Below, piece by piece: positions 1 through 64,000 of a stretch of DNA of 64,000 nucleotides. The number at the start of each line of letters is the position of its first letter. Position 1 is the stretch's first letter. Where the stretch lies: assembly GCA_021775415.1 (NCBI GenBank), contig JAJFHV010000013.1, positions 1 through 64,000 on the forward strand, in the 5' to 3' direction. This stretch comes from Hyphomicrobiales bacterium. GTDB taxonomy: Bacteria > Pseudomonadota > Alphaproteobacteria > Rhizobiales > Rhizobiaceae. The position numbers and the translations under genes were made by a program. A model generated the notes under the pieces. It ran no database searches and was not told the origin of the DNA. It saw nothing but the letters and a program-made list of their open reading frames with translations.

Positions 1-61
1 CGCGTTTGTGCATTGTACTTGTCTTGCCGGTCATCCAACCGGCGCCCGTTCACGCAGCGGC

Positions 62-86
62 GGTTTGGCTAGTCGCCAAACCTTTT
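62..86 (+). terminator. Rho-independent terminator of a gene left of the window
   Basis: A perfect 8-bp stem (GGTTTGGC at 62-69, GCCAAACC at 75-82) with a 5-nt loop is followed by TTTT at 83-86. It probably ends a transcript entering from beyond the left edge. I recognise no gene in the first 200 bases. Confidence 0.5.
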
Positions 87-161
87 GCTGGCACGGAGCG
101 GGGTTTTCATGACGCTACTTCGAAAGGAGTGAGTGAATGCAAGTGCTTGCGCAAAATTTCC

Positions 162-200
162 TTCACCCTCATCCTGAGCCTGTCGAAGGGCCAGGGTGAA
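162..200 (+). repeat. Palindromic intergenic repeat, left copy
   Basis: A 39-bp element with perfect 8-bp inverted ends (TTCACCCT and AGGGTGAA) and the core CCTGAGCCTGTCGAAGG. An inverted, almost identical copy lies at 502-539. It ends 9 bp before the GIY-YIG start codon, and its right edge supplies the AAGGG at 199-203 that could serve as ribosome binding site. Repeats with this core are, from memory, scattered through many proteobacterial genomes; copy number in this genome cannot be seen here. Confidence 0.8.
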
Positions 201-208
201 GGGCGACG

Positions 209-532
209 GTGAACGAAATGGAAGCAACAATCTACATCGTGAAATGCAGTGACGACTCCTATTACACCGGCCTTACAAAACAGGAGATTGATGCAAGAAT
301 TTGGGAGCACAATGCTGGAATCAATCGTGGCTATACCTTCAAGCGAAGGCCGGTAGAACTGGTGTTCATGGAAGTCTACGAACGAATAACCGATGCGATT
401 GCCAGAGAACGCCAAATCAAGGGATGGTCACGCGCAAAAAAGGAAGCTCTGATTGCATTGAATTATGAAGACCTTCCCGAACTTTCAAAGAACCGGCAAG
501 CGCACCCTCGCCCTTCGACAGGCTCAGGATGA
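209..532 (+). CDS. GIY-YIG nuclease family protein (UPF0213-like)
   Basis: A 107-residue single-domain protein of the small GIY-YIG superfamily, related to UPF0213/YhbQ-type proteins. Visible motifs are TIYIVK followed by YYTGLT (the GIY and YIG strands), R30 in the first helix (DARIWEH) and E67 in ARERQIKGWSR, the expected metal-binding glutamate region. The GTG start has AAGGG five bases upstream; an in-frame ATG at 218 is the alternative. The last ten codons and the stop lie inside the downstream repeat copy (502-539), so the tail AHPRPSTGSG is repeat-encoded. The family is predicted to cleave DNA; the substrate is unknown, and a link to the flanking repeats is my inference. Confidence 0.85.
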   Translation: MNEMEATIYIVKCSDDSYYTGLTKQEIDARIWEHNAGINRGYTFKRRPVELVFMEVYERITDAIARERQIKGWSRAKKEALIALNYEDLPELSKNRQAHPRPSTGSG

Positions 533-539
533 GGGTGAA
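502..539 (-). repeat. Palindromic intergenic repeat, right (inverted) copy
   Basis: The reverse complement matches the copy at 162-200 over about 37 bases, with one internal mismatch and a different last base or two. It provides the 3' end and TGA stop (530-532) of the GIY-YIG gene. The two copies point towards each other across the gene, giving a small inverted-repeat-bounded unit of about 380 bp. Confidence 0.8.
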
Positions 540-558
540 AAGAAAAGGATAGCCTCCC

Positions 559-831
559 ATGAACAAACAAACCATCACCAAATTTGCCGCTGCCAAAGCG
601 GAAGCGCATTTCAGCGAAGCTTGGCGCACATGTCGCCACACGGAATGTCAAAGACGCCAGACCTGTACCGGCGGTCCACGCGGTACTTGTCGTAAAACCA
701 ATGGCAAGCCTCTGTGCGCAATTGCGAATGAGAGTTGTCCCCAAACACACCTGTTCCCACACGCAATGGCTGTGCTAGATTCTGCCGATGGCAAAAGCAG
801 CAACTCCAAAAAAGAACCCCCGAAAACGTAA
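559..831 (+). CDS. Small cysteine-rich hypothetical protein
   Basis: A 90-residue ORF with six cysteines, four of them in a CRHTEC...TCTGGPRGTCR block around residues 25-44, followed by an LCA...SCP pair. The spacing suggests a metal-binding or disulfide-bonded knuckle, and the sequence resembles small uncharacterised rhizobial proteins I cannot name. The start has AAGGA about ten bases upstream. The end overlaps the next gene by 44 bp in another frame, and the last ~20 residues are low complexity, so the protein may be real while its annotated end is unusual. No function can be assigned. Confidence 0.5.
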   Translation: MNKQTITKFAAAKAEAHFSEAWRTCRHTECQRRQTCTGGPRGTCRKTNGKPLCAIANESCPQTHLFPHAMAVLDSADGKSSNSKKEPPKT

Positions 832-2815
832 AACGCCAGCCAAGGCGCTGACCCTGCGCGGATCAAAGCTGGAAGATTTTGAACCGCTGCTTCCGGCGGA
901 AGAAAAACTCCGCCAACGCGCCGCACGGGGCGAAGATTGCGAAGTTGACGACTTCAACGGCAAGCGCCCGGAAAAAGTCACCGATGATAACACCGTACGC
1001 GCCGCCTTCCTGCGCTACATGATTTTGGGCGGCTGCGAAAAGTCACCAATCCACACGCGGGGCATAAACTTGAATGGCGCATTTGTAATGTGCCGGAAAG
1101 ACGGCGCTCTTGGCAAAGGGTTGGATCTGGAGGCATCGAACATTGACCATGATGTGGGGTTGTTTGATTGCTATGTCGATGGATCGATATTCCTTCTCGG
1201 CGGATCGGTAAAAGGCTTGTACCTCAATGGCAGCTATGTTGATGAGGTCAACGCCGATGGGCTGCAAACCAAGGGTAACGTATTCTTGCACAAGGGTTTC
1301 AAGGCTTCCGGCGAGGTGCGGTTTATGGGGGCAAAACTGGGTGGTGATCTTGATTGCGTTGACGGCATGTTTGAAGGGCAAGAAATCTCGCTTCAGTGTG
1401 ACGGCTTGGAAACCAAGGGCGCCGTTTTCTTAAATGAAGGTTTCAAAGCATCCGGCGAAGTACGGTTTTTAAATGCAAAACTTGGCGGTGACTTAACCTG
1501 CCGCAACGGGCAGTTCAGTTCGGGTTTGGACGCACAGAATGCGCACGTAGATAAAAACGTCTGGCTGGATGACAGTTTTGTAGCAAACAAAACAGTAGCA
1601 TTCCGCAACGCCACTATTGGTGGCAACCTACACTGTGAAGGTGGGACCTTTGCTGATCCCAACATCGCGTTCATCGCCAACCGCGCAAAAATCGATGGTA
1701 ATGTGGATTTTGGCAAAGCAAAAGCTGCAGGAACAATTGCACTGACCGGCACGGAAATTGGCGGAGACTTTACGCCGCAGGGTGCAGTGCTGGAAGGGGC
1801 GCCCGCCCTACAACTGCGCAATTCCAAAATCGGAGGAACCCTGTTCTGGCGCTCGCTCGGCTTTGCAAATGGCGAGGTGGATTTTGGTGGCGCGTCCTGC
1901 ACCACCATCAACATGGACGGCCAAAGCTGGATGCGCAAACGGCCGGAGTATATGGAGCGAAAACCGAAGAACGAAGAGAGCGAGGCCACTGCCAAGCAAC
2001 AAGCCGATCCGGAAAATGGCGAAGCGGAAACAAAAGAACCGGAAAAGAAAACCCAGTTTGCCACAAGACTTGCCAACTTCACCTACAAGGGGTTCTCCGA
2101 ACTGCCCGACGGCTGCAAGGCCAATTTCTGGATTGAATGGTTGAAGCAACAACCCGATGATCATCTCGGGAAACGCTTCCGCCCCCGCCCCTGGGCACAA
2201 CTGGCCGAGGTACTTGAATCCATGGGCTTTGAAGAAGAAGCCCGTGATATCCGCATCGAAAAACAGAAAATGCAAACCCGTTTCATGGCCCATCATGAAC
2301 CCGTTGCGCTTGATGGCTTTAATCTGACCCATCAATTGCAGGTGTTCTGGCGTAGTTTCCTGTGGGGACCAGTGGTGGATTATGGATATCGCCCCGGCAA
2401 GGCGCTGCTATGGCTTGCGGGCCTGGTGGTGATTGGTTGGTTTGTCTATTTTCTTGCCGCCGAAAACGGTGTCATGACGCCAACCCATCCACTCATCTAC
2501 AAGGAAGCACGTGCCGGTGGCACCATCCCTGGATGGTGCGCGGAAAACTGGGTATATTTTCCCGATGAAAGCTGTGCGACCGCCATGCCCTCGGAGTATT
2601 CCGAGTTCTTTCCATTGATCTATGCCGCCGATGTGGCCCTGCCGGTGGTTAATCTGCGCATGGAAGATGATTGGGCACCGCGAGTAGTCAATACGATAGG
2701 TGAGCGCGATTATCTCGGCCTGTTTGTCCGGACCTGGGAATGGTTCCTGATCGCTGCCGGTTGGGTATTATCACTGCTGTTTGTATCCGCAGTTGGCGGC
2801 AGCATCCGGCGATAA
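788..2815 (+). CDS. Repeat-rich membrane-anchored protein, function unknown
   Basis: A 675-residue protein. A basic N-terminus (Lys/Arg/Pro-rich, residues 1-20) is followed by a domain at about 95-380 made of short degenerate units with the pattern ...G.V.F....F.A.G.V.F..A.IGG.L.C. Two nearly identical ~48-residue units start near residues 158 and 206. The pattern, with alternating hydrophobic residues and glycines, suggests a right-handed beta-helix, somewhat like pentapeptide-repeat or bactofilin folds. A charged Glu/Lys linker (about 385-424) precedes two transmembrane segments, near 536-558 and 653-671, separated by a ~95-residue extracytoplasmic segment. Similar proteins are often left as hypothetical. 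ATG start chosen; it overlaps the preceding ORF. Confidence 0.8.
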   Translation: MAKAATPKKNPRKRKTPAKALTLRGSKLEDFEPLLPAEEKLRQRAARGEDCEVDDFNGKRPEKVTDDNTVRAAFLRYMILGGCEKSPIHTRGINLNGAFVMCRKDGALGKGLDLEASNIDHDVGLFDCYVDGSIFLLGGSVKGLYLNGSYVDEVNADGLQTKGNVFLHKGFKASGEVRFMGAKLGGDLDCVDGMFEGQEISLQCDGLETKGAVFLNEGFKASGEVRFLNAKLGGDLTCRNGQFSSGLDAQNAHVDKNVWLDDSFVANKTVAFRNATIGGNLHCEGGTFADPNIAFIANRAKIDGNVDFGKAKAAGTIALTGTEIGGDFTPQGAVLEGAPALQLRNSKIGGTLFWRSLGFANGEVDFGGASCTTINMDGQSWMRKRPEYMERKPKNEESEATAKQQADPENGEAETKEPEKKTQFATRLANFTYKGFSELPDGCKANFWIEWLKQQPDDHLGKRFRPRPWAQLAEVLESMGFEEEARDIRIEKQKMQTRFMAHHEPVALDGFNLTHQLQVFWRSFLWGPVVDYGYRPGKALLWLAGLVVIGWFVYFLAAENGVMTPTHPLIYKEARAGGTIPGWCAENWVYFPDESCATAMPSEYSEFFPLIYAADVALPVVNLRMEDDWAPRVVNTIGERDYLGLFVRTWEWFLIAAGWVLSLLFVSAVGGSIRR

Positions 2816-3010
2816 ATCTATCCCCGCATCTCCAGCTTGCCAAACAATTGTGATGGTATGGGAAAGGAATTCCCTGCGTGGCAGCACAAGCGGGCGTAGT
2901 CCGTGCAAGTGCGTGAACGCGCGCTCGCCGGATGGCGAGCAAGGTAAATAAATTAATGGAGGTGCGATGGATCAAATTAGTTCGCGTCCGAAGAGCACAC
3001 CACCACTCTC

Positions 3011-3131
3011 GTCATCCTCGGGCTTGACCCGAGGATCCACTCCGATCTGCTTCGAAAAACACAAGAATGTTGTTTGGGAGAGATAGCGGTATGGACCCCC
3101 GGAACCGGGTGATGCCCGGTCCGAGGATGAC
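3011..3131. repeat. Composite palindromic repeat (rhizobial intergenic type)
   Basis: About 120 bp with perfect 11-bp terminal inverted repeats (GTCATCCTCGG at 3011-3021 and its complement at 3121-3131). The left arm contains the hairpin CCTCGGG-CTTGA-CCCGAGG and the right arm a C/G-rich inverted block. Elements beginning GTCATCCTCGGGCTTGACCC are, from memory, common between genes in Hyphomicrobiales. It fills most of the 326-bp gap between the repeat-rich membrane protein and asd. The left part of the gap (2816-3010) shows only a 7-bp hairpin at 2923-2940 and no supportable gene. Confidence 0.75.
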
Positions 3132-3141
3132 CATGCTAATA

Positions 3142-4173
3142 TTATGCCGCGTTGCGGGTCTGCAGCAAATTACGATTGACCAGAAGTTCCGCAATCTGGA
3201 CCGTGTTAAGCGCTGCACCCTTGCGAAGGTTGTCGGAAACGACCCAAAGATTAAGACCATTCTCAACCGTAATGTCCTCACGGATGCGGGAAATGTAGGT
3301 CGCATCCTCACCGGCACATTCATACGGCGTCATGTAGGTTTCCTCTTCCGCGTTATCGACAACCAGACAGCCCGGTGCTTCACGCAGAATGCTCCGCGCT
3401 TCATCGGCGGAAATCGGCTTTTCAAACTCGATATTGACCGCTTCCGAATGGCCGACAAATACCGGCACCCGCACCGCGGTACAGGTCACCTTGATATTCT
3501 TGTCGAGCATCTTCTTGGTCTCGGCCAGCACCTTCCACTCTTCCTTGGTGTAGCCGTCCTCCATGAAACTATCGATATGCGGGATGACGTTAAATGCGAT
3601 GCGCTTCGGGAATTTCTCGGATTCAACCGGATCGGCCACAAATACAGCGCGGGTCTGGTTGAACAATTCATCCATCGCTTCCTTGCCGGCACCCGAAACC
3701 GACTGATAGGTCGAGACTACGATGCGCTTGATCTTGGCCACATCATGCAGCGGCTTCAGCGCCACAACCAGTTGGGCGGTCGAGCAATTGGGATTGGCGA
3801 TGATGTTCTTGTTGCGGAAACCCTCGATTGCATCAGCATTGACCTCCGGCACGATCAGCGGTACCGCAGAATCATACCGCCAGGCAGACGAGTTATCGAT
3901 GACGACGCAACCCTGTTTGGCGATCTTCGGTGCCCATTCCTTGGAGGTTTCACCACCGGCAGACATCAGCGCAATGTCGGTATCGGAAAAATCATACGAA
4001 TCCAGCGCCTTCACCTTCAGCGTCGCGTCGCCGAAAGAGACCTCAAGTCCCTGGCTGCGGCGCGATGCGATCGGCACGACCGTGTCTGCGGGAAAGCCAC
4101 GCTCATGCAGAATGTCGAGCAGCTCCCTGCCGACATTGCCGGTAGCGCCAATAATTGCGATTTTATAACCCAT
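3142..4173 (-). CDS. asd: Aspartate-semialdehyde dehydrogenase
   Basis: Catalyses NADPH-dependent reduction of aspartyl phosphate to aspartate semialdehyde, the branch point to lysine/diaminopimelate, threonine and methionine. The 343 residues match the usual length. The N-terminal Rossmann motif GATGNVG (residues 9-15), the nucleophile C130 in NPNCSTAQ and the SVSGAGKEAMDE segment are clear. A GAGG ribosome site lies 8 bases before the ATG. No partner gene is adjacent; an interrupted small ORF sits directly upstream, and a palindromic repeat lies just past the stop where a terminator might be expected. Confidence 0.97.
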   Translation of the reverse strand: MGYKIAIIGATGNVGRELLDILHERGFPADTVVPIASRRSQGLEVSFGDATLKVKALDSYDFSDTDIALMSAGGETSKEWAPKIAKQGCVVIDNSSAWRYDSAVPLIVPEVNADAIEGFRNKNIIANPNCSTAQLVVALKPLHDVAKIKRIVVSTYQSVSGAGKEAMDELFNQTRAVFVADPVESEKFPKRIAFNVIPHIDSFMEDGYTKEEWKVLAETKKMLDKNIKVTCTAVRVPVFVGHSEAVNIEFEKPISADEARSILREAPGCLVVDNAEEETYMTPYECAGEDATYISRIREDITVENGLNLWVVSDNLRKGAALNTVQIAELLVNRNLLQTRNAA

Positions 4174-4185
4174 GGTATTAGCCTC

Positions 4186-4406
4186 TTAATGCGCTCTCAT
4201 AATGTGACGGATCGGTTCCGCCTTGCTCTCCCACTCTTCGGCCCGCAAGACCCCGGAGAGCAATCGGGCACAAACGGAAGTCGTCAGACCTTCGGGGTCT
4301 TCGTAATCTTCGTGAATATCTTGATTGCCGGAAAGGTGGAGACGCCACCAGCGGCGTCAAACGCCGGGCGGTTCATAGTTTCTGTGGTCAAATTAAAGTT
4401 GGTCAC
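4186..4406 (-). pseudogene. Interrupted small ORF or leader peptide upstream of asd
   Basis: On the minus strand a GTG at 4406 with AGGAG six bases upstream opens a 40-codon frame ending at TGA 4284-4286; its last 13 residues (IKIFTKITKTPKV) are mostly Ile, Lys and Thr. A second, shifted frame reads on with good codon usage (NQDIHEDYEDPEG...WESKAEPIRHIMRAH) to a TAA at 4186, 12 bases before the asd start. Joined by a one-base shift near 4325-4335 the two would make a ~70-residue protein. Alternatively the first frame is a leader peptide: AAGACCCCG and CGGGGTCTT in this stretch can pair. I favour a frameshifted small gene, with low confidence. It fills most of the 306-bp gap before the acetyltransferase. 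Confidence 0.35.
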
Positions 4407-4479
4407 AACCATCTCCTGTTGGCGATGGTCATACGCAGATTTTGTGAAGAGTCAATTACTTCAAGGATGCAGGGAAGGC

Positions 4480-4986
4480 TTAGCTCCAGCCAAAGGCTAC
4501 TTTTTCGAGTCTCTTGTCATCAAAATGCTCGGAACCCTTGGCAATTGCCTTGCCGCCGGCATTTTCATAAAACGAAATCGCAGGGTTATTGTCAGCCAAA
4601 ACCCATACTGCCGTGCCTTTGTATGCCCGGCGTTTCAATTCGGAACGCGCATCCATGAAAAGCTTGCTACCGAGACCGATGCCCTGGAATTCGGGCTTCA
4701 GATAAATTTCATAAATCTCGCCCTGATACGGAAAGGTACTTACCCGGTTCGGGCCAAGCGTTACATAGCCGGCAACCTCGTCATTAAGTTCAGCCACCAG
4801 AATAATGGTCGAGCGGCGAATGGCATTGGCCCACCAGCCAGCATCGCGCCGATTGATCATGCGGGTCAGCGCCTTGTAGGGCACAATGCCGGAATAGGCA
4901 TTTTTCCAGGACTGCGCATGGACATCCGCGATATCACACGCATCATCCGGCACCGCACGTCTGGTCTCTGCAACGATAGTAAACAT
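4480..4986 (-). CDS. GNAT family N-acetyltransferase
   Basis: A 168-residue single-domain acetyltransferase. The acetyl-CoA pyrophosphate-binding loop is QGIGLG (residues 101-106) in the context EIYLKPEFQGIGLGSKL, preceded by the VAGYVTLG strand and followed by VLADNNPAISFYENAGG, which is typical of motif B. The substrate cannot be told from sequence. It is read on the same strand as asd but separated from it by about 300 bp, so it is probably its own unit. Confidence 0.9.
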   Translation of the reverse strand: MFTIVAETRRAVPDDACDIADVHAQSWKNAYSGIVPYKALTRMINRRDAGWWANAIRRSTIILVAELNDEVAGYVTLGPNRVSTFPYQGEIYEIYLKPEFQGIGLGSKLFMDARSELKRRAYKGTAVWVLADNNPAISFYENAGGKAIAKGSEHFDDKRLEKVAFGWS

Positions 4987-5219
4987 GGGACGATCATAAG
5001 TTTACTTTTTGTTAACCACCAAGCGAATTCCGCAAAGATCCGCCATTTTGTGATCAAATATGCAGGAAAGTTCTCGAGTGTTGTATTTTGTCCACAGCTA
5101 GAGGGCGATTGTCCGGGCATTCGTCACAAAAATCCAGCCGGTAAACACCCATCAGACCGTCTGATGATGGCATGTGGCAATATTTGCCCTTTGCCGTGAA
5201 CGCCTGTAGGTCATATTCC

Positions 5220-5963
5220 ATGAAAAAGACTATCGGCGAGATCATCTGGGGCACTCATTCTAGGCTTGGCCATTGCTTTGACTACGTCATGATCGGACTG
5301 ATTCTGCTGTCACTTGTCGGCATGATCATCAATTCAATGCCCGACATCCCCAATGTGCTAAGATCCGCATGTGGTGTACTGGAACTTCTCATAATCCTGA
5401 TTTTCACCGCCGAATACCTGCTGCGACTTTGGACAGCCGAGAAAGCTTTCAAATACGTCTTCAGCTTTTGGGGGTTTATAGATGTGATCGCGATACTGCC
5501 GTTCTGGCTGGCACTCGGTTCCGGCTGGGAAGCCGCACGAACCATGCGGATGTTACGAATTCTCAGATTGTTGAAACTCGCCCGCTACGTCGCCGCGTCT
5601 GATAGAATCCATATTGCATTTGAGCTGGTATGGCGCGAACTGGTCATCGCGTTTTTTATTGCCCTGCTCGTCATCCTCATTGCAGCCGTTGGCATATACA
5701 GCTTCGAACATGCGGCCCAGCCGGAATCATTCGCTTCCATTCCACATTCGCTGTGGTTTGCAGTCGCTACCCTGACAACCGTCGGTTACGGCGATGTCAC
5801 ACCGATTACAGCAGGTGGAAAAATCTTCACATTCATAGTCCTGATGGTCGGGATTGCGATTGTTGCGATACCAACCAGTCTCATTACATCCGGCCTTACC
5901 CAGGCCAGACAAATTCACGAAGAGCGTTTGGCAAAATCCAAAAAGCCGCCCAAAGGAAAATAG
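5220..5963 (+). CDS. Voltage-gated-type potassium channel subunit
   Basis: A 247-residue inner-membrane ion channel. It has six predicted transmembrane helices, an arginine-rich S4-like segment (residues 107-122, RTMRMLRILRLLKLAR) and a pore helix followed by the K+ selectivity filter TVGYGD (187-192). The C-terminus is a short Lys-rich cytoplasmic tail without a ligand-binding domain, unlike larger channels carrying a cNMP or RCK domain. The start at ATG 5220 was chosen because S1 follows immediately; an upstream in-frame start at 5172 would add 16 unconvincing residues. Its stop codon directly abuts the stop of the convergent TAXI gene. Confidence 0.93.
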   Translation: MKKTIGEIIWGTHSRLGHCFDYVMIGLILLSLVGMIINSMPDIPNVLRSACGVLELLIILIFTAEYLLRLWTAEKAFKYVFSFWGFIDVIAILPFWLALGSGWEAARTMRMLRILRLLKLARYVAASDRIHIAFELVWRELVIAFFIALLVILIAAVGIYSFEHAAQPESFASIPHSLWFAVATLTTVGYGDVTPITAGGKIFTFIVLMVGIAIVAIPTSLITSGLTQARQIHEERLAKSKKPPKGK

Positions 5964-7328
5964 TCAGACTTTTTTTGCGGCAATTTCATTGGTGCGATCA
6001 TTAAGCATTTCACGCACCGATTCCCAAAGCAGCGAGAACGACTGGAAGCCTTCCTCTGTAACCTCATCCGTATCGAGCGCACGCACCACTTTCTCAAGCA
6101 CGGCGAACATCTCGCCCTTGAATTCCTTGATGTCATTGGGATTAGTGGTAGCGCGAGCTTTCTCGGCAATGTCCAGAAGAATGTAATTATAGCTGTCCAT
6201 CCGGTCTTTCTGGGTAGACATAAAGCGCGATCTAAGCGCAATGAGCCCTGATCCAAGCATTGCAGCCACCGTAATCATCAAGGCAATAGGCTCGGCGTTT
6301 TCCTGAAGAAAGGATGGCTGGTCCCGGTTGAAATAGCGTTCCGCACCCAAGTGCAGCGGTACACTCAAGCCCGCAGAAAGGTCTGGACGGATAATGGCGG
6401 AGGCGAGCGCAAACCGGATTGTGAGGTCAAGTCGGTGCTCAAACAACACACTGGTAAGTTCTCGAATTACCTCTTCGTCCAAATCTTCTCTGGTTACCAG
6501 AACGCGGTTAACGACAACGGCCTTCATGTCATTGCGCGGTGTCGGGGTCCTGCCCAGAAATGCTCCCTTGGGAACAGTGCCGGTTTGTAAAAATGGCCGC
6601 TTGATTGCAATCGCATCCGCCTGATCAATTTCCAGATACCGCATTTTGATTTTCTTCAACTGCGCGTCTGCAAACAGATTTAGCAACAGCCGATCCCGTA
6701 AAGATCGAACCGTAAAAAGCGCATCCACACGACCGTCCAGCAATTCCTCAGATGCCAGCGCAAAAGACTTGGCCTGCCATTTCACTCCGCTGATCGAAAG
6801 ATCATAATGGTCACCCACAATCCAGAAAGAACGAAACTCGTCCGTTCCAAACAGCGGAATAGCAACACGCTTTCCTTCCAGATCCGTAACATTTCTGATC
6901 CCGCTATCGGCCCTGGTGATGATTTGAAAATAATCGGGAAACAATTCCGCAATCATCCGCACATCGTTGATCACCGGTGTGTCGGATCGAATGGTCGCCA
7001 GATCCATCTTACCCTGATTGAGCAGCGAAATATTCTCGCTGGAATCCAGGGTTGCAGTGACATCAACCACAATCCGGTCCGAATGACGGCTTACGACTTC
7101 CGCGACCTCTTTCATCAACTCATAGGAATCAGAACGATAGGGCCCGGCACCAATTTTCAGGACAATCGGCCCCAGTTCGCGGTTGATATAAAAATATCCA
7201 CCAACGCTCGAGCCCACCAGCAGCAAAGTCAAAAACACTGCAAACAGTCGAAAGCGCTTGTTCTTTTTGGTGTTGATATTTGCAACCCGGGACGAAGGAT
7301 CACTCCACTGATTTTTATTTCCGACCAT
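5964..7328 (-). CDS. TAXI family TRAP-type solute-binding protein, membrane anchored
   Basis: A 454-residue periplasmic receptor of the TAXI (TRAP-associated extracytoplasmic immunogenic) family. An N-terminal membrane segment near residues 26-48 leads into the binding domain, which starts with the family motif GAGPYRSDSYEL and contains LNQGKMDLATIRSD and GKRVAIP. A second membrane helix near 350-370 is followed by about 80 cytoplasmic residues with helical, charged character, so the protein is probably membrane-bound at both ends of its receptor domain. No TRAP permease gene (dctM/dctQ type) is nearby, so its transport or sensing role is unclear. GGAG lies 5 bases before the ATG. Confidence 0.85.
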   Translation of the reverse strand: MVGNKNQWSDPSSRVANINTKKNKRFRLFAVFLTLLLVGSSVGGYFYINRELGPIVLKIGAGPYRSDSYELMKEVAEVVSRHSDRIVVDVTATLDSSENISLLNQGKMDLATIRSDTPVINDVRMIAELFPDYFQIITRADSGIRNVTDLEGKRVAIPLFGTDEFRSFWIVGDHYDLSISGVKWQAKSFALASEELLDGRVDALFTVRSLRDRLLLNLFADAQLKKIKMRYLEIDQADAIAIKRPFLQTGTVPKGAFLGRTPTPRNDMKAVVVNRVLVTREDLDEEVIRELTSVLFEHRLDLTIRFALASAIIRPDLSAGLSVPLHLGAERYFNRDQPSFLQENAEPIALMITVAAMLGSGLIALRSRFMSTQKDRMDSYNYILLDIAEKARATTNPNDIKEFKGEMFAVLEKVVRALDTDEVTEEGFQSFSLLWESVREMLNDRTNEIAAKKV

Positions 7329-7406
7329 TAATACTCCACCCCTGCAATTTTCGTATCAGAGGCGATGTAATTTTGGCAATACCAATCGTTGTTATTTGGC
7401 CGCTTG

Positions 7407-8630
7407 CTATTTACGGTTGCGGGCAGCCAAAGTGCGCAGCCGCAGCGCATTTAATCGAATAAAGCCATGCGCATCCTTCTGGTCATAGGCACCTTGATCA
7501 TCTTCAAAGGTTACCAGCTCTTCTGAATATAGCGATTTGTCACTTTCGCGACCGCAGACGATCACATTTCCCTTGTAAAGCTTAAGCCGGACCTTGCCCT
7601 CGACATGTACCTGCGAGTGATCAATTGCCGCCTGCAGCATTTCCCGCTCTGGCGAAAACCAGAAACCATTGTAGATGAGTTCCGCATAGCGCGGCATCAA
7701 TTCGTCTTTTAGGTGCGCCGCGCCACGATCCAGAGTGACCGATTCCATCGCCCGGTGCGCAGCAAGCAATATGGTGCCGCCCGGTGTTTCATAAATCCCG
7801 CGTGACTTCATGCCAACAAACCGGTTTTCAACCAGGTCAAGCCTGCCAATACCATTGTCGCGGCCAAGATCATTCAGGCTCGCAAGCAGCGTAGCCGGAC
7901 TTATTTTCTTGCCATTGAGGGCGACTGCGTCGCCTCTTTCAAATTCAATCTCGATTTCTGTTTCAACATCAGGCGCATTTATCGGCGAAAGGGTGCGTTG
8001 ATAAACATAGTCAGGCGCCTCTATCGCCGGATCTTCCAGCACCTTACCCTCAGACGAAGAATGCAAAAGGTTTGCGTCAACCGAAAACGGCGCTTCACCC
8101 TGCTTGTCTTTCGGGACCTGGATTTGGTTTTGCTCGGCGAAATTAATCAGGTCGGTGCGGGATTTGAACTGCCAGTCACGCCACGGTGCAATCACCTTGA
8201 TGGATGGATTAAGTGCATAGGCAGAAAGTTCGAACCGCACCTGGTCATTGCCCTTGCCAGTCGCACCGTGAGCGACCGCGTCGGCTCCGGTTTCCTCGGC
8301 AATTTCAACCAGTCGTTTTGAAATCAATGGTCGGGCAATCGACGTACCCAAAAGATATACACCCTCATAAACCGTATTGGCGCGGAACATCGGAAAGACA
8401 AAATCACTGACGAATTCTTCGCGCAGATCTTCGATGTAAATTTCCTTGATGCCAAGCAACTCGGCCTTGCGTCGCGCTGGTTCCAGTTCCTCACCCTGAC
8501 CAAGATCGGCAGTGAAGGTTACCACTTCAGCCTGATATTCGTTCTGCAACCATTTGAGGATGATTGACGTATCAAGGCCACCGGAATAGGCCAGTACAAC
8601 CTTATTGATCTTTTCTTTCTGCGTGCTCAT
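7407..8630 (-). CDS. argG: Argininosuccinate synthase
   Basis: Joins citrulline and aspartate using ATP in the penultimate step of arginine synthesis. The 407 residues match the bacterial type-1 enzyme. The PP-loop AYSGGLDTS at residues 14-22, [14 protein letters not shown] and the [17 protein letters not shown] segment are clear. A GAAGG ribosome site lies upstream of the ATG. The gene stands alone and is divergent from a LysE-type exporter across about 100 bp; a shared regulatory region with an amino-acid exporter would be sensible but is inference. Confidence 0.97.
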
Positions 8631-8733
8631 AATTATGCCTTCAAGGAAGAAAATCAGGCCGCGATCCGACCCCGGAATTTTCGGGCACTTTAGCCAGAAC
8701 CAAAGTCAAAGCAACCACTACAGGACCATGAAC

Positions 8734-9375
8734 ATGGAGTTTTTGCCAACCCTGCCGGTTTTCCTTGCATTCACCTTTGCAACGTTTGTCCTGGCCATTA
8801 CACCGGGACCAGACATGACCCTGTTCCTGGGTCGCGCTTTGACGCGTGGTCGCGCTGCAGGTATTGCCGCACTTTTTGGAGCATCATCCGGAATTGTTAT
8901 CCATACCCTGCTGGCAGCATTCGGCGTTTCTGCCCTGCTGGCGGCTTCACCAACCGGGTTCCTCATTCTGAAGATTGTGGGGGCGCTGTATCTTCTATGG
9001 CTTGCCATTCAGGCGCTCCGCAAGGGTTCCGCACTTACCCTGGAAAAACAGGGAAACCAGCACTCAAGCCTGTTTGAAAACTGGCTCGCTGGACTAGGTG
9101 TCAATCTGCTCAATCCGAAAATTGTGCTGTTTTTCATTACCTTCCTGCCGCAGTTCGTATCTCCCGGTGATCCAAATGCAGCCGGCAAAATGGTGTTTCT
9201 CGGCTTATACTTCATTGTTTTTTCGATAGTCCCGATGACCGTGTTGATTTTCACCGTTGATCGGCTGGGAGAAGTATTGAAGCGCAACCGGCACGTGACA
9301 CGCACAATTGACTGGCTGTTTGCCAGTGTGTTTGGGGCCTTCGCAGTAAAAATGTTGCTGACTGAACGCGGCTAA
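8734..9375 (+). CDS. LysE family amino-acid/metabolite exporter
   Basis: A 213-residue inner-membrane protein with about five to six transmembrane helices and the LysE/RhtB signature: an N-terminal helix followed by ITPGPDMTLFLGRAL, then GAxxGIVIHTLLAAFGVSALL and the mid-protein LNPKIVLFFITFLPQF. The family exports amino acids, homoserine lactones or related metabolites; the substrate is not deducible. ATG 8734 was chosen because AGGA lies 8 bases upstream; an ATG at 8728 is two codons earlier. The 3' end overlaps the convergent next gene by 4 bp. Confidence 0.9.
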   Translation: MEFLPTLPVFLAFTFATFVLAITPGPDMTLFLGRALTRGRAAGIAALFGASSGIVIHTLLAAFGVSALLAASPTGFLILKIVGALYLLWLAIQALRKGSALTLEKQGNQHSSLFENWLAGLGVNLLNPKIVLFFITFLPQFVSPGDPNAAGKMVFLGLYFIVFSIVPMTVLIFTVDRLGEVLKRNRHVTRTIDWLFASVFGAFAVKMLLTERG

Positions 9376-9899
9376 TCTTCGTTGCGACCCAGTTTGTCCA
9401 TCACATCAATTGGCTCTGATCTACGCTCTGGCAACCAGGTGCCAGCACCTCTTCCGGCAATCAGCCAATAAAAGAACCCGCCGATAAATCCGGTTGCCAA
9501 CAATACAATCAACGTGCCATCGGATGGCAAACCATCATGGTCCACGGCAAAAGTGGATATTCCCGCAAAAAGACCAACCAGCTCACCCAGCACCAAATAG
9601 GTGATCATACCCTGCCAGCGCATTAACTCGGTGACCGCGATCGCAATCGTTGCAGGAAGCAGCGCCACGCCAATCACATGGAAACTGGATACAAAACCGG
9701 TAAATACTACGGCCAGCGCAATCAGCGATCCAATCGCACTACCATCCCCTTCAGCAAGCAGATTAAGCTCGGTAAAAAATTCACGAAAGAACCCGCCAAA
9801 CAGGCCAATCGACAAAAAGATGCTCGCTGCTGCAAGTGCAATCAATACGCCAAGGAAAATCGCAATCAGCCGCAGGATGAGGTTACCGAGAAGTCTCAC
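9372..9899 (-). CDS. Conserved hypothetical integral membrane protein
   Basis: A 175-residue protein with four clear hydrophobic helices (about 8-35, 57-88, 95-118 and 128-148) and a short charged cytoplasmic C-terminus ([19 protein letters not shown]). I do not recognise the family by name. Its start codon overlaps the stop of rlmN in an ATGA arrangement, so the two are translationally coupled, a pairing that in related genomes would point to a shared transcript rather than a shared function. Confidence 0.8.
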
Positions 9900-11128
9900 T
9901 CCCCGTGCCCCGCAATCATCATCGCCTCCAGCGCCAGCCGGTCGGTCTTTTTCAAACGCTCGGATTCGGACTTCAACTGCCCACAGGCGGCAAGAATGTC
10001 TTGCCCTCTTGGCGTGCGGATTGGCGACGCATAACCATTGTCATTGATAAATTCCGAGAACCGTTTGATCGTTTCCCAGTTCGAGCATTCATAATTGGAA
10101 CCGGGCCACGGATTAAAGGGGATCAGATTGATCTTCGCCGGGATACCTTTCAGCAGTTGCACCAGCTCCTTGGCATCTTCAAGCGTATCATTGATGCCCT
10201 TCAACATGACATATTCAAACGTGATGCGCTTGGCATTGTTGGCACCGGGATAATTGCGGCAGGCATCCAGCAATTCTGCAATTGGATATTTTTTATTGAT
10301 CGGCACCAGTTCGTCGCGCAGATCATCACGAACCGCATGCAGGGAAATCGCCAGCATGACGCCAATTTCATCGCCGGTTCTTGGAATAAATGGCACAACA
10401 CCGGACGTGGAAAGGGTAATACGCCGCTTGGAAAGTGATAGACCTTCGTTGTCGGAGGCAATCAACAGTGCCTGTTTGACGTTGTCAAAATTGTAAAGCG
10501 GCTCGCCCATTCCCATCATGACAATATTGGAGACCTTACGTCCTTCCGCTGGTACAATCGCCCCTTGTGGCGTGTCCGCATTGGGAAAGTCCCCCAACCG
10601 GTCCCGGGCAACAAGCAATTGTGCCAGCACTTCACCGGAGGTTAGATTACGAACCAGCTTCTGGGTGCCTGTGTGACAGAAGGTGCAGGTTAGCGTGCAA
10701 CCAACCTGGCTGGAAATGCACAGGGTTCCACGACCTTCTTCGGGAATATAAACGGTTTCAATCTCTACCGGCTTCCCGGCACCCCCGGATTGAAATTGAA
10801 ACAGCCATTTGCGCGTTCCGTCATCGGAGATTTGTTCTTCAAGAATTTTCGGACGGGAAATATCACAGTTCTCTGCAAGCTTTTCGCGCAATTCACCAGA
10901 AATATTGCGCATGGCGGAAAAATCTGAAACTCCGCGCACATAAAGCCAGTGCCAGATTTGCGAGACCCGCATGCGCAGTTGCTTTTCCGGCACCCCAATT
11001 TCGCGCATCGCATCGCTCAGTTCCTGACGATCCATACCGACAAGCGAACGTTTCTGCGTTTTGGGAGAACGCAGTTTGTCAGCGGCCGCACGGCCTGCTT
11101 CATCGGTTAGATCAAGAGAGATGGTCAT
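9896..11128 (-). CDS. rlmN: Dual-specificity 23S rRNA/tRNA adenine-C2 methyltransferase
   Basis: A radical-SAM enzyme that methylates C2 of A2503 in 23S rRNA and A37 of several tRNAs. The 410 residues contain the [4Fe-4S] motif CTLTCTFC (C144, C148, C151), the [12 protein letters not shown] segment, the RITLSTSG strand and, at the C-terminus, [12 protein letters not shown] with the second catalytic cysteine. The N-terminal region has a ~30-residue extension relative to E. coli, common in alphaproteobacteria. It is the first gene of a two-gene unit with the downstream membrane protein. Confidence 0.97.
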
Positions 11129-11193
11129 TGGCGGGTGTTAGCATGGCATGAACGCCAAATCACGCTTTTTGCGCCGCGGCGCTGCCAGCAAAA

Positions 11194-11694
11194 TTATTTG
11201 CAGTTCTGAATCTCTTTCAGCGATGCGGTGACCCCGGACAGCGAATAGGCATATCTTGTCTCGGTACCGCGACGTGATTTACCTGTAAGGGACATTTTAC
11301 TGCCGCTTCGCATGGAACTCACCACCGTCGGTTCTTCAGCCGGATTTTCCATCCACGCATTGCTGCCCTTGGTAAACATGTTGAAGGTTTTACCATCAAT
11401 ATCGAGCACTACTTTTGAATCATCGGCGAAGGGATAGCCAACTGTAAATTGCGGTTCGTAGGTAACATTTTGACCCGGATGCTTTGCCAGCATGAAAAAC
11501 ACGTCGCCGTGGTCACGATCAGCCGGTTCTTTTTGGGTCGGAATTGAAAGGATGTAGCATATCTTGCCCTCACCACCGGAGTGGCTGTAGGCACCCCAGG
11601 CATTGTGCTGCTTGATGCGAGTGGGAGTCTGGGCAAGCGCTGAAGAGGTGAGCGTCATTGCGACGAGGCTTGCAGCGAGAATTTTTGCGTACAT
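11194..11694 (-). CDS. Invasion-associated locus B (IalB) family secreted protein
   Basis: A 166-residue periplasmic protein with a cleavable signal peptide (MYAKILAASLVAMTLTSSALAQ), then the IalB pattern: W.AY (NAWGAYSHSGGEGKICYILSIP), a region ending VGYPF, and KMSLTGKSRRGTETRYAYSLSG near the end with two cysteines likely to pair (ICYI and the C-terminal NCK). The ATG at 11694 was preferred over a longer frame starting at 11775 because the signal peptide begins there. The family was named from Bartonella invasion but is widespread in free-living Hyphomicrobiales; its biochemical role is unknown. Confidence 0.85.
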   Translation of the reverse strand: MYAKILAASLVAMTLTSSALAQTPTRIKQHNAWGAYSHSGGEGKICYILSIPTQKEPADRDHGDVFFMLAKHPGQNVTYEPQFTVGYPFADDSKVVLDIDGKTFNMFTKGSNAWMENPAEEPTVVSSMRSGSKMSLTGKSRRGTETRYAYSLSGVTASLKEIQNCK

Positions 11695-11928
11695 TGCTTT
11701 CTGCCAATTTTGTTTCGATGCGTACAAATTATTCCCCGATGTATTGCAGCGGCCCCAAAAGACAAGAGCTACCATGCGTTAATTTTGGTTAGCAAATTGT
11801 GAACAGATTGGCAAAAATCCGGCCCACTTTATTAAGATCCCACATATGCAGGAATTCATACCCCATGTTTTAAACCGTTGAAACACAAACTTGGCAGGAA
11901 TTTGACAGTCTCGCCATTGTGAATACAC

Positions 11929-12459
11929 CTACCGTTTACCGCCCGAATATTGTGGCTTTCCATGAACATGCGCTTTCAAGGGTTCACTTGGGCCCCCTGC
12001 TGACACAGGCCGCTCGGCAAAACGTCCCATGGAACGCATCCGGTCATACATCACAATCGCACCAGCCATTGCCACATTAATACAGAAATCCATCGGAATT
12101 TTCACCGTAAACTCGCATTTTTCAATCATTTCCTGAGAAAGAGAACCTCCCTCGGGACCCAACACATAAACTGCCCTTGCCGGGTGGCGAAAGCTTGGTA
12201 GCTCAATGGCATCAGCAGTTAATTCAACCCCAACCAAGCGGCAATCATCCGGAAGCTGCATGTCAGCGACATCGGCGTAAGAGTACCACGGCAGATGATC
12301 CTGTGATTTGGTGGTGTCCGATTCGGGCCTGCCAATCGCCTTGGCCGGCGCCACTGTAAAGATGAAGCTGGCGCCAAACCCGTGGGCAGAGCGCGCCAAA
12401 TTGCCAAAATTCATGGGCTTGGAGATACCTTCAACCCCGATTCCAAAATATCCGCGCAT
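11929..12459 (-). CDS. SPOUT-family RNA methyltransferase (TrmH/SpoU type)
   Basis: A 176-residue knotted methyltransferase. Motif 1 NFGNLARSAHGFGA, motif 2 YVLGPEGGSLSQ and motif 3 CINVAMAGAIVMYDR give the SpoU trefoil-knot SAM site. It lacks an N-terminal RNA-binding extension and has a short basic Gly/Pro-rich C-terminus. It therefore resembles the small TrmH-like proteins; the RNA target (tRNA 2'-O-methylation being likeliest) cannot be fixed by sequence. Confidence 0.9.
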   Translation of the reverse strand: MRGYFGIGVEGISKPMNFGNLARSAHGFGASFIFTVAPAKAIGRPESDTTKSQDHLPWYSYADVADMQLPDDCRLVGVELTADAIELPSFRHPARAVYVLGPEGGSLSQEMIEKCEFTVKIPMDFCINVAMAGAIVMYDRMRSMGRFAERPVSAGGPSEPLKAHVHGKPQYSGGKR

Positions 12460-12539
12460 TTTCAGTTTCCGTAATTTGGATTACCGGACGGGATAGGCAA
12501 ATCTGGTGCCAATGTCCACGGGCAGCATAATTGCCGACT

Positions 12540-12908
12540 TCAGGCGTCCTGTTTATCCGACAAAGCCTTCTTTGCTGCAATCCGGTGACTGTCCTTCAGA
12601 TGTGCGCGAATGGCGCTGAGTGCCGCAGTCAGTACGGCAATATCATCGGTAAATCCAAATCCAACGATAAAATCGGGAATGGAATCGAGTGGCAGGACGA
12701 AATATGCAAGTGCCGCGAGCAAAATGCCACGAACCCGCATCGGTGTATTCGGGTCCATCGCGCAATAATAACCTGCCACCACGTCTTCCATAAAGGGAAC
12801 GCGATTTGCAGCTTTGCGCACGGTATCCCAGAATCCTGCTTTTACACGGGTTTCGCTTTCCTTGATGTCACCTGGACGAAGGATTTCATCTATTTCGACT
12901 TTTCGCAT
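12540..12908 (-). CDS. YkvA family protein (DUF1232)
   Basis: A 122-residue protein whose core VRGILLAALAYFVLPLDSIPDFIVGFGFTDDIAVLTAAL is the DUF1232 hairpin of two membrane-associated helices joined by the conserved LPxDxIPD motif. The family is found across bacteria and is uncharacterised. It is followed on the same strand by nothing close and lies just downstream of phhB with about 40 bp between, so co-transcription is possible. Confidence 0.9.
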   Translation of the reverse strand: MRKVEIDEILRPGDIKESETRVKAGFWDTVRKAANRVPFMEDVVAGYYCAMDPNTPMRVRGILLAALAYFVLPLDSIPDFIVGFGFTDDIAVLTAALSAIRAHLKDSHRIAAKKALSDKQDA

Positions 12909-12950
12909 ACAACCCTCCTGCCCATTATTTGGGTATCAGGCCGGTATGAA

Positions 12951-13244
12951 TCAAGAACCAGCCATCCGATCCATCGCCGTCGCCAGCTTGATATCAAGTT
13001 CCGTCACCCCGTCTGCGCTGTGGGTTGTGAGAATTACATCGACCGTTTTGTAAACGTTCGACCACTCGGGATGATGGTTGAGCTTTTCAGCCATCAAGGC
13101 CGAGCGGGTCATGAAGGCGAAGGCTTCGCTGAAATTTTTGAAATCGAAAGTCTTGCAAATCGCATCACGTCCCTCAACGTCCTGCCAACCGGCAAGCTCT
13201 GCCAGCGCCTCCGCACGCTTGGATTTGGAAAGTTTCTCTGCCAT
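12951..13244 (-). CDS. phhB: Pterin-4a-carbinolamine dehydratase
   Basis: A 97-residue enzyme that dehydrates 4a-hydroxytetrahydropterin. The active-site block HHPEW (residues 57-61) and the second catalytic His at about 75 (TTHSADG) are present, and the length is normal. No aromatic amino acid hydroxylase is adjacent; in many alphaproteobacteria the gene is orphan, and a wider pterin-recycling role is likely. The gene is divergent from the phosphatase gene at 13280. Confidence 0.95.
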
Positions 13245-13279
13245 GATTTGCTTCTCCGGTAAAACTTGCGGGCTTGTTT

Positions 13280-13774
13280 ATGTCAGTATCTGTACTCTTT
13301 GTCTGCCTTGGCAACATTTGTCGTTCACCACTTGCGGAAGGAGTATTCCGTCACAAGGCCGGGGAGGCAGAGTTGACTGACCATTTCAGGATCGATTCTG
13401 CCGGTACTGGTGGCTGGCATGTAGGCGATCTTCCCGATACACGAGGCCGCCAAGCTGCCGGATCCCGAGGTATCGATATGTCAACTCAGCGCGCCCGACA
13501 GCTGGAAGGGGAAGATTTCCACACTTTCGATTTTATTTTCGCGATGGACCAATCCAATCTGGCGAACATCGAGCGATTAAAGCCACCAAACGGCAAGGCC
13601 CAGTGTATGCTATTTCTGGAATTTGCTGGCCACGGCGCGGGCGAAGTGCCCGATCCATACTATGGTGGCGCGGATGGGTTTGATAGCTGTCTCGATTTAA
13701 TCGAGGCTGGGTGCGAGGAAATTCTGGAACGCCTTGCGAAAAATTATTCCGCCGGTTCGGGGTCAAACGCGTAA
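13280..13774 (+). CDS. Low-molecular-weight protein tyrosine phosphatase
   Basis: A 164-residue cytoplasmic phosphatase. The P-loop CLGNICRS (C9 to S16) follows the first strand VLFV, and the general-acid loop EVPDPYYGG carries the catalytic Asp. The family also contains arsenate reductases, but the P-loop spacing and DPYY loop fit phosphatases. The ATG at 13280 was chosen over a TTG two codons upstream. The last 31 bases overlap the 3' end of thpR on the other strand. Confidence 0.93.
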   Translation: MSVSVLFVCLGNICRSPLAEGVFRHKAGEAELTDHFRIDSAGTGGWHVGDLPDTRGRQAAGSRGIDMSTQRARQLEGEDFHTFDFIFAMDQSNLANIERLKPPNGKAQCMLFLEFAGHGAGEVPDPYYGGADGFDSCLDLIEAGCEEILERLAKNYSAGSGSNA

Positions 13775-14292
13775 GCCCGCTCAATCACATAGGGCCCGCC
13801 ACCGGTTGATTGTTTTGCTGAATAGAGCGCGAACCGTTTAACCTCAAAAGGTTCGCACGAGAAATTTCCGTGCCTTGCAAGCCAGGCTGCCACATCCATA
13901 TCCGAACAATTGCGAACGCGTGCAAGAGTTACATGTGGCGTGAACTTTCTGCCGTCAGGCTTTATCCCAACACGTTGCATGATCCGTTCATGCTCGAATT
14001 GAAGGCTTGAAAGCGCATCACTGGATTCGATGGCAAGATAGAGTGAGTGCGGCTTCGAATTGCCAAAAACATTGAAGCCCGCAACACGCAGAGTAAAAGG
14101 CCAAATCTTGACCTGCGCAAGCGCATCGGAAATTTCATCAGCGATGCGGCCATCTGTGTCGCCAATAAATCGCAGAGTTAGATGAAAGTTTTCGCGCTCA
14201 ATCCACCGCGCACCGGGAAGACCACTCTGCAGGAGCTTGAGCTCACTGGTGATATTTGCCGGTACTTCCAGCCCGGTGAACAGTCGTGGCAT
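13744..14292 (-). CDS. thpR: RNA 2',3'-cyclic phosphodiesterase
   Basis: A 182-residue 2H phosphoesterase that opens 2',3'-cyclic phosphate on RNA ends. Both HxTx motifs are intact: HLTL at 37-40 and HVTL at 120-123. The ATG at 14292 was chosen; GTG at 14301 is possible. Its ribosome site (AAAAGG) lies in one arm of a long imperfect hairpin between this gene and the upstream esterase (see the separate entry), which might affect translation. The gene is convergent and overlapping with the phosphatase gene. Confidence 0.93.
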   Translation of the reverse strand: MPRLFTGLEVPANITSELKLLQSGLPGARWIERENFHLTLRFIGDTDGRIADEISDALAQVKIWPFTLRVAGFNVFGNSKPHSLYLAIESSDALSSLQFEHERIMQRVGIKPDGRKFTPHVTLARVRNCSDMDVAAWLARHGNFSCEPFEVKRFALYSAKQSTGGGPYVIERAYAFDPEPAE

Positions 14293-14294
14293 CC

Positions 14295-14354
14295 AGAGCA
14301 CCTTTTCTTGGTATCATCCCATCAAAGGGGTTTATATCAAGAAAAATGTGCTCT
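14295..14354 (-). promoter_or_regulatory. Long imperfect hairpin over the thpR start region
   Basis: Arms 14295-14314 and 14334-14354 match as an inverted repeat at about 18 of 20 positions (AGAGCAC at the base, TTTTCTTG in the middle), with a 19-nt loop. On the minus strand the first arm covers the esterase stop codon and the second contains the AAAAGG in front of thpR. There is no U-tract after it on either strand, so it is not a plain terminator; an RBS-masking or mRNA-stability element is possible. Confidence 0.5.
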
Positions 14355-15000
14355 AGTCCTCACAAATCCGCTGAACCAGTTCGAGCCCAAGCGGTAAAAA
14401 ATTCTTGATGATCAGCGCAACGCCCTCTGCGGTCGGATGAATGCCATCGGCCTGATTGAGTGCCGGATTGCCGGCTACGCCATCCAAAAAAAACGGATAG
14501 AGCAATACATCTCTTTGCCCGGCGATCTGCGGATACAGCCCGTTAAATGCATCCCCGTAGACTTTACCCATATTGGGAGGGGCCATCATGCCAGCAATCA
14601 ACACTTCAATCTTTCGCGCCTGAAACTTGCCAACAATTGCGTCAAGATTTGCAGTGGTAATTTCCGGCGCTATGCCGCGCAGGGCATCATTGGCACCAAG
14701 TTCGATAATAACCGCATCCGTTTCGTTCGGCACAGACCAGTCAATCCTGGCAAGGCCCCCAGTGCTGGTATCACCAGAAACTCCTGCGTTGATGACCTTT
14801 ATTCCATAGCCTTCTTTGCGAAGAGCGCTGGCAAATTGTTCAGGAAACCCTTCATTGGGACCCAGACCATTGCCTGCCACCAGACTGTCCCCCAAAACCA
14901 CAAGCGTTTTATCCTCGCAGATGGCATCCGCAGCGGTAGCGGGTGAATATGAAACCGCAACCAATAGAACAGCAAGCAACTTCGCCTGTTTCAATTTCAT
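14353..15000 (-). CDS. Periplasmic GDSL-type esterase/lysophospholipase (TesA-like)
   Basis: A 215-residue secreted SGNH hydrolase. A signal peptide (residues 1-24, ending ATAA) precedes block I GDSL (nucleophile S39), block III GANDA and block V DGIHPTAEG with catalytic Asp and His. Length and order match TesA/arylesterase. ATG 15000 was preferred over an upstream frame at 15039 because the signal sequence starts there. It is divergent from the ABC exporter genes at 15075, the same tesA/ybbA/ybbP arrangement as in E. coli, which suggests a functional link with lipid or lipoprotein traffic. Confidence 0.93.
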   Translation of the reverse strand: MKLKQAKLLAVLLVAVSYSPATAADAICEDKTLVVLGDSLVAGNGLGPNEGFPEQFASALRKEGYGIKVINAGVSGDTSTGGLARIDWSVPNETDAVIIELGANDALRGIAPEITTANLDAIVGKFQARKIEVLIAGMMAPPNMGKVYGDAFNGLYPQIAGQRDVLLYPFFLDGVAGNPALNQADGIHPTAEGVALIIKNFLPLGLELVQRICED

Positions 15001-15074
15001 TTCTAGACCCCATATGGCATGGAATGATTCGAACCTCATAACCGGAACTTACAACAAATGGGCATTGGTGGATT

Positions 15075-15782
15075 GTGAAGCAAGCAGCGCAGAATGCAAT
15101 TTTTCTTGAGGACATTCATCTCACCCTCGGCGAAGGCGCTTCGCAGGTCCATGTTCTGAAAGGTGTGGATCTTGCAATTTCCAAGGGTTCATCCGTAGGT
15201 ATCGTTGGACCATCCGGATCCGGCAAATCGACATTGTTGATGGTGATTGCAGGTCTTGAGCGAGCCGATAGCGGTACCGTTGCAATCAATGACACGGATA
15301 TTACCCGCTATAATGAAGACGCACTTGCAGCCTTTCGCGGGCGGCATATCGGAATTGTCTTCCAGTCTTTTCACCTCATTCCGAACATGACTGCAGTCGA
15401 GAACGTTGCCGTTCCACTGGAACTGGCAGGCCAGTCTGACGCGATGAAACACGCGGCACAGGAACTCACTGCGGTGGGCCTTGGTGAGCGGCTTGATCAT
15501 TACCCCGGTCAACTATCCGGTGGCGAACAGCAACGTGTCGCGCTGGCACGGGCTCTGGCACCTTCACCTACTGTATTGATTGCAGACGAGCCGACAGGAA
15601 ATCTTGACGAAGAAACGGGCAAACAAATTGCAGATTTGTTGTTTGAACGGCAATCCACCAAAGGCACCACATTGGTATTGGTTACCCATGACGGTGTGCT
15701 TGCCAAACGATGTGACCGCGTAATCCCTGTACACTCCGGTATCATTGAAGATCAAAAGCATTTTCTGAAGGCCAAGGCCTGA
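15075..15782 (+). CDS. ABC transporter ATP-binding protein (YbbA/LolD-like)
   Basis: A 235-residue MacB/LolD-type ATPase. Walker A GPSGSGKST (45-53), Q-loop VFQSFHLIP, signature LSGGEQQR, Walker B VLIADEPTGNLD and the H-loop VTHD are all intact. The start is GTG at 15075. The large permease gene follows after only 4 bases, forming a two-gene unit. Gene order beside a TesA-like esterase points to the YbbA-YbbP system, whose substrate is not settled, rather than true LolD, which acts with LolCE. Confidence 0.93.
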   Translation: MKQAAQNAIFLEDIHLTLGEGASQVHVLKGVDLAISKGSSVGIVGPSGSGKSTLLMVIAGLERADSGTVAINDTDITRYNEDALAAFRGRHIGIVFQSFHLIPNMTAVENVAVPLELAGQSDAMKHAAQELTAVGLGERLDHYPGQLSGGEQQRVALARALAPSPTVLIADEPTGNLDEETGKQIADLLFERQSTKGTTLVLVTHDGVLAKRCDRVIPVHSGIIEDQKHFLKAKA

Positions 15783-15786
15783 TCAC

Positions 15787-18354
15787 GTGAACGAAAGCAA
15801 ATCAACAAAACCAGCACGTTTCCAGCCCGACCTGTCGCTTGTCTGGAAATTTGCAATGCGTGAATTGCGTGGCGGGCTTGGTGGATTCTATATCTTTCTC
15901 GGCTGTATCGCCCTTGGAGTGGCAGCAATTTCCGGCGTCAATTCGGTAGCAGTTTCCATAACGCAGGGAATTTCCTCCGAAGGCCGCGCCATACTCGGCG
16001 GCGACTTGTCATTCTCGCTGGTGCAGCGTGGAATAGATGCCAAGCAGCGGCAGTTTTTGGAAACAAAGGGTGAAATCTCAACGCTTGTAACAATGCGCGC
16101 CATGGCCCGAATGAGTGATGGCAGCGATCAGTCGCTGATTGAACTAAAGGCCGTTGAGGCGAACTACCCGCTTTACGGCGCACTACGCGTCGATGGCGTT
16201 TCTTTCAATGGCAGCAGCATCGATGATGGTCACGCGATTGCCGATACACTGTTGCTGGACCGGTTGGGCTTGAAGTCTGGTGATGAAATAGAAATAGGTT
16301 CGGCAAAATTCACGCTTTCAGGCGCAATTACCCAGGAACCCGACCGGGCGGGTGAAGGATTGGGATTTGGACCCAAGGTTATAATTTCAATGGCCGGGCT
16401 TGAACGCAGCGGTTTGGTTCAGCCGGGTTCGCTGCTTCGTTATCATCACAAAGTGAAGCTTGATGAACCCTTGCCAGCCAATGTCGAGGCGGTTGAAACT
16501 CAGGCGAAGGAGCGGTTTCCGGAAGCCGGATGGCGCATCCGAACCCGTGAAAATGCTGCCCCCGCCCTATCGCGAAGTGTGGAGCGGTTTTCTCAATTTC
16601 TAACACTGGTGGGATTAACGGCATTGATTGTCGGCGGCGTCGGTGTTGCCAACGCCATACGGGCATTTCTGGAAACCAAACGTCCGGTAATCGCATCCTT
16701 GAAAAGCCTCGGTGCGCCGGGTGGATTTGTTTTCAATCTTTATTTGTTGCAGATCCTTATTCTGGCGAGTTTGGGTATCCTGGGTGGTTTGGCGCTGGGT
16801 GCGCTGATGCCGTATGCGGCCCGCTTTTTCCTTTCCGAACTCCTGCCGGTGTCCTCGGGCGCTTTATTTTTTCCCGCAGCACTTTTGCCTGGCGCTGTCT
16901 ACGGCGTACTGACGGCGCTTGCATTTGCGATTTGGCCCCTGGCGGTTGCCCGCAATGTTCAACCAACGGACCTGTTTCGCGCCAGCACCTACGGCAATGG
17001 TCGCGGCTGGCCAGGATTTGGTTATCTGGTCGCGCTGGCTGTAATCGTTCTGACACTCATATCTCTGGCAATTTATCTTGCTGATAACCGGTTTATCGCA
17101 TCCGTCTTTGTCGGCGCGACCGGGATTGCATTTGTTGCCCTGCGACTGGTTTCGGTGGGCATTCAAAGCATTGCCCGAAAAGCACCCTCCAGTCGGTGGC
17201 CGGAACTTCGAATGGCAATTGCCAACATTCACCGACCGGGTTCCCTGACCGCTTCCATCACCCTGTCGCTTGGATTGGGGCTGGCGCTGCTGGTAGCCCT
17301 TGCAACCATCGACGGCAATCTGCGGCGCCAGATCACCAGCAACATTCCCGAACAGGCGCCCGATTTCTTCTTTGTCGACATTCAGGATAGCGAGATCACC
17401 GCATTCAAAGATAAACTTCGCCAAATTGCGCCGCAAGGAAAGGTCATTTCCGTACCGATGTTACGGGGCCGGGTCACATCCCTTAAAGGAATTGCAGCGG
17501 AAGATTACAAACCTGAAGCAGGTGGTGAATGGGTACTGCGAGGAGATCGGGGCATTACCTATGCCTGGCGCATTCCTGAAAATTCAACTCTAAAAAGCGG
17601 GGAGTGGTGGCCTGACGGCTATGACGGCCCACCGCTGGTCTCCTTCACTGCGGAAGAGGCCGGAGAACTTGGTCTGGATGTGGGCGACGTGATTGAAGTT
17701 AATGTGCTCGGACGCACCATCCGGGCGGAGATATCCAGCCTGCGCAATGTCGAATGGGAAACACTCGGCATCAATTTTGTCATGGTGTTTTCACCCAATA
17801 CCTTTGCCGGCGCGCCCCATTCACACCTCGCAACGCTGATGTCCAACAATGAAGAGGCAAAGCCGGAGGATGGGGTTTTGCTAAAAGAGCTCGCCCGTAC
17901 CTTCCCGGCTGTGACGAGTGTGCGCATCCGCGATGCGCTGGATACCGTAAACCGGCTGGTGACCCAGCTTTCATCTGCCATCCACGCTGCAGCATCGGTG
18001 GCACTGATTGCGTCAATTCTGGTGCTTGCAGGAGCCCTTGCTGCCGGAAATCGGGAGCGGGTGCATGACGCGGTGGTTCTCAAGACCCTGGGTGCCACCC
18101 GTGGAAACCTGATGCGCATGCTGATTTATGAATATGCTCTACTTGGACTGGCTACCGCAATCTTTGCAGTCCTTGCCGGAAGCGTGGCCGCCTGGTTTGT
18201 GATCAGTTGGATCATGGATTTCAAATATGTGATGTTGCCCGGCATCGCTGCGGCGACGATTGTATCGGCTTTGATCGTCACTATTGGCCTGGGATTGGCT
18301 GGTACCTGGCGCATTCTTGGCCAAAAAGCAGCCCCGATATTGCGTGAACTTTAA
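15787..18354 (+). CDS. FtsX-like ABC transporter permease (YbbP-like)
   Basis: An 855-residue inner-membrane permease with a GTG start. It has an N-terminal helix (about 35-60), a periplasmic domain of roughly 200 residues, three helices around 265-400, two further helices near 420-460, a second periplasmic domain (about 500-710) and three C-terminal helices. The duplicated FtsX layout (ten helices overall) is typical of YbbP rather than four-helix LolC/E. It works with the ATPase just upstream. Confidence 0.92.
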   Translation: MNESKSTKPARFQPDLSLVWKFAMRELRGGLGGFYIFLGCIALGVAAISGVNSVAVSITQGISSEGRAILGGDLSFSLVQRGIDAKQRQFLETKGEISTLVTMRAMARMSDGSDQSLIELKAVEANYPLYGALRVDGVSFNGSSIDDGHAIADTLLLDRLGLKSGDEIEIGSAKFTLSGAITQEPDRAGEGLGFGPKVIISMAGLERSGLVQPGSLLRYHHKVKLDEPLPANVEAVETQAKERFPEAGWRIRTRENAAPALSRSVERFSQFLTLVGLTALIVGGVGVANAIRAFLETKRPVIASLKSLGAPGGFVFNLYLLQILILASLGILGGLALGALMPYAARFFLSELLPVSSGALFFPAALLPGAVYGVLTALAFAIWPLAVARNVQPTDLFRASTYGNGRGWPGFGYLVALAVIVLTLISLAIYLADNRFIASVFVGATGIAFVALRLVSVGIQSIARKAPSSRWPELRMAIANIHRPGSLTASITLSLGLGLALLVALATIDGNLRRQITSNIPEQAPDFFFVDIQDSEITAFKDKLRQIAPQGKVISVPMLRGRVTSLKGIAAEDYKPEAGGEWVLRGDRGITYAWRIPENSTLKSGEWWPDGYDGPPLVSFTAEEAGELGLDVGDVIEVNVLGRTIRAEISSLRNVEWETLGINFVMVFSPNTFAGAPHSHLATLMSNNEEAKPEDGVLLKELARTFPAVTSVRIRDALDTVNRLVTQLSSAIHAAASVALIASILVLAGALAAGNRERVHDAVVLKTLGATRGNLMRMLIYEYALLGLATAIFAVLAGSVAAWFVISWIMDFKYVMLPGIAAATIVSALIVTIGLGLAGTWRILGQKAAPILREL

Positions 18355-18505
18355 CGATCTTCGACGAAATTTGACCGAAATGGCCATTTTCATATGCTAG
18401 CAGGCATTATAGGGCTTGAGAATATCGTTGTGAATCCTCATATTGAGGCTAATGCGCCGCTTGCGGTGTGTCGAACTTCGTCAGAATTGACCAGGAGAGG
18501 TATTT

Positions 18506-19246
18506 ATGGCTGACAATAGGGAAAATCAGGTGCGTCAGGGCTTCGGTTCTACCACCCATCAGGGCGTTGAGTATGATGCGGGACTGCGCTCATACATGCT
18601 CGGTATTTATAATTACATGGCCTTGGCGCTGGCTGTAACCGGCGTTGCTGCCCTTGGTACTGCATATTTTGCAGCAACTAACCCAAGTGTTGCCCAGGCG
18701 CTGTATGGTAGCCCGCTTCGCTACGTCATCATGTTTGCGCCTCTGGCATTCGTCATGGTGCTGTCATTTGGCATTCAAAAATTGAGAACCGCGACGGCTC
18801 AACTGCTGTTCTGGGCATTTTCTGCCGTTATGGGTGTATCAATGTCGTGGATCTTCATGGTCTTTACCGGAAGTTCCATTGTGCAGACATTTTTCGTCAC
18901 AGCCGCTGCTTTTGGTGGATTGAGCATTTATGGCTACACCACCAAGCGTAACCTGTCGGGCATGGGTTCGTTCATGGTAATGGGCCTAATCGGCATCATC
19001 ATCGCTTCGGTCGTCAATATATTCCTTGCATCACCTGCGATGCATTTCGCCATCTCGGTGCTTGGGGTGTTGATCTTCGCTGGCCTGACCGCCTGGGATA
19101 CACAGCGGCTCAAAAACCAGTATGACATTATTGCTGGCAATGGAGAAGCAATGGCCCGTGCAACCATCATGGGCGCATTAAGCCTCTATCTCGACTTCAT
19201 CAACATGTTCATGTTCCTGCTGCAGTTTCTCGGCAACCGTGAATAA
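18506..19246 (+). CDS. Bax inhibitor-1/YccA family membrane protein
   Basis: A 246-residue protein with seven transmembrane helices and the family signature near the C-terminus (AGLTAWDTQRLKNQY), where the Asp residues line the pH-sensitive pore in structurally studied homologues. In bacteria the family includes YccA, which modulates FtsH. The gene stands alone: 150 bp separate it from the permease, and a strong terminator follows it. AGGAG lies upstream of the ATG (GACCAGGAGAGG). Confidence 0.95.
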   Translation: MADNRENQVRQGFGSTTHQGVEYDAGLRSYMLGIYNYMALALAVTGVAALGTAYFAATNPSVAQALYGSPLRYVIMFAPLAFVMVLSFGIQKLRTATAQLLFWAFSAVMGVSMSWIFMVFTGSSIVQTFFVTAAAFGGLSIYGYTTKRNLSGMGSFMVMGLIGIIIASVVNIFLASPAMHFAISVLGVLIFAGLTAWDTQRLKNQYDIIAGNGEAMARATIMGALSLYLDFINMFMFLLQFLGNRE

Positions 19247-19271
19247 GTGATGCAAATTATTTGACCCTTGA

Positions 19272-19299
19272 AACGGCGCTCCCTGGAGCGCCGTTTTGC
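19272..19299 (+). terminator. Rho-independent terminator after the Bax-inhibitor-1 gene
   Basis: A perfect 9-bp stem AACGGCGCT/AGCGCCGTT (19272-19280 and 19287-19295) with loop CCCTGG, followed by TTTGC and further T-runs. It lies 26 bases after the stop codon. Confidence 0.85.
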
Positions 19300-19320
19300 T
19301 TTTGTGGACCAGAAATACTC

Positions 19321-19893
19321 ATGGGAAATCCTCCTCTCATTCGTGAGATGTCTGAAGATGACATCAAGGCTGTCACACAAATCCAGACCCAGGCGGTGCT
19401 TGAGGGAGTTGCCAATTTCGACATCGTTCCACTCAATGAAATTCAAATGGCTGAAAAGCTTGCTGACCTGCACCGCGATCAGTTTCCGCGATACGTAGCA
19501 GAGGTAGATGGTATTGTTGCAGGCTTTGGCATGGTGGGGCCCTATCGTACACGCCCGGCCTATCGGTGGTCGGTTGAAAACTCTGTATATGTTTCTCCAC
19601 TCTATCAAGAGCACGGCATCGGCTCGGCGCTTCTTTCCAGGATTATCGAAGCGGCAACAAATCTTGGCTTTCGACAAATGGTGGCGATTATCGGAGACAC
19701 GGGAAATACCGCCTCAATTGCACTCCATCGAAAGCACGGGTTTGAGATGACCGGTACGCTTTATAATGTGGGTTTCAAGCATGGGCGATGGCTCGACACG
19801 GTAATTATGCAATTAACTCTGGGAGAGGGAGAGCAGAATCTTCCCGCAGATGGCACCTATCCGGGAACCCTGTTCAGCGGCTCCAAAAGCTGA
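19321..19893 (+). CDS. GNAT acetyltransferase, phosphinothricin-acetyltransferase-like
   Basis: A 190-residue acetyltransferase. The YVSPLYQEHGIGSALL segment has the acetyl-CoA loop (QEHGIG), and the C-terminal ALHRKHGFEMTGTLYNVGFKHGRWLDT closely follows the Pat/MnaT layout, a family that acetylates methionine sulfoximine or sulfone and phosphinothricin-like compounds. ATG 19321 was chosen because the upstream terminator would fall inside any longer frame. The final ~20 residues are not part of the fold. Its stop is 2 bp from that of the convergent DUF2794 gene. Confidence 0.88.
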   Translation: MGNPPLIREMSEDDIKAVTQIQTQAVLEGVANFDIVPLNEIQMAEKLADLHRDQFPRYVAEVDGIVAGFGMVGPYRTRPAYRWSVENSVYVSPLYQEHGIGSALLSRIIEAATNLGFRQMVAIIGDTGNTASIALHRKHGFEMTGTLYNVGFKHGRWLDTVIMQLTLGEGEQNLPADGTYPGTLFSGSKS

Positions 19894-19895
19894 CT

Positions 19896-20306
19896 TCAGA
19901 CCGAAACCAAACGAGTTTTTTTCTCGAAAATCTTCAATACATTAGCCAATTCATGGCCACGTTTGAGAATTTGACCACTGGCATTTGTCACCGACCATGC
20001 ACCCTGTCTGCGGGTTAGTTTCGGGGTTTTTTCAATCGAAAAGAGCGGCACGTCACTTGTTCGTTTAAACACCGAGAATACAGCGCGATCTTTTAGCATA
20101 TCAATGGCGTAGTCCCGCCATTCACCAGCACCGACCTTGCGGCCGTATATTTGCAACAGCATATCAAGCTCCTTGCGGTGAAAGGAGACTATCGGTGGCG
20201 ATGATGTTGGGAATGGGTTGGAAGCCGGTCCACCCGAGTGAATGGTCACTGGGGATGAATGAACTAGCTTAAATGATATTGGTTCGGATTGCTCACCCGT
20301 ATCCAT
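19896..20306 (-). CDS. DUF2794 domain-containing protein
   Basis: A 136-residue protein with the DUF2794 core: FHRKELDMLLQIYGRKVGAGEWRDY, then DRAVFSVFKR, IEKTPKLTRRQGAWSVTN and ILKRGHELANVLKIFE. The family is restricted mainly to alphaproteobacteria and has no known function. ATG 20306 was selected because the N-terminal ~48 residues of the longer frame (from 20450) have no family character; GGGG lies just upstream of this ATG. Confidence 0.88.
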   Translation of the reverse strand: MDTGEQSEPISFKLVHSSPVTIHSGGPASNPFPTSSPPIVSFHRKELDMLLQIYGRKVGAGEWRDYAIDMLKDRAVFSVFKRTSDVPLFSIEKTPKLTRRQGAWSVTNASGQILKRGHELANVLKIFEKKTRLVSV

Positions 20307-20495
20307 GGATAACCCCACTTTTGACTGCTCCAGATACCAATCATGCGGCGCAAAAATACACATTGCAAGTGGAGTGGCGCAATTGCAGGGAATTTTACGA
20401 CGCAAATGATCCGGAATCCCAAGCGGCCTTGGAAACTCACGCGCCCACATAAAAAGGGTAAATGAACACAGAATTGCCCTAATTCTGCCTAGGCT

Positions 20496-20523
20496 GTGAC
20501 TTGATTAATTAGGAATATATAAC
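20496..20523 (+). promoter_or_regulatory. Candidate promoter for the small RNA
   Basis: GTGACT at 20496-20501 and TATAAC at 20518-20523 with a 16-bp spacer, in an AT-rich stretch directly before the structured, terminator-ended region. TATAAC differs from the consensus by one base. Predicted start is about 20529-20531. Confidence 0.4.
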
Positions 20524-20528
20524 CGTTG

Positions 20529-20663
20529 CCTCAGACGGTCCGGTTCGGCGACCCCCGGTTTTCAGCCCCCCAGCCCCCGGGTTTTAGGCGAACCGGACCA
20601 TATAATCTGAGAGTGGTTCAATCCCCTAAACTTGAAAGACCGGCCCCATGCCGGTCTTTTTTT
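20529..20663 (+). ncRNA. Candidate small RNA with C-rich loop
   Basis: About 135 nt with no ORF. A perfect 11-bp stem (GGTCCGGTTCG at 20537-20547, CGAACCGGACC at 20589-20599) encloses a 41-nt loop carrying three runs of five to six C residues. A single-stranded linker follows, then a strong terminator hairpin. A plausible promoter precedes it. The layout is that of a trans-acting sRNA whose C-rich loop could contact G-rich ribosome sites; GGGG-type sites occur before several genes here. It is not the SRP RNA, 6S RNA or tmRNA by sequence. The surrounding 373-bp gap (20307-20679) contains no convincing gene. Confidence 0.55.
20635..20663 (+). terminator. Rho-independent terminator of the small RNA
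   Basis: A perfect 10-bp stem AAAGACCGGC/GCCGGTCTTT (20635-20644 and 20650-20659) with loop CCCAT and seven T residues at 20657-20663. Read on the minus strand the same stem is followed only by a weak TTT, so it may work bidirectionally for the DUF1223 gene, whose stop is at 20680. Confidence 0.85.
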
Positions 20664-20679
20664 GTTCCAACGAAAATAT

Positions 20680-21429
20680 CTACAGATCAGAGATAATTGC
20701 CGCTCCAACAATTCGACCAGGATTGCCTTCGCTATCAACGGTTTGCAACAACAGACCGCAGGATTCAAAACCCTGGCGCTTCATTTCCGAAACCGGCAAT
20801 TCCACTTTGAGGCCGCTGGTTTTCACCATGCCGAGCATTTGCAAATCACGCACCACATTGTGGTAGACGATTGTGCGACCCCTGTTTTCACCTTTTCCTA
20901 TGGCAACTTCATTTGAGTTATTAAAATAGACCAGCCACAAGGTTGCATTATCCGACGAAGAGGACGCTGGAATATCAATCGCCAGGCTGTCGCCAACTAC
21001 GGCTGCATTAATGGGAACCGTTAATCCATTACCAGACGCATTTTGCGTGTCCAGCAATGCGCGTATGTTGCTCTCTCGCGAACCAACAACATGGCTTTGG
21101 CCATTAATGATTGCCTGTGGCGTATAAATATTCCGCTCTTTCAGGGAACGGGCATAACGACGTTGCCGCTCCGTATTGGAAGCACTTGCGAACTTGTCTT
21201 TCCAGCCAAGATAATCCCAATAATCAACATGCCAACTTAGCGCCAGCACATCCCGCTCCTTGGCGAGTTTGCCTAGAATTTTGTCAGCTGGTGGGCACGA
21301 AGAGCACCCTTGGCTTGTAAACAGTTCCACCACCCCTTTGGGTTTGATGATTTCTGTCGCGGACACGGAAAGCTGTCCAAAGCCCAAAAGAACCAGTGTC
21401 AGGAGTGTGGATGTACAAATTCTTAGCAA
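20680..21429 (-). CDS. DUF1223 family secreted thioredoxin-like protein
   Basis: A 249-residue exported protein. The signal peptide (residues 1-24) is followed by a thioredoxin-like core VELFTSQGCSSCPPADKIL with a CSSC dithiol, then LSWHVDYWDYLGWKD, YTPQAIINGQ and a beta-rich second half. DUF1223 proteins are widespread in alphaproteobacteria, often beside acnA as here (127 bp). Its redox partner is unknown. The position between acnA and the ccm genes would fit periplasmic thiol chemistry, but this is inference. Confidence 0.92.
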   Translation of the reverse strand: MLRICTSTLLTLVLLGFGQLSVSATEIIKPKGVVELFTSQGCSSCPPADKILGKLAKERDVLALSWHVDYWDYLGWKDKFASASNTERQRRYARSLKERNIYTPQAIINGQSHVVGSRESNIRALLDTQNASGNGLTVPINAAVVGDSLAIDIPASSSSDNATLWLVYFNNSNEVAIGKGENRGRTIVYHNVVRDLQMLGMVKTSGLKVELPVSEMKRQGFESCGLLLQTVDSEGNPGRIVGAAIISDL

Positions 21430-21556
21430 GGATCTGCCCCAGTTTTACAAATTACGCGATTTTCGCCTACTGCATTTACTGGACCAACAGCTCAAATGCG
21501 ACTCACAATGGAGTGACATTGCATGAAAATGCATAAGCTTTTCGTGACCGCACGCG

Positions 21557-24256
21557 TTACGCAGCCCGGTTCAGGTTACGCAACACGTAATGCAAAATAC
21601 CTCCGGCACGGTAGTAATCGAGCTCATCTTCGGTATCGACCCGTACCAGCAACTCGATGGATTTTGTCGATCCGTCACCATAAGTGATATCAGCCGTAAG
21701 GGTCTGGCGTGGTTTAAGATCGGAAAGACCTGCAATCGAGACTTGTTCATCCCCCTTCATGCCCAGGCTTTCCCAGTTATCATCGCCGGTAAAGACCAAT
21801 GGCAGAACGCCCATGCCGATGAGGTTTGATCGGTGAATACGCTCAAAAGATTGCGTTACAACAGCCCGCACACCAAGCAACCGGGTACCCTTGGCAGCCC
21901 AATCGCGAGAGGAACCCGTTCCATATTCCTTGCCAGCAAAGATAATCAGCGGCACGCCTTCTTCCTTGTAGCGCATGGCGGCATCATACATGGGCATTTG
22001 GTCGCCGGATGGATAATGCTTCGAATAACCACCTTCAACATCGTCCAGCATCTGGTTCTTGATCCGGATATTGGCAAATGTACCCCGCATCATGATTTCA
22101 TGATTGCCGCGACGTGAACCATAGGAATTGAAGTCGAGCGGACGCACCTGACGGTCTGTCAGATAGCCACCAGCAGGTGTATCCGCCTTGAAGGAACCAG
22201 CCGGAGAAATGTGGTCTGTTGTGATCGAATCGGCAAAGAGGCCCAGGATGCGCGCGCTATTAATATCTTCAATCGGCTCGGGTTCCATGGTCATACCTTC
22301 AAAATATGGCGGGTTTTGAACATAAGTGGATTGCGACGACCAGGAGTAGGTTTCGCCACTTTCAATTTCAATTTCCTGCCAGCCGGCATCACCCTTGAAC
22401 GCATTCCCATAACGGGTATGGAACATGCCCACATTAATTGAAGTGCGGATCAGATCAGCAATCTCCTGTGAAGAAGGCCAGATATCCTTGAGGTAAACAT
22501 CTTTGCCATCCTGGTCTTGACCAAGCGGATCAGTATTGAGGTTTGCATGCAGCGTACCAGCAATTGCATAGGCAACAACCAATGGCGGAGATGCCAGATA
22601 ATTTGCACGGCAATCAGGGCTTACGCGACCTTCAAAGTTCCGGTTGCCGGAAAGAACGGAGCAGGCAAGCACATCATTTTCATTGACGGCGTTTGAGATT
22701 GGTTCCGGCAAAGGTCCGGAATTACCAATACATGTGGTGCAACCGTAGCCAACCAGATTGAAACCCAGCGCATCGAGATCATCCTGCAGATTGGCTTTTA
22801 CCAGATAGTCCGTCACGATCTGCGAACCTGGCGCCAGAGAGGTCTTAACCCACGGTTTTACGGTCAGGCCTTTTGTCCGGGCGTTGCGCGCCAGAAGACC
22901 GGCACCAATCATCACAGATGGGTTTGATGTATTTGTACAGGAGGTAATTGCTGCAATTACCACATCGCCATCATCAATTTTGTAGTTGGAGTTGGCGACT
23001 TCGTAGCGTTTTTCCTCGCCTTTTTTCAAAACATTGCCGGATTTAATTGCTTCGGCAGCCTTGGCAAACTCCGTATCAGCATTGGCAAGTACCACACGAT
23101 CCTGTGGCCGTTTTGGTCCGGAAATTGACGGAACAACATCTTCAAGCTTCAACGAAAGCGTGGAAGAGAACACTGGGTCCGGTGTATCATCAGCGCGCCA
23201 CATACCTTGCGCCTTCGCATAAGCTTCAACCAGCGCAACGCGGTCCGCCGTGCGGCCAGTCGATTTCAGATACTCGATGGAATCATTATCGACCGGGAAG
23301 AAACCACAGGTCGCACCGTATTCCGGTGCCATGTTGGCGATCGTCGCCTGATCTTCCAGTGAGAGACTGGAAAGGCCCGAACCATAGAATTCAACAAACT
23401 TGCCAACCACGCCTTTCTGGCGAAGCATTTCCACAACCGTCAAAACGAGATCGGTAGCCGTTGTACCTTCAGTAAGTTTTCCGGTGAGTTCGAAACCGAT
23501 GACTTCCGGTACCAGCATGGTAACCGGTTGGCCGAGCATTGCAGCTTCCGCCTCAATACCACCCACGCCCCAGCCGAGAACTGAAAGACCATTCACCATG
23601 GTTGTATGAGAGTCAGTACCAACAAGCGTATCAGGATAGGCAACGGTCTTGCCATCAATGTCTTTCGTCCAGACGGTCTGGGCGAGATTTTCCAGGTTTA
23701 CCTGGTGACAGATTCCGGTTCCGGGAGGCACAACACGGAAATTGTCAAACGCCTGCTGGCCCCATTTCAGGAAGGTATAGCGTTCACCATTGCGCTCATA
23801 TTCGCGGTCAACGTTCATGCCAAACGCTTTATCATTGGCAAAAAAATCAACCATGACGGAGTGATCGATAACGAGATCAACTGGTACTTGCGGGTTAATT
23901 GCCTTTGTGTCGCCCCCAAGGTTTGCGGTCGCGTCACGCATGGCTGCCAAATCGACTACAGCTGGAACGCCTGTGAAGTCCTGCATCAAAACGCGCGCCG
24001 GACGATAGGCAATCTCGGTTTCAGCTGATCCTTTGTTATTAATCCATTCCGCAACCGCCTTGATGTCATCAGCAGTTACAGATCGCCCGTCTTCAAAACG
24101 TAACAGATTCTCAAGCAGAACTTTAAGCGAAAACGGAAGTCGGGAAATACCTTCAAGACCGTTTTTCTCGGCTTCAGCGAGGGAATAATAGACAAATTCC
24201 TTGCCGTTCACGGTCATGGTTTGGCGGGATTTGAAACTGTCGAGAGAATTCAGCAT
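21557..24256 (-). CDS. acnA: Aconitate hydratase A
   Basis: Interconverts citrate and isocitrate in the TCA cycle. The 899 residues match the AcnA/IRP1 type. The [4Fe-4S] ligands are in ITSCTNTSNP and YGCTTCIGNSGPLP, and the swivel domain carries YGTGSSRDWAAKGTRLLGVRAV. The gene is monocistronic by spacing (127 bp to DUF1223, 295 bp upstream to the divergent ccmA). The upstream gap contains several short GC palindromes but no recognisable regulator site. Confidence 0.98.
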   Translation of the reverse strand: MLNSLDSFKSRQTMTVNGKEFVYYSLAEAEKNGLEGISRLPFSLKVLLENLLRFEDGRSVTADDIKAVAEWINNKGSAETEIAYRPARVLMQDFTGVPAVVDLAAMRDATANLGGDTKAINPQVPVDLVIDHSVMVDFFANDKAFGMNVDREYERNGERYTFLKWGQQAFDNFRVVPPGTGICHQVNLENLAQTVWTKDIDGKTVAYPDTLVGTDSHTTMVNGLSVLGWGVGGIEAEAAMLGQPVTMLVPEVIGFELTGKLTEGTTATDLVLTVVEMLRQKGVVGKFVEFYGSGLSSLSLEDQATIANMAPEYGATCGFFPVDNDSIEYLKSTGRTADRVALVEAYAKAQGMWRADDTPDPVFSSTLSLKLEDVVPSISGPKRPQDRVVLANADTEFAKAAEAIKSGNVLKKGEEKRYEVANSNYKIDDGDVVIAAITSCTNTSNPSVMIGAGLLARNARTKGLTVKPWVKTSLAPGSQIVTDYLVKANLQDDLDALGFNLVGYGCTTCIGNSGPLPEPISNAVNENDVLACSVLSGNRNFEGRVSPDCRANYLASPPLVVAYAIAGTLHANLNTDPLGQDQDGKDVYLKDIWPSSQEIADLIRTSINVGMFHTRYGNAFKGDAGWQEIEIESGETYSWSSQSTYVQNPPYFEGMTMEPEPIEDINSARILGLFADSITTDHISPAGSFKADTPAGGYLTDRQVRPLDFNSYGSRRGNHEIMMRGTFANIRIKNQMLDDVEGGYSKHYPSGDQMPMYDAAMRYKEEGVPLIIFAGKEYGTGSSRDWAAKGTRLLGVRAVVTQSFERIHRSNLIGMGVLPLVFTGDDNWESLGMKGDEQVSIAGLSDLKPRQTLTADITYGDGSTKSIELLVRVDTEDELDYYRAGGILHYVLRNLNRAA

Positions 24257-24551
24257 GATGCGTGTTCCATATGTTTATGTGTCTTGCAGGAACAGGCTTG
24301 CGCTTGGCGTTCCGGTAAATCCGGAGGAACACGCCATTGGGGGACGGGGCCCCAGCGGGTACGATCATTTCCGCGCATCAGCCTGCAGTGTTGGAACCAA
24401 ATCAGTTCGCTCTGGATCCAGCAGGAATAGGGTTTATTAACAAGCCGACCGCTGACCTGTTGCGCGCGTTATAATCAGTTTTTGGCAGAACGCAAATAGT
24501 TCCCGAATTTTCGCCTTTTCGAAAACCGGTTGAGCGGTTAAACAGCCAAAG

Positions 24552-25166
24552 ATGAAACTCACTGTCAAAAATCTCTGCGTAAACCGTGCCGGACGAAGGA
24601 TCGTTTCGGCAGTTTCATTTTCCCTGCGCGCAGGTGAAGCACTGGTGGTGACGGGACCAAACGGTTCAGGTAAATCAACGCTTTTAAGAGCTGTCGCCGG
24701 TCTGCTGCCAATCGCTGATGGAAATGCCACGCTCGAGGGATGCGAGGACGACCCGCTCCGCGAGCACTGCCACTATCTTGGTCACCAAAACGGCCTGAAA
24801 CCTGCACTCACTGCCCGGGAAAATCTTGATTTCTGGCAGCATTTTTTGGGTTCTCCCGATAGCTCCGCCAAAGAAGCATTCGAGCAACTGGACCTCTCCC
24901 ACGCACTGGATTTACCCGTTGGTTATTTGTCAGCCGGTCAACAACGCCGGGTCGCCATCGCACGACTATTGATGACAAAGAAAGCCATCTGGATTGTTGA
25001 TGAACCAACCACCGGGCTCGACAAGGCTTCCGCAAAGCTCTTCACCGGCATCGCAAAATCATATTGTGCGTCCGGCGGCATTTTGATTGCCGCAACCCAT
25101 TTGCCGCTCGGCATCGGTAAAACAAAATCCCTGGAGTTAGCTCCCCACAAAGGAGTACCGGCATAA
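24552..25166 (+). CDS. ccmA: Heme exporter ATP-binding protein CcmA
   Basis: The ATPase of the CcmABCD complex, which releases holo-CcmE during cytochrome c maturation. The 204 residues contain Walker A GPNGSGKST, an LSAGQQRRVAIARLL signature and Walker B IWIVDEPTTGLD; the H-loop AATH is present. The stop codon overlaps the start of ccmB. A TATAAT at 24470-24475 upstream is a possible -10 element, without a clear -35. Confidence 0.95.
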   Translation: MKLTVKNLCVNRAGRRIVSAVSFSLRAGEALVVTGPNGSGKSTLLRAVAGLLPIADGNATLEGCEDDPLREHCHYLGHQNGLKPALTARENLDFWQHFLGSPDSSAKEAFEQLDLSHALDLPVGYLSAGQQRRVAIARLLMTKKAIWIVDEPTTGLDKASAKLFTGIAKSYCASGGILIAATHLPLGIGKTKSLELAPHKGVPA

Positions 25167-25825
25167 TGGGCGCACTACTCAAGCGCGACATTTTGATTGC
25201 GATACGTTCCGGTGGCGGGGCTTTGACCGGCGTATTGTTCTTTCTGGTGGTCGTGATCCTGTTCCCGTTCGCGATTGGACCGGATACGGGCACATTGGCA
25301 CGGCTTGGACCAGCAATCCTGTGGATTGGTGCACTACTGGCGAGCCTGCTTGGTCTTGACCGATTGTTTGCCCAGGATCGTGAAGATGGATCGCTGGACT
25401 TGATCGTTATGCAAGCTCATCCCATGGCACTTACCATTTTTGTCAAGGCGGCCGCCCATTGGCTCGTTACAGGTCTGCCACTGGTGCTTGCAGCCCCTTT
25501 GTTCGGGATCATGCTCAACATGGAACCGATCGCCATTGCAGCAACGGTAACGACATTGGCAATCGGCACACCGGCAATTGCCTTTATCGGGACGGTTGGA
25601 GCTGCGGTTTCTGTGAAATTACCGCGCGGCGGACTATTGATATCTGTCCTTGTCCTGCCCCTGGTCATTCCGGTGTTAATTTTTGGGGTGGCCGCAACCA
25701 TCGGCGCACTGGAAGAACCGGCACCCTTTACCGCTCCCTTTTTATTGCTTTGCGCTGTCACACTTTTTACCGCAGTGCTGGGACCTCTTGCAGCCGGGTA
25801 CATGCTGCGACACTCTGCCGACTGA
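25166..25825 (+). CDS. ccmB: Heme exporter membrane protein CcmB
   Basis: A 219-residue permease with six transmembrane helices, partner of CcmA. The segment LIAIRSGGGALTGVLFFLVVVILFPFA and DREDGSLDLIVMQAHPM match the family. It is directly coupled to ccmA and followed 31 bp later by ccmC. Confidence 0.95.
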   Translation: MGALLKRDILIAIRSGGGALTGVLFFLVVVILFPFAIGPDTGTLARLGPAILWIGALLASLLGLDRLFAQDREDGSLDLIVMQAHPMALTIFVKAAAHWLVTGLPLVLAAPLFGIMLNMEPIAIAATVTTLAIGTPAIAFIGTVGAAVSVKLPRGGLLISVLVLPLVIPVLIFGVAATIGALEEPAPFTAPFLLLCAVTLFTAVLGPLAAGYMLRHSAD

Positions 25826-25856
25826 TCCAAACCGAAATGGAACCTAACTAGAGCCA

Positions 25857-26612
25857 ATGGCGACACAAACAAAACCCTCAACTGAAGGCTTCTGGTCTTT
25901 TGCCAACCCGTCAAAGTTCATGGGGTTTGCGAACCGCACGATCCCGGCCCTTGCCATCACGACACTGATTGCGCTGGCTGCAGGAATGTTCATGGTGCTC
26001 AATGCACCGGAAGATTATCAGCAGGGCTCCAGCGTGTTGATCATGTTTGTTCATGTTCCGGCAGCCTGGCTGTCAATGATGATTTACACTGTGATGGCCT
26101 GCTCTGCGGTGGGCACCATCGTCTGGCGGCATCCACTTGCTGATGTTTCACTGCGTGCGGCTGCTCCACTTGGAGCAGTCTTCACATTTTTGGCGCTGGT
26201 CACCGGCTCACTTTGGGGCAAACCGATGTGGGGCACCTGGTGGGAATGGGATGCCCGCATGACATCGGTACTGATCCTTTTGATCATTTATCTCGGATTG
26301 ATCGCCCTTTCGCGTGCGTTTGAAGAACCTGCCGAAGGTGCGCAACCGCTGGCAATCATGACATTGACCGGGTTTATCATCGTGCCTGTAATCAAGTTTT
26401 CGGTAAACTGGTGGAACACCCTGCATCAGCCCGCAAGCGTCATGCGCTTTGACCGCCCGGCAATGGACGCCGCATTTTTATATCCACTTCTTGTAATGGC
26501 CATTGGCTATTCGCTGCTGTTTTTTACCTTGCACTTCATGAGTATGCGTAATGAAATCCTCGGGCGCCGCATCCGCACAATGAAGATTGCCAACGCTCAG
26601 GAAGGCCGTTGA
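25857..26612 (+). CDS. ccmC: Heme exporter protein CcmC
   Basis: A 251-residue inner-membrane heme handler that loads heme on CcmE. It has six transmembrane helices and the tryptophan-rich WWD-type motif WGTWWEWDARMTS between helices; the flanking histidines (FVHVPAAW and NTLHQP) are the expected axial heme ligands. Its stop is immediately followed by the ccmD start. Confidence 0.96.
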   Translation: MATQTKPSTEGFWSFANPSKFMGFANRTIPALAITTLIALAAGMFMVLNAPEDYQQGSSVLIMFVHVPAAWLSMMIYTVMACSAVGTIVWRHPLADVSLRAAAPLGAVFTFLALVTGSLWGKPMWGTWWEWDARMTSVLILLIIYLGLIALSRAFEEPAEGAQPLAIMTLTGFIIVPVIKFSVNWWNTLHQPASVMRFDRPAMDAAFLYPLLVMAIGYSLLFFTLHFMSMRNEILGRRIRTMKIANAQEGR

Positions 26613-26777
26613 ATGTTTGGAAAATATGCAAGTTTTGTGGTTCCAGCATATGCGTTGAGCATGCTGGCGCTCGCCATTGTAATCGTGCGCATACGAGTCA
26701 TTTATCGCCAGCGACTGGCTGAACTGAACGCACTTGAAATGGCTGGTGCAGGCAGGCGTTCAGCAAAGAAAAAATGA
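26613..26777 (+). CDS. ccmD: Heme exporter protein CcmD
   Basis: A 54-residue single-span membrane protein (MFGKYASFVVPAYALS then a hydrophobic helix, then a basic tail ending RRSAKKK). The size, topology, FVVPAYALS motif and position between ccmC and ccmG identify CcmD, which helps release holo-CcmE from CcmABC. The start follows the ccmC stop with no gap, and the TGA overlaps the ccmG ATG (ATGA), giving tight coupling. Confidence 0.92.
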   Translation: MFGKYASFVVPAYALSMLALAIVIVRIRVIYRQRLAELNALEMAGAGRRSAKKK

Positions 26778-27346
26778 CAGAGCAACCGCCAAAATCCCGT
26801 TTATTGATTGCAGCTCTTCCGCTGCTGGCATTTGCCCTGTTGGCGGGGGTCTTTTGGGTGATGCTTTCCGAGAACCGGGATCCTTCGAAACTGCCATCGG
26901 CGCTGATTGGCAAGCCTGCACCCGATATTGCGTTGCAGCCGGTGGAAGGTTTGATAGATGCAGGTGTCCAAATCCCCGGCGTTCCTTTGAACGCATTCAT
27001 GGGCAAGGTTAGCGTCGTGAACTTCTGGGCCTCGTGGTGTAATCCATGCAAGATAGAGCACCCGCTGATCACCGAGATCGCACGCAATGAGCAGGTCCAG
27101 ATGATTGGTATCAACTACAAGGACAAGCCGAAAAGAGCCACGAAGTTTATTACCGAACAAGGCAATCCTTACGATCTGATAGGAGCCGACTCAAACGGCC
27201 GCGCAGCAATTGAATGGGGGGTGTATGGAATGCCGGAAACTTTTCTGGTCGATCAATCCGGAACGATCATCTTCAAGCATACTGGGCCACTAACCGCTGA
27301 TGTGCTCACAGATGAACTACTGCCAATGATTGCGGAGCGGCTCTAA
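26774..27346 (+). CDS. ccmG: Periplasmic thioredoxin-like CcmG/DsbE
   Basis: A 190-residue membrane-anchored thiol:disulfide oxidoreductase that reduces apocytochrome c for heme attachment. An N-terminal anchor (about 10-31) precedes the thioredoxin fold with WCNPC (C89, C92), the family GINYKD strand and the cis-Pro YGMPETFLVD. It is the last gene of ccmABCDG; ccmE, ccmF and ccmH are not in the window. Confidence 0.95.
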   Translation: MTEQPPKSRLLIAALPLLAFALLAGVFWVMLSENRDPSKLPSALIGKPAPDIALQPVEGLIDAGVQIPGVPLNAFMGKVSVVNFWASWCNPCKIEHPLITEIARNEQVQMIGINYKDKPKRATKFITEQGNPYDLIGADSNGRAAIEWGVYGMPETFLVDQSGTIIFKHTGPLTADVLTDELLPMIAERL

Positions 27347-27355
27347 TCGAGGCAG

Positions 27356-27984
27356 CTATTTGTCCTCGCCAGCTCCAAACAACGGCGTTTCCGAATGCCT
27401 GTTGATTAGCGGCAACTGCAGCAACATAAAGCAGAAGGTGATCGGCATGATCGCCCAGACCTTGAAATTTACCCAGAAGTCGTTCGAGAAATTCCGCCAG
27501 ACAATTTCATTGGCAACCGCCAGACAGATGAAAAACAGGCCCCAGCGAAATGTCAGCTTGCGCCAGCCATCCGCATCCAGCTTGAACGCCGCATCAAACA
27601 CGTAAGCCAACATTGATTTCTTGAACAATAATCCACCAAGCAGAATTGCGGCAAAGATCAAATTCACAATCGTTGGCTTCATCTTGATGAAGGTTTCATC
27701 CTGCAACCAAAGCGTCATGCCGCCAAACACCAGCACAAAGAAACCGGTTACCAGTGGCATCACGGCCATGGTGCGGGTCAGCGCATAGGAAAGGACGAGT
27801 GAAACAATCATCGCAACCATAAAGAACGCTGTACCTATGAATATCCGTCCGCCAAGCTGCTCCAGCTGTGGCCAGGTTTGCGCCAGTGCATCGCCATAAC
27901 GATTGGCCAGAAAGAATACCACAAGGGGCCCCAACTCGAGCACCAGCTTCAAAATCGGATTGATCTGCTTTTGAGATGCATCAC

Positions 27985-27988
<4 letters not shown>
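27356..27988 (-). CDS. yciB: Inner-membrane septation protein A (YciB/IspZ)
   Basis: A 210-residue protein with five to six transmembrane helices and the family pattern [16 protein letters not shown] at the N-terminus and [35 protein letters not shown] later. The family is involved in cell-envelope synthesis and septation. Its ATG overlaps the ftsY stop (4 bp), so it is coupled to ftsY as in many alphaproteobacteria. Its 3' end is 10 bp from that of the convergent ccmG. Confidence 0.94.
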
Positions 27989-29457
<1,469 letters not shown>

Positions 29458-29462
29458 TGTTT

Positions 29463-30779
29463 TCAGCCCAACTGTAATTCGCGAATCGGCGCACCAATCA
29501 ATTTTTTGTTGTTATGGCCCGAAATTTCCATTTCGACAATTTGACCCGGCTGAAGATCACCGGTTTCAACGACATTGAACTGGGGGGTGCGGCCCACGCC
29601 GCCACGCTCCACCAGGACCGATTGAACGCCATGTGCAGTTTTCGCAAGATGGGTTGCATGGGCCAGCTCACCTTTTTCACGCAGCCGGGCGGCGCGTTGT
29701 TTGATCAATTCACGATCAAGCTGAGGCATGTTTGCAGCGGGTGTTCCGGGCCGGGGTGAGAACGGAAAGACGTGCAAATAACTCAACCCGCATTCATCAA
29801 TGATAGACAAGGAATTGTCGAACATTGCTTCGGTCTCGGTTGGAAATCCGGCAATCATGTCTGCACCGAAAACCATGTCCGGGCGTAATTTGCGCACCGT
29901 GTTGCAAAATTCGATTGAATGGTCCCGAAGGTGCCGGCGCTTCATCCGTTTCAAAATCATGTCGTCCCCATGCTGTAGGGACAAATGCAGATGCGGCATG
30001 AAACGGGGTTCACTGGCGATCAATTCCAACAACGGTTCATCAACCTCGATTGAGTCAATTGATGACAATCGCAGCCGCTTGAGGTCTGGCACCTGTTTCA
30101 AAATCTTTGAGCACAGATCACCAAGGCTTGGCCCACCGGGCAAATCATGGCCGTAGGAAGTTGTATCGACACCAGTTAACACAGCTTCTAGATAGCCATT
30201 ACCAACAAGCTCCTTCACCTGCTCAATGATTGAAGCAAGCGGCGCCGAACGCGAATTACCGCGACCATAGGGAATAATACAAAAGGTGCAGCGATGATCG
30301 CAGCCATTTTGGATCTGCACGAAGGCGCGGGTGTGTCCGCCCAGCGAATCAATCCGGTGCGGCCTGGTTTCACGAACCGCCATGATATCGTCAACCCGCA
30401 CTTTGGAAACATCATTCGCACCAAATTCCGGCAACGCGCGATAAGCGCTGGTGTGCAGCTTTTCCTCATTCCCGATAACGAGGTCCACCTCGTCCATCTC
30501 TGCAAAGGTCCCGGTTTCGGTCTGAGCAGCACAGCCCGAGACAATCACGCGAGCTTCCGGGTTTTCACGGCGGGCCCGGCGAATTGCCTGTTTTGCGCTT
30601 TTTACTGCCTCACCCGTCACCGCACAGGTATTCACCAACACTGCACCGCCAGCAAGTTGGTCCAGCCCGGCCTTGTTTGCCTGCCGCAACATGACTTCAG
30701 ACTCAAAGGCGTTCAATCGGCAACCAAAAGTCAAAACCTTTACGCCAGTCTTGTTCTCATGATTTTGCTCTGCCATCAC
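29463..30779 (-). CDS. mtaB: tRNA threonylcarbamoyladenosine methylthiotransferase
   Basis: Radical-SAM methylthiotransferase that converts t6A37 to ms2t6A37 in ANN-reading tRNAs. The 438 residues contain the UPF0004 cluster cysteines ([23 protein letters not shown]), the radical-SAM [11 protein letters not shown], and a C-terminal TRAM-like domain. The MtaB rather than MiaB type is suggested by the GCRLNxxE motif. Its start overlaps the dapF stop by 4 bp. Confidence 0.95.
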
Positions 30780-31666
30780 GCAGCTCCAACCGACTGTCGG
30801 GAAAACTCGCCTGTTTTCGGATCAAGCATCCCGGAAAATTCAAATTCTGCAGGGCCGGTCATCAAGATGCGGTTTTGATCATTCCAGGTGATATTCAAAT
30901 CTCCGCCTGGAACTGACACCGTTGCTGATCTACCGGTCAGTTCCTTTCGATTGGCACAAACCAGCGATGCACACGCGGCTGAACCGCAAGCTTGCGTGAT
31001 CCCGGCACCGCGTTCCCAGGTACGGATAAAAATGTGTTCGGGAGACATAACCCGTGCAATTGTTATATTGGCACGCTCAGGAAACACCGGATGGTTTTCC
31101 AGCAGCGGCCCGAACCGTTCGAGGTCATATTGCCAGATATCATCTTCAACCCAGAAAACCGCTTGCGGGTTACCAATATTGGCAACACTTGGGGTATGCA
31201 GCACGGGATTGTCGATGGGCCCTATTTGCAGTTCGATACCAGTCGTGTCCGCAAACTCTTCCTTTAACGGGATATCTTGCCACTCAAACCGCGGCGCTCC
31301 CATATCAACCGTGATCTGGCCATCATTTTCAAACTTGGCGGGAAGCAAGCCGACCGGACCATTAAACAGATAATCCGCTTTTGGCGTTTCCTGGTTCAAA
31401 TATGAAACCACGCACCGCATGCCATTACCGCAGGCTTCTGCGCTCGATCCATCACTGTTGAAAATCCGGATATTGGCATCAATGCGTTCATCCTTCGCAC
31501 TGCTGATCTCCATCAACTGGTCAAAATGCGTGTCATCATTTCCAGCCAGCGCAATAGCGGCTTGGCTCTCAACCCAGCAGTCGAGCGAACGCATATCGGC
31601 AACAATGATCTTGTTGCCAAGTCCGTTCATTTTCAAAAAGGGAACTGTTGGTTCGCTCATGCGCAT
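30776..31666 (-). CDS. dapF: Diaminopimelate epimerase
   Basis: Converts LL- to meso-diaminopimelate for lysine and peptidoglycan. Of the 296 residues the two catalytic cysteines are C79 (ACGNGMRC) and C227 (QACGSAACA). ATG 31666 was chosen because AGGA lies 8 bases upstream; ATG 31660 is two codons on. It is the first gene of dapF-mtaB-ftsY-yciB and is divergent from the cNMP-domain gene. Confidence 0.97.
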   Translation of the reverse strand: MRMSEPTVPFLKMNGLGNKIIVADMRSLDCWVESQAAIALAGNDDTHFDQLMEISSAKDERIDANIRIFNSDGSSAEACGNGMRCVVSYLNQETPKADYLFNGPVGLLPAKFENDGQITVDMGAPRFEWQDIPLKEEFADTTGIELQIGPIDNPVLHTPSVANIGNPQAVFWVEDDIWQYDLERFGPLLENHPVFPERANITIARVMSPEHIFIRTWERGAGITQACGSAACASLVCANRKELTGRSATVSVPGGDLNITWNDQNRILMTGPAEFEFSGMLDPKTGEFSRQSVGAA

Positions 31667-31815
31667 TCAAATAGTCCTGATTGGACGCAAATGCAAAGCA
31701 CCCGTCACACGCAATCAAGTGTGCATTAATACACATCCACAGTTTGCGCGACGGGAATATTCTGGATAGGTATGCGCGCCGACGCAGCATGCGCACAGTT
31801 GGAATTGATTTTTAT

Positions 31816-32517
31816 ATGGAATTTTCTCTCGAATCCGCGTTTTCCCTGGGCGGCCTTGTCGGCCACGCGGCTTTCCTGTTGCTGGTTATTTCAATGATGA
31901 TGCGCAGTATCTCGATGCTGCGAATACTGGTTATTATCTCATCGCTGCTGGCAATCGCCTATGACGGTATCTGGCTAAATGACCCGGTTGGAGTTTTTTG
32001 GGAGACATTGCTGGTTCTGGTTAACATCGTCCAGTTGGCAATCATATATTTCGAGAACCAGCGTGCGAGATTTTCACCGGAAGAGCAGGAATTTATCAAT
32101 CGCAAACTGCCCAAACTTGAGAAGGGTAATTGTCGACGGTTGATCAACCAGGGACTGTGGATCACCGGCGAAAAAGGTGCAGATCTTACCCGGCAGGGAG
32201 AGCCGGTCAGCCATTTGATCTATCTGGCAAGCGGCGAAGCCATTATCCACTCAGGTGGCAAACCGGTGGCCATTTGTAGCGAAGGCTCTTTTATCGGTGA
32301 AATGACGGTGATGAAGGGCGATCCCGCGACAGGCACGGCAAAACTTTACAAACCCTCTCGCTACTGGATGATTGAAGCCAAGGCCTTGCGCAAACTCATC
32401 AACGCAAAACCGGAAATTGGCGAAGCAATAAGTGCAGCCTTCACGACTGGCTTGCAGGACAAGTTATTGCGCTCAAACCAGCTGATCTCCGCAGCAGGCC
32501 TGGAAGAACCGGATTGA
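31816..32517 (+). CDS. Membrane protein with cyclic-nucleotide-binding-type domain (Popeye-like)
   Basis: A 233-residue protein with three transmembrane helices in the first ~80 residues, then a cNMP-binding-type beta-roll (about 120-215): LIYLASGEAIIHSGGKPVAICSEGSFIGEMTVMKGDPATGTAKL. The conserved GEM/PATGTA loop resembles the phosphate-binding cassette, though the Arg usual in CRP-type sites is replaced by Gly/Thr. This three-helix-plus-cNBD layout resembles animal Popeye proteins and their bacterial relatives. An in-frame ATG at 31789 is an alternative start. No function can be given. Confidence 0.8.
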   Translation: MEFSLESAFSLGGLVGHAAFLLLVISMMMRSISMLRILVIISSLLAIAYDGIWLNDPVGVFWETLLVLVNIVQLAIIYFENQRARFSPEEQEFINRKLPKLEKGNCRRLINQGLWITGEKGADLTRQGEPVSHLIYLASGEAIIHSGGKPVAICSEGSFIGEMTVMKGDPATGTAKLYKPSRYWMIEAKALRKLINAKPEIGEAISAAFTTGLQDKLLRSNQLISAAGLEEPD

Positions 32518-32651
32518 GCCCCTTTGCAACTGGAAAGAATGCAATCTTGACTTTCATCGCCAAACCCTGTTTATGCGGCTAATCTCTTACCAGAGACCAA
32601 TTTTGAGCTGCTGACCGGGACCCGAAAAGGTATAAAGAGTTCCCCGAGGCA

Positions 32652-32688
32652 AACATCCGGCAGCGCGGTGCGCCCCCGGGTGTTTTTT
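32652..32688 (+). terminator. Rho-independent terminator upstream of ffh
   Basis: A 9-bp stem with one G-T pair (AACATCCGG at 32652-32660, CCGGGTGTT at 32676-32684) and 15-nt loop, followed by TTTT. It closes the transcript from the cNMP-domain gene or a short leader RNA, 38 bp before the ffh start codon, so it could also act as an attenuator. Confidence 0.6.
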
Positions 32689-32725
32689 GGCTTGTATTGG
32701 TATTTGGCAGTTTACGGAAGAATGC

Positions 32726-34243
32726 ATGTTTGAATCACTGTCAGATCGCCTTGGCGGCATATTTGAAGGGCTCACCCGGCGAGGTGCGCTCTCTGAAAAA
32801 GATGTGTCTGCAGCACTGCGTGAAGTGCGTCGCGCGCTGATTGAAGCCGATGTCGCACTGGAAGTGGTTCGTGATTTCACCGAAAAAGTTCGCGAAAAAG
32901 CAGTCGGTGCGGAAGTTGTAAAATCCGTTACTCCCGGTCAGATGGTCGTCAAAATCGTTCATGACGAACTGGTCGATATGCTGGGTTCAGACGCCGAACC
33001 GATCTCCCTTCATGCGGCCCCGCCCGTCACAATCATGATGGTGGGCCTCCAGGGCTCGGGTAAAACCACCACTTCTGCCAAGATCGCCAAGCGGCTCAAT
33101 GAAAGGCAGAAGAAAAAAGTCTTGATGGCATCGCTGGACGTCAAGCGTCCGGCAGCTCAGGAACAATTGCGCCAGCTGGGTGAACAAACCTCGATTGATA
33201 CTCTGCCGGTGATTGAAGGCCAGTCTCCGGTCGAAATCGCCAAACGGGCCAGTCAGGCAGCAAAACTCGGTGGTTATGATGTTGTAATCCTCGATACTGC
33301 AGGCCGTACCCACATCGATGAACCGCTGATGGTTGAGATGGCGGACATCAAATCCGCCGGATCCCCGCATGAAATTCTGCTGGTCGCTGATGCGCTGACC
33401 GGTCAGGATGCGGTAAATCTCGCCCAGAGTTTTGACGAGCGTGTTGGCATAACCGGTCTGGTTCTAACGCGGATTGACGGTGATGGCCGTGGCGGCGCAG
33501 CCCTTTCGATGCGCGCTGTTACCGGTAAACCGATCAAGCTGATTGGTACAGGCGAAAAACTTGACGCACTGGAAGATTTCCACCCCAACCGGATTGCTGA
33601 CCGCATTCTTGGCATGGGCGATGTGGTTTCGCTGGTTGAGCGGGCTGCTGAAACCATCGATCAGGAAAAAGCCGCAGCGATTGCCAAGCGGATGCAAAAG
33701 GGAGAGTTCAATCTGGACGACCTCTCCGAACAACTTACTCAAATGCAAAATCTTGGCGGTATGGGCGGCATCATGGGTATGTTGCCGGGCATCGGCAAAA
33801 TGAAGAAGCAGATTGAAGCCGCAGGCATTGATGATTCCATCTTCAAGCGCCAGCAGGCAATCATCTCTTCAATGACGCGGAGAGAACGCAAATCACCAAA
33901 ATTGCTGAATGCCAGCCGCAAAAAACGTGTTGCCACCGGCTCGGGCACTTCAGTTCAGGAAATCAACAAGCTTTTGAAAATGCACCGCCAGATGGGTGAC
34001 ATGATGCGCAAGATGGGCAAGGGCGGACTTGGTGGCATGATGGGCGGCGCGGGCGGCGGCATGATGAACAAGATGATGGGTGGACTTGGCGGCAAATTAC
34101 CTGGACTGGGTGGCGGCATGCCCGGAATGGGTGATATGCCGGATCTTTCCAAAATGGACCCCAAAGAGCTTGAAGAAATGACAAAGCAGATGGGCGGCAT
34201 ACCCGGTATACCCAAGCTTCCAGGAGCAGGGAAAAAGAAATGA
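32726..34243 (+). CDS. ffh: Signal recognition particle protein Ffh
   Basis: GTPase of the SRP that binds signal sequences at the ribosome. The 505 residues show the NG domain (GLQGSGKTTTSAKI, DTAGR, TRIDGDGRGG) and the methionine-rich M domain, including FKRQQAIISSMTRRERKSP, a basic SRP-RNA-binding stretch, then a Gly/Met-rich tail. GGAAG five bases before ATG 32726 supports this start. The GNAT gene follows with an ATGA overlap, beginning a seven-gene unit that continues to rplS. Confidence 0.97.
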   Translation: MFESLSDRLGGIFEGLTRRGALSEKDVSAALREVRRALIEADVALEVVRDFTEKVREKAVGAEVVKSVTPGQMVVKIVHDELVDMLGSDAEPISLHAAPPVTIMMVGLQGSGKTTTSAKIAKRLNERQKKKVLMASLDVKRPAAQEQLRQLGEQTSIDTLPVIEGQSPVEIAKRASQAAKLGGYDVVILDTAGRTHIDEPLMVEMADIKSAGSPHEILLVADALTGQDAVNLAQSFDERVGITGLVLTRIDGDGRGGAALSMRAVTGKPIKLIGTGEKLDALEDFHPNRIADRILGMGDVVSLVERAAETIDQEKAAAIAKRMQKGEFNLDDLSEQLTQMQNLGGMGGIMGMLPGIGKMKKQIEAAGIDDSIFKRQQAIISSMTRRERKSPKLLNASRKKRVATGSGTSVQEINKLLKMHRQMGDMMRKMGKGGLGGMMGGAGGGMMNKMMGGLGGKLPGLGGGMPGMGDMPDLSKMDPKELEEMTKQMGGIPGIPKLPGAGKKK

Positions 34244-34785
34244 ATTCCTCCTCTGTTTTTATCCCCGAACTTGAATCCGAACGCCTGATCATGCGTGGCT
34301 CGAAAGAGAGCGACCTTGATACCCTGGCTGAATTTTATCAGGACGAGGAAGCATCGCAATTTATTGGCGGCACGATGCCACGCTATGCGGTGTGGAAATC
34401 CATTGCCACAGACATCGGTCATTGGGCCATCCGTGGGTTTGGATTTTTCGCAGTCGAATTGAAAGAAACGGGTGATCTTGTTGGCTGGTGTGGGCCTTGG
34501 GCACCAGAAGGATGGCCCGAGAATGAAATTGGCTGGGGAATTTTTCCCAAACACCAACGCCAGGGCTACGCCAGTGAAGCCGCAGTAGAATGTCTGAAAT
34601 TTGCTTACAGTAAACTTGGTTGGAAAACTGCCATTAGCTGTATCGATCCCAAAAACTCCGGTTCAATCGGTGTTGCAAAGAAACTCGGCGCCAGCAAGGA
34701 ACAAACTGACATCGAGGTCTGTTACTTCCGGGCGGATATCTGGCGTCATCTACCACCAGAACAATTTATGGAGCGTTTTTCATGA
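34240..34785 (+). CDS. GNAT family acetyltransferase (RimJ/RimL-like)
   Basis: A 181-residue acetyltransferase of the ribosomal-protein-alanine type. It has LESERLIMRGSKESDLDTL at the N-terminus, the WCGPWAPEGWPENEIGWGIFPKHQRQGYASEAA core with the acetyl-CoA loop QRQGYA, and NSGSIGVAKKLGA. It overlaps ffh and aroQ by 4 bp each. The insertion of a RimJ-like gene between ffh and aroQ hints at protein acetylation in translation, but the substrate is unknown. Confidence 0.9.
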   Translation: MNSSSVFIPELESERLIMRGSKESDLDTLAEFYQDEEASQFIGGTMPRYAVWKSIATDIGHWAIRGFGFFAVELKETGDLVGWCGPWAPEGWPENEIGWGIFPKHQRQGYASEAAVECLKFAYSKLGWKTAISCIDPKNSGSIGVAKKLGASKEQTDIEVCYFRADIWRHLPPEQFMERFS

Positions 34786-35075
34786 CCAATGACGCCCTGC
34801 AAAAAGAACTGCTCGCGCGATTTCGGGATTCAATTGACAACCTCGACGCAGCACTCATCAACATCGTGGCCGAACGGTTTCGCATTACCAAACAGGTCGG
34901 CGAATTCAAGGCCGAGCACAATCTTCCTCCGGCCGATCCCGGCCGTGAGAAAAAACAGGTAGAGCGGCTTCGCGCTCTTGCCGCAGACGCAAATCTCGAT
35001 CCCGATTTCGCCGAAACGCTTCTGAATTTCATTATTTCAGAAGTGATCCGGCACCATGAACAGGCACGGAAATAA
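34782..35075 (+). CDS. aroQ: Chorismate mutase, AroQ type
   Basis: A 97-residue all-helical enzyme converting chorismate to prephenate for Phe/Tyr. The N-terminal helix has FRDSIDNLDAALINIVAERFRITKQVGEFKA with the conserved Arg and Lys of the active site; the second helix ends VIRHHEQA. Length fits monofunctional AroQ. Its start overlaps the acetyltransferase stop (ATGA), and rpsP follows after 51 bp. Confidence 0.95.
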   Translation: MTNDALQKELLARFRDSIDNLDAALINIVAERFRITKQVGEFKAEHNLPPADPGREKKQVERLRALAADANLDPDFAETLLNFIISEVIRHHEQARK

Positions 35076-35126
35076 TTCCGGTCTCAATCAAATACCAAAA
35101 TGAAAGTTCCAAGGAGAAATTAATCA

Positions 35127-35711
35127 ATGGCTACCAAAATTCGTCTTGCACGCGGGGGTTCAAAAAAACGCCCGTTTTATTCCATCGTGGTAGCGGATAT
35201 CCGTGCGCCGCGTGATGGCCGCTTTATTGAAAAACTCGGCACATTCAATCCGCTCCTGCCAAAAGACAACGATACACGGCTTTCGATGAACGAAGACCGC
35301 GTCAAACATTGGCTGGGCCACGGTGCCAAACCAACCGATCGGGTACTTCGTTTCCTTGATGAAGCCGGTATCCTGAAGCGCGAAGCGCGCAACAATCCGA
35401 AAAAAGGCCTGCCAGGCAAAAAAGTTCTGGAGCGCATTGAAGAGAAAAAAGCCAAGGAAGAGCAGGCAGCAGAAGCAGCAGTTGCAGCGGAAGAAGCTGC
35501 AAAGGCTCAGGCCGAAGCTCCTGCTGAAGAGGTCGCAGAAGCACCAGCCGAGGAAGCTACACCCGCAGAAGAAGCCCCTGCGGAAGAGGTTGTGGCTGAA
35601 GCACCTGCTGAGGAAGCTCCAGCGGAAGAGGCACCTGCCGAGGAAGCTGCTCCTGCAGAACAAGCACCAGCGGATGATACGCCCGCTGAAGAAGAAACAA
35701 AACCTGAGTAA
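35127..35711 (+). CDS. rpsP: 30S ribosomal protein S16 with long acidic C-terminal tail
   Basis: The first ~85 residues are normal S16 ([32 protein letters not shown]). The protein is 194 residues, against roughly 80-130 in most bacteria. The extension after about residue 105 is an Ala/Glu/Pro low-complexity run of APAEE-like units, negatively charged and probably disordered. AAGGAG precedes the ATG. The tail's role is unknown. A terminator follows between rpsP and rimM. Confidence 0.96.
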
Positions 35712-35733
35712 TTTTTCGATTATTCATGGTAAC

Positions 35734-35761
35734 AACGGGCAGCTTGTGCTGCCCGTTTTTG
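35734..35761 (+). terminator. Rho-independent terminator between rpsP and rimM
   Basis: A perfect 10-bp stem AACGGGCAGC/GCTGCCCGTT (35734-35743 and 35748-35757), loop TTGT, then a run of Ts. It lies between rpsP and rimM inside an otherwise continuous operon and just before the rimM ribosome site, so it may lower expression of the downstream genes relative to rpsP. Confidence 0.85.
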
Positions 35762-35776
35762 TTGGAGCTTTGTAAT

Positions 35777-36334
35777 TTGACCTCTTCTGATCCCGAGTTG
35801 AAAAAACAAGCTATCCTGCTCGCCAAGATTGGCGCACCGCACGGCATCAAGGGCGAAGTGCGGGTAAAGCCGTTTGGCGATCCGGCCATGCTGAATCAAT
35901 ATGGCAAACTGCATGATACAAAGGGCAACACCTACAAAATCACTCGGATGCGAAGCCAGAAGACCATGCTTGTGGTAAAATTTGAAGGGATCAACACGCG
36001 CGAACAATCAGAAGCATTGAATGGTGTTGAATTGTTCGTTGCTCGCGAAAAACTCCCAGAAATTGAAGACGATGACGAGTTTTACGTCCAGGACCTGATT
36101 GGCCTGGATGTTTTGAGCGTTGCAGGTGAACACATGGGTGCGGTAGTTGCCGCGCCAAATTTCGGTGCCGGCGACATGCTGGAGATTGCATCAATGAAGG
36201 AAGGTGGCGGACTTTCATCAACAACCTGGTACCTGCCTTTTACCCGTGAAGCGGTCCCCGAAATCGATTTCGCGAAATCTGCGATTACCATCAACCCACC
36301 GGTGGAAGTCAGTGAACGGGATGAAAGCGAATGA
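35777..36334 (+). CDS. rimM: Ribosome maturation factor RimM
   Basis: A 185-residue 16S rRNA processing factor. The N-terminal domain begins [24 protein letters not shown], and the PRC-barrel domain follows with [13 protein letters not shown]. The TTG at 35777 was chosen because GGAG lies nine bases upstream and the terminator hairpin excludes an earlier start. The trmD start overlaps its stop by 4 bp. Confidence 0.93.
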
Positions 36335-37044
36335 GCTTCAAAGCTTCCATAATCACACTTTTTCCTGACATGTTTCCAGGATCCCTTGGGTCGTCACTCG
36401 CGGGTAATGCACTTGAAGCGGGCATCTGGACACTGGAAACCGCTGACTTGCGCGCCTTTGGAAAGGGCAAGCACCGACAAGTCGATGATACACCTGCTGG
36501 TGGTGGGGCTGGCATGATCCTCAAACCCGATGTGCTGGCCGATGCCATAGATAGCGTCAGCACAGGTTCGGATGTCCGACCGCGTCTGTTGATGTCACCA
36601 CGCGGGCGGGTCCTGGATCAAGCCTATGCACGAGAATTGGCAGATGGGCCTGGCGCGGTGATTGTCTGCGGCCGGTTTGAAGGCGTTGATGATCGGGTGA
36701 TAGAGGCGCGCAACCTTCATGAAGTGAGCATCGGGGATTATATCCTTTCCGGCGGTGAACCGGCGGCAATTGTGCTGCTGGACGCGGTTATCCGGCTGCT
36801 TCCCGGTGTCATGGGAAACGAGGATTCCGGCCTCAATGAAAGCTTTGAAAAAGGATTGCTGGAACATCCCCATTACACAAGACCCCAAAGCTTTGAAGGA
36901 CGGGAAATCCCGGAAGAATTGACCTCCGGCAACCATGGAAAAGTGGATCAATGGCGGCTTGAGCAGGCGGAAAAACTGACCCGTGAAAAACGCCCAGATA
37001 TTTTGGAACGGCACACCACCAAAAACGGCAAAAAAGAATCCTGA
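36331..37044 (+). CDS. trmD: tRNA (guanine-N1-)-methyltransferase
   Basis: Knotted SPOUT enzyme making m1G37 in tRNAs, which prevents +1 frameshifting. The 237 residues contain the trefoil-knot segments [14 protein letters not shown] and [23 protein letters not shown], plus a C-terminal tRNA-binding part with [10 protein letters not shown]. It is coupled to rimM (ATGA). rplS follows after a 235-bp non-coding stretch containing several short hairpins but no gene. Confidence 0.97.
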
Positions 37045-37279
37045 TTCTGGTCGACAATCCAGATATTTTGGCCTATTACCCCTGAGAATTTTCCGAAAAC
37101 CGGAAACAAGTAGACGCAACGGCCTGATCTTGAAGATCGCCCGGTGCGGAGAAAGCGGGTCGCCGCTAAGTTTCTCTGAACCGAATTCATGGCCGCTCTG
37201 GTTTGCAACAACAAAAGGTACTGGCAAAGGCAACCATGTTTGTCCCTGGCTTAGTGACCAAATTAAAAGGTTTGGAACC

Positions 37280-38104
37280 ATGAATATCATTCAACAGCTT
37301 GAGGCCGAGCAGGCCGCGAGCATCGAAGCAAAACGCAAACTTCCCAATTTTGAGCCAGGCGACACGGTCCGTGTGCTTGTTCGTGTAACTGAAGGTCAGC
37401 GCACCCGTGTGCAGGCCTTTGAAGGCGTATGTATTGCCCGCTCCGGTGGCGGCTTGAACGAGAGCTTCACAGTTCGCAAGATTTCCTACGGCGAAGGTGT
37501 CGAACGTGTGTTCCCGATGTATTCGCCAATCGTTGAAGGGGTTGAAGTCGTCCGTCGTGGCCGGGTTCGCCGTGCAAAACTGTACTATCTTCGTAATCTA
37601 CGCGGTAAATCTGCCCGTATTTCGGAAAATACGGGAACCCGGGCGAAAAAGATGAACGATCTTGAGCGTCAGGCATTCGCAGAAGAAAAAGCGCGTATTG
37701 AGGCTGAAAAGATTGCTTCTGCCGAAGCGCTGGCAAAGGAAAAAGCAGCAGAGGATGCTGCCGAAGCTGCAGCAAATGCCGCCGCTGAAGCAGAAGCTGC
37801 GCCGGAAGCCGAAGCACCTGCAGAGGCACCAGCCGAAGATACGATTCCATTTGTTGATGACATTGTTCTGATTGATGGCATTGGTGACAAGACTGCCGAA
37901 GCGATGAAGGCCGAAGGCATTACCAAATTGACCGAGCTTGTTGCAATGGAAGACGACAAGCTTGCAGGTCTGGCCGATACCATTGGCGCTGCCGGCAAGC
38001 ATGAATCCCAGGAATGGAAAATCCAGGCCCAGGAAATGATCGATGGCAAACCGCCACGCGCCCAGGTTGACCAGGACCTCGCCAAGAAAATGGCCAACAG
38101 CTAA
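37280..38104 (+). CDS. rplS: 50S ribosomal protein L19 fused to a helix-hairpin-helix domain
   Basis: The first ~115 residues are normal L19 ([33 protein letters not shown]). The protein is 274 residues, more than twice the usual ~120. After an Ala/Glu-rich linker (about 120-195) comes a globular extension beginning [28 protein letters not shown], a classic helix-hairpin-helix GIGDKTA motif, similar to the C-terminal extension seen on L21 in some rhizobia. The start has a weak ribosome site (TTTGGAACC). Confidence 0.95.
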
Positions 38105-38130
38105 CAGCCTGATCAACAATAACGAATTTC

Positions 38131-38157
38131 AAGGGCGGTCTTCGGACCGCCTTTTTT
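38131..38157 (+). terminator. Rho-independent terminator after rplS
   Basis: GGCGGTC-TTCG-GACCGCC (38134-38151) with a stable UUCG tetraloop and a long T-run (38152-38157). It ends the ffh-rplS operon. Confidence 0.9.
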
Positions 38158-38234
38158 GTTTACCCGACCCGTCTTTGCGGCAAGCCCCTGCTCTGCTAAT
38201 CTTTGCCAAACCAAACTGATTTGGAGAGCAATGC

Positions 38235-39872
38235 ATGACTAGTGCACCACTTATGGTCGTAAGAGCCCTTGTGGGTTTAATGTTTATTCTCACTTCCGCG
38301 TTGCTTACCCAGGCTCAAGAAACCGAAGCGCCAGCCCTCAGCCCGTTAAGTCTGGCAATCCAGCAAGAACTTGATGCACAAACCAACGCAGCACAGTCCA
38401 AGAGCCTTCGCTCAAGGCTTGCAGCAATTCAGGAAGTGTATTCTGAAAGTCATTACAAGCCGGTTTGGGTGAAAGAGGGTAAACCATCCAGCAAGGCTCA
38501 AGCGTTGGTAGAAACGCTCAACCGGGCATACGAAGATGGCTTGCATCCCCAAGACTATGATGCGCTTGCGCTTTTTCAAAAGCTTGGCGCGGGAAATGAT
38601 TCAACCCTTGCCGATTTGGAAGTCCATCTTTCCACCACGATAGTCTCTTACGCTCAGCACATGAATGCCGGCCGGGTTAATCCACGGGCAGTAAACCGTG
38701 AAACGGTGATTTATCCCGATGCGATTTCTGCCGCCAAAATTTTGCGACAGGCAGCTAAAACCCAAAACCTGAAAGCGTTTTTGCGCCTGCTTGCCCCACA
38801 CACGCCACGCTACGAGCGGCTGCGCAATGCGCTATCAAAATACCGCCTCATCGCTGAACAAGGCGGTTGGGAAGAAGTCCCTCCCGGTGAAATCCTGAAG
38901 CCTGACATGGAAGATGAGCGCGTGCCTTTGCTTGAAAGGCGATTGGTTGTGTCTGGTGATCTGTCCCGCGCAAACGTCGGCGGCGATAATCTCTATGATA
39001 CGCTTTTGGTCGACGCAGTGATGCGGTTTCAGGGCCGTCACGGGCTTGCAGTCGATGGCGTTATCGGCGGCAATACGCTGAAGGAACTCAATGTGCCGAT
39101 TGAAGCCCGCATCAGCTCAATGGAATTTAATCTTGAGCGGCGGCGCTGGATGCAGAACGATTACGGTCCGCACTATGTTTTTGCCAATCTGGCTGACCAG
39201 GTGGTCAAGGTTGTTAAAAACGAAAAAACAGTCCACGCGGCACTCATTCAGGTCGGTCAACCTTATCATCGTACGCCGGTTTTTACCGATGAGATGGAAT
39301 ATGTGGAAATCAATCCCTACTGGAACGTACCAAAGTCAATTGCGGTCAATGAGTTACTACCGAAGTTGCAAGCCAACCCCAACCACTACACCAGTCAGGG
39401 TTTTGAAGTGTTGCGTAGCGGCTCGGTGATTTCCGCCTCATCGGTTCCCTGGTCCAATTATTCGATGGCCAATTTCCCGGTGCGATTGCGACAGGGACCC
39501 GGCAAAAAGAATGCATTGGGCCGGATCAAATTCATGTTCCCAAACAATTTCAATGTCTACATGCATGATACACCGTCCAAACAAAATTTCGCCAAGGCTT
39601 CGAGATTTTTCAGCCATGGCTGCTTGCGCCTGCAGGACCCGTTGAAAATGGCTGAAATTATATTGGGCGATCAGGGATGGAGCCGGGGTAAAATTGACAG
39701 TGTGGTGAATTCCGGCAAGCGCACGGTGGTAAAATTAAAAAACAAAATTCCGGTTCACATTGCCTACCTGACTGCGTGGGTAAACAAGGATGGATCAGTG
39801 CATTTTCGCCGCGATGTGTATGGCCGCGATGACATACTGGCAACAGCGCTATCAAATGTGAGAGGACGGTAA
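38235..39872 (+). CDS. L,D-transpeptidase (YcbB/YkuD family)
   Basis: A 545-residue secreted enzyme that makes 3-3 cross-links in peptidoglycan or attaches proteins to it. A signal peptide (residues 1-27) precedes an N-terminal domain with a peptidoglycan-binding-type segment (VDAVMRFQGRHGLAVDGVIGGNTLKELN near 265-292) and the YkuD domain, with HDTPSKQNF and the catalytic C463 in SHGCLRLQDP. This order is typical of the YcbB group. GGAG lies 8 bases before the ATG. Confidence 0.95.
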   Translation: MTSAPLMVVRALVGLMFILTSALLTQAQETEAPALSPLSLAIQQELDAQTNAAQSKSLRSRLAAIQEVYSESHYKPVWVKEGKPSSKAQALVETLNRAYEDGLHPQDYDALALFQKLGAGNDSTLADLEVHLSTTIVSYAQHMNAGRVNPRAVNRETVIYPDAISAAKILRQAAKTQNLKAFLRLLAPHTPRYERLRNALSKYRLIAEQGGWEEVPPGEILKPDMEDERVPLLERRLVVSGDLSRANVGGDNLYDTLLVDAVMRFQGRHGLAVDGVIGGNTLKELNVPIEARISSMEFNLERRRWMQNDYGPHYVFANLADQVVKVVKNEKTVHAALIQVGQPYHRTPVFTDEMEYVEINPYWNVPKSIAVNELLPKLQANPNHYTSQGFEVLRSGSVISASSVPWSNYSMANFPVRLRQGPGKKNALGRIKFMFPNNFNVYMHDTPSKQNFAKASRFFSHGCLRLQDPLKMAEIILGDQGWSRGKIDSVVNSGKRTVVKLKNKIPVHIAYLTAWVNKDGSVHFRRDVYGRDDILATALSNVRGR

Positions 39873-39889
39873 ACTCACCGAAATTTGCC

Positions 39890-40312
39890 ATGAATCACAA
39901 CGGTGGATGCCATTGCGGCAATATTCTGGTTGAGTTTGAGACTGAAATTGCGCCGGGCGAAATCGAGATACGCGCCTGTCAGTGTTCATTTTGTCGAAAA
40001 CACGGGACACGCGCTGCTGCTGATCCGGATGGTTTGTTGACAATCACCGTGATCGACCCAGCCAAATTAAATCGCTACATCTTCGGGTATGGCACGGCCG
40101 AGTTTTTGATTTGCAGGGAGTGTGGTGTGTATGTGAGTTCGCTGACGCTGGAAGAAGAAAACAAGCGAGGGATTGTCATCATCAACACACTCGATAACCG
40201 TGAGGAGTTCAACAGTGAACCACTTGGGGTGTCTTATGATTTAGAAAACCAAAGTGAGCGTCTCCAGCGCCGCAATGAAGGCTGGACTCCAGCAACATTA
40301 ACATTGCCCTGA
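39890..40312 (+). CDS. GFA/CENP-V family zinc-binding protein
   Basis: A 140-residue protein with the glutathione-dependent formaldehyde-activating enzyme fold. The zinc-ligand cysteines are C7 and C9 (GGCHCG), C30, C32 and C35 (CQCSFC) and C75 and C78 (ICREC). Members bind glutathione-conjugated substrates in some cases, but most of the family is uncharacterised. It follows the transpeptidase by 17 bp and precedes leuC by about 70. Confidence 0.9.
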   Translation: MNHNGGCHCGNILVEFETEIAPGEIEIRACQCSFCRKHGTRAAADPDGLLTITVIDPAKLNRYIFGYGTAEFLICRECGVYVSSLTLEEENKRGIVIINTLDNREEFNSEPLGVSYDLENQSERLQRRNEGWTPATLTLP

Positions 40313-40319
40313 CGTTGCC

Positions 40320-40348
40320 TTGACGCGCAATTTTCATAGGTGCATATC
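40320..40348 (+). promoter_or_regulatory. Weak candidate promoter for leuC
   Basis: TTGACG at 40320-40325 and CATATC at 40343-40348 with a 17-bp spacer, 35 bases before leuC. The -35 element is good, the -10 element poor (3 of 6), so I rate it low. Confidence 0.25.
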
Positions 40349-40382
40349 AAGCTCCTGATTTCCGACACAAGAAAGCTCGACT

Positions 40383-41786
40383 ATGGCTAAAACACTCTAC
40401 GACAAGATTTGGGACGATCATCTGGTGAATGAAGAGGCTGATGGCACTTCGCTCCTCTATATTGATCGCCATCTTGTGCATGAGGTCACCAGTCCGCAGG
40501 CCTTCGAGGGATTACGCCTGGCTAACCGAAAAGTACGCGCACCGGAAAAAACGCTCGCCGTTGTAGACCACAATGTTCCAACCTCGCCAGACCGCGTCAA
40601 GGGCATCGCGAACAAGGAAAGCCGTATTCAGGTTGAGGCGTTGGCAAAGAACGCAGCCGACTTCGGTGTTGAATATTATTCCGAGCACGACAAGCGCCAG
40701 GGGATTGTTCACATCATTGGCCCGGAACAGGGCTTTACCCTTCCGGGCATGACCATAGTTTGTGGCGACAGTCACACCTCTACCCATGGGGCATTTGGTG
40801 CCCTGGCCCACGGTATCGGCACCTCCGAAGTCGAACACGTACTCGCAACCCAGACGCTGATTCAGAAAAAAGCCAAGAACATGCTGGTTCAGGTGGATGG
40901 CACCTTGCCCGACGGTGTCACCGCCAAGGATATCATTCTGACAATTATCGGCGAGATCGGTACGGCAGGTGGGACCGGGCATGTGATCGAGTTTGCCGGT
41001 GAGGCCATCCGTGCGCTTTCAATGGAAGGTCGCATGACAGTCTGCAACATGACGATCGAGGGCGGAGCACGTGCTGGCCTGATTGCACCGGACGAAAAAA
41101 CCTTTGAATACATTGAAGGTCGACCGAAGGCACCAAAAGGTCAGGCGTTTGAAATGGCGCTCGCTTACTGGAAAACCCTTAAATCGGACGAAGGCGCGCA
41201 CTTTGACAAGATCGTAACGCTTGATGCCGCTAATCTGCCACCCATCGTTTCCTGGGGGTCGTCTCCCGAAGACGTGATTTCGGTAACCGGAAGCGTACCG
41301 GATCCGGCTGAAATTGAGGATGAAACAAAACGTACCTCAAAACAGCGCGCACTGGATTATATGGGTCTCGAAGCCGGAACGAAGATAACCGACATCAAGC
41401 TGGACCGCGTGTTCATCGGCTCCTGCACCAATGGCAGGATCGAGGATTTGCGCGCGGTAGCAAATGTCGTGAAAGACAAGCAGGTCGCCGATACCGTGGA
41501 TGCAATGATTGTTCCGGGTTCTGGATTGGTCAAGGAGCAGGCTGAAGCGGAAGGTCTGGACAAGATATTCAAGGATGCCGGTTTTGACTGGCGTGAGCCG
41601 GGCTGTTCAATGTGTCTGGCAATGAATGACGACCGGCTGAAACCCGAAGAACGCTGCGCCTCAACTTCAAATCGCAATTTTGAGGGCCGTCAGGGCTTCA
41701 AGGGCCGCACCCACCTGGTTTCACCCGCAATGGCAGCAGCTGCAGCCGTAGCCGGACACTTTGTCGATATCCGCGATTGGGATTGA
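40383..41786 (+). CDS. leuC: 3-isopropylmalate dehydratase large subunit
   Basis: Isomerises 2- to 3-isopropylmalate in leucine synthesis with LeuD. The 467 residues contain the three [4Fe-4S] ligands C348 (GSCTNGR), C408 and C411 (GCSMC) and the [13 protein letters not shown] motif. Its partner leuD and leuB are 15.5 kb further on (57.3-59.0 kb), so the pathway is split into two loci. Confidence 0.98.
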
Positions 41787-41826
41787 GGAGCCTCCGCACA
41801 CTAGGTGCAGAGGCGAGATCATTGTA

Positions 41827-42153
41827 TTATTTGAACCGGTAATAGTATCGCGGACTATATCTGCGGTGATGCCGACCTAAACGATGATGCCGCCTGTATC
41901 CATAGTGTTTGCGATACAAGTATTTACGGCCGTGGTGTCGATATCCCCGACGGTAACGATGCCCACCACTGTAATGACGACGATGGCGGAAGCCACGATA
42001 ACCGGCCTTGACGGCACGGCTTTCCTGAATTTGATCGGAGGCAACCGGACCGGATAATGTAAGTCCGGCTGGAGAACTCAGCGCCTGCACAGGCGCTGTA
42101 ATTCCAATTGCGGCGACAATAATTGCGCCAGCTAAACTTGAAAACCTGGTCAT
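41827..42153 (-). CDS. Secreted basic His/Tyr/Arg-rich protein
   Basis: A 108-residue protein with a signal peptide (MTRFSSLAGAIIVAAIGITAPVQAL). After about residue 55 it is made almost only of Arg, His, Tyr and Gly (RHRRHYSGGHRYRRGYRHHGRK and onwards), including several Y/H/R clusters. AGGA lies 8 bases before the ATG 42153. Short proteins of this composition (YXXRHXR type) are common and unnamed in Hyphomicrobiales; metal binding or surface attachment is possible but not shown. Confidence 0.75.
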   Translation of the reverse strand: MTRFSSLAGAIIVAAIGITAPVQALSSPAGLTLSGPVASDQIQESRAVKAGYRGFRHRRHYSGGHRYRRGYRHHGRKYLYRKHYGYRRHHRLGRHHRRYSPRYYYRFK

Positions 42154-42281
42154 GATTTTGATCCTGTTGGGGTTGATCGTACCCAACAGTTAAGCACCTC
42201 GATGACGTAAGGCGATGATTCTCTCTGGAAGTTGAATGCAGTTGATCGTCTTCAACGAGATTGCACTGCAATTTCCCGACG

Positions 42282-43223
42282 CTAGTGAAGTCCCTGCAAA
42301 ATCAGCAACCAGCACGAAGTTGTTATAATCGCCAGCAAATTAGCAATGACAATCACGGACGCCGACAGACCAACGGCTCGATTGTAGAGGTTTGCAAATA
42401 TATAGACGTTCATACCCGGCGGCATCGCCGCCAAAACCACGGCAGCCTGCACATACAAGATCGGTAGATCGAATACCCATCGCGTAAGCGCAAAGGTAAT
42501 GGCTGGGTGCACGATCAGCGCCAGAGCCGAAACCACCAGGCTTTCCCCCAATTCTGACTTGATTGCATAGCGCGTTAACGCAATGCCGATACCAATCAGG
42601 GAAACCGGGATTGCAGATGCTGCAAGCATATCAATTGAGGCTTCTGCTGGCTCGGGAATGTACAAGTCGAAGAAATTCGCGAGCAGGCCGGTAACGATTC
42701 CGGCCATCAATGGATTTGCTGCTACTGAAGTTAGCGCAGCCTTGAAAGTTTCACTTAAATCCCGTCCATCCCGGCGAGCCAACTCCATCGTTGTCATGCC
42801 AACCGTGTAGAGCAGGGACGCGTGGAGCGCGATGATGCCGAAAACCGGCGCCGCGATGGTTTCACCAAATGCCCGTTGGGCGATAGGTATGCCGAGTAAA
42901 ACCGTGTTCGAAAACAGGGCACAAAAACCAGCGGCAACTGATTCACCAGGCCGTCGTTTCCAAATCAGCCGAGCGGAAAGAATGCCAATTAAAAAACAGG
43001 AAAATGCCCCTGCATAAAACGAAACCAGCATTTCGGCATGAAACGCCTTTGAAAAATCAAGCCGGTACATTGCCATGAACAACAATGCCGGCACCGCAAG
43101 TTTCAGTGCATAGGCGTTAAGCGCTTCGGCTAAAGCATCAGGTAGGTATTTGAGCCGGGCAACAAGGTAGCCAACACCAAGTAGCAAAAAAACCGGAAGA
43201 ATGGTTTGCAGAACTGAAAACAA
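42282..43223 (-). CDS. Auxin efflux carrier (AEC) family transporter
   Basis: A 313-residue membrane transporter with ten transmembrane helices, five in each half. The N-terminal LLGVGYLVARLKYLPDALAEALNAYALKLAVPALLF and the later ANPLMAGIVTGLL and MPPGMNVYIFANLYNRAVGLSASVIVIAN match the AEC family, which carries malate, malonate, and other organic anions in bacteria. The substrate is unknown. It stands alone, divergent from sdhC. Confidence 0.92.
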   Translation of the reverse strand: MFSVLQTILPVFLLLGVGYLVARLKYLPDALAEALNAYALKLAVPALLFMAMYRLDFSKAFHAEMLVSFYAGAFSCFLIGILSARLIWKRRPGESVAAGFCALFSNTVLLGIPIAQRAFGETIAAPVFGIIALHASLLYTVGMTTMELARRDGRDLSETFKAALTSVAANPLMAGIVTGLLANFFDLYIPEPAEASIDMLAASAIPVSLIGIGIALTRYAIKSELGESLVVSALALIVHPAITFALTRWVFDLPILYVQAAVVLAAMPPGMNVYIFANLYNRAVGLSASVIVIANLLAIITTSCWLLILQGLH

Positions 43224-43334
43224 TGGAAAATACCAAAGGTGTAAACTGGAAATACCAGTAGCACTGATCCCAGCTTATTGCGCAAGCAAAACATTCAGAC
43301 AAGGAAAGTGCGGCAATAAACACCATAAGAGGTT

Positions 43335-43363
43335 TTGACCTGTCGATGCGGACAATCTAGAAC
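43335..43363 (+). promoter_or_regulatory. Candidate promoter of sdhCDAB
   Basis: TTGACC at 43335-43340 and TAGAAC at 43358-43363 with a 17-bp spacer (5 of 6 and 4 of 6 matches), predicted start about 43370, 50 bases before the sdhC ATG. Confidence 0.45.
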
Positions 43364-43420
43364 TGATATCAATATACATGGCGGCGCAGCAAATCATCTA
43401 GAGCGGAATGGGCAATACTG

Positions 43421-43816
43421 ATGAGTTCTGAACTTAACAACCAGCGTCCGCTGTCGCCTCACCTTTCCATCTACAAGCCAATCCCGACCATGGTGATGTC
43501 AATCCTGCATCGCGTGACCGGTGCGTCGCTTTATTTTGGTACACTATTGTTTGTCTGGTGGTTGTTTGCAGCCGCGACCAATGCAGCCTATTTCGAGTGG
43601 GTCAATGCATTCTTTGGTTCTTTGGCTGGCCGGTTCATCCTGTTTTGTTACACTTGGGCATTGATGTTTCACCTGTTGGGCGGGATACGCCACCTGTTTT
43701 GGGATACCGGCAGGCTGTTTGAAAAATCCACTACCACCAAGCTGGCATGGTTGACCCTTGCTGGTTCAATCATTTTGACAATTCTGATCTGGATCGTCGG
43801 TTATTCGGTTCGATAG
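43421..43816 (+). CDS. sdhC: Succinate dehydrogenase cytochrome b556 subunit
   Basis: Membrane anchor of complex II. The 131 residues start with [30 protein letters not shown], where the Ser/Arg near the quinone site are conserved, and contain three transmembrane helices; the heme-ligand His is in the [14 protein letters not shown] segment. It is the first gene of sdhCDAB, 10 bp before sdhD. Confidence 0.96.
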
Positions 43817-43826
43817 GAGAGCAGCG

Positions 43827-44207
43827 ATGGACATGCGTACACCACTGGGCAAAGTTCGCGGCCTCGGTTCAGCAAAAGAAGGCACCGAGCACTTTTGGCG
43901 TCAGCGGTTAACAGCAATCGCCAATGTACCGTTGATCGGATTTTTCATTTGGCTGGTCGTATCACTTAATGGTGCACCCTACGCGGAAGTTGTCGATACC
44001 CTTTCCTCACCCCTGGTTTCATTAATCCTTCTGGCAGTCATCCTGTCTGCAACCTTCCACATGAAGCTTGGCATGCAGGTTATCATTGAAGATTATGTGC
44101 ATGGCGAGGGGATGAAAATCGCCCTGGTAATTTTGAATATTTTCTTCTGCATGAGCGTCGCACTGGCAGCCATGTTTGCAATCCTCAAACTTGGCTTTGG
44201 AGGCTAA
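43827..44207 (+). CDS. sdhD: Succinate dehydrogenase hydrophobic anchor subunit
   Basis: The second membrane anchor of complex II, 126 residues, three transmembrane helices. The N-terminal [34 protein letters not shown] and the quinone/heme helix [18 protein letters not shown] match SdhD of alphaproteobacteria. sdhA begins 3 bp after its stop. Confidence 0.96.
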
Positions 44208-44210
44208 CGG

Positions 44211-46058
44211 ATGGCGCGTGCCAGCACTAAAAAGGCTGATCAAAAATCAGGTAAAGCCTACGAATTTGTCGATCACTACCATGATGTAGTAGTGGTGGGT
44301 GCCGGTGGTTCTGGTCTTCGCGCCACACTTGGCATGGCAGAGCAGGGTTTAAAAACCGCCTGTGTGACCAAGGTATTTCCGACCCGCTCCCACACCGTTG
44401 CAGCGCAAGGTGGCATCGCAGCCTCACTTGGCAATATGGGACCGGACAATTGGCAGTGGCACCTCTACGATACAATAAAGGGATCTGACTGGCTGGGCGA
44501 TGTGGATGCGATGGAGTATCTGGTGCAGGAAGCGCCAGCCGCCGTCTACGAGCTTGAACATTACGGCGTACCGTTTTCCCGCACCGAAGAGGGCAAGATT
44601 TACCAGCGTCCATTTGGTGGCCATACAACCGAGTTTGGCGAAGGTCCGCCGGTTCAGCGCACCTGCGCGGCGGCAGACCGGACCGGTCACGCAATCCTGC
44701 ACACGCTTTATGGCCAGTCGTTGCGCCACAACGCAGAATTCTACATTGAATATTTCGCCATTGATCTGATGATGAGCAAGGATGGCGTTTGTACCGGCAT
44801 CATTGCATGGAACCTGGATGATGGCACCATGCACCGCTTCAACGCCAAGATGGTGGTGCTAGCAACCGGCGGTTATGGTCGCGCGTATTTTTCTGCAACC
44901 TCTGCGCACACCTGTACTGGCGATGGCAATGGCATGGTGGCGCGCGCGGGCCTGCCGCTTCAGGACATGGAATTTGTTCAATTCCACCCAACCGGGATTT
45001 ATGGTGCCGGTTGTCTGATTACCGAGGGAGCGCGCGGCGAAGGCGGTTACCTCACCAATTCGGAGGGCGAGCGCTTCATGGAGCGCTATGCCCCAACCTA
45101 CAAGGATCTCGCCTCGCGCGATGTGGTATCCCGTTGCATGACCATGGAAATTCGCGAGGGTCGTGGCGTCGGTGCTAAAGGGGACCATATTCATCTGCAC
45201 CTCAATCACTTGCCTTCTGAAGTGCTGGCCGAACGGCTACCGGGTATTTCTGAGAGCGCCCGGATTTTCGCCGGTGTTGACCTTAACAAGGAACCGATCC
45301 CGGTTATTCCAACTGTGCATTACAATATGGGCGGTGTGCCAACCAACTACTGGGGCGAAGTGTTGAATCCAACTGCGAAAGATCCAGACCGGGTAACGCC
45401 TGGACTGATGGCAGTTGGTGAAGCAGCCTGCGCATCCGTACATGGCGCCAACCGGCTTGGTTCAAACTCACTGATTGATCTGGTGGTGTTCGGCCGGGCC
45501 GCCGCCATTCGCGCTGGCAAGGTCGTTGATCGCGAAGCGCCAATTCCAACACCTGATGCAGCTTATTGCGATAAGATCATGGATCATTTTGACAAGATGC
45601 GTCATTCGGACGGCAAAACACCAACGGCACATCTTAGAGACGAGATGCAACACATCATGCAGGAAGACGCAGCCGTGTTCCGCACCCAGTCTACGCTCAA
45701 ACAGGGTTGCCAACGCATCAGCGCAACCTGGGGTAAAATGTCCGATATCAAGGTGTCGGACCGCTCAATGATCTGGAACTCCGATCTGGTTGAAACGCTG
45801 GAACTTGAAAACCTGATGGCCTCGGCAATCACCACCGTTTACGGCGCGGAAGCACGCAAGGAGAGCCGTGGCGCCCACGCCCGCGAAGACTTCAAGGACC
45901 GCGATGACAAGGTTTGGCGTAAGCACACGCTTTCCATGCTCGATGAAAAAGGCAAGGTGAAACTCACCTACCGTCCGGTACATACCAAGCCATTACTGGC
46001 TGAGAAAGACGGCGGCATAGATTTGAAACGCATCGCGCCAAAGGCAAGGGTGTACTGA
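44211..46058 (+). CDS. sdhA: Succinate dehydrogenase flavoprotein subunit
   Basis: The FAD-binding catalytic subunit, 615 residues. Visible are the Rossmann [15 protein letters not shown], the FAD-linking His in [13 protein letters not shown], the substrate segment HPTGIYGAG and the catalytic Arg in the [28 protein letters not shown] region. Length and order are normal. sdhB follows with one base between. Confidence 0.98.
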
Positions 46059-46059
46059 T

Positions 46060-46839
46060 ATGGTTGAACTCACGCTCCCCAAGAATTCCAAGGTTACTGA
46101 AGGCAAGACCTGGCCGAAACCAGATGATGCCACCAATCTACGCGAGTACCGGATTTATCGCTGGTCACCCGATGATGGCGAGAATCCTCGCATCGATACT
46201 TACTACGTTAACATGGACGATTGCGGGCCCATGGTGCTTGATGCTCTGCTATGGATCAAGAACAACATCGACCCGACATTGACCCTGCGCCGTTCCTGTC
46301 GCGAAGGGATTTGTGGCTCCTGCGCCATGAACATTGACGGCACCAATACACTTGCCTGCACAAGAGGCATGGATGAAGTGGTTGGAGTAGTGAAAGTCTA
46401 TCCACTGCCGCACATGAAGGTGGTCAAAGACCTGGTGCCGGACATGAACAATTTTTATGCCCAGCACCGCTCAATTGAGCCATGGCTTAAAACCACCAGC
46501 CCTGAACCTAGAACCGAATGGCTGCAGTCAAAAGAAGATCGGGAAAAACTCGATGGGCTTTACGAGTGCATCATGTGCGCCTGCTGCTCAACTTCATGCC
46601 CGTCTTACTGGTGGAATTCGGACAAATATCTCGGACCGGCAGTTCTATTACAATCTTACCGCTGGCTGGTGGATTCCCGCGATGAAGCAACCGGTGAACG
46701 TCTGGATGATCTGGAAGATCCGTTCAGGCTGTACCGCTGTCACACCATCATGAATTGCGCCCAGGCCTGTCCAAAAGACCTCAACCCGGCGAAGGCGATC
46801 GCCGAAACCAAAAAATTGATGGTCGAGCGGAAAGTCTAA
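46060..46839 (+). CDS. sdhB: Succinate dehydrogenase iron-sulfur subunit
   Basis: The electron-transfer subunit, 259 residues. The [2Fe-2S] loop CREGICGSC and the distal C in the plant-type domain, followed by the ferredoxin-like half with [16 protein letters not shown] and [21 protein letters not shown] for the [4Fe-4S] and [3Fe-4S] clusters, are all present. It is the last gene of the conserved sdh operon; a small membrane protein follows 20 bp later. Confidence 0.98.
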
Positions 46840-46859
46840 TTCATCGCAGGCAACTCTTG

Positions 46860-47171
46860 ATGCAACGTAAAACGGTAGCGCTTCTGGGTTTGACGAGCCT
46901 GCTCAACGCAACCATCTGCTTTTTCACATTCGTTTTTGGTGTATTTGCAACAAGCACTGATACTTCCGATGTCACCATGCGTATTGGTTTTTATGTGGTG
47001 AACTTGATTGCTCTAACAGCGATTGTTGGTGTTTTCGCTCCCTGGGTGTTTGCGCAGAAGAAGCACACAAAAAGCGCCATATTTTCCGCTATATTGCCGC
47101 TGACACTAACATGCCTTGCGGTTTTGCTGTTTCTAACGCTGGACAGCTGGTTGAACAGAACATTCTCCTAG
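46860..47171 (+). CDS. Small hypothetical membrane protein after sdhB
   Basis: A 103-residue protein with three hydrophobic helices (about 5-28, 41-64, 72-95) separated by short polar turns, including a QKKHTKS loop. I do not recognise the family. ATG 46860 lies 20 bp after sdhB, close enough for co-transcription, so it may be an accessory protein of the operon, or just a neighbour. Confidence 0.65.
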   Translation: MQRKTVALLGLTSLLNATICFFTFVFGVFATSTDTSDVTMRIGFYVVNLIALTAIVGVFAPWVFAQKKHTKSAIFSAILPLTLTCLAVLLFLTLDSWLNRTFS

Positions 47172-47188
47172 GCGCGCTAAACGTTCCC

Positions 47189-47590
47189 TCAAACTCCAAA
47201 CCAGCCAATGATTGCACCTTGCAGAAGGAAAGTCGCGAGCCAGTGCCCACCATCAATCGCCGTTAAATCCCAACCAGTGCCCTGGAATCGGTGATTGACG
47301 CACATCGTTGGAACAACGAACCCCAGCCAGCAAAAAAATGCGGTGACGATCCCTCCGCCCAACGAATGGGTTCCGATATGGCCAATTATACCTGCAAGAA
47401 AAAACGCGATAACCAAATGGCAAATTGCCGCGATTATGTAGAGCGATGGCTTTTGCTCAATGTCATCCGGCTTCAGACCCACAGCCGCCATCCATGGCTT
47501 TCCCAAAGCGCCATACCAGGCTGCACCAACTGGCATTGCAGCCACCGCCGCAATACAAACAGCAAGATAATTAATCCCGAAAAATTCCAT
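47189..47590 (-). CDS. DUF1761 family membrane protein
   Basis: A 133-residue protein with four transmembrane helices and the DUF1761 character: an N-terminal NYLAVCIAAVAAMPVGAAWYGALGKPWMAAVG and a later GGGIVTAFFCWLGFVVPTMCVNHRF. AAGGAG lies just before ATG 47590. The function is unknown. It is convergent with the small protein after sdhB. Confidence 0.85.
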   Translation of the reverse strand: MEFFGINYLAVCIAAVAAMPVGAAWYGALGKPWMAAVGLKPDDIEQKPSLYIIAAICHLVIAFFLAGIIGHIGTHSLGGGIVTAFFCWLGFVVPTMCVNHRFQGTGWDLTAIDGGHWLATFLLQGAIIGWFGV

Positions 47591-47641
47591 TAGATTTCTC
47601 CTTGTGGCCTGCTTCAACCAAGTTTTACATGCCCTCCAGCA

Positions 47642-48850
47642 TCACGGCAATGCAACTGCGATCCGGTCTTGATCCCAGTCAATTTCCGACACGCCACAAA
47701 GCCGCGCCTGACGTTGCAATTCACTTGTCAGTCGCTCCTCTTTAGCCGCAGACCAGCGAACCTTTGGTTCAAGCCAGAGCCTCGTCACGACCAACCGGTT
47801 TTCAGCACGCTTTGCCTGCATATCGATCCGGCCAATCAGTCTGTCCCGTTCCAGCAATGGAAAAACATAGTAGCCATATTTTCGTTTTTCCGGTGGTACG
47901 TAAATTTCGATTTTGTAGTCAAATCCGAACAACCACTGTAATCTGTTGCGATCACGTATGACCGGATCAAACGGTGAGAGCGCTCGCATGCGTTCAGGTA
48001 TTTTCGCTAAATCTCCAACCACATCCTCAATATCTGGACGGGCAAAGAACTCTTTCGGCGCAGCTTTGCCTACCGGCTTGATCGTTACCTGGGCAACATC
48101 TTCTTCACTTTGTCTTTCCAGCCAGCTGCGAACTTCAGCAATGGAAAGCAGGTCCCAGTACCGGGCAATGTCACTGGCCGAACCAAAACCAAGCCGCTGC
48201 AAGGCCGACCGACAGGCCCAATCAATGAAGGCTTCTTCATTACATGTATTTCCAAAACAGTCTGAAGGAATTACCCGTTCACTCAAATCATAGCACTTTT
48301 GAAATCCCTCACGGGCAGGCACTGCCAATTCGCCCGTTCGCCACATATATTCAAGTGCTGCCTTGCCATCATGCCGCTCCCACATCTCAAGCGGCTTGTT
48401 CTTTTCAGGCTTTTCCAGATCCCGGGACTTTATCCTGCCATTTTCAGATATCTTCTGGGACAACTGAGATACATGATCGATAAATCCTGCACCGTGCCAT
48501 TGTGTAAATTTCTGACGCAACCGCTTTTCATTGCGTCGAAACTTGTGTCGCCAATAAGGATAAAACTTTGTCGGAATGAGCGACGCATCATGGGTCCAGT
48601 TTTCAAACAACTGGCACTCACGCTCATGCAGTCTCGCCAAATGTTTTGGGCGGTAAGTCTGGTTGCGGGCAAAAAGCGTCATGTGATGGGCCCGTTCCAC
48701 CCAGCGGATCGAATCCATCTGAACAAAACCAAGTTGTTCAATCAGTTCGAGCAACTCGCCGGACCCGAACTTCAGATGCGGCGAGCGCGTTAAGCCTTGC
48801 AGATGCAAAACCAGATGTCGTGCGGTGCGGTTGTCTAGAAACAATGTCAT
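47642..48850 (-). CDS. YcaQ-type DNA glycosylase (winged-helix, HTH_42)
   Basis: A 402-residue protein of the AlkZ/YcaQ group, which unhooks interstrand crosslinks and other bulky alkyl lesions. The N-terminal QxD catalytic motif is in QLGFVQMDSIRWVERAHHMTLF, and the LHERECQLFENWTHDASLIP and DPVIRDRNRLQWLFGFDYKIEIYVP segments match the family's winged-helix repeats. The ATG 48850 start was chosen over a longer frame from 48895, which adds 15 residues with no support. The gene stands alone, 50 bp from the next. Confidence 0.92.
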   Translation of the reverse strand: MTLFLDNRTARHLVLHLQGLTRSPHLKFGSGELLELIEQLGFVQMDSIRWVERAHHMTLFARNQTYRPKHLARLHERECQLFENWTHDASLIPTKFYPYWRHKFRRNEKRLRQKFTQWHGAGFIDHVSQLSQKISENGRIKSRDLEKPEKNKPLEMWERHDGKAALEYMWRTGELAVPAREGFQKCYDLSERVIPSDCFGNTCNEEAFIDWACRSALQRLGFGSASDIARYWDLLSIAEVRSWLERQSEEDVAQVTIKPVGKAAPKEFFARPDIEDVVGDLAKIPERMRALSPFDPVIRDRNRLQWLFGFDYKIEIYVPPEKRKYGYYVFPLLERDRLIGRIDMQAKRAENRLVVTRLWLEPKVRWSAAKEERLTSELQRQARLCGVSEIDWDQDRIAVALP

Positions 48851-48986
48851 CGCGCTACACTCAACAATCTGCTTGATTCGATCAAGTGACACCAACTGCC
48901 ATATTCAACTTGCATGAATCGGGTGGCGGACACGCGTAGTGCTGGCTAGGTTACCGTCAGTTGCAAACACAATTTAGGAGATCCCG

Positions 48987-49460
48987 ATGTCGACAACAAA
49001 GATCAGTGGTCTACCAGGTGATGTCGTCAAGAAAATTCACCAAAGCCGCCTCGATGCAAACAACCAACCGCTTGAAGTTCACACATCCGATGGAAACGGC
49101 AACCTGTGCCGTCATTGCCTTCAGATGATTGGCGAGGGTGACGAATATTACATTCTTGCACATCGGCCATTTACAGTGACCCAACCCTATGCCGAGATGG
49201 GCCCAATATTCCTGCATGTGAAAAACTGCAGCGAATATGAAGACAGCGGCGGAACACCGGAAGCGCTCACCAACAAAGACAATTTGCTGCTGCGCGGATA
49301 CGATGAGGACGAACGGATCGTCTATGGAACCGGGGGGATTGTTCCCACACAAAACATCAGGGAGCACGCCGAGAAGCTGTTGCAATTAGATCGGGTGAGT
49401 TTTGTTCACATCCGCTCTGCCAACTATAATTGCTATCAGGCCCGTATCGATCCTGTTTAA
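48987..49460 (+). CDS. DUF1203 family protein
   Basis: A 157-residue protein with the DUF1203 core: LCRHCLQMIGEGDEYYILAHRPF, PYAEMGPIFLHVKNC and LLLRGYDEDERIVYGTGGIV. The conserved cysteines and His suggest metal binding, but the family is uncharacterised. AGGAG precedes the ATG by seven bases. Its 3' end overlaps the convergent EVE gene by 4 bp. Confidence 0.9.
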   Translation: MSTTKISGLPGDVVKKIHQSRLDANNQPLEVHTSDGNGNLCRHCLQMIGEGDEYYILAHRPFTVTQPYAEMGPIFLHVKNCSEYEDSGGTPEALTNKDNLLLRGYDEDERIVYGTGGIVPTQNIREHAEKLLQLDRVSFVHIRSANYNCYQARIDPV

Positions 49461-49894
49461 ACCGGCTTCAGCGTAACGGGATCAAGGCCACCCATTCGAC
49501 AAACCTCGATCCATTCGTTCTCTTTGACCGGCTGCACCGAAAGCCTCATCGAGGTCACCAACGACATGTCGGAAAGCTTTGGATTGGCTTTCACATCCTT
49601 TAGCGTCACTGGATTGGGCACGTCGGCCAGTGCCCGGATATGGACACAGTCCCAGCGCTCATCATCAGTGGTGGTGTCCGGCGCACTGAGCGCCGACACT
49701 TCAATCACACCGACCACATCAAGCCCTTCATTTGAGTGGTAAAAGAAACCCCGGTCGCCAAGTTTCATGGCACGCATGTTGTTGCGAGCCTGATAGTTGC
49801 GGATACCATCCCATTCTTCACCCGCATCGCCCTCGGCTTTTTGCATTTCCCAGGACCATTTGAACGGTTCGGATTTGAACAGCCAATAATTCAT
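49457..49894 (-). CDS. EVE domain-containing protein
   Basis: A 145-residue PUA-like protein. The N-terminal MNYWLFKSEPFKWSW and the GIRNYQARNNMRAMKLGDRGFFYHS core are the EVE fold, thought to bind modified bases in RNA or DNA (thymocyte nuclear protein 1 family). It lies 26 bp downstream of gpsA on the same strand and probably belongs to the tsaD-gpsA-EVE unit, a linkage common in Hyphomicrobiales. Confidence 0.93.
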   Translation of the reverse strand: MNYWLFKSEPFKWSWEMQKAEGDAGEEWDGIRNYQARNNMRAMKLGDRGFFYHSNEGLDVVGVIEVSALSAPDTTTDDERWDCVHIRALADVPNPVTLKDVKANPKLSDMSLVTSMRLSVQPVKENEWIEVCRMGGLDPVTLKPV

Positions 49895-49920
49895 ATGATT
49901 TCTCCGCGATTTGTCATGAT

Positions 49921-50928
49921 CTAATTTTCCTCCCGCTTGAGCGGCCTCAACAACAATTGCTTGACCGCCTCATCTGCCGTGACATTGCCTTCCAGCACAT
50001 CCACCACTGCTGCAATGATTGGCGTATCAATCCCTTCGCGACGTGCGATCTCAAGTGCAATTGATGCCGTGTGGGCCCCTTCTGCAAGCGGCAGGTTATC
50101 ACGTGGCTCACCCCGGCCCATCGCAATCCCATAGGTAAAATTGCGCGACTGCGTACTTGAACAACACATCACGAGGTCACCAAGACCAGAAAGGCCGGAA
50201 AGCGTTTCGCGTTCTGCGCCCAGTTTGGTTGCAAGCCGTCTGATTTCGGCAAACCCCCGCGCGATAAGGGCAGCTTCCGCGCTGGGGCCGAGGCCCATGC
50301 CGCGACTGGCTCCGACCGCAATTGCCAAAACATTCTTGAGTGCACCACCCAACTCCACACCCTTGATGTCATCGCTGGCATAACAGCGAAAACCGCCAAC
50401 TGAGAAATTCCGTGCAAGTTCCGCCGATAATTGAGGCGTATTGCCTGCAACCGTTACGGCGGTCGGCAGGTTCTGAACGATATCACTGGCAAAACTCGGG
50501 CCCGACAATGCGCCAATTCTGGCGTCTGCAAACACAGTGGCAATCAGTTCTGATGGCAACAACCCGGTTTTTTGATCAATTCCCTTGGCGCAGGATACCA
50601 ATGCAATATCCTGAACAACATTTTGGGGTATTTCATTAAGGACACTGCCAAGGCTTTGGGTCGGGATTGCCAGAAGTATATAATTTGCACCTGAAAGCGC
50701 CTGATCAAGATCAACTGTTGCAGAAATTCCCGGTTCCAGATTGAGAGCACCGAGATAGCGGCTGTTTGTTTGCCGTGTGTTTATTTCTTCCGCAACATCG
50801 CTTGATCGCGCCCATAAAGCGGTTTCATGACCGGCACGCGTCGCAACGCAGGCAAGTGCAGAGCCAAAGGCGCCGGCCCCCAATACACAGATTTTCTGTT
50901 TCTTGTTACCCAAACTCACCCCTATCAA
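49921..50928 (-). CDS. gpsA: NAD(P)H-dependent glycerol-3-phosphate dehydrogenase
   Basis: Makes sn-glycerol 3-phosphate for phospholipids. The 335 residues show the Rossmann [10 protein letters not shown], the SGPSFASD segment, the catalytic Lys in [16 protein letters not shown] and [18 protein letters not shown]. The start is unclear: TTG 50928 overlaps the tsaD stop (TTGA), and GTG 50919 gives a protein three codons shorter with no better ribosome site. Coupling to tsaD is likely in either case. Confidence 0.95.
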
Positions 50929-52004
50929 ACCCTCGCGCCCTTGCGACCCGAACCTATTACACTAACGGCATCTGCATCCAGCGGCCACCGCGCCCGGGGA
51001 GAAAGATCAAGCGGAGAAGCCTCGCCCTGTTCAAACCGCTCCAGAGCCGCCCAGCCAATCATCGCCGCATTATCTGTACACAATATTGCCGGCGGCGCTG
51101 TCAAACGCCATTGCATCTCTTCGCACAACTCGCTCATTCGTTCGCGAATATGTGTATTTGACGCAACGCCACCCGCCACGACCAGAAAGTTGGTCTGTGA
51201 CGAACCATGCTCTTCCAAAAACCTTGCCATTGCCTTTGCACAACGGTCTGCCAGCACGTCGCCCATGGTCTTTTCCAGCGATGCACATAAATCAGCGATA
51301 TCCTGTTCCGAAAGCGGTGCCAGTTTTTCTGCCTGCTGTCGAATAGCTGTCTTCAAGCCGGAAAAAGACATGTTAAGCGTATCCTGCCCGCGCAAGGGCA
51401 TTGGAAACTTGAAACGCTGCGGATCACCCTTGCGGGCAGCTTTCTCGACATTTGGACCACCGGGAAAGGGCAGGCCAAGCAGTTTTGCGGTCTTGTCGAA
51501 AACCTCACCAGCCGCATCATCAATGGTAGTCGCCCAACGCTCATAGTTGCCAAGTCCGCGAACGCACAGGATCTGTGTGTGCCCCCCCGATACAAGTAAC
51601 AGCAGATATGGATAATCAAGCCCATCGGTTAGTCTGGCGGTGAGCGCATGACCTTCCAGATGATTGATGCCCAGATAAGGAATTCCGCAACTTGCCGAGA
51701 GGGCTTTCGCGGTCATTAATCCAACCATCAACCCACCGATCAAACCCGGACCAGAGGTAACGCCAATGCCATCAATATCTTTAAGGTTAGTTTTGGCTTC
51801 CTCAAGCGCCAACTCAATTACCTTATCAAGTGCTGCAAGATGCGCGCGCGCTGCAATCTCGGGTACAACCCCACCAAAAGCTGAATGTTCGTCTATTTGA
51901 CTGAGAACCACATTCGAACAAAGCAGCGGCTTACCGCGCCGGTCGCGCCCGACCACCGCGGCAGCTGTTTCATCGCAACTTGTTTCAATCCCGAGAATTC
52001 GCAT
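50925..52004 (-). CDS. tsaD: tRNA N6-adenosine threonylcarbamoyltransferase
   Basis: Transfers threonylcarbamoyl to A37 of ANN-reading tRNAs with TsaB/TsaE. The 359 residues contain the metal-binding HLEGH motif, the N-terminal [14 protein letters not shown] and the SGGHTQIL phosphate loop. ATG 52004 is the natural start. Together with mtaB in this window it acts on the same A37 base. It is divergent from hemC over only 48 bp. Confidence 0.96.
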
Positions 52005-52024
52005 TGTATGGAAATGCCAATGGC

Positions 52025-52030
52025 TATAAT
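52025..52030 (+). promoter_or_regulatory. Perfect -10 element before hemC
   Basis: TATAAT at 52025-52030, 23 bases before the hemC ATG, in the 48-bp tsaD-hemC gap. A TTGTAT at 52004-52009 is a poor -35 with short 15-bp spacing. The resulting leader would be only about 15 bases. Confidence 0.4.
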
Positions 52031-52052
52031 CACTGATTGTTGGGCCTAACAG

Positions 52053-53003
52053 ATGGATGCAAAAAAGAAAATGGCGAAGAGCAGCGACATTATCCAGATT
52101 GGTACACGCGGCAGCAAACTTGCGCTGGTTCAGGCAGAAGGGATCAAGCGTCAACTCATCGAGACACATCCCGACAAGAACCTGGAAATTGAAATCCGTG
52201 TCATCTCAACCGCAGGCGATCGCATTCAAAATCGGGCGTTATCCGAGGTTGGTGGCAAGGGGTTGTTTACACTAGAAATAGAGGAACAGTTGAGTTCAGG
52301 TGAACTTGACCTCGCGGTTCATTCGGCCAAGGACATGGCTACAAAATTGCCGGAGGAACTGGCGCTTGTGTGTTTTACCAAGCGTGAATCAGTCGCTGAC
52401 GCATTCATTTCAAACAAGGCATCGTCCCCAAATGAACTGGCACAGGGTGCAATTGTTGGTTCGGCCTCGCTACGTCGGCAGGCACAATTGCTACGCATTC
52501 GCCCTGATCTGAAAATGGTTTTGTTCCGCGGAAACGTCGACACAAGGTTAAAAAAACTTGAGGCCGGTGAAGTTGATGCGACCCTGCTGGCAGTGGCTGG
52601 TTTAAAACGCCTTGATATGGAGCACGCAATTACCTCTGTCCTTCCACCTGATGTGTTTCCACCTGCGCCGGGACAGGGTGCAGTCTGTATGGAAACGCGT
52701 GAGGACAACCAAAAAATTCGTGATCTGCTGACCCCGCTCAACCACCGCGAAACCGAAATCGCATTGATGACAGAGCGCGCCTTTTTAGCGGGTCTTGATG
52801 GCTCCTGCCGCACACCAATCGCTGCCTACACCCAGTTATCCGGCAATACGATTAATTTCCACGGCATGATCTTGAAGCCGGATGGAACTGAGTGCCACGA
52901 ACACCAGCTGGAAGGCTCAATCGATGACGCCGCAGACATTGGAAAACAAGCCGCTGCGATATTGAGAAAACGCGCCGGTTCCGATTTTTTTGACGGCTGG
53001 TAG
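52053..53003 (+). CDS. hemC: Porphobilinogen deaminase (hydroxymethylbilane synthase)
   Basis: Links four porphobilinogens in heme synthesis. The 316 residues contain [11 protein letters not shown], the AVHSAKDM active-site segment, RGNVDTRL, and the dipyrromethane-cofactor cysteine C252 in GSCRTP. The start is uncertain: ATG 52053 or ATG 52071. hemD follows after 10 bp, then the mitofilin and hemY genes, in the order hemC-hemD-mitofilin-hemY. Confidence 0.96.
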
Positions 53004-53013
53004 AGGCTTGGCG

Positions 53014-53733
53014 ATGGCAAATATTCTCGTCACCAGAGCAGAACCAGCTGCAAGCCGCACAGGGCTTGCATTATCAAAGCACGGCTACACGGCCGTGAAA
53101 TGCCCAATATTTGAAGTACACGATACTGGCGAGCCAGTTCCTGAACGCAATTACGAGGGTCTGATCTTTACCAGTCGAAATGCTGTAGATACGCTGCACG
53201 AGCGCGGATGGGATACTACCAACCTCGGACTACCCGTCTTTTGTGTAGGTGAAAATACAGCCAATGCGGCCGCATCTCTAGGGTATCAAGACATTCGGAC
53301 GGGTTCTGGAAACGCCAAAGGTCTGGCAAAGCTGATCGGGAGCTCAGCTCTGCCACCCAGTTCCCGACTACTCTATCCGGCGGCACGAGACCGTAAGTTT
53401 GATTTTGAACTCGCCCTCAAACCCTATGACTTATCAGTTGAAACAGTCGAAATTTACGTGGTCCTGAGGCTCAGCCCATCCAAAAAAGAACTGGAGCAGG
53501 CGTTCGAGCATACCACCGGTGGAGTAGTGCTGGTTTATTCTGCGCGCAGCGGTGAATATTTGTCTCATCTCATTGAAGAGTATGGCCTCAGCGCGCTCGT
53601 ATCCTCGTTAACCTGCGTTACTCTTTCAAAGGAGGCTGCTGCTCCGATTAATGCCCATCACTGGCGAGAAATTTTCATTGCTCCAACACCCGATGAGCCT
53701 GCAATGATCCAGCTTTTAGCAGATAAGTTCTGA
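53014..53733 (+). CDS. hemD: Uroporphyrinogen-III synthase
   Basis: Closes hydroxymethylbilane to uroporphyrinogen III. The 239 residues have the two-domain, weakly conserved HemD character (ILVTRAEPAASRTG, GLIFTSRNAVDTL, LLYPAARDRKFDFE). ATG 53014 is supported by GAGG eight bases upstream. It is second in hemC-hemD-mitofilin-hemY. Confidence 0.92.
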   Translation: MANILVTRAEPAASRTGLALSKHGYTAVKCPIFEVHDTGEPVPERNYEGLIFTSRNAVDTLHERGWDTTNLGLPVFCVGENTANAAASLGYQDIRTGSGNAKGLAKLIGSSALPPSSRLLYPAARDRKFDFELALKPYDLSVETVEIYVVLRLSPSKKELEQAFEHTTGGVVLVYSARSGEYLSHLIEEYGLSALVSSLTCVTLSKEAAAPINAHHWREIFIAPTPDEPAMIQLLADKF

Positions 53734-53843
53734 ATTTCGGCGCTGAATTGCGTCATGATTAGCCTTGCGTAAACTTCGAACGGGACCCATATTAATATTT
53801 GGGCTTTCATCACCACAGCACGTCAAACACGGGGATAACTTGC

Positions 53844-55406
53844 ATGGCTTCCAGAGCCAAATCAAAGGGCTCAACATCAAGAGCAAATCGGAGGCGCAAG
53901 CCCGCGACGATTGATCTTGAGGCAAAAGAAGTAGTGAAAGATCCTCCTTCAGATGCAAAGCCTGCAAGCGAGAAGACTGGATCTGCGTCTCAAGCCGCAA
54001 AATCCACATCAAACGACAAGCCTGCCACCGGCACAACCCGGAACGAAAGTGGAAAAACGCCACCAGACCCAAAGCCATCGCATCCCACGAACAAGCAATT
54101 CGGCAGGCAAAGCGGTGGAGATGCTCCCAAGAGACCGGAATTTGCAACTGCAGCGTCAATTTCTCAATCACTGCGCAGCGCAGGCTTTGGAAAAATACTG
54201 CTTTCCGCAGTGTTTGGCGGTATCGTTGTAATTGGTGGATTGGGCGCAATCGGCCAATTGAACAGTGCCGGAAAACTTCCCTTGATAGGCAGTATTTATC
54301 AATCTGGCGGACAAACAATCAGTACGCCGGAAACCGGCAAGCTAATTGAGGAACTACAGTCACAACTGGATGAGCTTGCCGCCGTCAGCCAGATCAATCA
54401 GGAAATCCAACCGGTTGACCTTGCGCCACTCAACACAAGAATTGCGTCACTGGAGGCCATGGTTTCAGAACTGGCTGAAGCATCTTCAAACACTACCCCG
54501 GATAATGCCAGGCTGTCAGAACTTGAAAATAGAATGAATGCAATTGATAGCGCTATTCAGGAAATTGCCAGCATAGAATTGGAAAGCACGGCATCCTCTA
54601 CCGACCCTCAAATTAGTGCCTCGCTTATCGATCTTGGAGCACGAATTGGCGTGCTGGAGCAGGCAAATGATGCTGAAAACCCGCAAGCAAATGAACCTTC
54701 AGAGCGAATTACTGCTCTGGAAGAGGCGGTGACAACGCTTTCAAACCTGGGCACACCAGACCTTGTACCCCTGGAAACCAGACTTGATAGCACAGAAAAT
54801 ATCGTCGCATCACTCCGCGAATCGCTCACAGCTAACAGCGGGAAACTTTCCGATCTTGATGCAATTTCCAGTGAACTGACCAAACAAATCCAGACTGCCA
54901 AAGTCAGCGAGAAAGTCGCGCGTTCGGTCGCAGCCAACGCACTGGGCGGTGCGCTTGAAAGCGGGCGTGGCCTGTCCGTCCCGATTGCTTCGATTGAAGC
55001 GCTTACCGGTACTACGGATGAAACCCGCCGCCTGGCAGAGCTCTCTGGAGCAGGCATTGCAGGCCTTGACGATCTCACCCGGGAATTTGAGATATTTGCA
55101 GCCAGGATTGAGAAGCCCGAAAGTGTATCCGCAGACGCCGGATTGATGGAAAAGTTTTTGGCTAACGCAAAATCCCTGGTCTCCATCAAACCAAGTGGAC
55201 CGGTTGATGGCAATTCCGTTACAGCGGTGCTTTCGAGAATTCGCGGCCATTTGGCCATCGGAAACATCCAATCAGTGGATGCAGAGTGGCAACAGCTTCC
55301 AGAAGATGTCCGTACAATCGGCACCCGATGGATTGATACGGTAAACAATCGCATCGAGGCTCTGATTTTGTACGATAAAATTTCCACTCAACTGGCGCAG
55401 AATTGA
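53844..55406 (+). CDS. Mitofilin-family inner-membrane protein
   Basis: A 520-residue protein. A basic N-terminus (about 1-115, Lys/Ser/Pro-rich) precedes one transmembrane helix (about 118-140, LLSAVFGGIVVIGGLGAIG) and a long coiled-coil periplasmic part with repeated EL..RI..LE patterns, ending in a compact C-terminal domain that matches the mitofilin/Mic60 fold (about 400-510). Mic60 shapes cristae in mitochondria, and alphaproteobacterial homologues shape intracytoplasmic membranes. Its place between hemD and hemY is a known alphaproteobacterial arrangement. GGGG lies before the ATG. Confidence 0.9.
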   Translation: MASRAKSKGSTSRANRRRKPATIDLEAKEVVKDPPSDAKPASEKTGSASQAAKSTSNDKPATGTTRNESGKTPPDPKPSHPTNKQFGRQSGGDAPKRPEFATAASISQSLRSAGFGKILLSAVFGGIVVIGGLGAIGQLNSAGKLPLIGSIYQSGGQTISTPETGKLIEELQSQLDELAAVSQINQEIQPVDLAPLNTRIASLEAMVSELAEASSNTTPDNARLSELENRMNAIDSAIQEIASIELESTASSTDPQISASLIDLGARIGVLEQANDAENPQANEPSERITALEEAVTTLSNLGTPDLVPLETRLDSTENIVASLRESLTANSGKLSDLDAISSELTKQIQTAKVSEKVARSVAANALGGALESGRGLSVPIASIEALTGTTDETRRLAELSGAGIAGLDDLTREFEIFAARIEKPESVSADAGLMEKFLANAKSLVSIKPSGPVDGNSVTAVLSRIRGHLAIGNIQSVDAEWQQLPEDVRTIGTRWIDTVNNRIEALILYDKISTQLAQN

Positions 55407-55417
55407 GAGCCCGATAG

Positions 55418-57100
55418 ATGTTCCGTTCGCTTCTGTTTCTTCTGATTGTCGCAGCGCTCGCGCTGATGTTTTCCTGGGTGGCGGATCGGCCCGGTATTGT
55501 TACGCTGGTCTGGCAGGGTACCAATTATGAAGTAAGCCTGATGGTTGCGCTCTCAGCGCTGGTGGCCCTGATTGCAGTGATCCTGTTTATCTGGGGAATG
55601 GTGCGCGGATTGATCCGGACACCGTCCCTGATCTCACAATTTTTCCAGACCCGCCGGCGTGACCGTGGGTACCAGGCGCTCTCAAGGGGGCTCATTGCTG
55701 CAAGTTCCGGTGATGTTGATACAGCGCGCAGCCTGGCGCGTGAAAGCGGCAAACTGCTCAAAAACGAACCGCTGGTAAGCCTGCTAAGTGCACAGACCGC
55801 CCTACTTGAAGGTAAACGGGATGAGGCGCGGGTAAATTTCCAGGCGATGCTTGGTCAGGATAATACCAAACTGGTGGCTCTGCGCGGTCTTTTCCTGGAA
55901 GCTGAGCGCCAGGGAGAATCCGAAGCAGCGCGTCATTACGCCATTGAAGCCGCCGCCGAAGCACCATCGCTCCCCTGGGCAGGCATCGCCAAATTACGAT
56001 ATCAGGCTGTTGATGGCGACTGGGATGAAGCCCTGAAAACCCTTGAGGCGAACCGGGCAGCCGGCTTGATCGACAGGGAAAAAGCCAAACGACAACGCGC
56101 GGTACTGTTGACCGCCAAGGCTTATGTCGAAGAACCGGCAGATCCCGATACCGCTGTTCGACTTTCAAGGGATGCGCACAAGCTCGCAAAAGACCTTGTT
56201 CCGGCTGCCGTCATCCATGCGCGTGCGGCGGGACGCCAGGGAGATATCCGCAGCGCAAGCAAAATTCTCGAAGCCGCATGGAAAATAGAACCCCATCCCG
56301 AGCTCGCCGATGCATATGTCAATGTGCGCAGCGGCGATGCGGCACAGGACAAGCTGAAACGGGCAACCCGTTTGGCGAAATTGCGCACCAACCACCCCGA
56401 GGGCAATCTGGCGGTTTGCCAGGCTGCGATTGATGCATTGGACTGGGACACCGCCCGCGAAGCAATTGAACCGGTTTTGACCAACCATATAAGCGAACGG
56501 GCCTGCCTGTTGATGGCAGAGATCGAAGAAGGCGAGCATGGCGACAAGGGTCGTATGCGTGACTGGCTTTCCCGGGCAGTTCGCGCTCCCGCCGATCCGG
56601 CCTGGACCGCCGATGGGCAAGTTTCAGAAACCTGGCTGCCGGTTTCTCTGGTAACCGGTGAGATTGATGCTTTTGAGTGGAAAGTGCCAGTCGAGCAACT
56701 GGACGCTGAAGAAACGGTGATCACACTTGAAGATATCGCCAGAATGAATGAAGCACCTGCAGGTGACGAGGAAAAGGCGATTGAGGTGGAAATCGATGCA
56801 GACAGTCCCGCAGAAAGTGCCGTCGATATCATTGATGCGGAAGAAATTGTTGAAGAAGCAGAAACCGTAGAAGTCGACCCCGTTGAACCGGAAGGGGAAA
56901 ATGCATCTGCACCGGATGAGAAGCCGGATGTCGCCGAAGAGAATGTCGAGACAAAGCCAAACGGCAAACCTGAACCTGAACCTGAAAATGCATCGGGGAC
57001 CAAATCCGGTACGGTGGAATTTGCTCTGGATCGCCGTCCGGATGATCCAGGTGTTGACCCGGAAAAAGTCCCGGACAAAAAAGGCTTCAAGCTGTTTTAG
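55418..57100 (+). CDS. hemY: HemY-type membrane protein with tetratricopeptide repeats
   Basis: A 560-residue protein, longer than the ~400 of E. coli HemY. Two N-terminal transmembrane helices (about 3-20 and 40-62) flank a short periplasmic loop, followed by TPR-like repeats (about 90-380) and an acidic Glu/Pro-rich tail (about 450-550, with EPEPEPEN). The N-terminal half is the HemY_N region. The protein is not protoporphyrinogen oxidase in spite of its name; its exact role in heme synthesis is unknown. It is last in the hemCD unit, and the neighbour of mitofilin. Confidence 0.92.
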   Translation: MFRSLLFLLIVAALALMFSWVADRPGIVTLVWQGTNYEVSLMVALSALVALIAVILFIWGMVRGLIRTPSLISQFFQTRRRDRGYQALSRGLIAASSGDVDTARSLARESGKLLKNEPLVSLLSAQTALLEGKRDEARVNFQAMLGQDNTKLVALRGLFLEAERQGESEAARHYAIEAAAEAPSLPWAGIAKLRYQAVDGDWDEALKTLEANRAAGLIDREKAKRQRAVLLTAKAYVEEPADPDTAVRLSRDAHKLAKDLVPAAVIHARAAGRQGDIRSASKILEAAWKIEPHPELADAYVNVRSGDAAQDKLKRATRLAKLRTNHPEGNLAVCQAAIDALDWDTAREAIEPVLTNHISERACLLMAEIEEGEHGDKGRMRDWLSRAVRAPADPAWTADGQVSETWLPVSLVTGEIDAFEWKVPVEQLDAEETVITLEDIARMNEAPAGDEEKAIEVEIDADSPAESAVDIIDAEEIVEEAETVEVDPVEPEGENASAPDEKPDVAEENVETKPNGKPEPEPENASGTKSGTVEFALDRRPDDPGVDPEKVPDKKGFKLF

Positions 57101-57269
57101 TCATCTTTGTAAAATTTGATCAACTGGCTGTGTGATAACCAACACGCCTTTAGCGCCGTATCTGCGTCCAAATCCAGGGATATATGGCTTGTTTCCGGAT
57201 GGCGAAATTCGTATATCAATTCCGGCCAACCAGCCATTTTGGATAAGGCAACAATTGGAAATCTCATCG

Positions 57270-57875
57270 ATGCAAAAATTCAGTACCCTCACCGCAACCG
57301 CCGCCCCAATGCCCGTGATCAATGTTGATACCGACATGATCATCCCGAAAGACTATCTGAAAACAATCAAAAGAACTGGGCTGGGCAAGGGACTGTTTGC
57401 GGAAATGCGCTATCACGAGGACGGTTCAGACAATCCTGAGTTTGTACTCAATAAATCAGCCTACAAAGATGCGCAGATAATGGTCGCTGGCGATAATTTC
57501 GGCTGTGGCTCGTCACGCGAACATGCGCCCTGGGCGTTGCTCGATTTTGGTATTCGTTGCGTAATTTCCACCAGTTTTGCCGATATTTTTTATAACAACT
57601 GTTTCAAGAACGGTATTTTGCCAATCCAGGTCAGCCAGCAAGAGCTTGATCAGCTGATGGATGATGCCGAGCGCGGGGCCAATGCGACCCTAAGTGTGGA
57701 TCTGGAAAATCAAACGATCAAAGGACCCGACGGCGGAACCATCAATTTTGAAATTGACGCAGATCGCAAGCACCGACTGCTGGAAGGTATTGATGATATC
57801 GGCGAAACACTCGCCAAGTCATCAGCAATAGATGCATTTGAGAAAAACAACGCCAAAAACCGTCCATGGGCTTAA
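57270..57875 (+). CDS. leuD: 3-isopropylmalate dehydratase small subunit
   Basis: The swivel-domain partner of LeuC. The 201 residues contain [16 protein letters not shown] and the [34 protein letters not shown] signature (here [14 protein letters not shown]). The ATG 57270 start was preferred; an in-frame extension to 57132 adds 46 residues with no family character. leuB follows 56 bp on; leuC is elsewhere in the window. Confidence 0.97.
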
Positions 57876-57931
57876 ACATGCCGTGCATGTTCTTTCAGGT
57901 TCCACTGCAACTCATTTCTAGAAGGTAAATC

Positions 57932-59044
57932 ATGGCAACTCACAAGATCTTTCTCCTGCCCGGTGATGGCATTGGCCCCGAGGCAACAGCCGAGGTAACA
58001 AAGATCATTGACTGGATGAATTCAAGTCTGGGTTCCGGGTTTGAGGTTGAAACGGGACTTGTAGGCGGCGCGGCCTATGATGCACATGAGCTTGCAATAT
58101 CCGAAGAAGACATGGGTCATGCGATGGCATCTGATGCGGTGTTGTTTGGAGCGGTTGGTGGACCCAAATGGGATGACGTACCTTACGAAGTTCGTCCGGA
58201 AGCTGGATTGTTACGCCTGCGAAAGGATATGGCGCTTTTTGCGAATCTAAGGCCAGCAATCTGCTATCCGGCACTTGCCGACTCGTCTTCACTCCGCAAA
58301 GAAGTTGTGGAAGGCCTGGATATTCTGATTGTCCGTGAGTTGACTGGCGGGGTGTATTTTGGCGAACCAAAGGAAATCACGGATCTCGGTAATGGCCAGA
58401 AACGGGCTATCGATACACAAGTTTACGATACCTTTGAAATTGAGCGCATTTCCGGTGTGGCGTTTGAACTTGCCCGCACGCGTTCCAATAAGGTTTGTTC
58501 GATGGAAAAGCGCAATGTGATGAAGTCCGGCGTGTTGTGGAACGAGGTCGTAAGCGCTGTTCACAAAGAAAAATATTCCGATGTAGAGCTTGACCACATG
58601 CTGGCCGATGCTGGTGGCATGCAGTTGGTGCGCTGGCCCAAGCAATTTGATGTGATCGTAACCGATAATCTGTTTGGTGACATGCTGTCTGATGTGGCAG
58701 CCATGTTGACCGGCTCACTCGGCATGTTGCCATCTGCCTCACTTGGCGCACCCGATCCGCAAACCAAATTAAGAAAGGCGATGTATGAACCGGTACATGG
58801 TTCTGCTCCCGATATTGCGGGCCAGGGCATCGCCAATCCGATTGCGATGATCGCCTCTTTTGCGATGTGCCTGAGATACTCGTTCAACATGATTGAAGAA
58901 GCAGACAGGATTGAACAGGCAATTGCCAATGTGCTCGATACGGGTAAACGTACCGCAGATATTTATTCCGAAGGAACGACAAAAATATCGACAACCCAGA
59001 TGGGGGACGCAGTTCTTTCTGAGTTACAGGCGTTGACTGGATAA
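57932..59044 (+). CDS. leuB: 3-isopropylmalate dehydrogenase
   Basis: Oxidatively decarboxylates 3-isopropylmalate in leucine synthesis. The 370 residues contain [14 protein letters not shown], the substrate-binding [12 protein letters not shown], the [28 protein letters not shown] metal/cofactor segment and [15 protein letters not shown]. It pairs with leuD upstream. Confidence 0.98.
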
Positions 59045-59084
59045 TCGTTGCGAGAGAACTGTCATTACAGATTCAACAACCTCA

Positions 59085-59504
59085 TTGTGGAGTATTTTTT
59101 CAACACTCGAGGGTGACTGGAATCTTCACCGCATGATCTCGAATGGGGCTTCGTTTGACGGGCGGGCTGCATTTAAAAAAATCCACCCAAACGTCATGCG
59201 GCTGAAGGAAACTGGCGCCATCACAATGCCGGATGGAAGCGGTATTGAAGCCTCCCGGTATTGGCTATGGAAATTTGTCGACCTCAACCAACTTGATATC
59301 CTCTACGACGAAGAAGTTCCACGCCTTTATCACTCACTTTCATTCGCCACCAATGAAGATGGTTGGATTAGCGAGGCAATTCACCATTGTGGCAAAGACG
59401 ATTACTTTGGGCGCTATAAATTTGTGGAAAATCTGCTGACCATCGATCACCAGATACGCGGCCCGGCTAAAAATTATGATGTTTCCAGCCGCTACAGCAG
59501 ATAA
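59085..59504 (+). CDS. DUF6314 family protein
   Basis: A 139-residue protein with the DUF6314 pattern: LEGDWNLHRMISNGASFDGRAAF near the start, a YDEEVPRLYHSLSF strand, HHCGKDDYFGRYKF and WRIRGPAKNYD-type end (here DHQIRGPAKNYDVSSRYSR). The fold is lipocalin-like and the function is unknown. The start is probably TTG 59085, because an ATG at 59133 would remove the conserved first strand; the ribosome site is weak. Confidence 0.8.
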   Translation: MWSIFSTLEGDWNLHRMISNGASFDGRAAFKKIHPNVMRLKETGAITMPDGSGIEASRYWLWKFVDLNQLDILYDEEVPRLYHSLSFATNEDGWISEAIHHCGKDDYFGRYKFVENLLTIDHQIRGPAKNYDVSSRYSR

Positions 59505-59514
59505 TTCAACTAAC

Positions 59515-60132
59515 CTAATTGGCCAATATGGATGGATCACCCGACCAGGGACCACGCTTTCCGTGAAAATCCGGAAGATCGATACCGCATTCAAAATCAC
59601 GCGCATTGGTGCCGGCGACTTGTCGGGCCAGCACATTTGCATCCTTGTTGGCTCGCGCATCTACATAACCGGCGATACAGGAAACCGGATTGGCTGACGT
59701 ACCAACTGTGGAAATAACCAACACCTGACCCGTGCTAGCATTGGTAACTTCGCCTGTCTCCGGGTCTGCGCCTTCAATGAACCAGCGCAATATGGTTGCA
59801 TAGGGTTCACCGCCCTCAAGCCGCCACTCAATTGTATCGTTAATGCGGTTGAACTGCGCGAAGCTTTCCCATTGTTGTGTTTCACGGGCGACGTGGCCAA
59901 AGCGAACCATCTGCCGCAAATCGCCTTCCGCAAAAAATACCGGAAATTCATTGTACCCGGTACATTCAGCCGAGCCGCCTTGTTCATGGCTGGAGTAAAA
60001 CTCGCAATCCTGATCAAGATCAAGTTTGGTGTAGGTGCTGTCGGATGCGGCATTGGCTGTACTGGAAAACATACAAAACCCGGCCAGAACTGCCATCCGG
60101 CTGAAAATTCCGGTAATGGCCATGTTCAGCAT
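59515..60132 (-). CDS. Secreted hypothetical protein
   Basis: A 205-residue exported protein with a signal peptide (MLNMAITGIFSRMAVLAGFCMFSSTANA). Four cysteines (DCEF, ECTG, SCIAG, ECGI) in the mature part suggest two disulfides. I do not recognise the family. The ATG at 60132 or 60123 is possible; the YggT gene upstream ends 4 bp earlier, so the two are probably co-transcribed. Confidence 0.75.
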   Translation of the reverse strand: MLNMAITGIFSRMAVLAGFCMFSSTANAASDSTYTKLDLDQDCEFYSSHEQGGSAECTGYNEFPVFFAEGDLRQMVRFGHVARETQQWESFAQFNRINDTIEWRLEGGEPYATILRWFIEGADPETGEVTNASTGQVLVISTVGTSANPVSCIAGYVDARANKDANVLARQVAGTNARDFECGIDLPDFHGKRGPWSGDPSILAN

Positions 60133-60136
60133 TTCA

Positions 60137-60436
60137 CTAGTAGTTAACCCCGAATGCCGGCGCAACCGTGGTTCGCAGGAATATCTGAAGGAATATTATT
60201 GCGAACAATACGACGATCGGCGAGATATCAATTGTACCAAGATTGGGCAGGAAACGTCGTACCGGACGAAAGACAGGTTCTGTCAAGGCGTAGAGCATCT
60301 GCCCGATCTGGCCAACAAACTGGTTTGAGGAATTCACCACGTTGAATGCGTAAAGCCAGGAAAATATCGCGGCGATGATGATGATCCACCAGTAAAAATT
60401 AAGCGCGTGATGTAGTGTAACAAACAAGGCGGTCAT
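60137..60436 (-). CDS. YggT family membrane protein
   Basis: A 99-residue protein with two transmembrane helices and the YggT signature (WLYAFNVVNSSNQFVGQIGQMLYALTEPVFRPVRRFLPNLGTIDISPIVVLFAIIFL). The family is broadly conserved and is tied to osmotic tolerance and to cell division in some bacteria. The stop is followed closely by the secreted hypothetical gene. Confidence 0.94.
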   Translation of the reverse strand: MTALFVTLHHALNFYWWIIIIAAIFSWLYAFNVVNSSNQFVGQIGQMLYALTEPVFRPVRRFLPNLGTIDISPIVVLFAIIFLQIFLRTTVAPAFGVNY

Positions 60437-60504
60437 ACATATCTCCGTAACTAAAATCAGATCATCAGGTTAAGCCGGAATTTGCACCGCATTGCGGCAG
60501 CAAA

Positions 60505-61236
60505 TCAAGCCTGTTGTTTGACGGCAGGGCCAATCCATAAATTCAGGAACTCGCGTATCCAACTTTGCGTTTGATGATCGTGGCGAGCCCGGCCCTCAAA
60601 TTGCTGATCCCTGCCCTGGGCACCGGGCAAAACAAACCGGTGTGCGCCACTTGTTGTCCAGCGATTCATCATCCAGTGGGTGACCTCGGAATGAAACTGG
60701 AACCCCCATGCATTTTCACCATAACGAAACGCCTGATTGGGATATTCATCGCCGGTCGCAAGCAGTGTGGCACCTGTGGGCAGGGAAAAACCCTCCCTGT
60801 GCCAGTGGTATACATGATCGGGCCATTCAAACATCTGCCGGCCTTCATCTGTTGGCTGAATTGGATAATAGCCGATCTCGGCGTATTCATCCTTGCGCGC
60901 GGCAACCACACCACCCAGATGTTTCACCAGAACCTGGGCCCCGAGGCAAATCCCGAAAAACGGCTTGTTCTCCCTTAAGGGAATCTCCATCCAGTCAATT
61001 TCCCGTCGAATATAATCTTCATCATCATTGGCGCTCATAGGTCCGCCAAACATTACAACGCCAGCATAATCTTCCAGCGAACCAGGAAGATCGTCGCCAA
61101 TTGCAGGTCTGCAGGCGACCCATTGATATCCCATCTCTTCAAGTACCATGCCGCATCGGCCCGGCGTTGAACCCAATTGATGCAGGATCATCAACACTTT
61201 GGGTTTTGCATTTGGGCGGATGGAAATTAGATTCAT
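60505..61236 (-). CDS. Class I glutamine amidotransferase-like protein
   Basis: A 243-residue GATase. The nucleophile Cys is in FFGICLGAQVL, the catalytic His and Glu in GFQFHSEV. It has no synthase domain and is not beside a partner, so it resembles the stand-alone GMP-synthase-like GATases that may act on gamma-glutamyl compounds such as gamma-glutamyl-GABA or glutamylated amines; the substrate is not known. A TerB gene lies 7 bp downstream of it in transcription terms upstream on the same strand. Confidence 0.9.
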   Translation of the reverse strand: MNLISIRPNAKPKVLMILHQLGSTPGRCGMVLEEMGYQWVACRPAIGDDLPGSLEDYAGVVMFGGPMSANDDEDYIRREIDWMEIPLRENKPFFGICLGAQVLVKHLGGVVAARKDEYAEIGYYPIQPTDEGRQMFEWPDHVYHWHREGFSLPTGATLLATGDEYPNQAFRYGENAWGFQFHSEVTHWMMNRWTTSGAHRFVLPGAQGRDQQFEGRARHDHQTQSWIREFLNLWIGPAVKQQA

Positions 61237-61243
61237 TGCTGTG

Positions 61244-61705
61244 TCATGACGCCTGTGAACGATCGCGAACGCGCTGTTTGAGTTTCATGCGGTCCTGAGA
61301 GCTGACAGCCAAAAGTTCAGCAACCCGCCATACAACATTGTCTTCCAGTTCATGCACGACACCATCTGCGAATACCATTTCCCAAAGATTCTCGATAATC
61401 GTGATGCGCTCATTCTCGTTGAGCGTACGCTTCAGCACGCTGGTGAAGGAATAAAGATCGATTGCATCGCCATCGGCTTCCTCGGCTTCCAAAACCAGCT
61501 TTTCGGTTTCCGCTTCATCCAAGCCAAATTGTTTGGAGAGCAGCATCGTCATGCGCTGTTTTTCATCATCGCTCACCACCCCATCAACCGCAATAACGTG
61601 AAACATCAAGGCGGCTTCGGCCAACTGTTTTCTGGAGTGGGTAAACTCCTGCGGTTCCTCCGCGTTGGTGAGATCAGAAACAAATTTTGTGATGACATCA
61701 AACAT
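61244..61705 (-). CDS. TerB family protein
   Basis: A 153-residue all-helical protein with the TerB/DjlA-N character: ALMFHVIAVDGVVSDDEKQRMTMLL and later EMVFADGVVHELEDNVVWRVAELLAVS, where paired acidic residues would bind metal. The family is linked to tellurite resistance and chaperone-like roles. It is 7 bp before the glutamine amidotransferase gene and likely co-transcribed with it. Confidence 0.93.
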   Translation of the reverse strand: MFDVITKFVSDLTNAEEPQEFTHSRKQLAEAALMFHVIAVDGVVSDDEKQRMTMLLSKQFGLDEAETEKLVLEAEEADGDAIDLYSFTSVLKRTLNENERITIIENLWEMVFADGVVHELEDNVVWRVAELLAVSSQDRMKLKQRVRDRSQAS

Positions 61706-61810
61706 GATTGCTGCCTGCTAATTCTTTGAAAGCGCAACCTAATCGAATGAGAACAAGATTCAAGTCATCGATTGTAACTTGTCGAAGAGAGTTGCATCCG
61801 CAAGAAAGTT

Positions 61811-62743
61811 ATGGTGACTGGTGACAAACACAATCAGGGGATCAAGGTCTTGTCGAACACCGAAACAAACCCTTCCAGTTGGGGCATCAACAACGATTAC
61901 GCACAGCTCCGCAAGGTGCTGCTTGGCAAGCCGGAATTTTATCGCTGGGTTGAGGCCGGACCATTGATTGCCCGAACTTTGGAAAATGCACACATGACTG
62001 GCGCAAAGTTCGACTTGCAAACTGCCATGGCACAACATGCGGAAATGGTTTCTGTTTACGAGGAAAATGGCGTTGATTGTCGCTATCTTGAGCCAGACCC
62101 GGTGTTGCATCGAAACTTCTTTGCCCGCGATTCTTCGGCAATGACCCCTTGGGGGGCGCTCATTTGTCATATGCAGTTGAAAGTGCGGCGCGCAGATTAT
62201 GTAACCGCGATCAAGTTCTATCAGGACAATAATATTCCGATCTGGAATTACGCCACGGCCGGACATTTCGAAGGCGGTGATTTCGTGATTGTTGAACCGG
62301 GCAAAGTACTGATCGGTTACTGCGGAGAACGATCAGAAAAAGAAGGTTCCGAACAGGTCGCAGAATTTGTTCGCAATGAAGGTTGGGAAGCTATAACCGC
62401 ACCAATCAGCCGCGAATTCGTCCACATGGATGGATTGGTGGTGCCCCTGGATGAAAAACTGTTGGTTGCCTGTCTGGACGCGCTGGAACCCTGGCTTGTA
62501 AATCAATTGAAGGATTGGGGGTTTGAGTTTGTTGATGTGCCTTATCGGGAAGCAAAGAACCTCGGCGTTAATTTGGTCGCCCTTGGCAATGGCAAGGTAC
62601 TCTCAATGAAGGGTGCAACCGAGCTTAATGAAAAAATGCGGGCGCTTGGTTATTTCGTTTACGACCCGGACATGTCGATGTTCACCCTCGGAGGAGGCGG
62701 CGTACATTGCCTGTGTCAGGCGCTTGACCGGGAAGATGCGTGA
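61811..62743 (+). CDS. Arginine deiminase/dimethylargininase-family amidinohydrolase
   Basis: A 310-residue guanidino-group-modifying enzyme. The first Asp/Asn block (ARDSSAMTPWGALI), GHFEGGDF with the Glu and Asp, the FVHMDG His and the C-terminal GGGGVHCLCQ with the nucleophile Cys are all conserved, as in arginine deiminase and N-dimethylarginine dimethylaminohydrolase. Its true substrate may be arginine, methylarginine or another guanidino compound. No arcB or arcC lies beside it, so a complete arginine deiminase pathway is not encoded here. Confidence 0.85.
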   Translation: MVTGDKHNQGIKVLSNTETNPSSWGINNDYAQLRKVLLGKPEFYRWVEAGPLIARTLENAHMTGAKFDLQTAMAQHAEMVSVYEENGVDCRYLEPDPVLHRNFFARDSSAMTPWGALICHMQLKVRRADYVTAIKFYQDNNIPIWNYATAGHFEGGDFVIVEPGKVLIGYCGERSEKEGSEQVAEFVRNEGWEAITAPISREFVHMDGLVVPLDEKLLVACLDALEPWLVNQLKDWGFEFVDVPYREAKNLGVNLVALGNGKVLSMKGATELNEKMRALGYFVYDPDMSMFTLGGGGVHCLCQALDREDA

Positions 62744-62747
62744 ATGT

Positions 62748-63413
62748 CTAGTTGGCGCCACGCGCCTGCATCTTTGCGTACTTCACTCGTATTCTTTCAA
62801 GCGCCTCAAACTTTGGTTGAAGTTTTGGACGGCTCTTCACCAGTTCCATACACTGGCGGATACGAGGATAACTATCAAACAACCCATCCGCATTGATGTA
62901 ACTGGTCCAGTAGCACATTGTCAGATCAACAAGACTAAATCGCTCGCCCAAATGAAATGGACCTCCCTCAGCAAGTCGGTTTTCTATCACTGACAATCGC
63001 TCAAACGCACTATCAAGCGCCTGTTGTTTCACGATTGACATGTCTTCCTTCCGCGTGATGAAACGGTGTGGATAGAAGTAGCGCTTCAAGATTGGTTCAA
63101 GATCATTGGTCAGATAGAAAAAGCCACTCAGGAACATACCTCGCTCCGCTTCTTCAACCCCGGGTACTAATTGGGTAAGATTGTGACGCTCAGCAAGGTA
63201 GAGATTAATTGCAGCGGTTTCAGAAAGAATTTCTCCTTCAGGTGTCACCAGTGCAGGTACCCAGCCGGCCGGATTAATCTTCAAAAATTCCGGAGCACGG
63301 TGTTCACCCTTAAGAATATCGACAACAATCAACTCATAGGGAATATCGCCTTCCGCGAAAACCATCTCAACCATCAAGGCACGGGAAATTTCACCGCCAT
63401 ACAAAGTGTACAT
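62748..63413 (-). CDS. Glutathione S-transferase family protein
   Basis: A 221-residue two-domain GST. The thioredoxin-like N-domain has YTLYGGEISRALMVEM and the glutathione-binding cis-Pro and SETAAI (NPAGWVPALVTPEGEILSETAAI). The helical C-domain carries FSLVDLTMCYWTSYINADGL, the N-capping box and hydrophobic staple. The catalytic Ser/Cys near the N-terminus is not obvious. The substrate is unknown. It is 20 bp from the mandelate-racemase-family gene and may be co-transcribed with it. Confidence 0.92.
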   Translation of the reverse strand: MYTLYGGEISRALMVEMVFAEGDIPYELIVVDILKGEHRAPEFLKINPAGWVPALVTPEGEILSETAAINLYLAERHNLTQLVPGVEEAERGMFLSGFFYLTNDLEPILKRYFYPHRFITRKEDMSIVKQQALDSAFERLSVIENRLAEGGPFHLGERFSLVDLTMCYWTSYINADGLFDSYPRIRQCMELVKSRPKLQPKFEALERIRVKYAKMQARGAN

Positions 63414-63433
63414 CGAAAATTTCCTAACAGGTT

Positions 63434-64000
63434 TTAATTCACACTACTGATCTGATACTCGGCTTTTTCCAACCATTCCTTGTTGATTTCCACTCCCCAA
63501 CCGGGACCTTCCGGAATTTGGACCTTGCCATCCTTTGCCACTGGAAACGGGTCATATAAATCATACTGCCAAGGGTAGTAGTCCACTCCCTCAATCGAAA
63601 ACTCCACATACGGCCCGGCGGATTTTATTGCGCCCATCATGTGCAGGGTAAAGATCGTAACCAGTGAGAGGTTCGCTGCATGGGGTGTGCAAGGCAAGCC
63701 TGCTTTCAGAGCATAATCTGCAACCCGCAAGGTTCTGGTGAGACCACCAAGATAGCAAATGTCCGGTTGCAATACATCTACTGCACGCATCTCGACCATT
63801 CGTCGCCAGGTCGCCAAATCGCAATCCTGCTCACCACCGGTAACATCAATATCAAGTGCGTCGGTGACCTGTTTGGTCCAGTCCAGCTCCCAGTAGGGAC
63901 AAGGTTCTTCATAATGACAAAACCCGTTATCCTCCAACATCCGACCAACCTCAATTGCCCGATCGGGCGTATAACAACTGTTGGCATCCGCCAGCAGATC
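63434..64000 (-). CDS. Mandelate racemase/muconate-lactonizing-enzyme family protein (partial)
   Basis: The 3' part of a gene running off the right edge, about 188 residues seen. It is an enolase-superfamily enzyme: metal-ligand Asp in LLADANSCYTPDRAI, the second ligand in CHYEEPCPYWEL, the third in TGGEQDCDL and the catalytic His-containing TPHAANLS. This sits in the MR/MLE subgroup that dehydrates or racemises sugar acids; the substrate cannot be fixed. The N-terminal capping domain lies outside the window. Confidence 0.93.
   Translation of the reverse strand, partial: DLLADANSCYTPDRAIEVGRMLEDNGFCHYEEPCPYWELDWTKQVTDALDIDVTGGEQDCDLATWRRMVEMRAVDVLQPDICYLGGLTRTLRVADYALKAGLPCTPHAANLSLVTIFTLHMMGAIKSAGPYVEFSIEGVDYYPWQYDLYDPFPVAKDGKVQIPEGPGWGVEINKEWLEKAEYQISSVN

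Follow-up and report, generated by a model that had tools for sequence, protein, structure and literature searches.

Free-standing GIY-YIG homing endonucleases are small nuclease genes that lie in intergenic DNA and have a patchy distribution. Among the palindromic repeats (REPs) of genomes, those of the CGTC type were reported by Di Nocera, De Gregorio and Rocco in 2013 from five phyla, including the dRS3 repeats of Neisseria (PMC3733652). In the accessible part of that paper, CGTC REPs are said to "apparently lack a dedicated transposase", the transposase genes found among the repeats are put down to a few fortuitous associations, and REPtrons, the units of REP and RAYT transposase, are said to be possibly absent from some species that have GTAG REPs (PMC3733652). 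Because no transposase adjoins the CGTC REPs, their mode of spread was left open by these authors, and the term 'GIY' does not occur in the main text (PMC3733652). The term is likewise absent from the accessible text of a 2025 REP survey (PMC12306157), a 2018 HuH survey (PMC6006769) and a 2021 paper on TnpAREP (PMC8266576). A full-text literature search with little subscription coverage returned no title or abstract that links GIY-YIG proteins with REP-type repeats, and in the accessible part of a Moraxella paper a RAYT and a GIY-YIG gene appear, unlinked, among ten clade-specific genes (PMC9465073).

The window, by which we mean the whole 64-kb stretch of DNA that was analysed, starts at a contig edge. 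A left palindromic repeat with the core TCATCCTGAGCCTGTCGAAGG occupies positions 162..198 on the plus strand and is followed, after 19 bp, by a GIY-YIG nuclease gene of clade A at 218..532 on the plus strand (PF01541, E 1.3e-16). The ATG at 218 is where the alignment of homologues begins, and a GTG at 209 is one possible alternative start. The right repeat, an inverted copy, lies at 503..539 on the minus strand and encodes the residues H-P-R-P-S-T-G-S-G and the TGA stop. The two inverted arms are 37 nt each, are 97% complementary with an exact core, and are separated by a spacer of 304 nt. When the 22-nt core was searched for with up to three mismatches, it was found only at these two sites in the window, exact at both, and not once in 100 shuffles. 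An earlier note on this DNA had placed the gene between near-identical inverted palindromes, as the arms confirm; it was also right that the right copy encodes the stop codon, and the number of terminal residues covered by this copy has to be corrected from ten to nine. Folding of single repeat copies as single-stranded DNA was modest (z -2.0 and -1.1). In the rest of the window, a 675-aa ORF downstream at 788-2815 contains a 92-nt internal direct repeat (74% identical, spacing 144), and a Pfam search with this ORF gave no match at E 0.001.

PF01541 was the only domain that Pfam found in the gene product, with no HuH/tyrosine transposase (RAYT). An alignment of 40 homologues contained 23 invariant columns, including Y9, G21, R30, H34, N35, E67, K71 and W73 (counted from GTG 209), which we take to be a typical, intact and presumably catalytic GIY-YIG core. 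An AF2 prediction with a mean pLDDT of 83.9 had UPF0213 proteins as its top fold matches, and the best match beyond UPF0213 was a weak one to the branched-DNA nuclease Slx1 (E 0.06). Clades were defined by score and sequence motif, independently of the repeats, with a cut-off for clade A of 75 bits in the genome co-occurrence test and 70 bits elsewhere. In a tree of 144 rows, clade B was supported at 100/100 and the YhbQ-like clade C at 100/99; clade A needed two changes and was a single group in only 24% of the bootstrap trees, C being either nested in it or next to it. The protein of the window fell outside the YhbQ-like group (5 rows, 100/99). Loci with in-frame stops were left out of the sequence alignment (A2), and such stops were present in 5 of the 90 loci of the class sample described below (L116, L120, L125, L126 and L129). 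A gene copy in Rhizobium redzepovicii (L090:3001-3750) is probably decayed and truncated, judging from GIY-YIG similarity that ends after about residue 74 and a reading frame that continues into other, partly repeat-like sequence.

The flanks of the gene were compared in three samples. The nearest homologues were the best 80 of 200 relatives in named genomes (57-79% identical); by their titles these belong to Rhizobium, Mesorhizobium, Brucella, Devosia and the like, and to MAGs. The class and phylum of the window's genome were deduced from these relatives. These 80 named loci were found by similarity to the window's protein and are not independent, since 40 of them fall into 11 groups that share both flanks, the other 40 being singletons. 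The class sample consisted of 90 loci among the matches listed, taken near score order with one (G004 contig 37) skipped, and the phylum sample of 70 loci, 30 of them given and 40 picked from multi-copy and non-class genomes. A first, narrow repeat pattern overlooked the majority of the Rhizobiales copies, as several forms of stem and loop exist, and it was replaced by a motif-free comparison in which the 200 bp to the left of a gene were matched in inverted orientation to the 200 bp to its right (blastn, E <=1e-3). Loci with less than 200 bp on a side were untestable (L013 and L086 of the named sample; L097, L119, L122 and L173 of the class sample). The motif-free total also omits six phylum loci, namely the true duplicates L184, L197, L207 and L208 and the non-duplicates L191, which was flanked in the phylum-sample test, and L213, which was too short; the phylum-sample flank test itself (69 loci) still counts the four duplicates.

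An inverted match was found at 149 of 223 loci of clades A and B (54/78 in the named, 52/81 in the class and 43/64 in the phylum sample), and the other 74 had no detectable inverted pair. The same test gave a match at 6 of 556 neighbouring ORFs of these loci (odds ratio 185), at none of five loci of the YhbQ-like clade, and at 0/338 and 0/272 positions displaced by 600-900 bp (0/610 together). When left and right flanks were paired at random across different loci, 11 of 200 pairs matched, because the repeats resemble each other between loci. With a variant-tolerant pattern, at least one repeat was present within 400 bp in 78 of the 80 named loci and repeats were present on both sides in 60, and there were 250 repeats near the genes vs 30 in the remaining 393 kb. 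The earlier note had named two outcomes as telling against its proposal, homologues that have no repeats beside them and repeats equally common beside unrelated genes; the homologues and the neighbouring ORFs gave neither.

Flanks of 90 loci contained 111 repeats, with 1.05 expected from shuffles. The first 150 bp upstream of the gene had 3.6 repeats per kb, and bins at least 450 bp away had 0 to 0.16. The nearest upstream repeat was in + orientation in 29 of 37 cases (p 0.0008) and the nearest downstream repeat in - orientation in 27 of 35 (p 0.002). Stem variants covaried (ATCC...GGAC and ATGG...CCAC), with a middle part that was either short or long. In 12 of the 80 named homologues the downstream repeat began inside the ORF, and 8 of these 12 repeats began 20 bases before the ORF end, the same as in the window.

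The repeats beside clade B genes consist of a C/T-GTC tag, a stem starting with AT, a loop and a CCA tail. The clade B detector imposed GTC followed by A/G and C/T, a stem that is 7 or longer and may contain one mismatch, and CC; it left free the total length, the third base of the tail and the base preceding the tag. Among the 187 elements found, in which four loci were counted twice, 138 had the CGTC geometry (8-4-8 in 89, 8-5-8 in 22 and 9-5-9 in 27), the CCA end was present in 181, and the base preceding GTC was C in 140, T in 42 and A in 5. Clade B repeats have the features described for CGTC REPs in tag, stem, loop and tail. Repeats of clade A, including those in the window, are of a related type, TCATCCTGAG...TCGAAGG. 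The CCTCAT start of the window's repeat fits the CCTC variant, the 8-9 bp stem and the CCA tail are absent, and this repeat falls outside the strict CGTC definition. Forms intermediate between the window type and the CGTC repeats were present at two loci (L105 and L131). When the class sample was divided by clade, the window's type (R2) was detected at 24 of 35 clade A loci and the CGTC type (R1) at none, with 11 having neither; at 49 clade B loci R1 was detected at 23 and R2 at one, with 25 having neither, a category that depends on the detectors used.

Genomes with several copies of the gene allowed the flanks of each gene to be compared with those of its paralogues. For 73 loci (two of them YhbQ-like) from 27 genomes that each contributed two or more, the left and right flanks of the same gene matched with a mean of 36.5 bits, vs 18.2 bits with the flanks of paralogues, and the own partner flank was the best match in 40 of 46 informative loci (p=1e-4, 0/10,000 permutations). 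In one 8.8-Mb genome (G440), the L226 paralogue lies between perfect copies of one repeat type, of which there are 41 genome-wide, and the L227 paralogue between copies of another type, of which there are 120; these counts allow up to two mismatches, and the reversed controls gave 0. Among the places listed (41/41 of the L226 type and 100/120 of the L227 type), there were 10 and 14 close pairs, respectively, within 100 bp, and all were in + then - order, as around the genes. The spacer of the dispersed L226-type dimers started with ACGTCT in 8 of 8 that were fetched and ended with AGACGT in 6 of 8, like that of the gene-bearing unit. For the L227 type and in a second genome (G012), the inner ends of the dispersed dimers differed from those of the gene-bearing unit, so that inner-end identity was observed in one of three families checked. 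By eye, no target duplication was seen at 8 dispersed dimers. One or two bases outside the tag there was a pyrimidine bias (0.97, 0.78), which is at least partly due to the C of the CGTC tag.

Repeats were dispersed in genomes as monomers and dimers. The window's own genome has few of them: a 20-mer (up to two mismatches) gave 8 matches and its reversed control 0, and a 14-mer (up to one mismatch) gave 15, 7 of them exact, with 3 in the control. Two further copy pairs in this genome are short inverted dimers, on contigs C2 and C11. The genome-wide count that had been suggested earlier, for this genome and its relatives, ranged from these few copies up to hundreds per genome elsewhere.

Gene and repeats also co-occurred across genomes. 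Among 289 genomes of the class, 60 of the 114 that have the gene contained at least three pattern-matching repeats, vs 20 of the 175 that lack it (OR 8.6, p 4e-14), and the window's repeat type R2 was associated with clade A with an OR of 35, both statistics ignoring kinship and genome size. Fewer than three pattern-matching repeats were found in 54 of the 114 gene-positive genomes. Several gene copies per genome were frequent, and of the 114 gene-positive genomes in the class sample one (G105) reached the maximum of 11 GIY-YIG matches. A clade B profile was used to search again the 17 genomes that had five or more repeats and no first match; 15 remained without a gene, and the other two gave weak matches of 28 and 25 bits. 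Repeats can thus persist, or arise, without a detectable gene. One such genome, 99% complete (G232), has 110 CGTC-type pattern matches and no GIY-YIG gene by either profile.

To cover a wider range of organisms, 14 named records were picked from 45 matches in a plasmid collection, and an inverted flank match was found in 8 of them, from Azospirillum, Novosphingobium, Neisseria gonorrhoeae, Aeromonas caviae, Methylobacterium, Shinella, Rhizobium CIAT894 and Sinorhizobium meliloti; the match in the last of these was weak and the palindrome different. The inverted match was absent in the other 6, which were Planktothrix, Spirosoma, Photobacterium, two plasmids of the R. tumorigenes group and B. 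subtilis yazA. By eye, GTCAT-tagged palindromes were seen in Spirosoma and GTCATTCTGAG repeats in Planktothrix. On plasmid p1 of Planktothrix agardhii, a clade B-like gene (L344:1192-1476) is located between the gene of a type IIL restriction enzyme and drmA, which belongs to a DISARM defence system.

The synteny of 40 of the 80 named loci indicates that the gene is often inherited in place and itself moves rarely. At one orthologous site in Brucella/Ochrobactrum, seven loci were aligned (L028, L029, L035, L038, L047, L055 and L061), and here the repeats vary in number and stem between species while the gene is kept. Rhizobium sp. L1K21 has two copies of the unit in unrelated surroundings, with 858 aligned bp at 93% identity; on the right, the homology stops at the outer border of the repeat, and on the left it extends about 190 bp beyond the first repeat. 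In Azospirillum lipoferum 4B the unit (L345:1057-1675), made up of the gene and a repeat dimer on each side, lies between sufB and sufC, which puts a nuclease gene and four palindromes into the suf operon. The sufB-sufC gap of A. ramasamyi, A. oryzae and strain B510 contains no such gene and, by eye, no CGTC-type repeat. The matching parts of A. ramasamyi and A. lipoferum 4B at this site are 97% identical, and strain B510 has an unrelated inverted repeat there. Presence and absence of the whole unit was also observed between R. phaseoli and strain R634. At the L043 site, relatives hold other sequence, which makes the site uninformative on insertion. The L1K21 duplication and the Azospirillum sufB-sufC case point to movement of the whole unit. 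The earlier suggestion that gene and repeats are moved or maintained together thus agrees with the presence/absence in Rhizobium and Azospirillum and with the one duplicated unit. The comparison of strains with and without the unit, proposed in the same place, was successful at the level of the whole unit; a search in Rhizobium and Azospirillum yielded no empty site precise to the base, because the intergenic regions are too diverged to show more than presence or absence of the whole unit. None of the junctions is base-precise, and no target duplication was seen.

We propose that the small single-domain GIY-YIG nuclease acts on its cognate repeats and spreads them, a reading to which we assign a probability of about two in three. 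Each nuclease would be specific for its own type of repeat, most likely recognised when single-stranded or supercoiled DNA folds into a hairpin or cruciform. It would nick at the repeat, perhaps at the tag end, which would disseminate or amplify repeat dimers. The gene-bearing unit would be autonomous, and the short 'tag-out' dimers in other places would be non-autonomous copies of it. The role would be the one proposed for RAYT transposases on GTAG REPs, taken by an unrelated enzyme. Binding, cleavage and movement in trans by the nuclease are what we infer from the genomic pattern, which makes the GIY-YIG family a good candidate for the enzymatic partner that a large group of genomic repeats has lacked. 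More tentatively, and with odds a little short of even, the GIY-YIG/REP units may constitute a new class of mobile element whose sole enzyme is a single-domain GIY-YIG nuclease; the CGTC-type REPs that range from Alphaproteobacteria to Neisseria, perhaps together with related repeats of Cyanobacteria and Bacteroidota, would then be its non-autonomous, MITE-like offspring, mobilised in trans through recognition of the cognate hairpin.

The main rival explanation is that some other enzyme moves the repeats and that the GIY-YIG gene is a free-standing passenger, similar to a homing endonuclease, that invades repeat dimers. This would account for the gene being located where dimers of the same + then - order have their short spacer, and for the 15 of 17 repeat-rich genomes in which no gene was detected. 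We nevertheless consider it unlikely, as a generic invader would not give each paralogue its own repeat type or make the clade track the repeat family, and as the other transposases among CGTC repeats were regarded as few and fortuitous in the accessible part of PMC3733652. The up to 11 matches per genome, the stops in 5/90 class loci, the truncated copy in R. redzepovicii and the absence of the gene in close relatives are better explained by a dispensable or selfish gene than by a domesticated host nuclease that trims or resolves repeat hairpins or cruciforms, stays near them for autoregulation and spreads nothing. Such domestication, which we regard as improbable, would fit with a locus that is kept within syntenic groups, with a fold near UPF0213 and, weakly, Slx1, and with repeats that, in 12/80 named loci, reach into the 3' end of the ORF.

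That the repeats serve the gene only to terminate transcription or, as hairpins, to influence mRNA stability is a very improbable explanation. Palindromes immediately upstream and downstream of a gene are what it predicts, but a terminator does not need an inverted cognate copy upstream, the same repeat types reach up to hundreds of copies per genome, and the inverted pair was absent at YhbQ-like genes (0/5) and rare at neighbouring ORFs (6/556). A terminator-only role was rejected on these two controls together with the displaced positions. Chance, or an artefact of intergenic hotspots, for which no evidence was found, has a negligible probability and was ruled out by the 0/610 displaced controls and the odds ratio of 185 against neighbouring ORFs.

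For the spread of CGTC REPs, the findings point to a candidate enzyme family with repeat-specific partners, and the pairs of paralogue and repeat within a single genome make this directly testable. If the enzyme acts on the repeats, REP mobilisation would have been taken up by a second, independent enzyme class, and a function could be given to many genes whose only annotation is 'GIY-YIG nuclease family protein'.

Compared with known systems, the nearest solved structures by both sequence and fold are those of the UPF0213/YhbQ/YazA proteins (1zg2, 1ywl), YazA being, we assume, a UPF0213 member. These differ in their surroundings, as the five YhbQ-like loci and B. subtilis yazA, which sits between trmNF and rsmI, have no flanking inverted pair. 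Unlike the GIY-YIG homing endonucleases, the 94-residue core described here has no visible separate target-binding domain, and the gene is bounded by repeats of its own type. The clade B repeats share with CGTC REPs the tag, the AT stem start, the geometry, the CCA tail and the occurrence as dimers, whereas no associated transposase is reported in the accessible part of PMC3733652 and the window's repeat is without the CCA tail and the 8-9 bp stem. From REPtrons the units differ in their enzyme, a GIY-YIG nuclease of about 94 residues instead of a HuH tyrosine transposase, and in copy number, the GIY-YIG gene being often multi-copy and tnpAREP, according to the accessible part of PMC8266576, mostly single copy per genome. 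The two systems are alike in that a gene is bounded by inverted cognate palindromes (with 74/223 loci here lacking a detectable pair), that a genome may contain several repeat-specific enzymes, that dimers are dispersed, and that repeat number correlates with the gene. The REP/RAYT analogy drawn in the earlier note therefore holds in the boundary of the unit, the cognate repeat type, the co-occurrence across genomes and the structure of the dimers.
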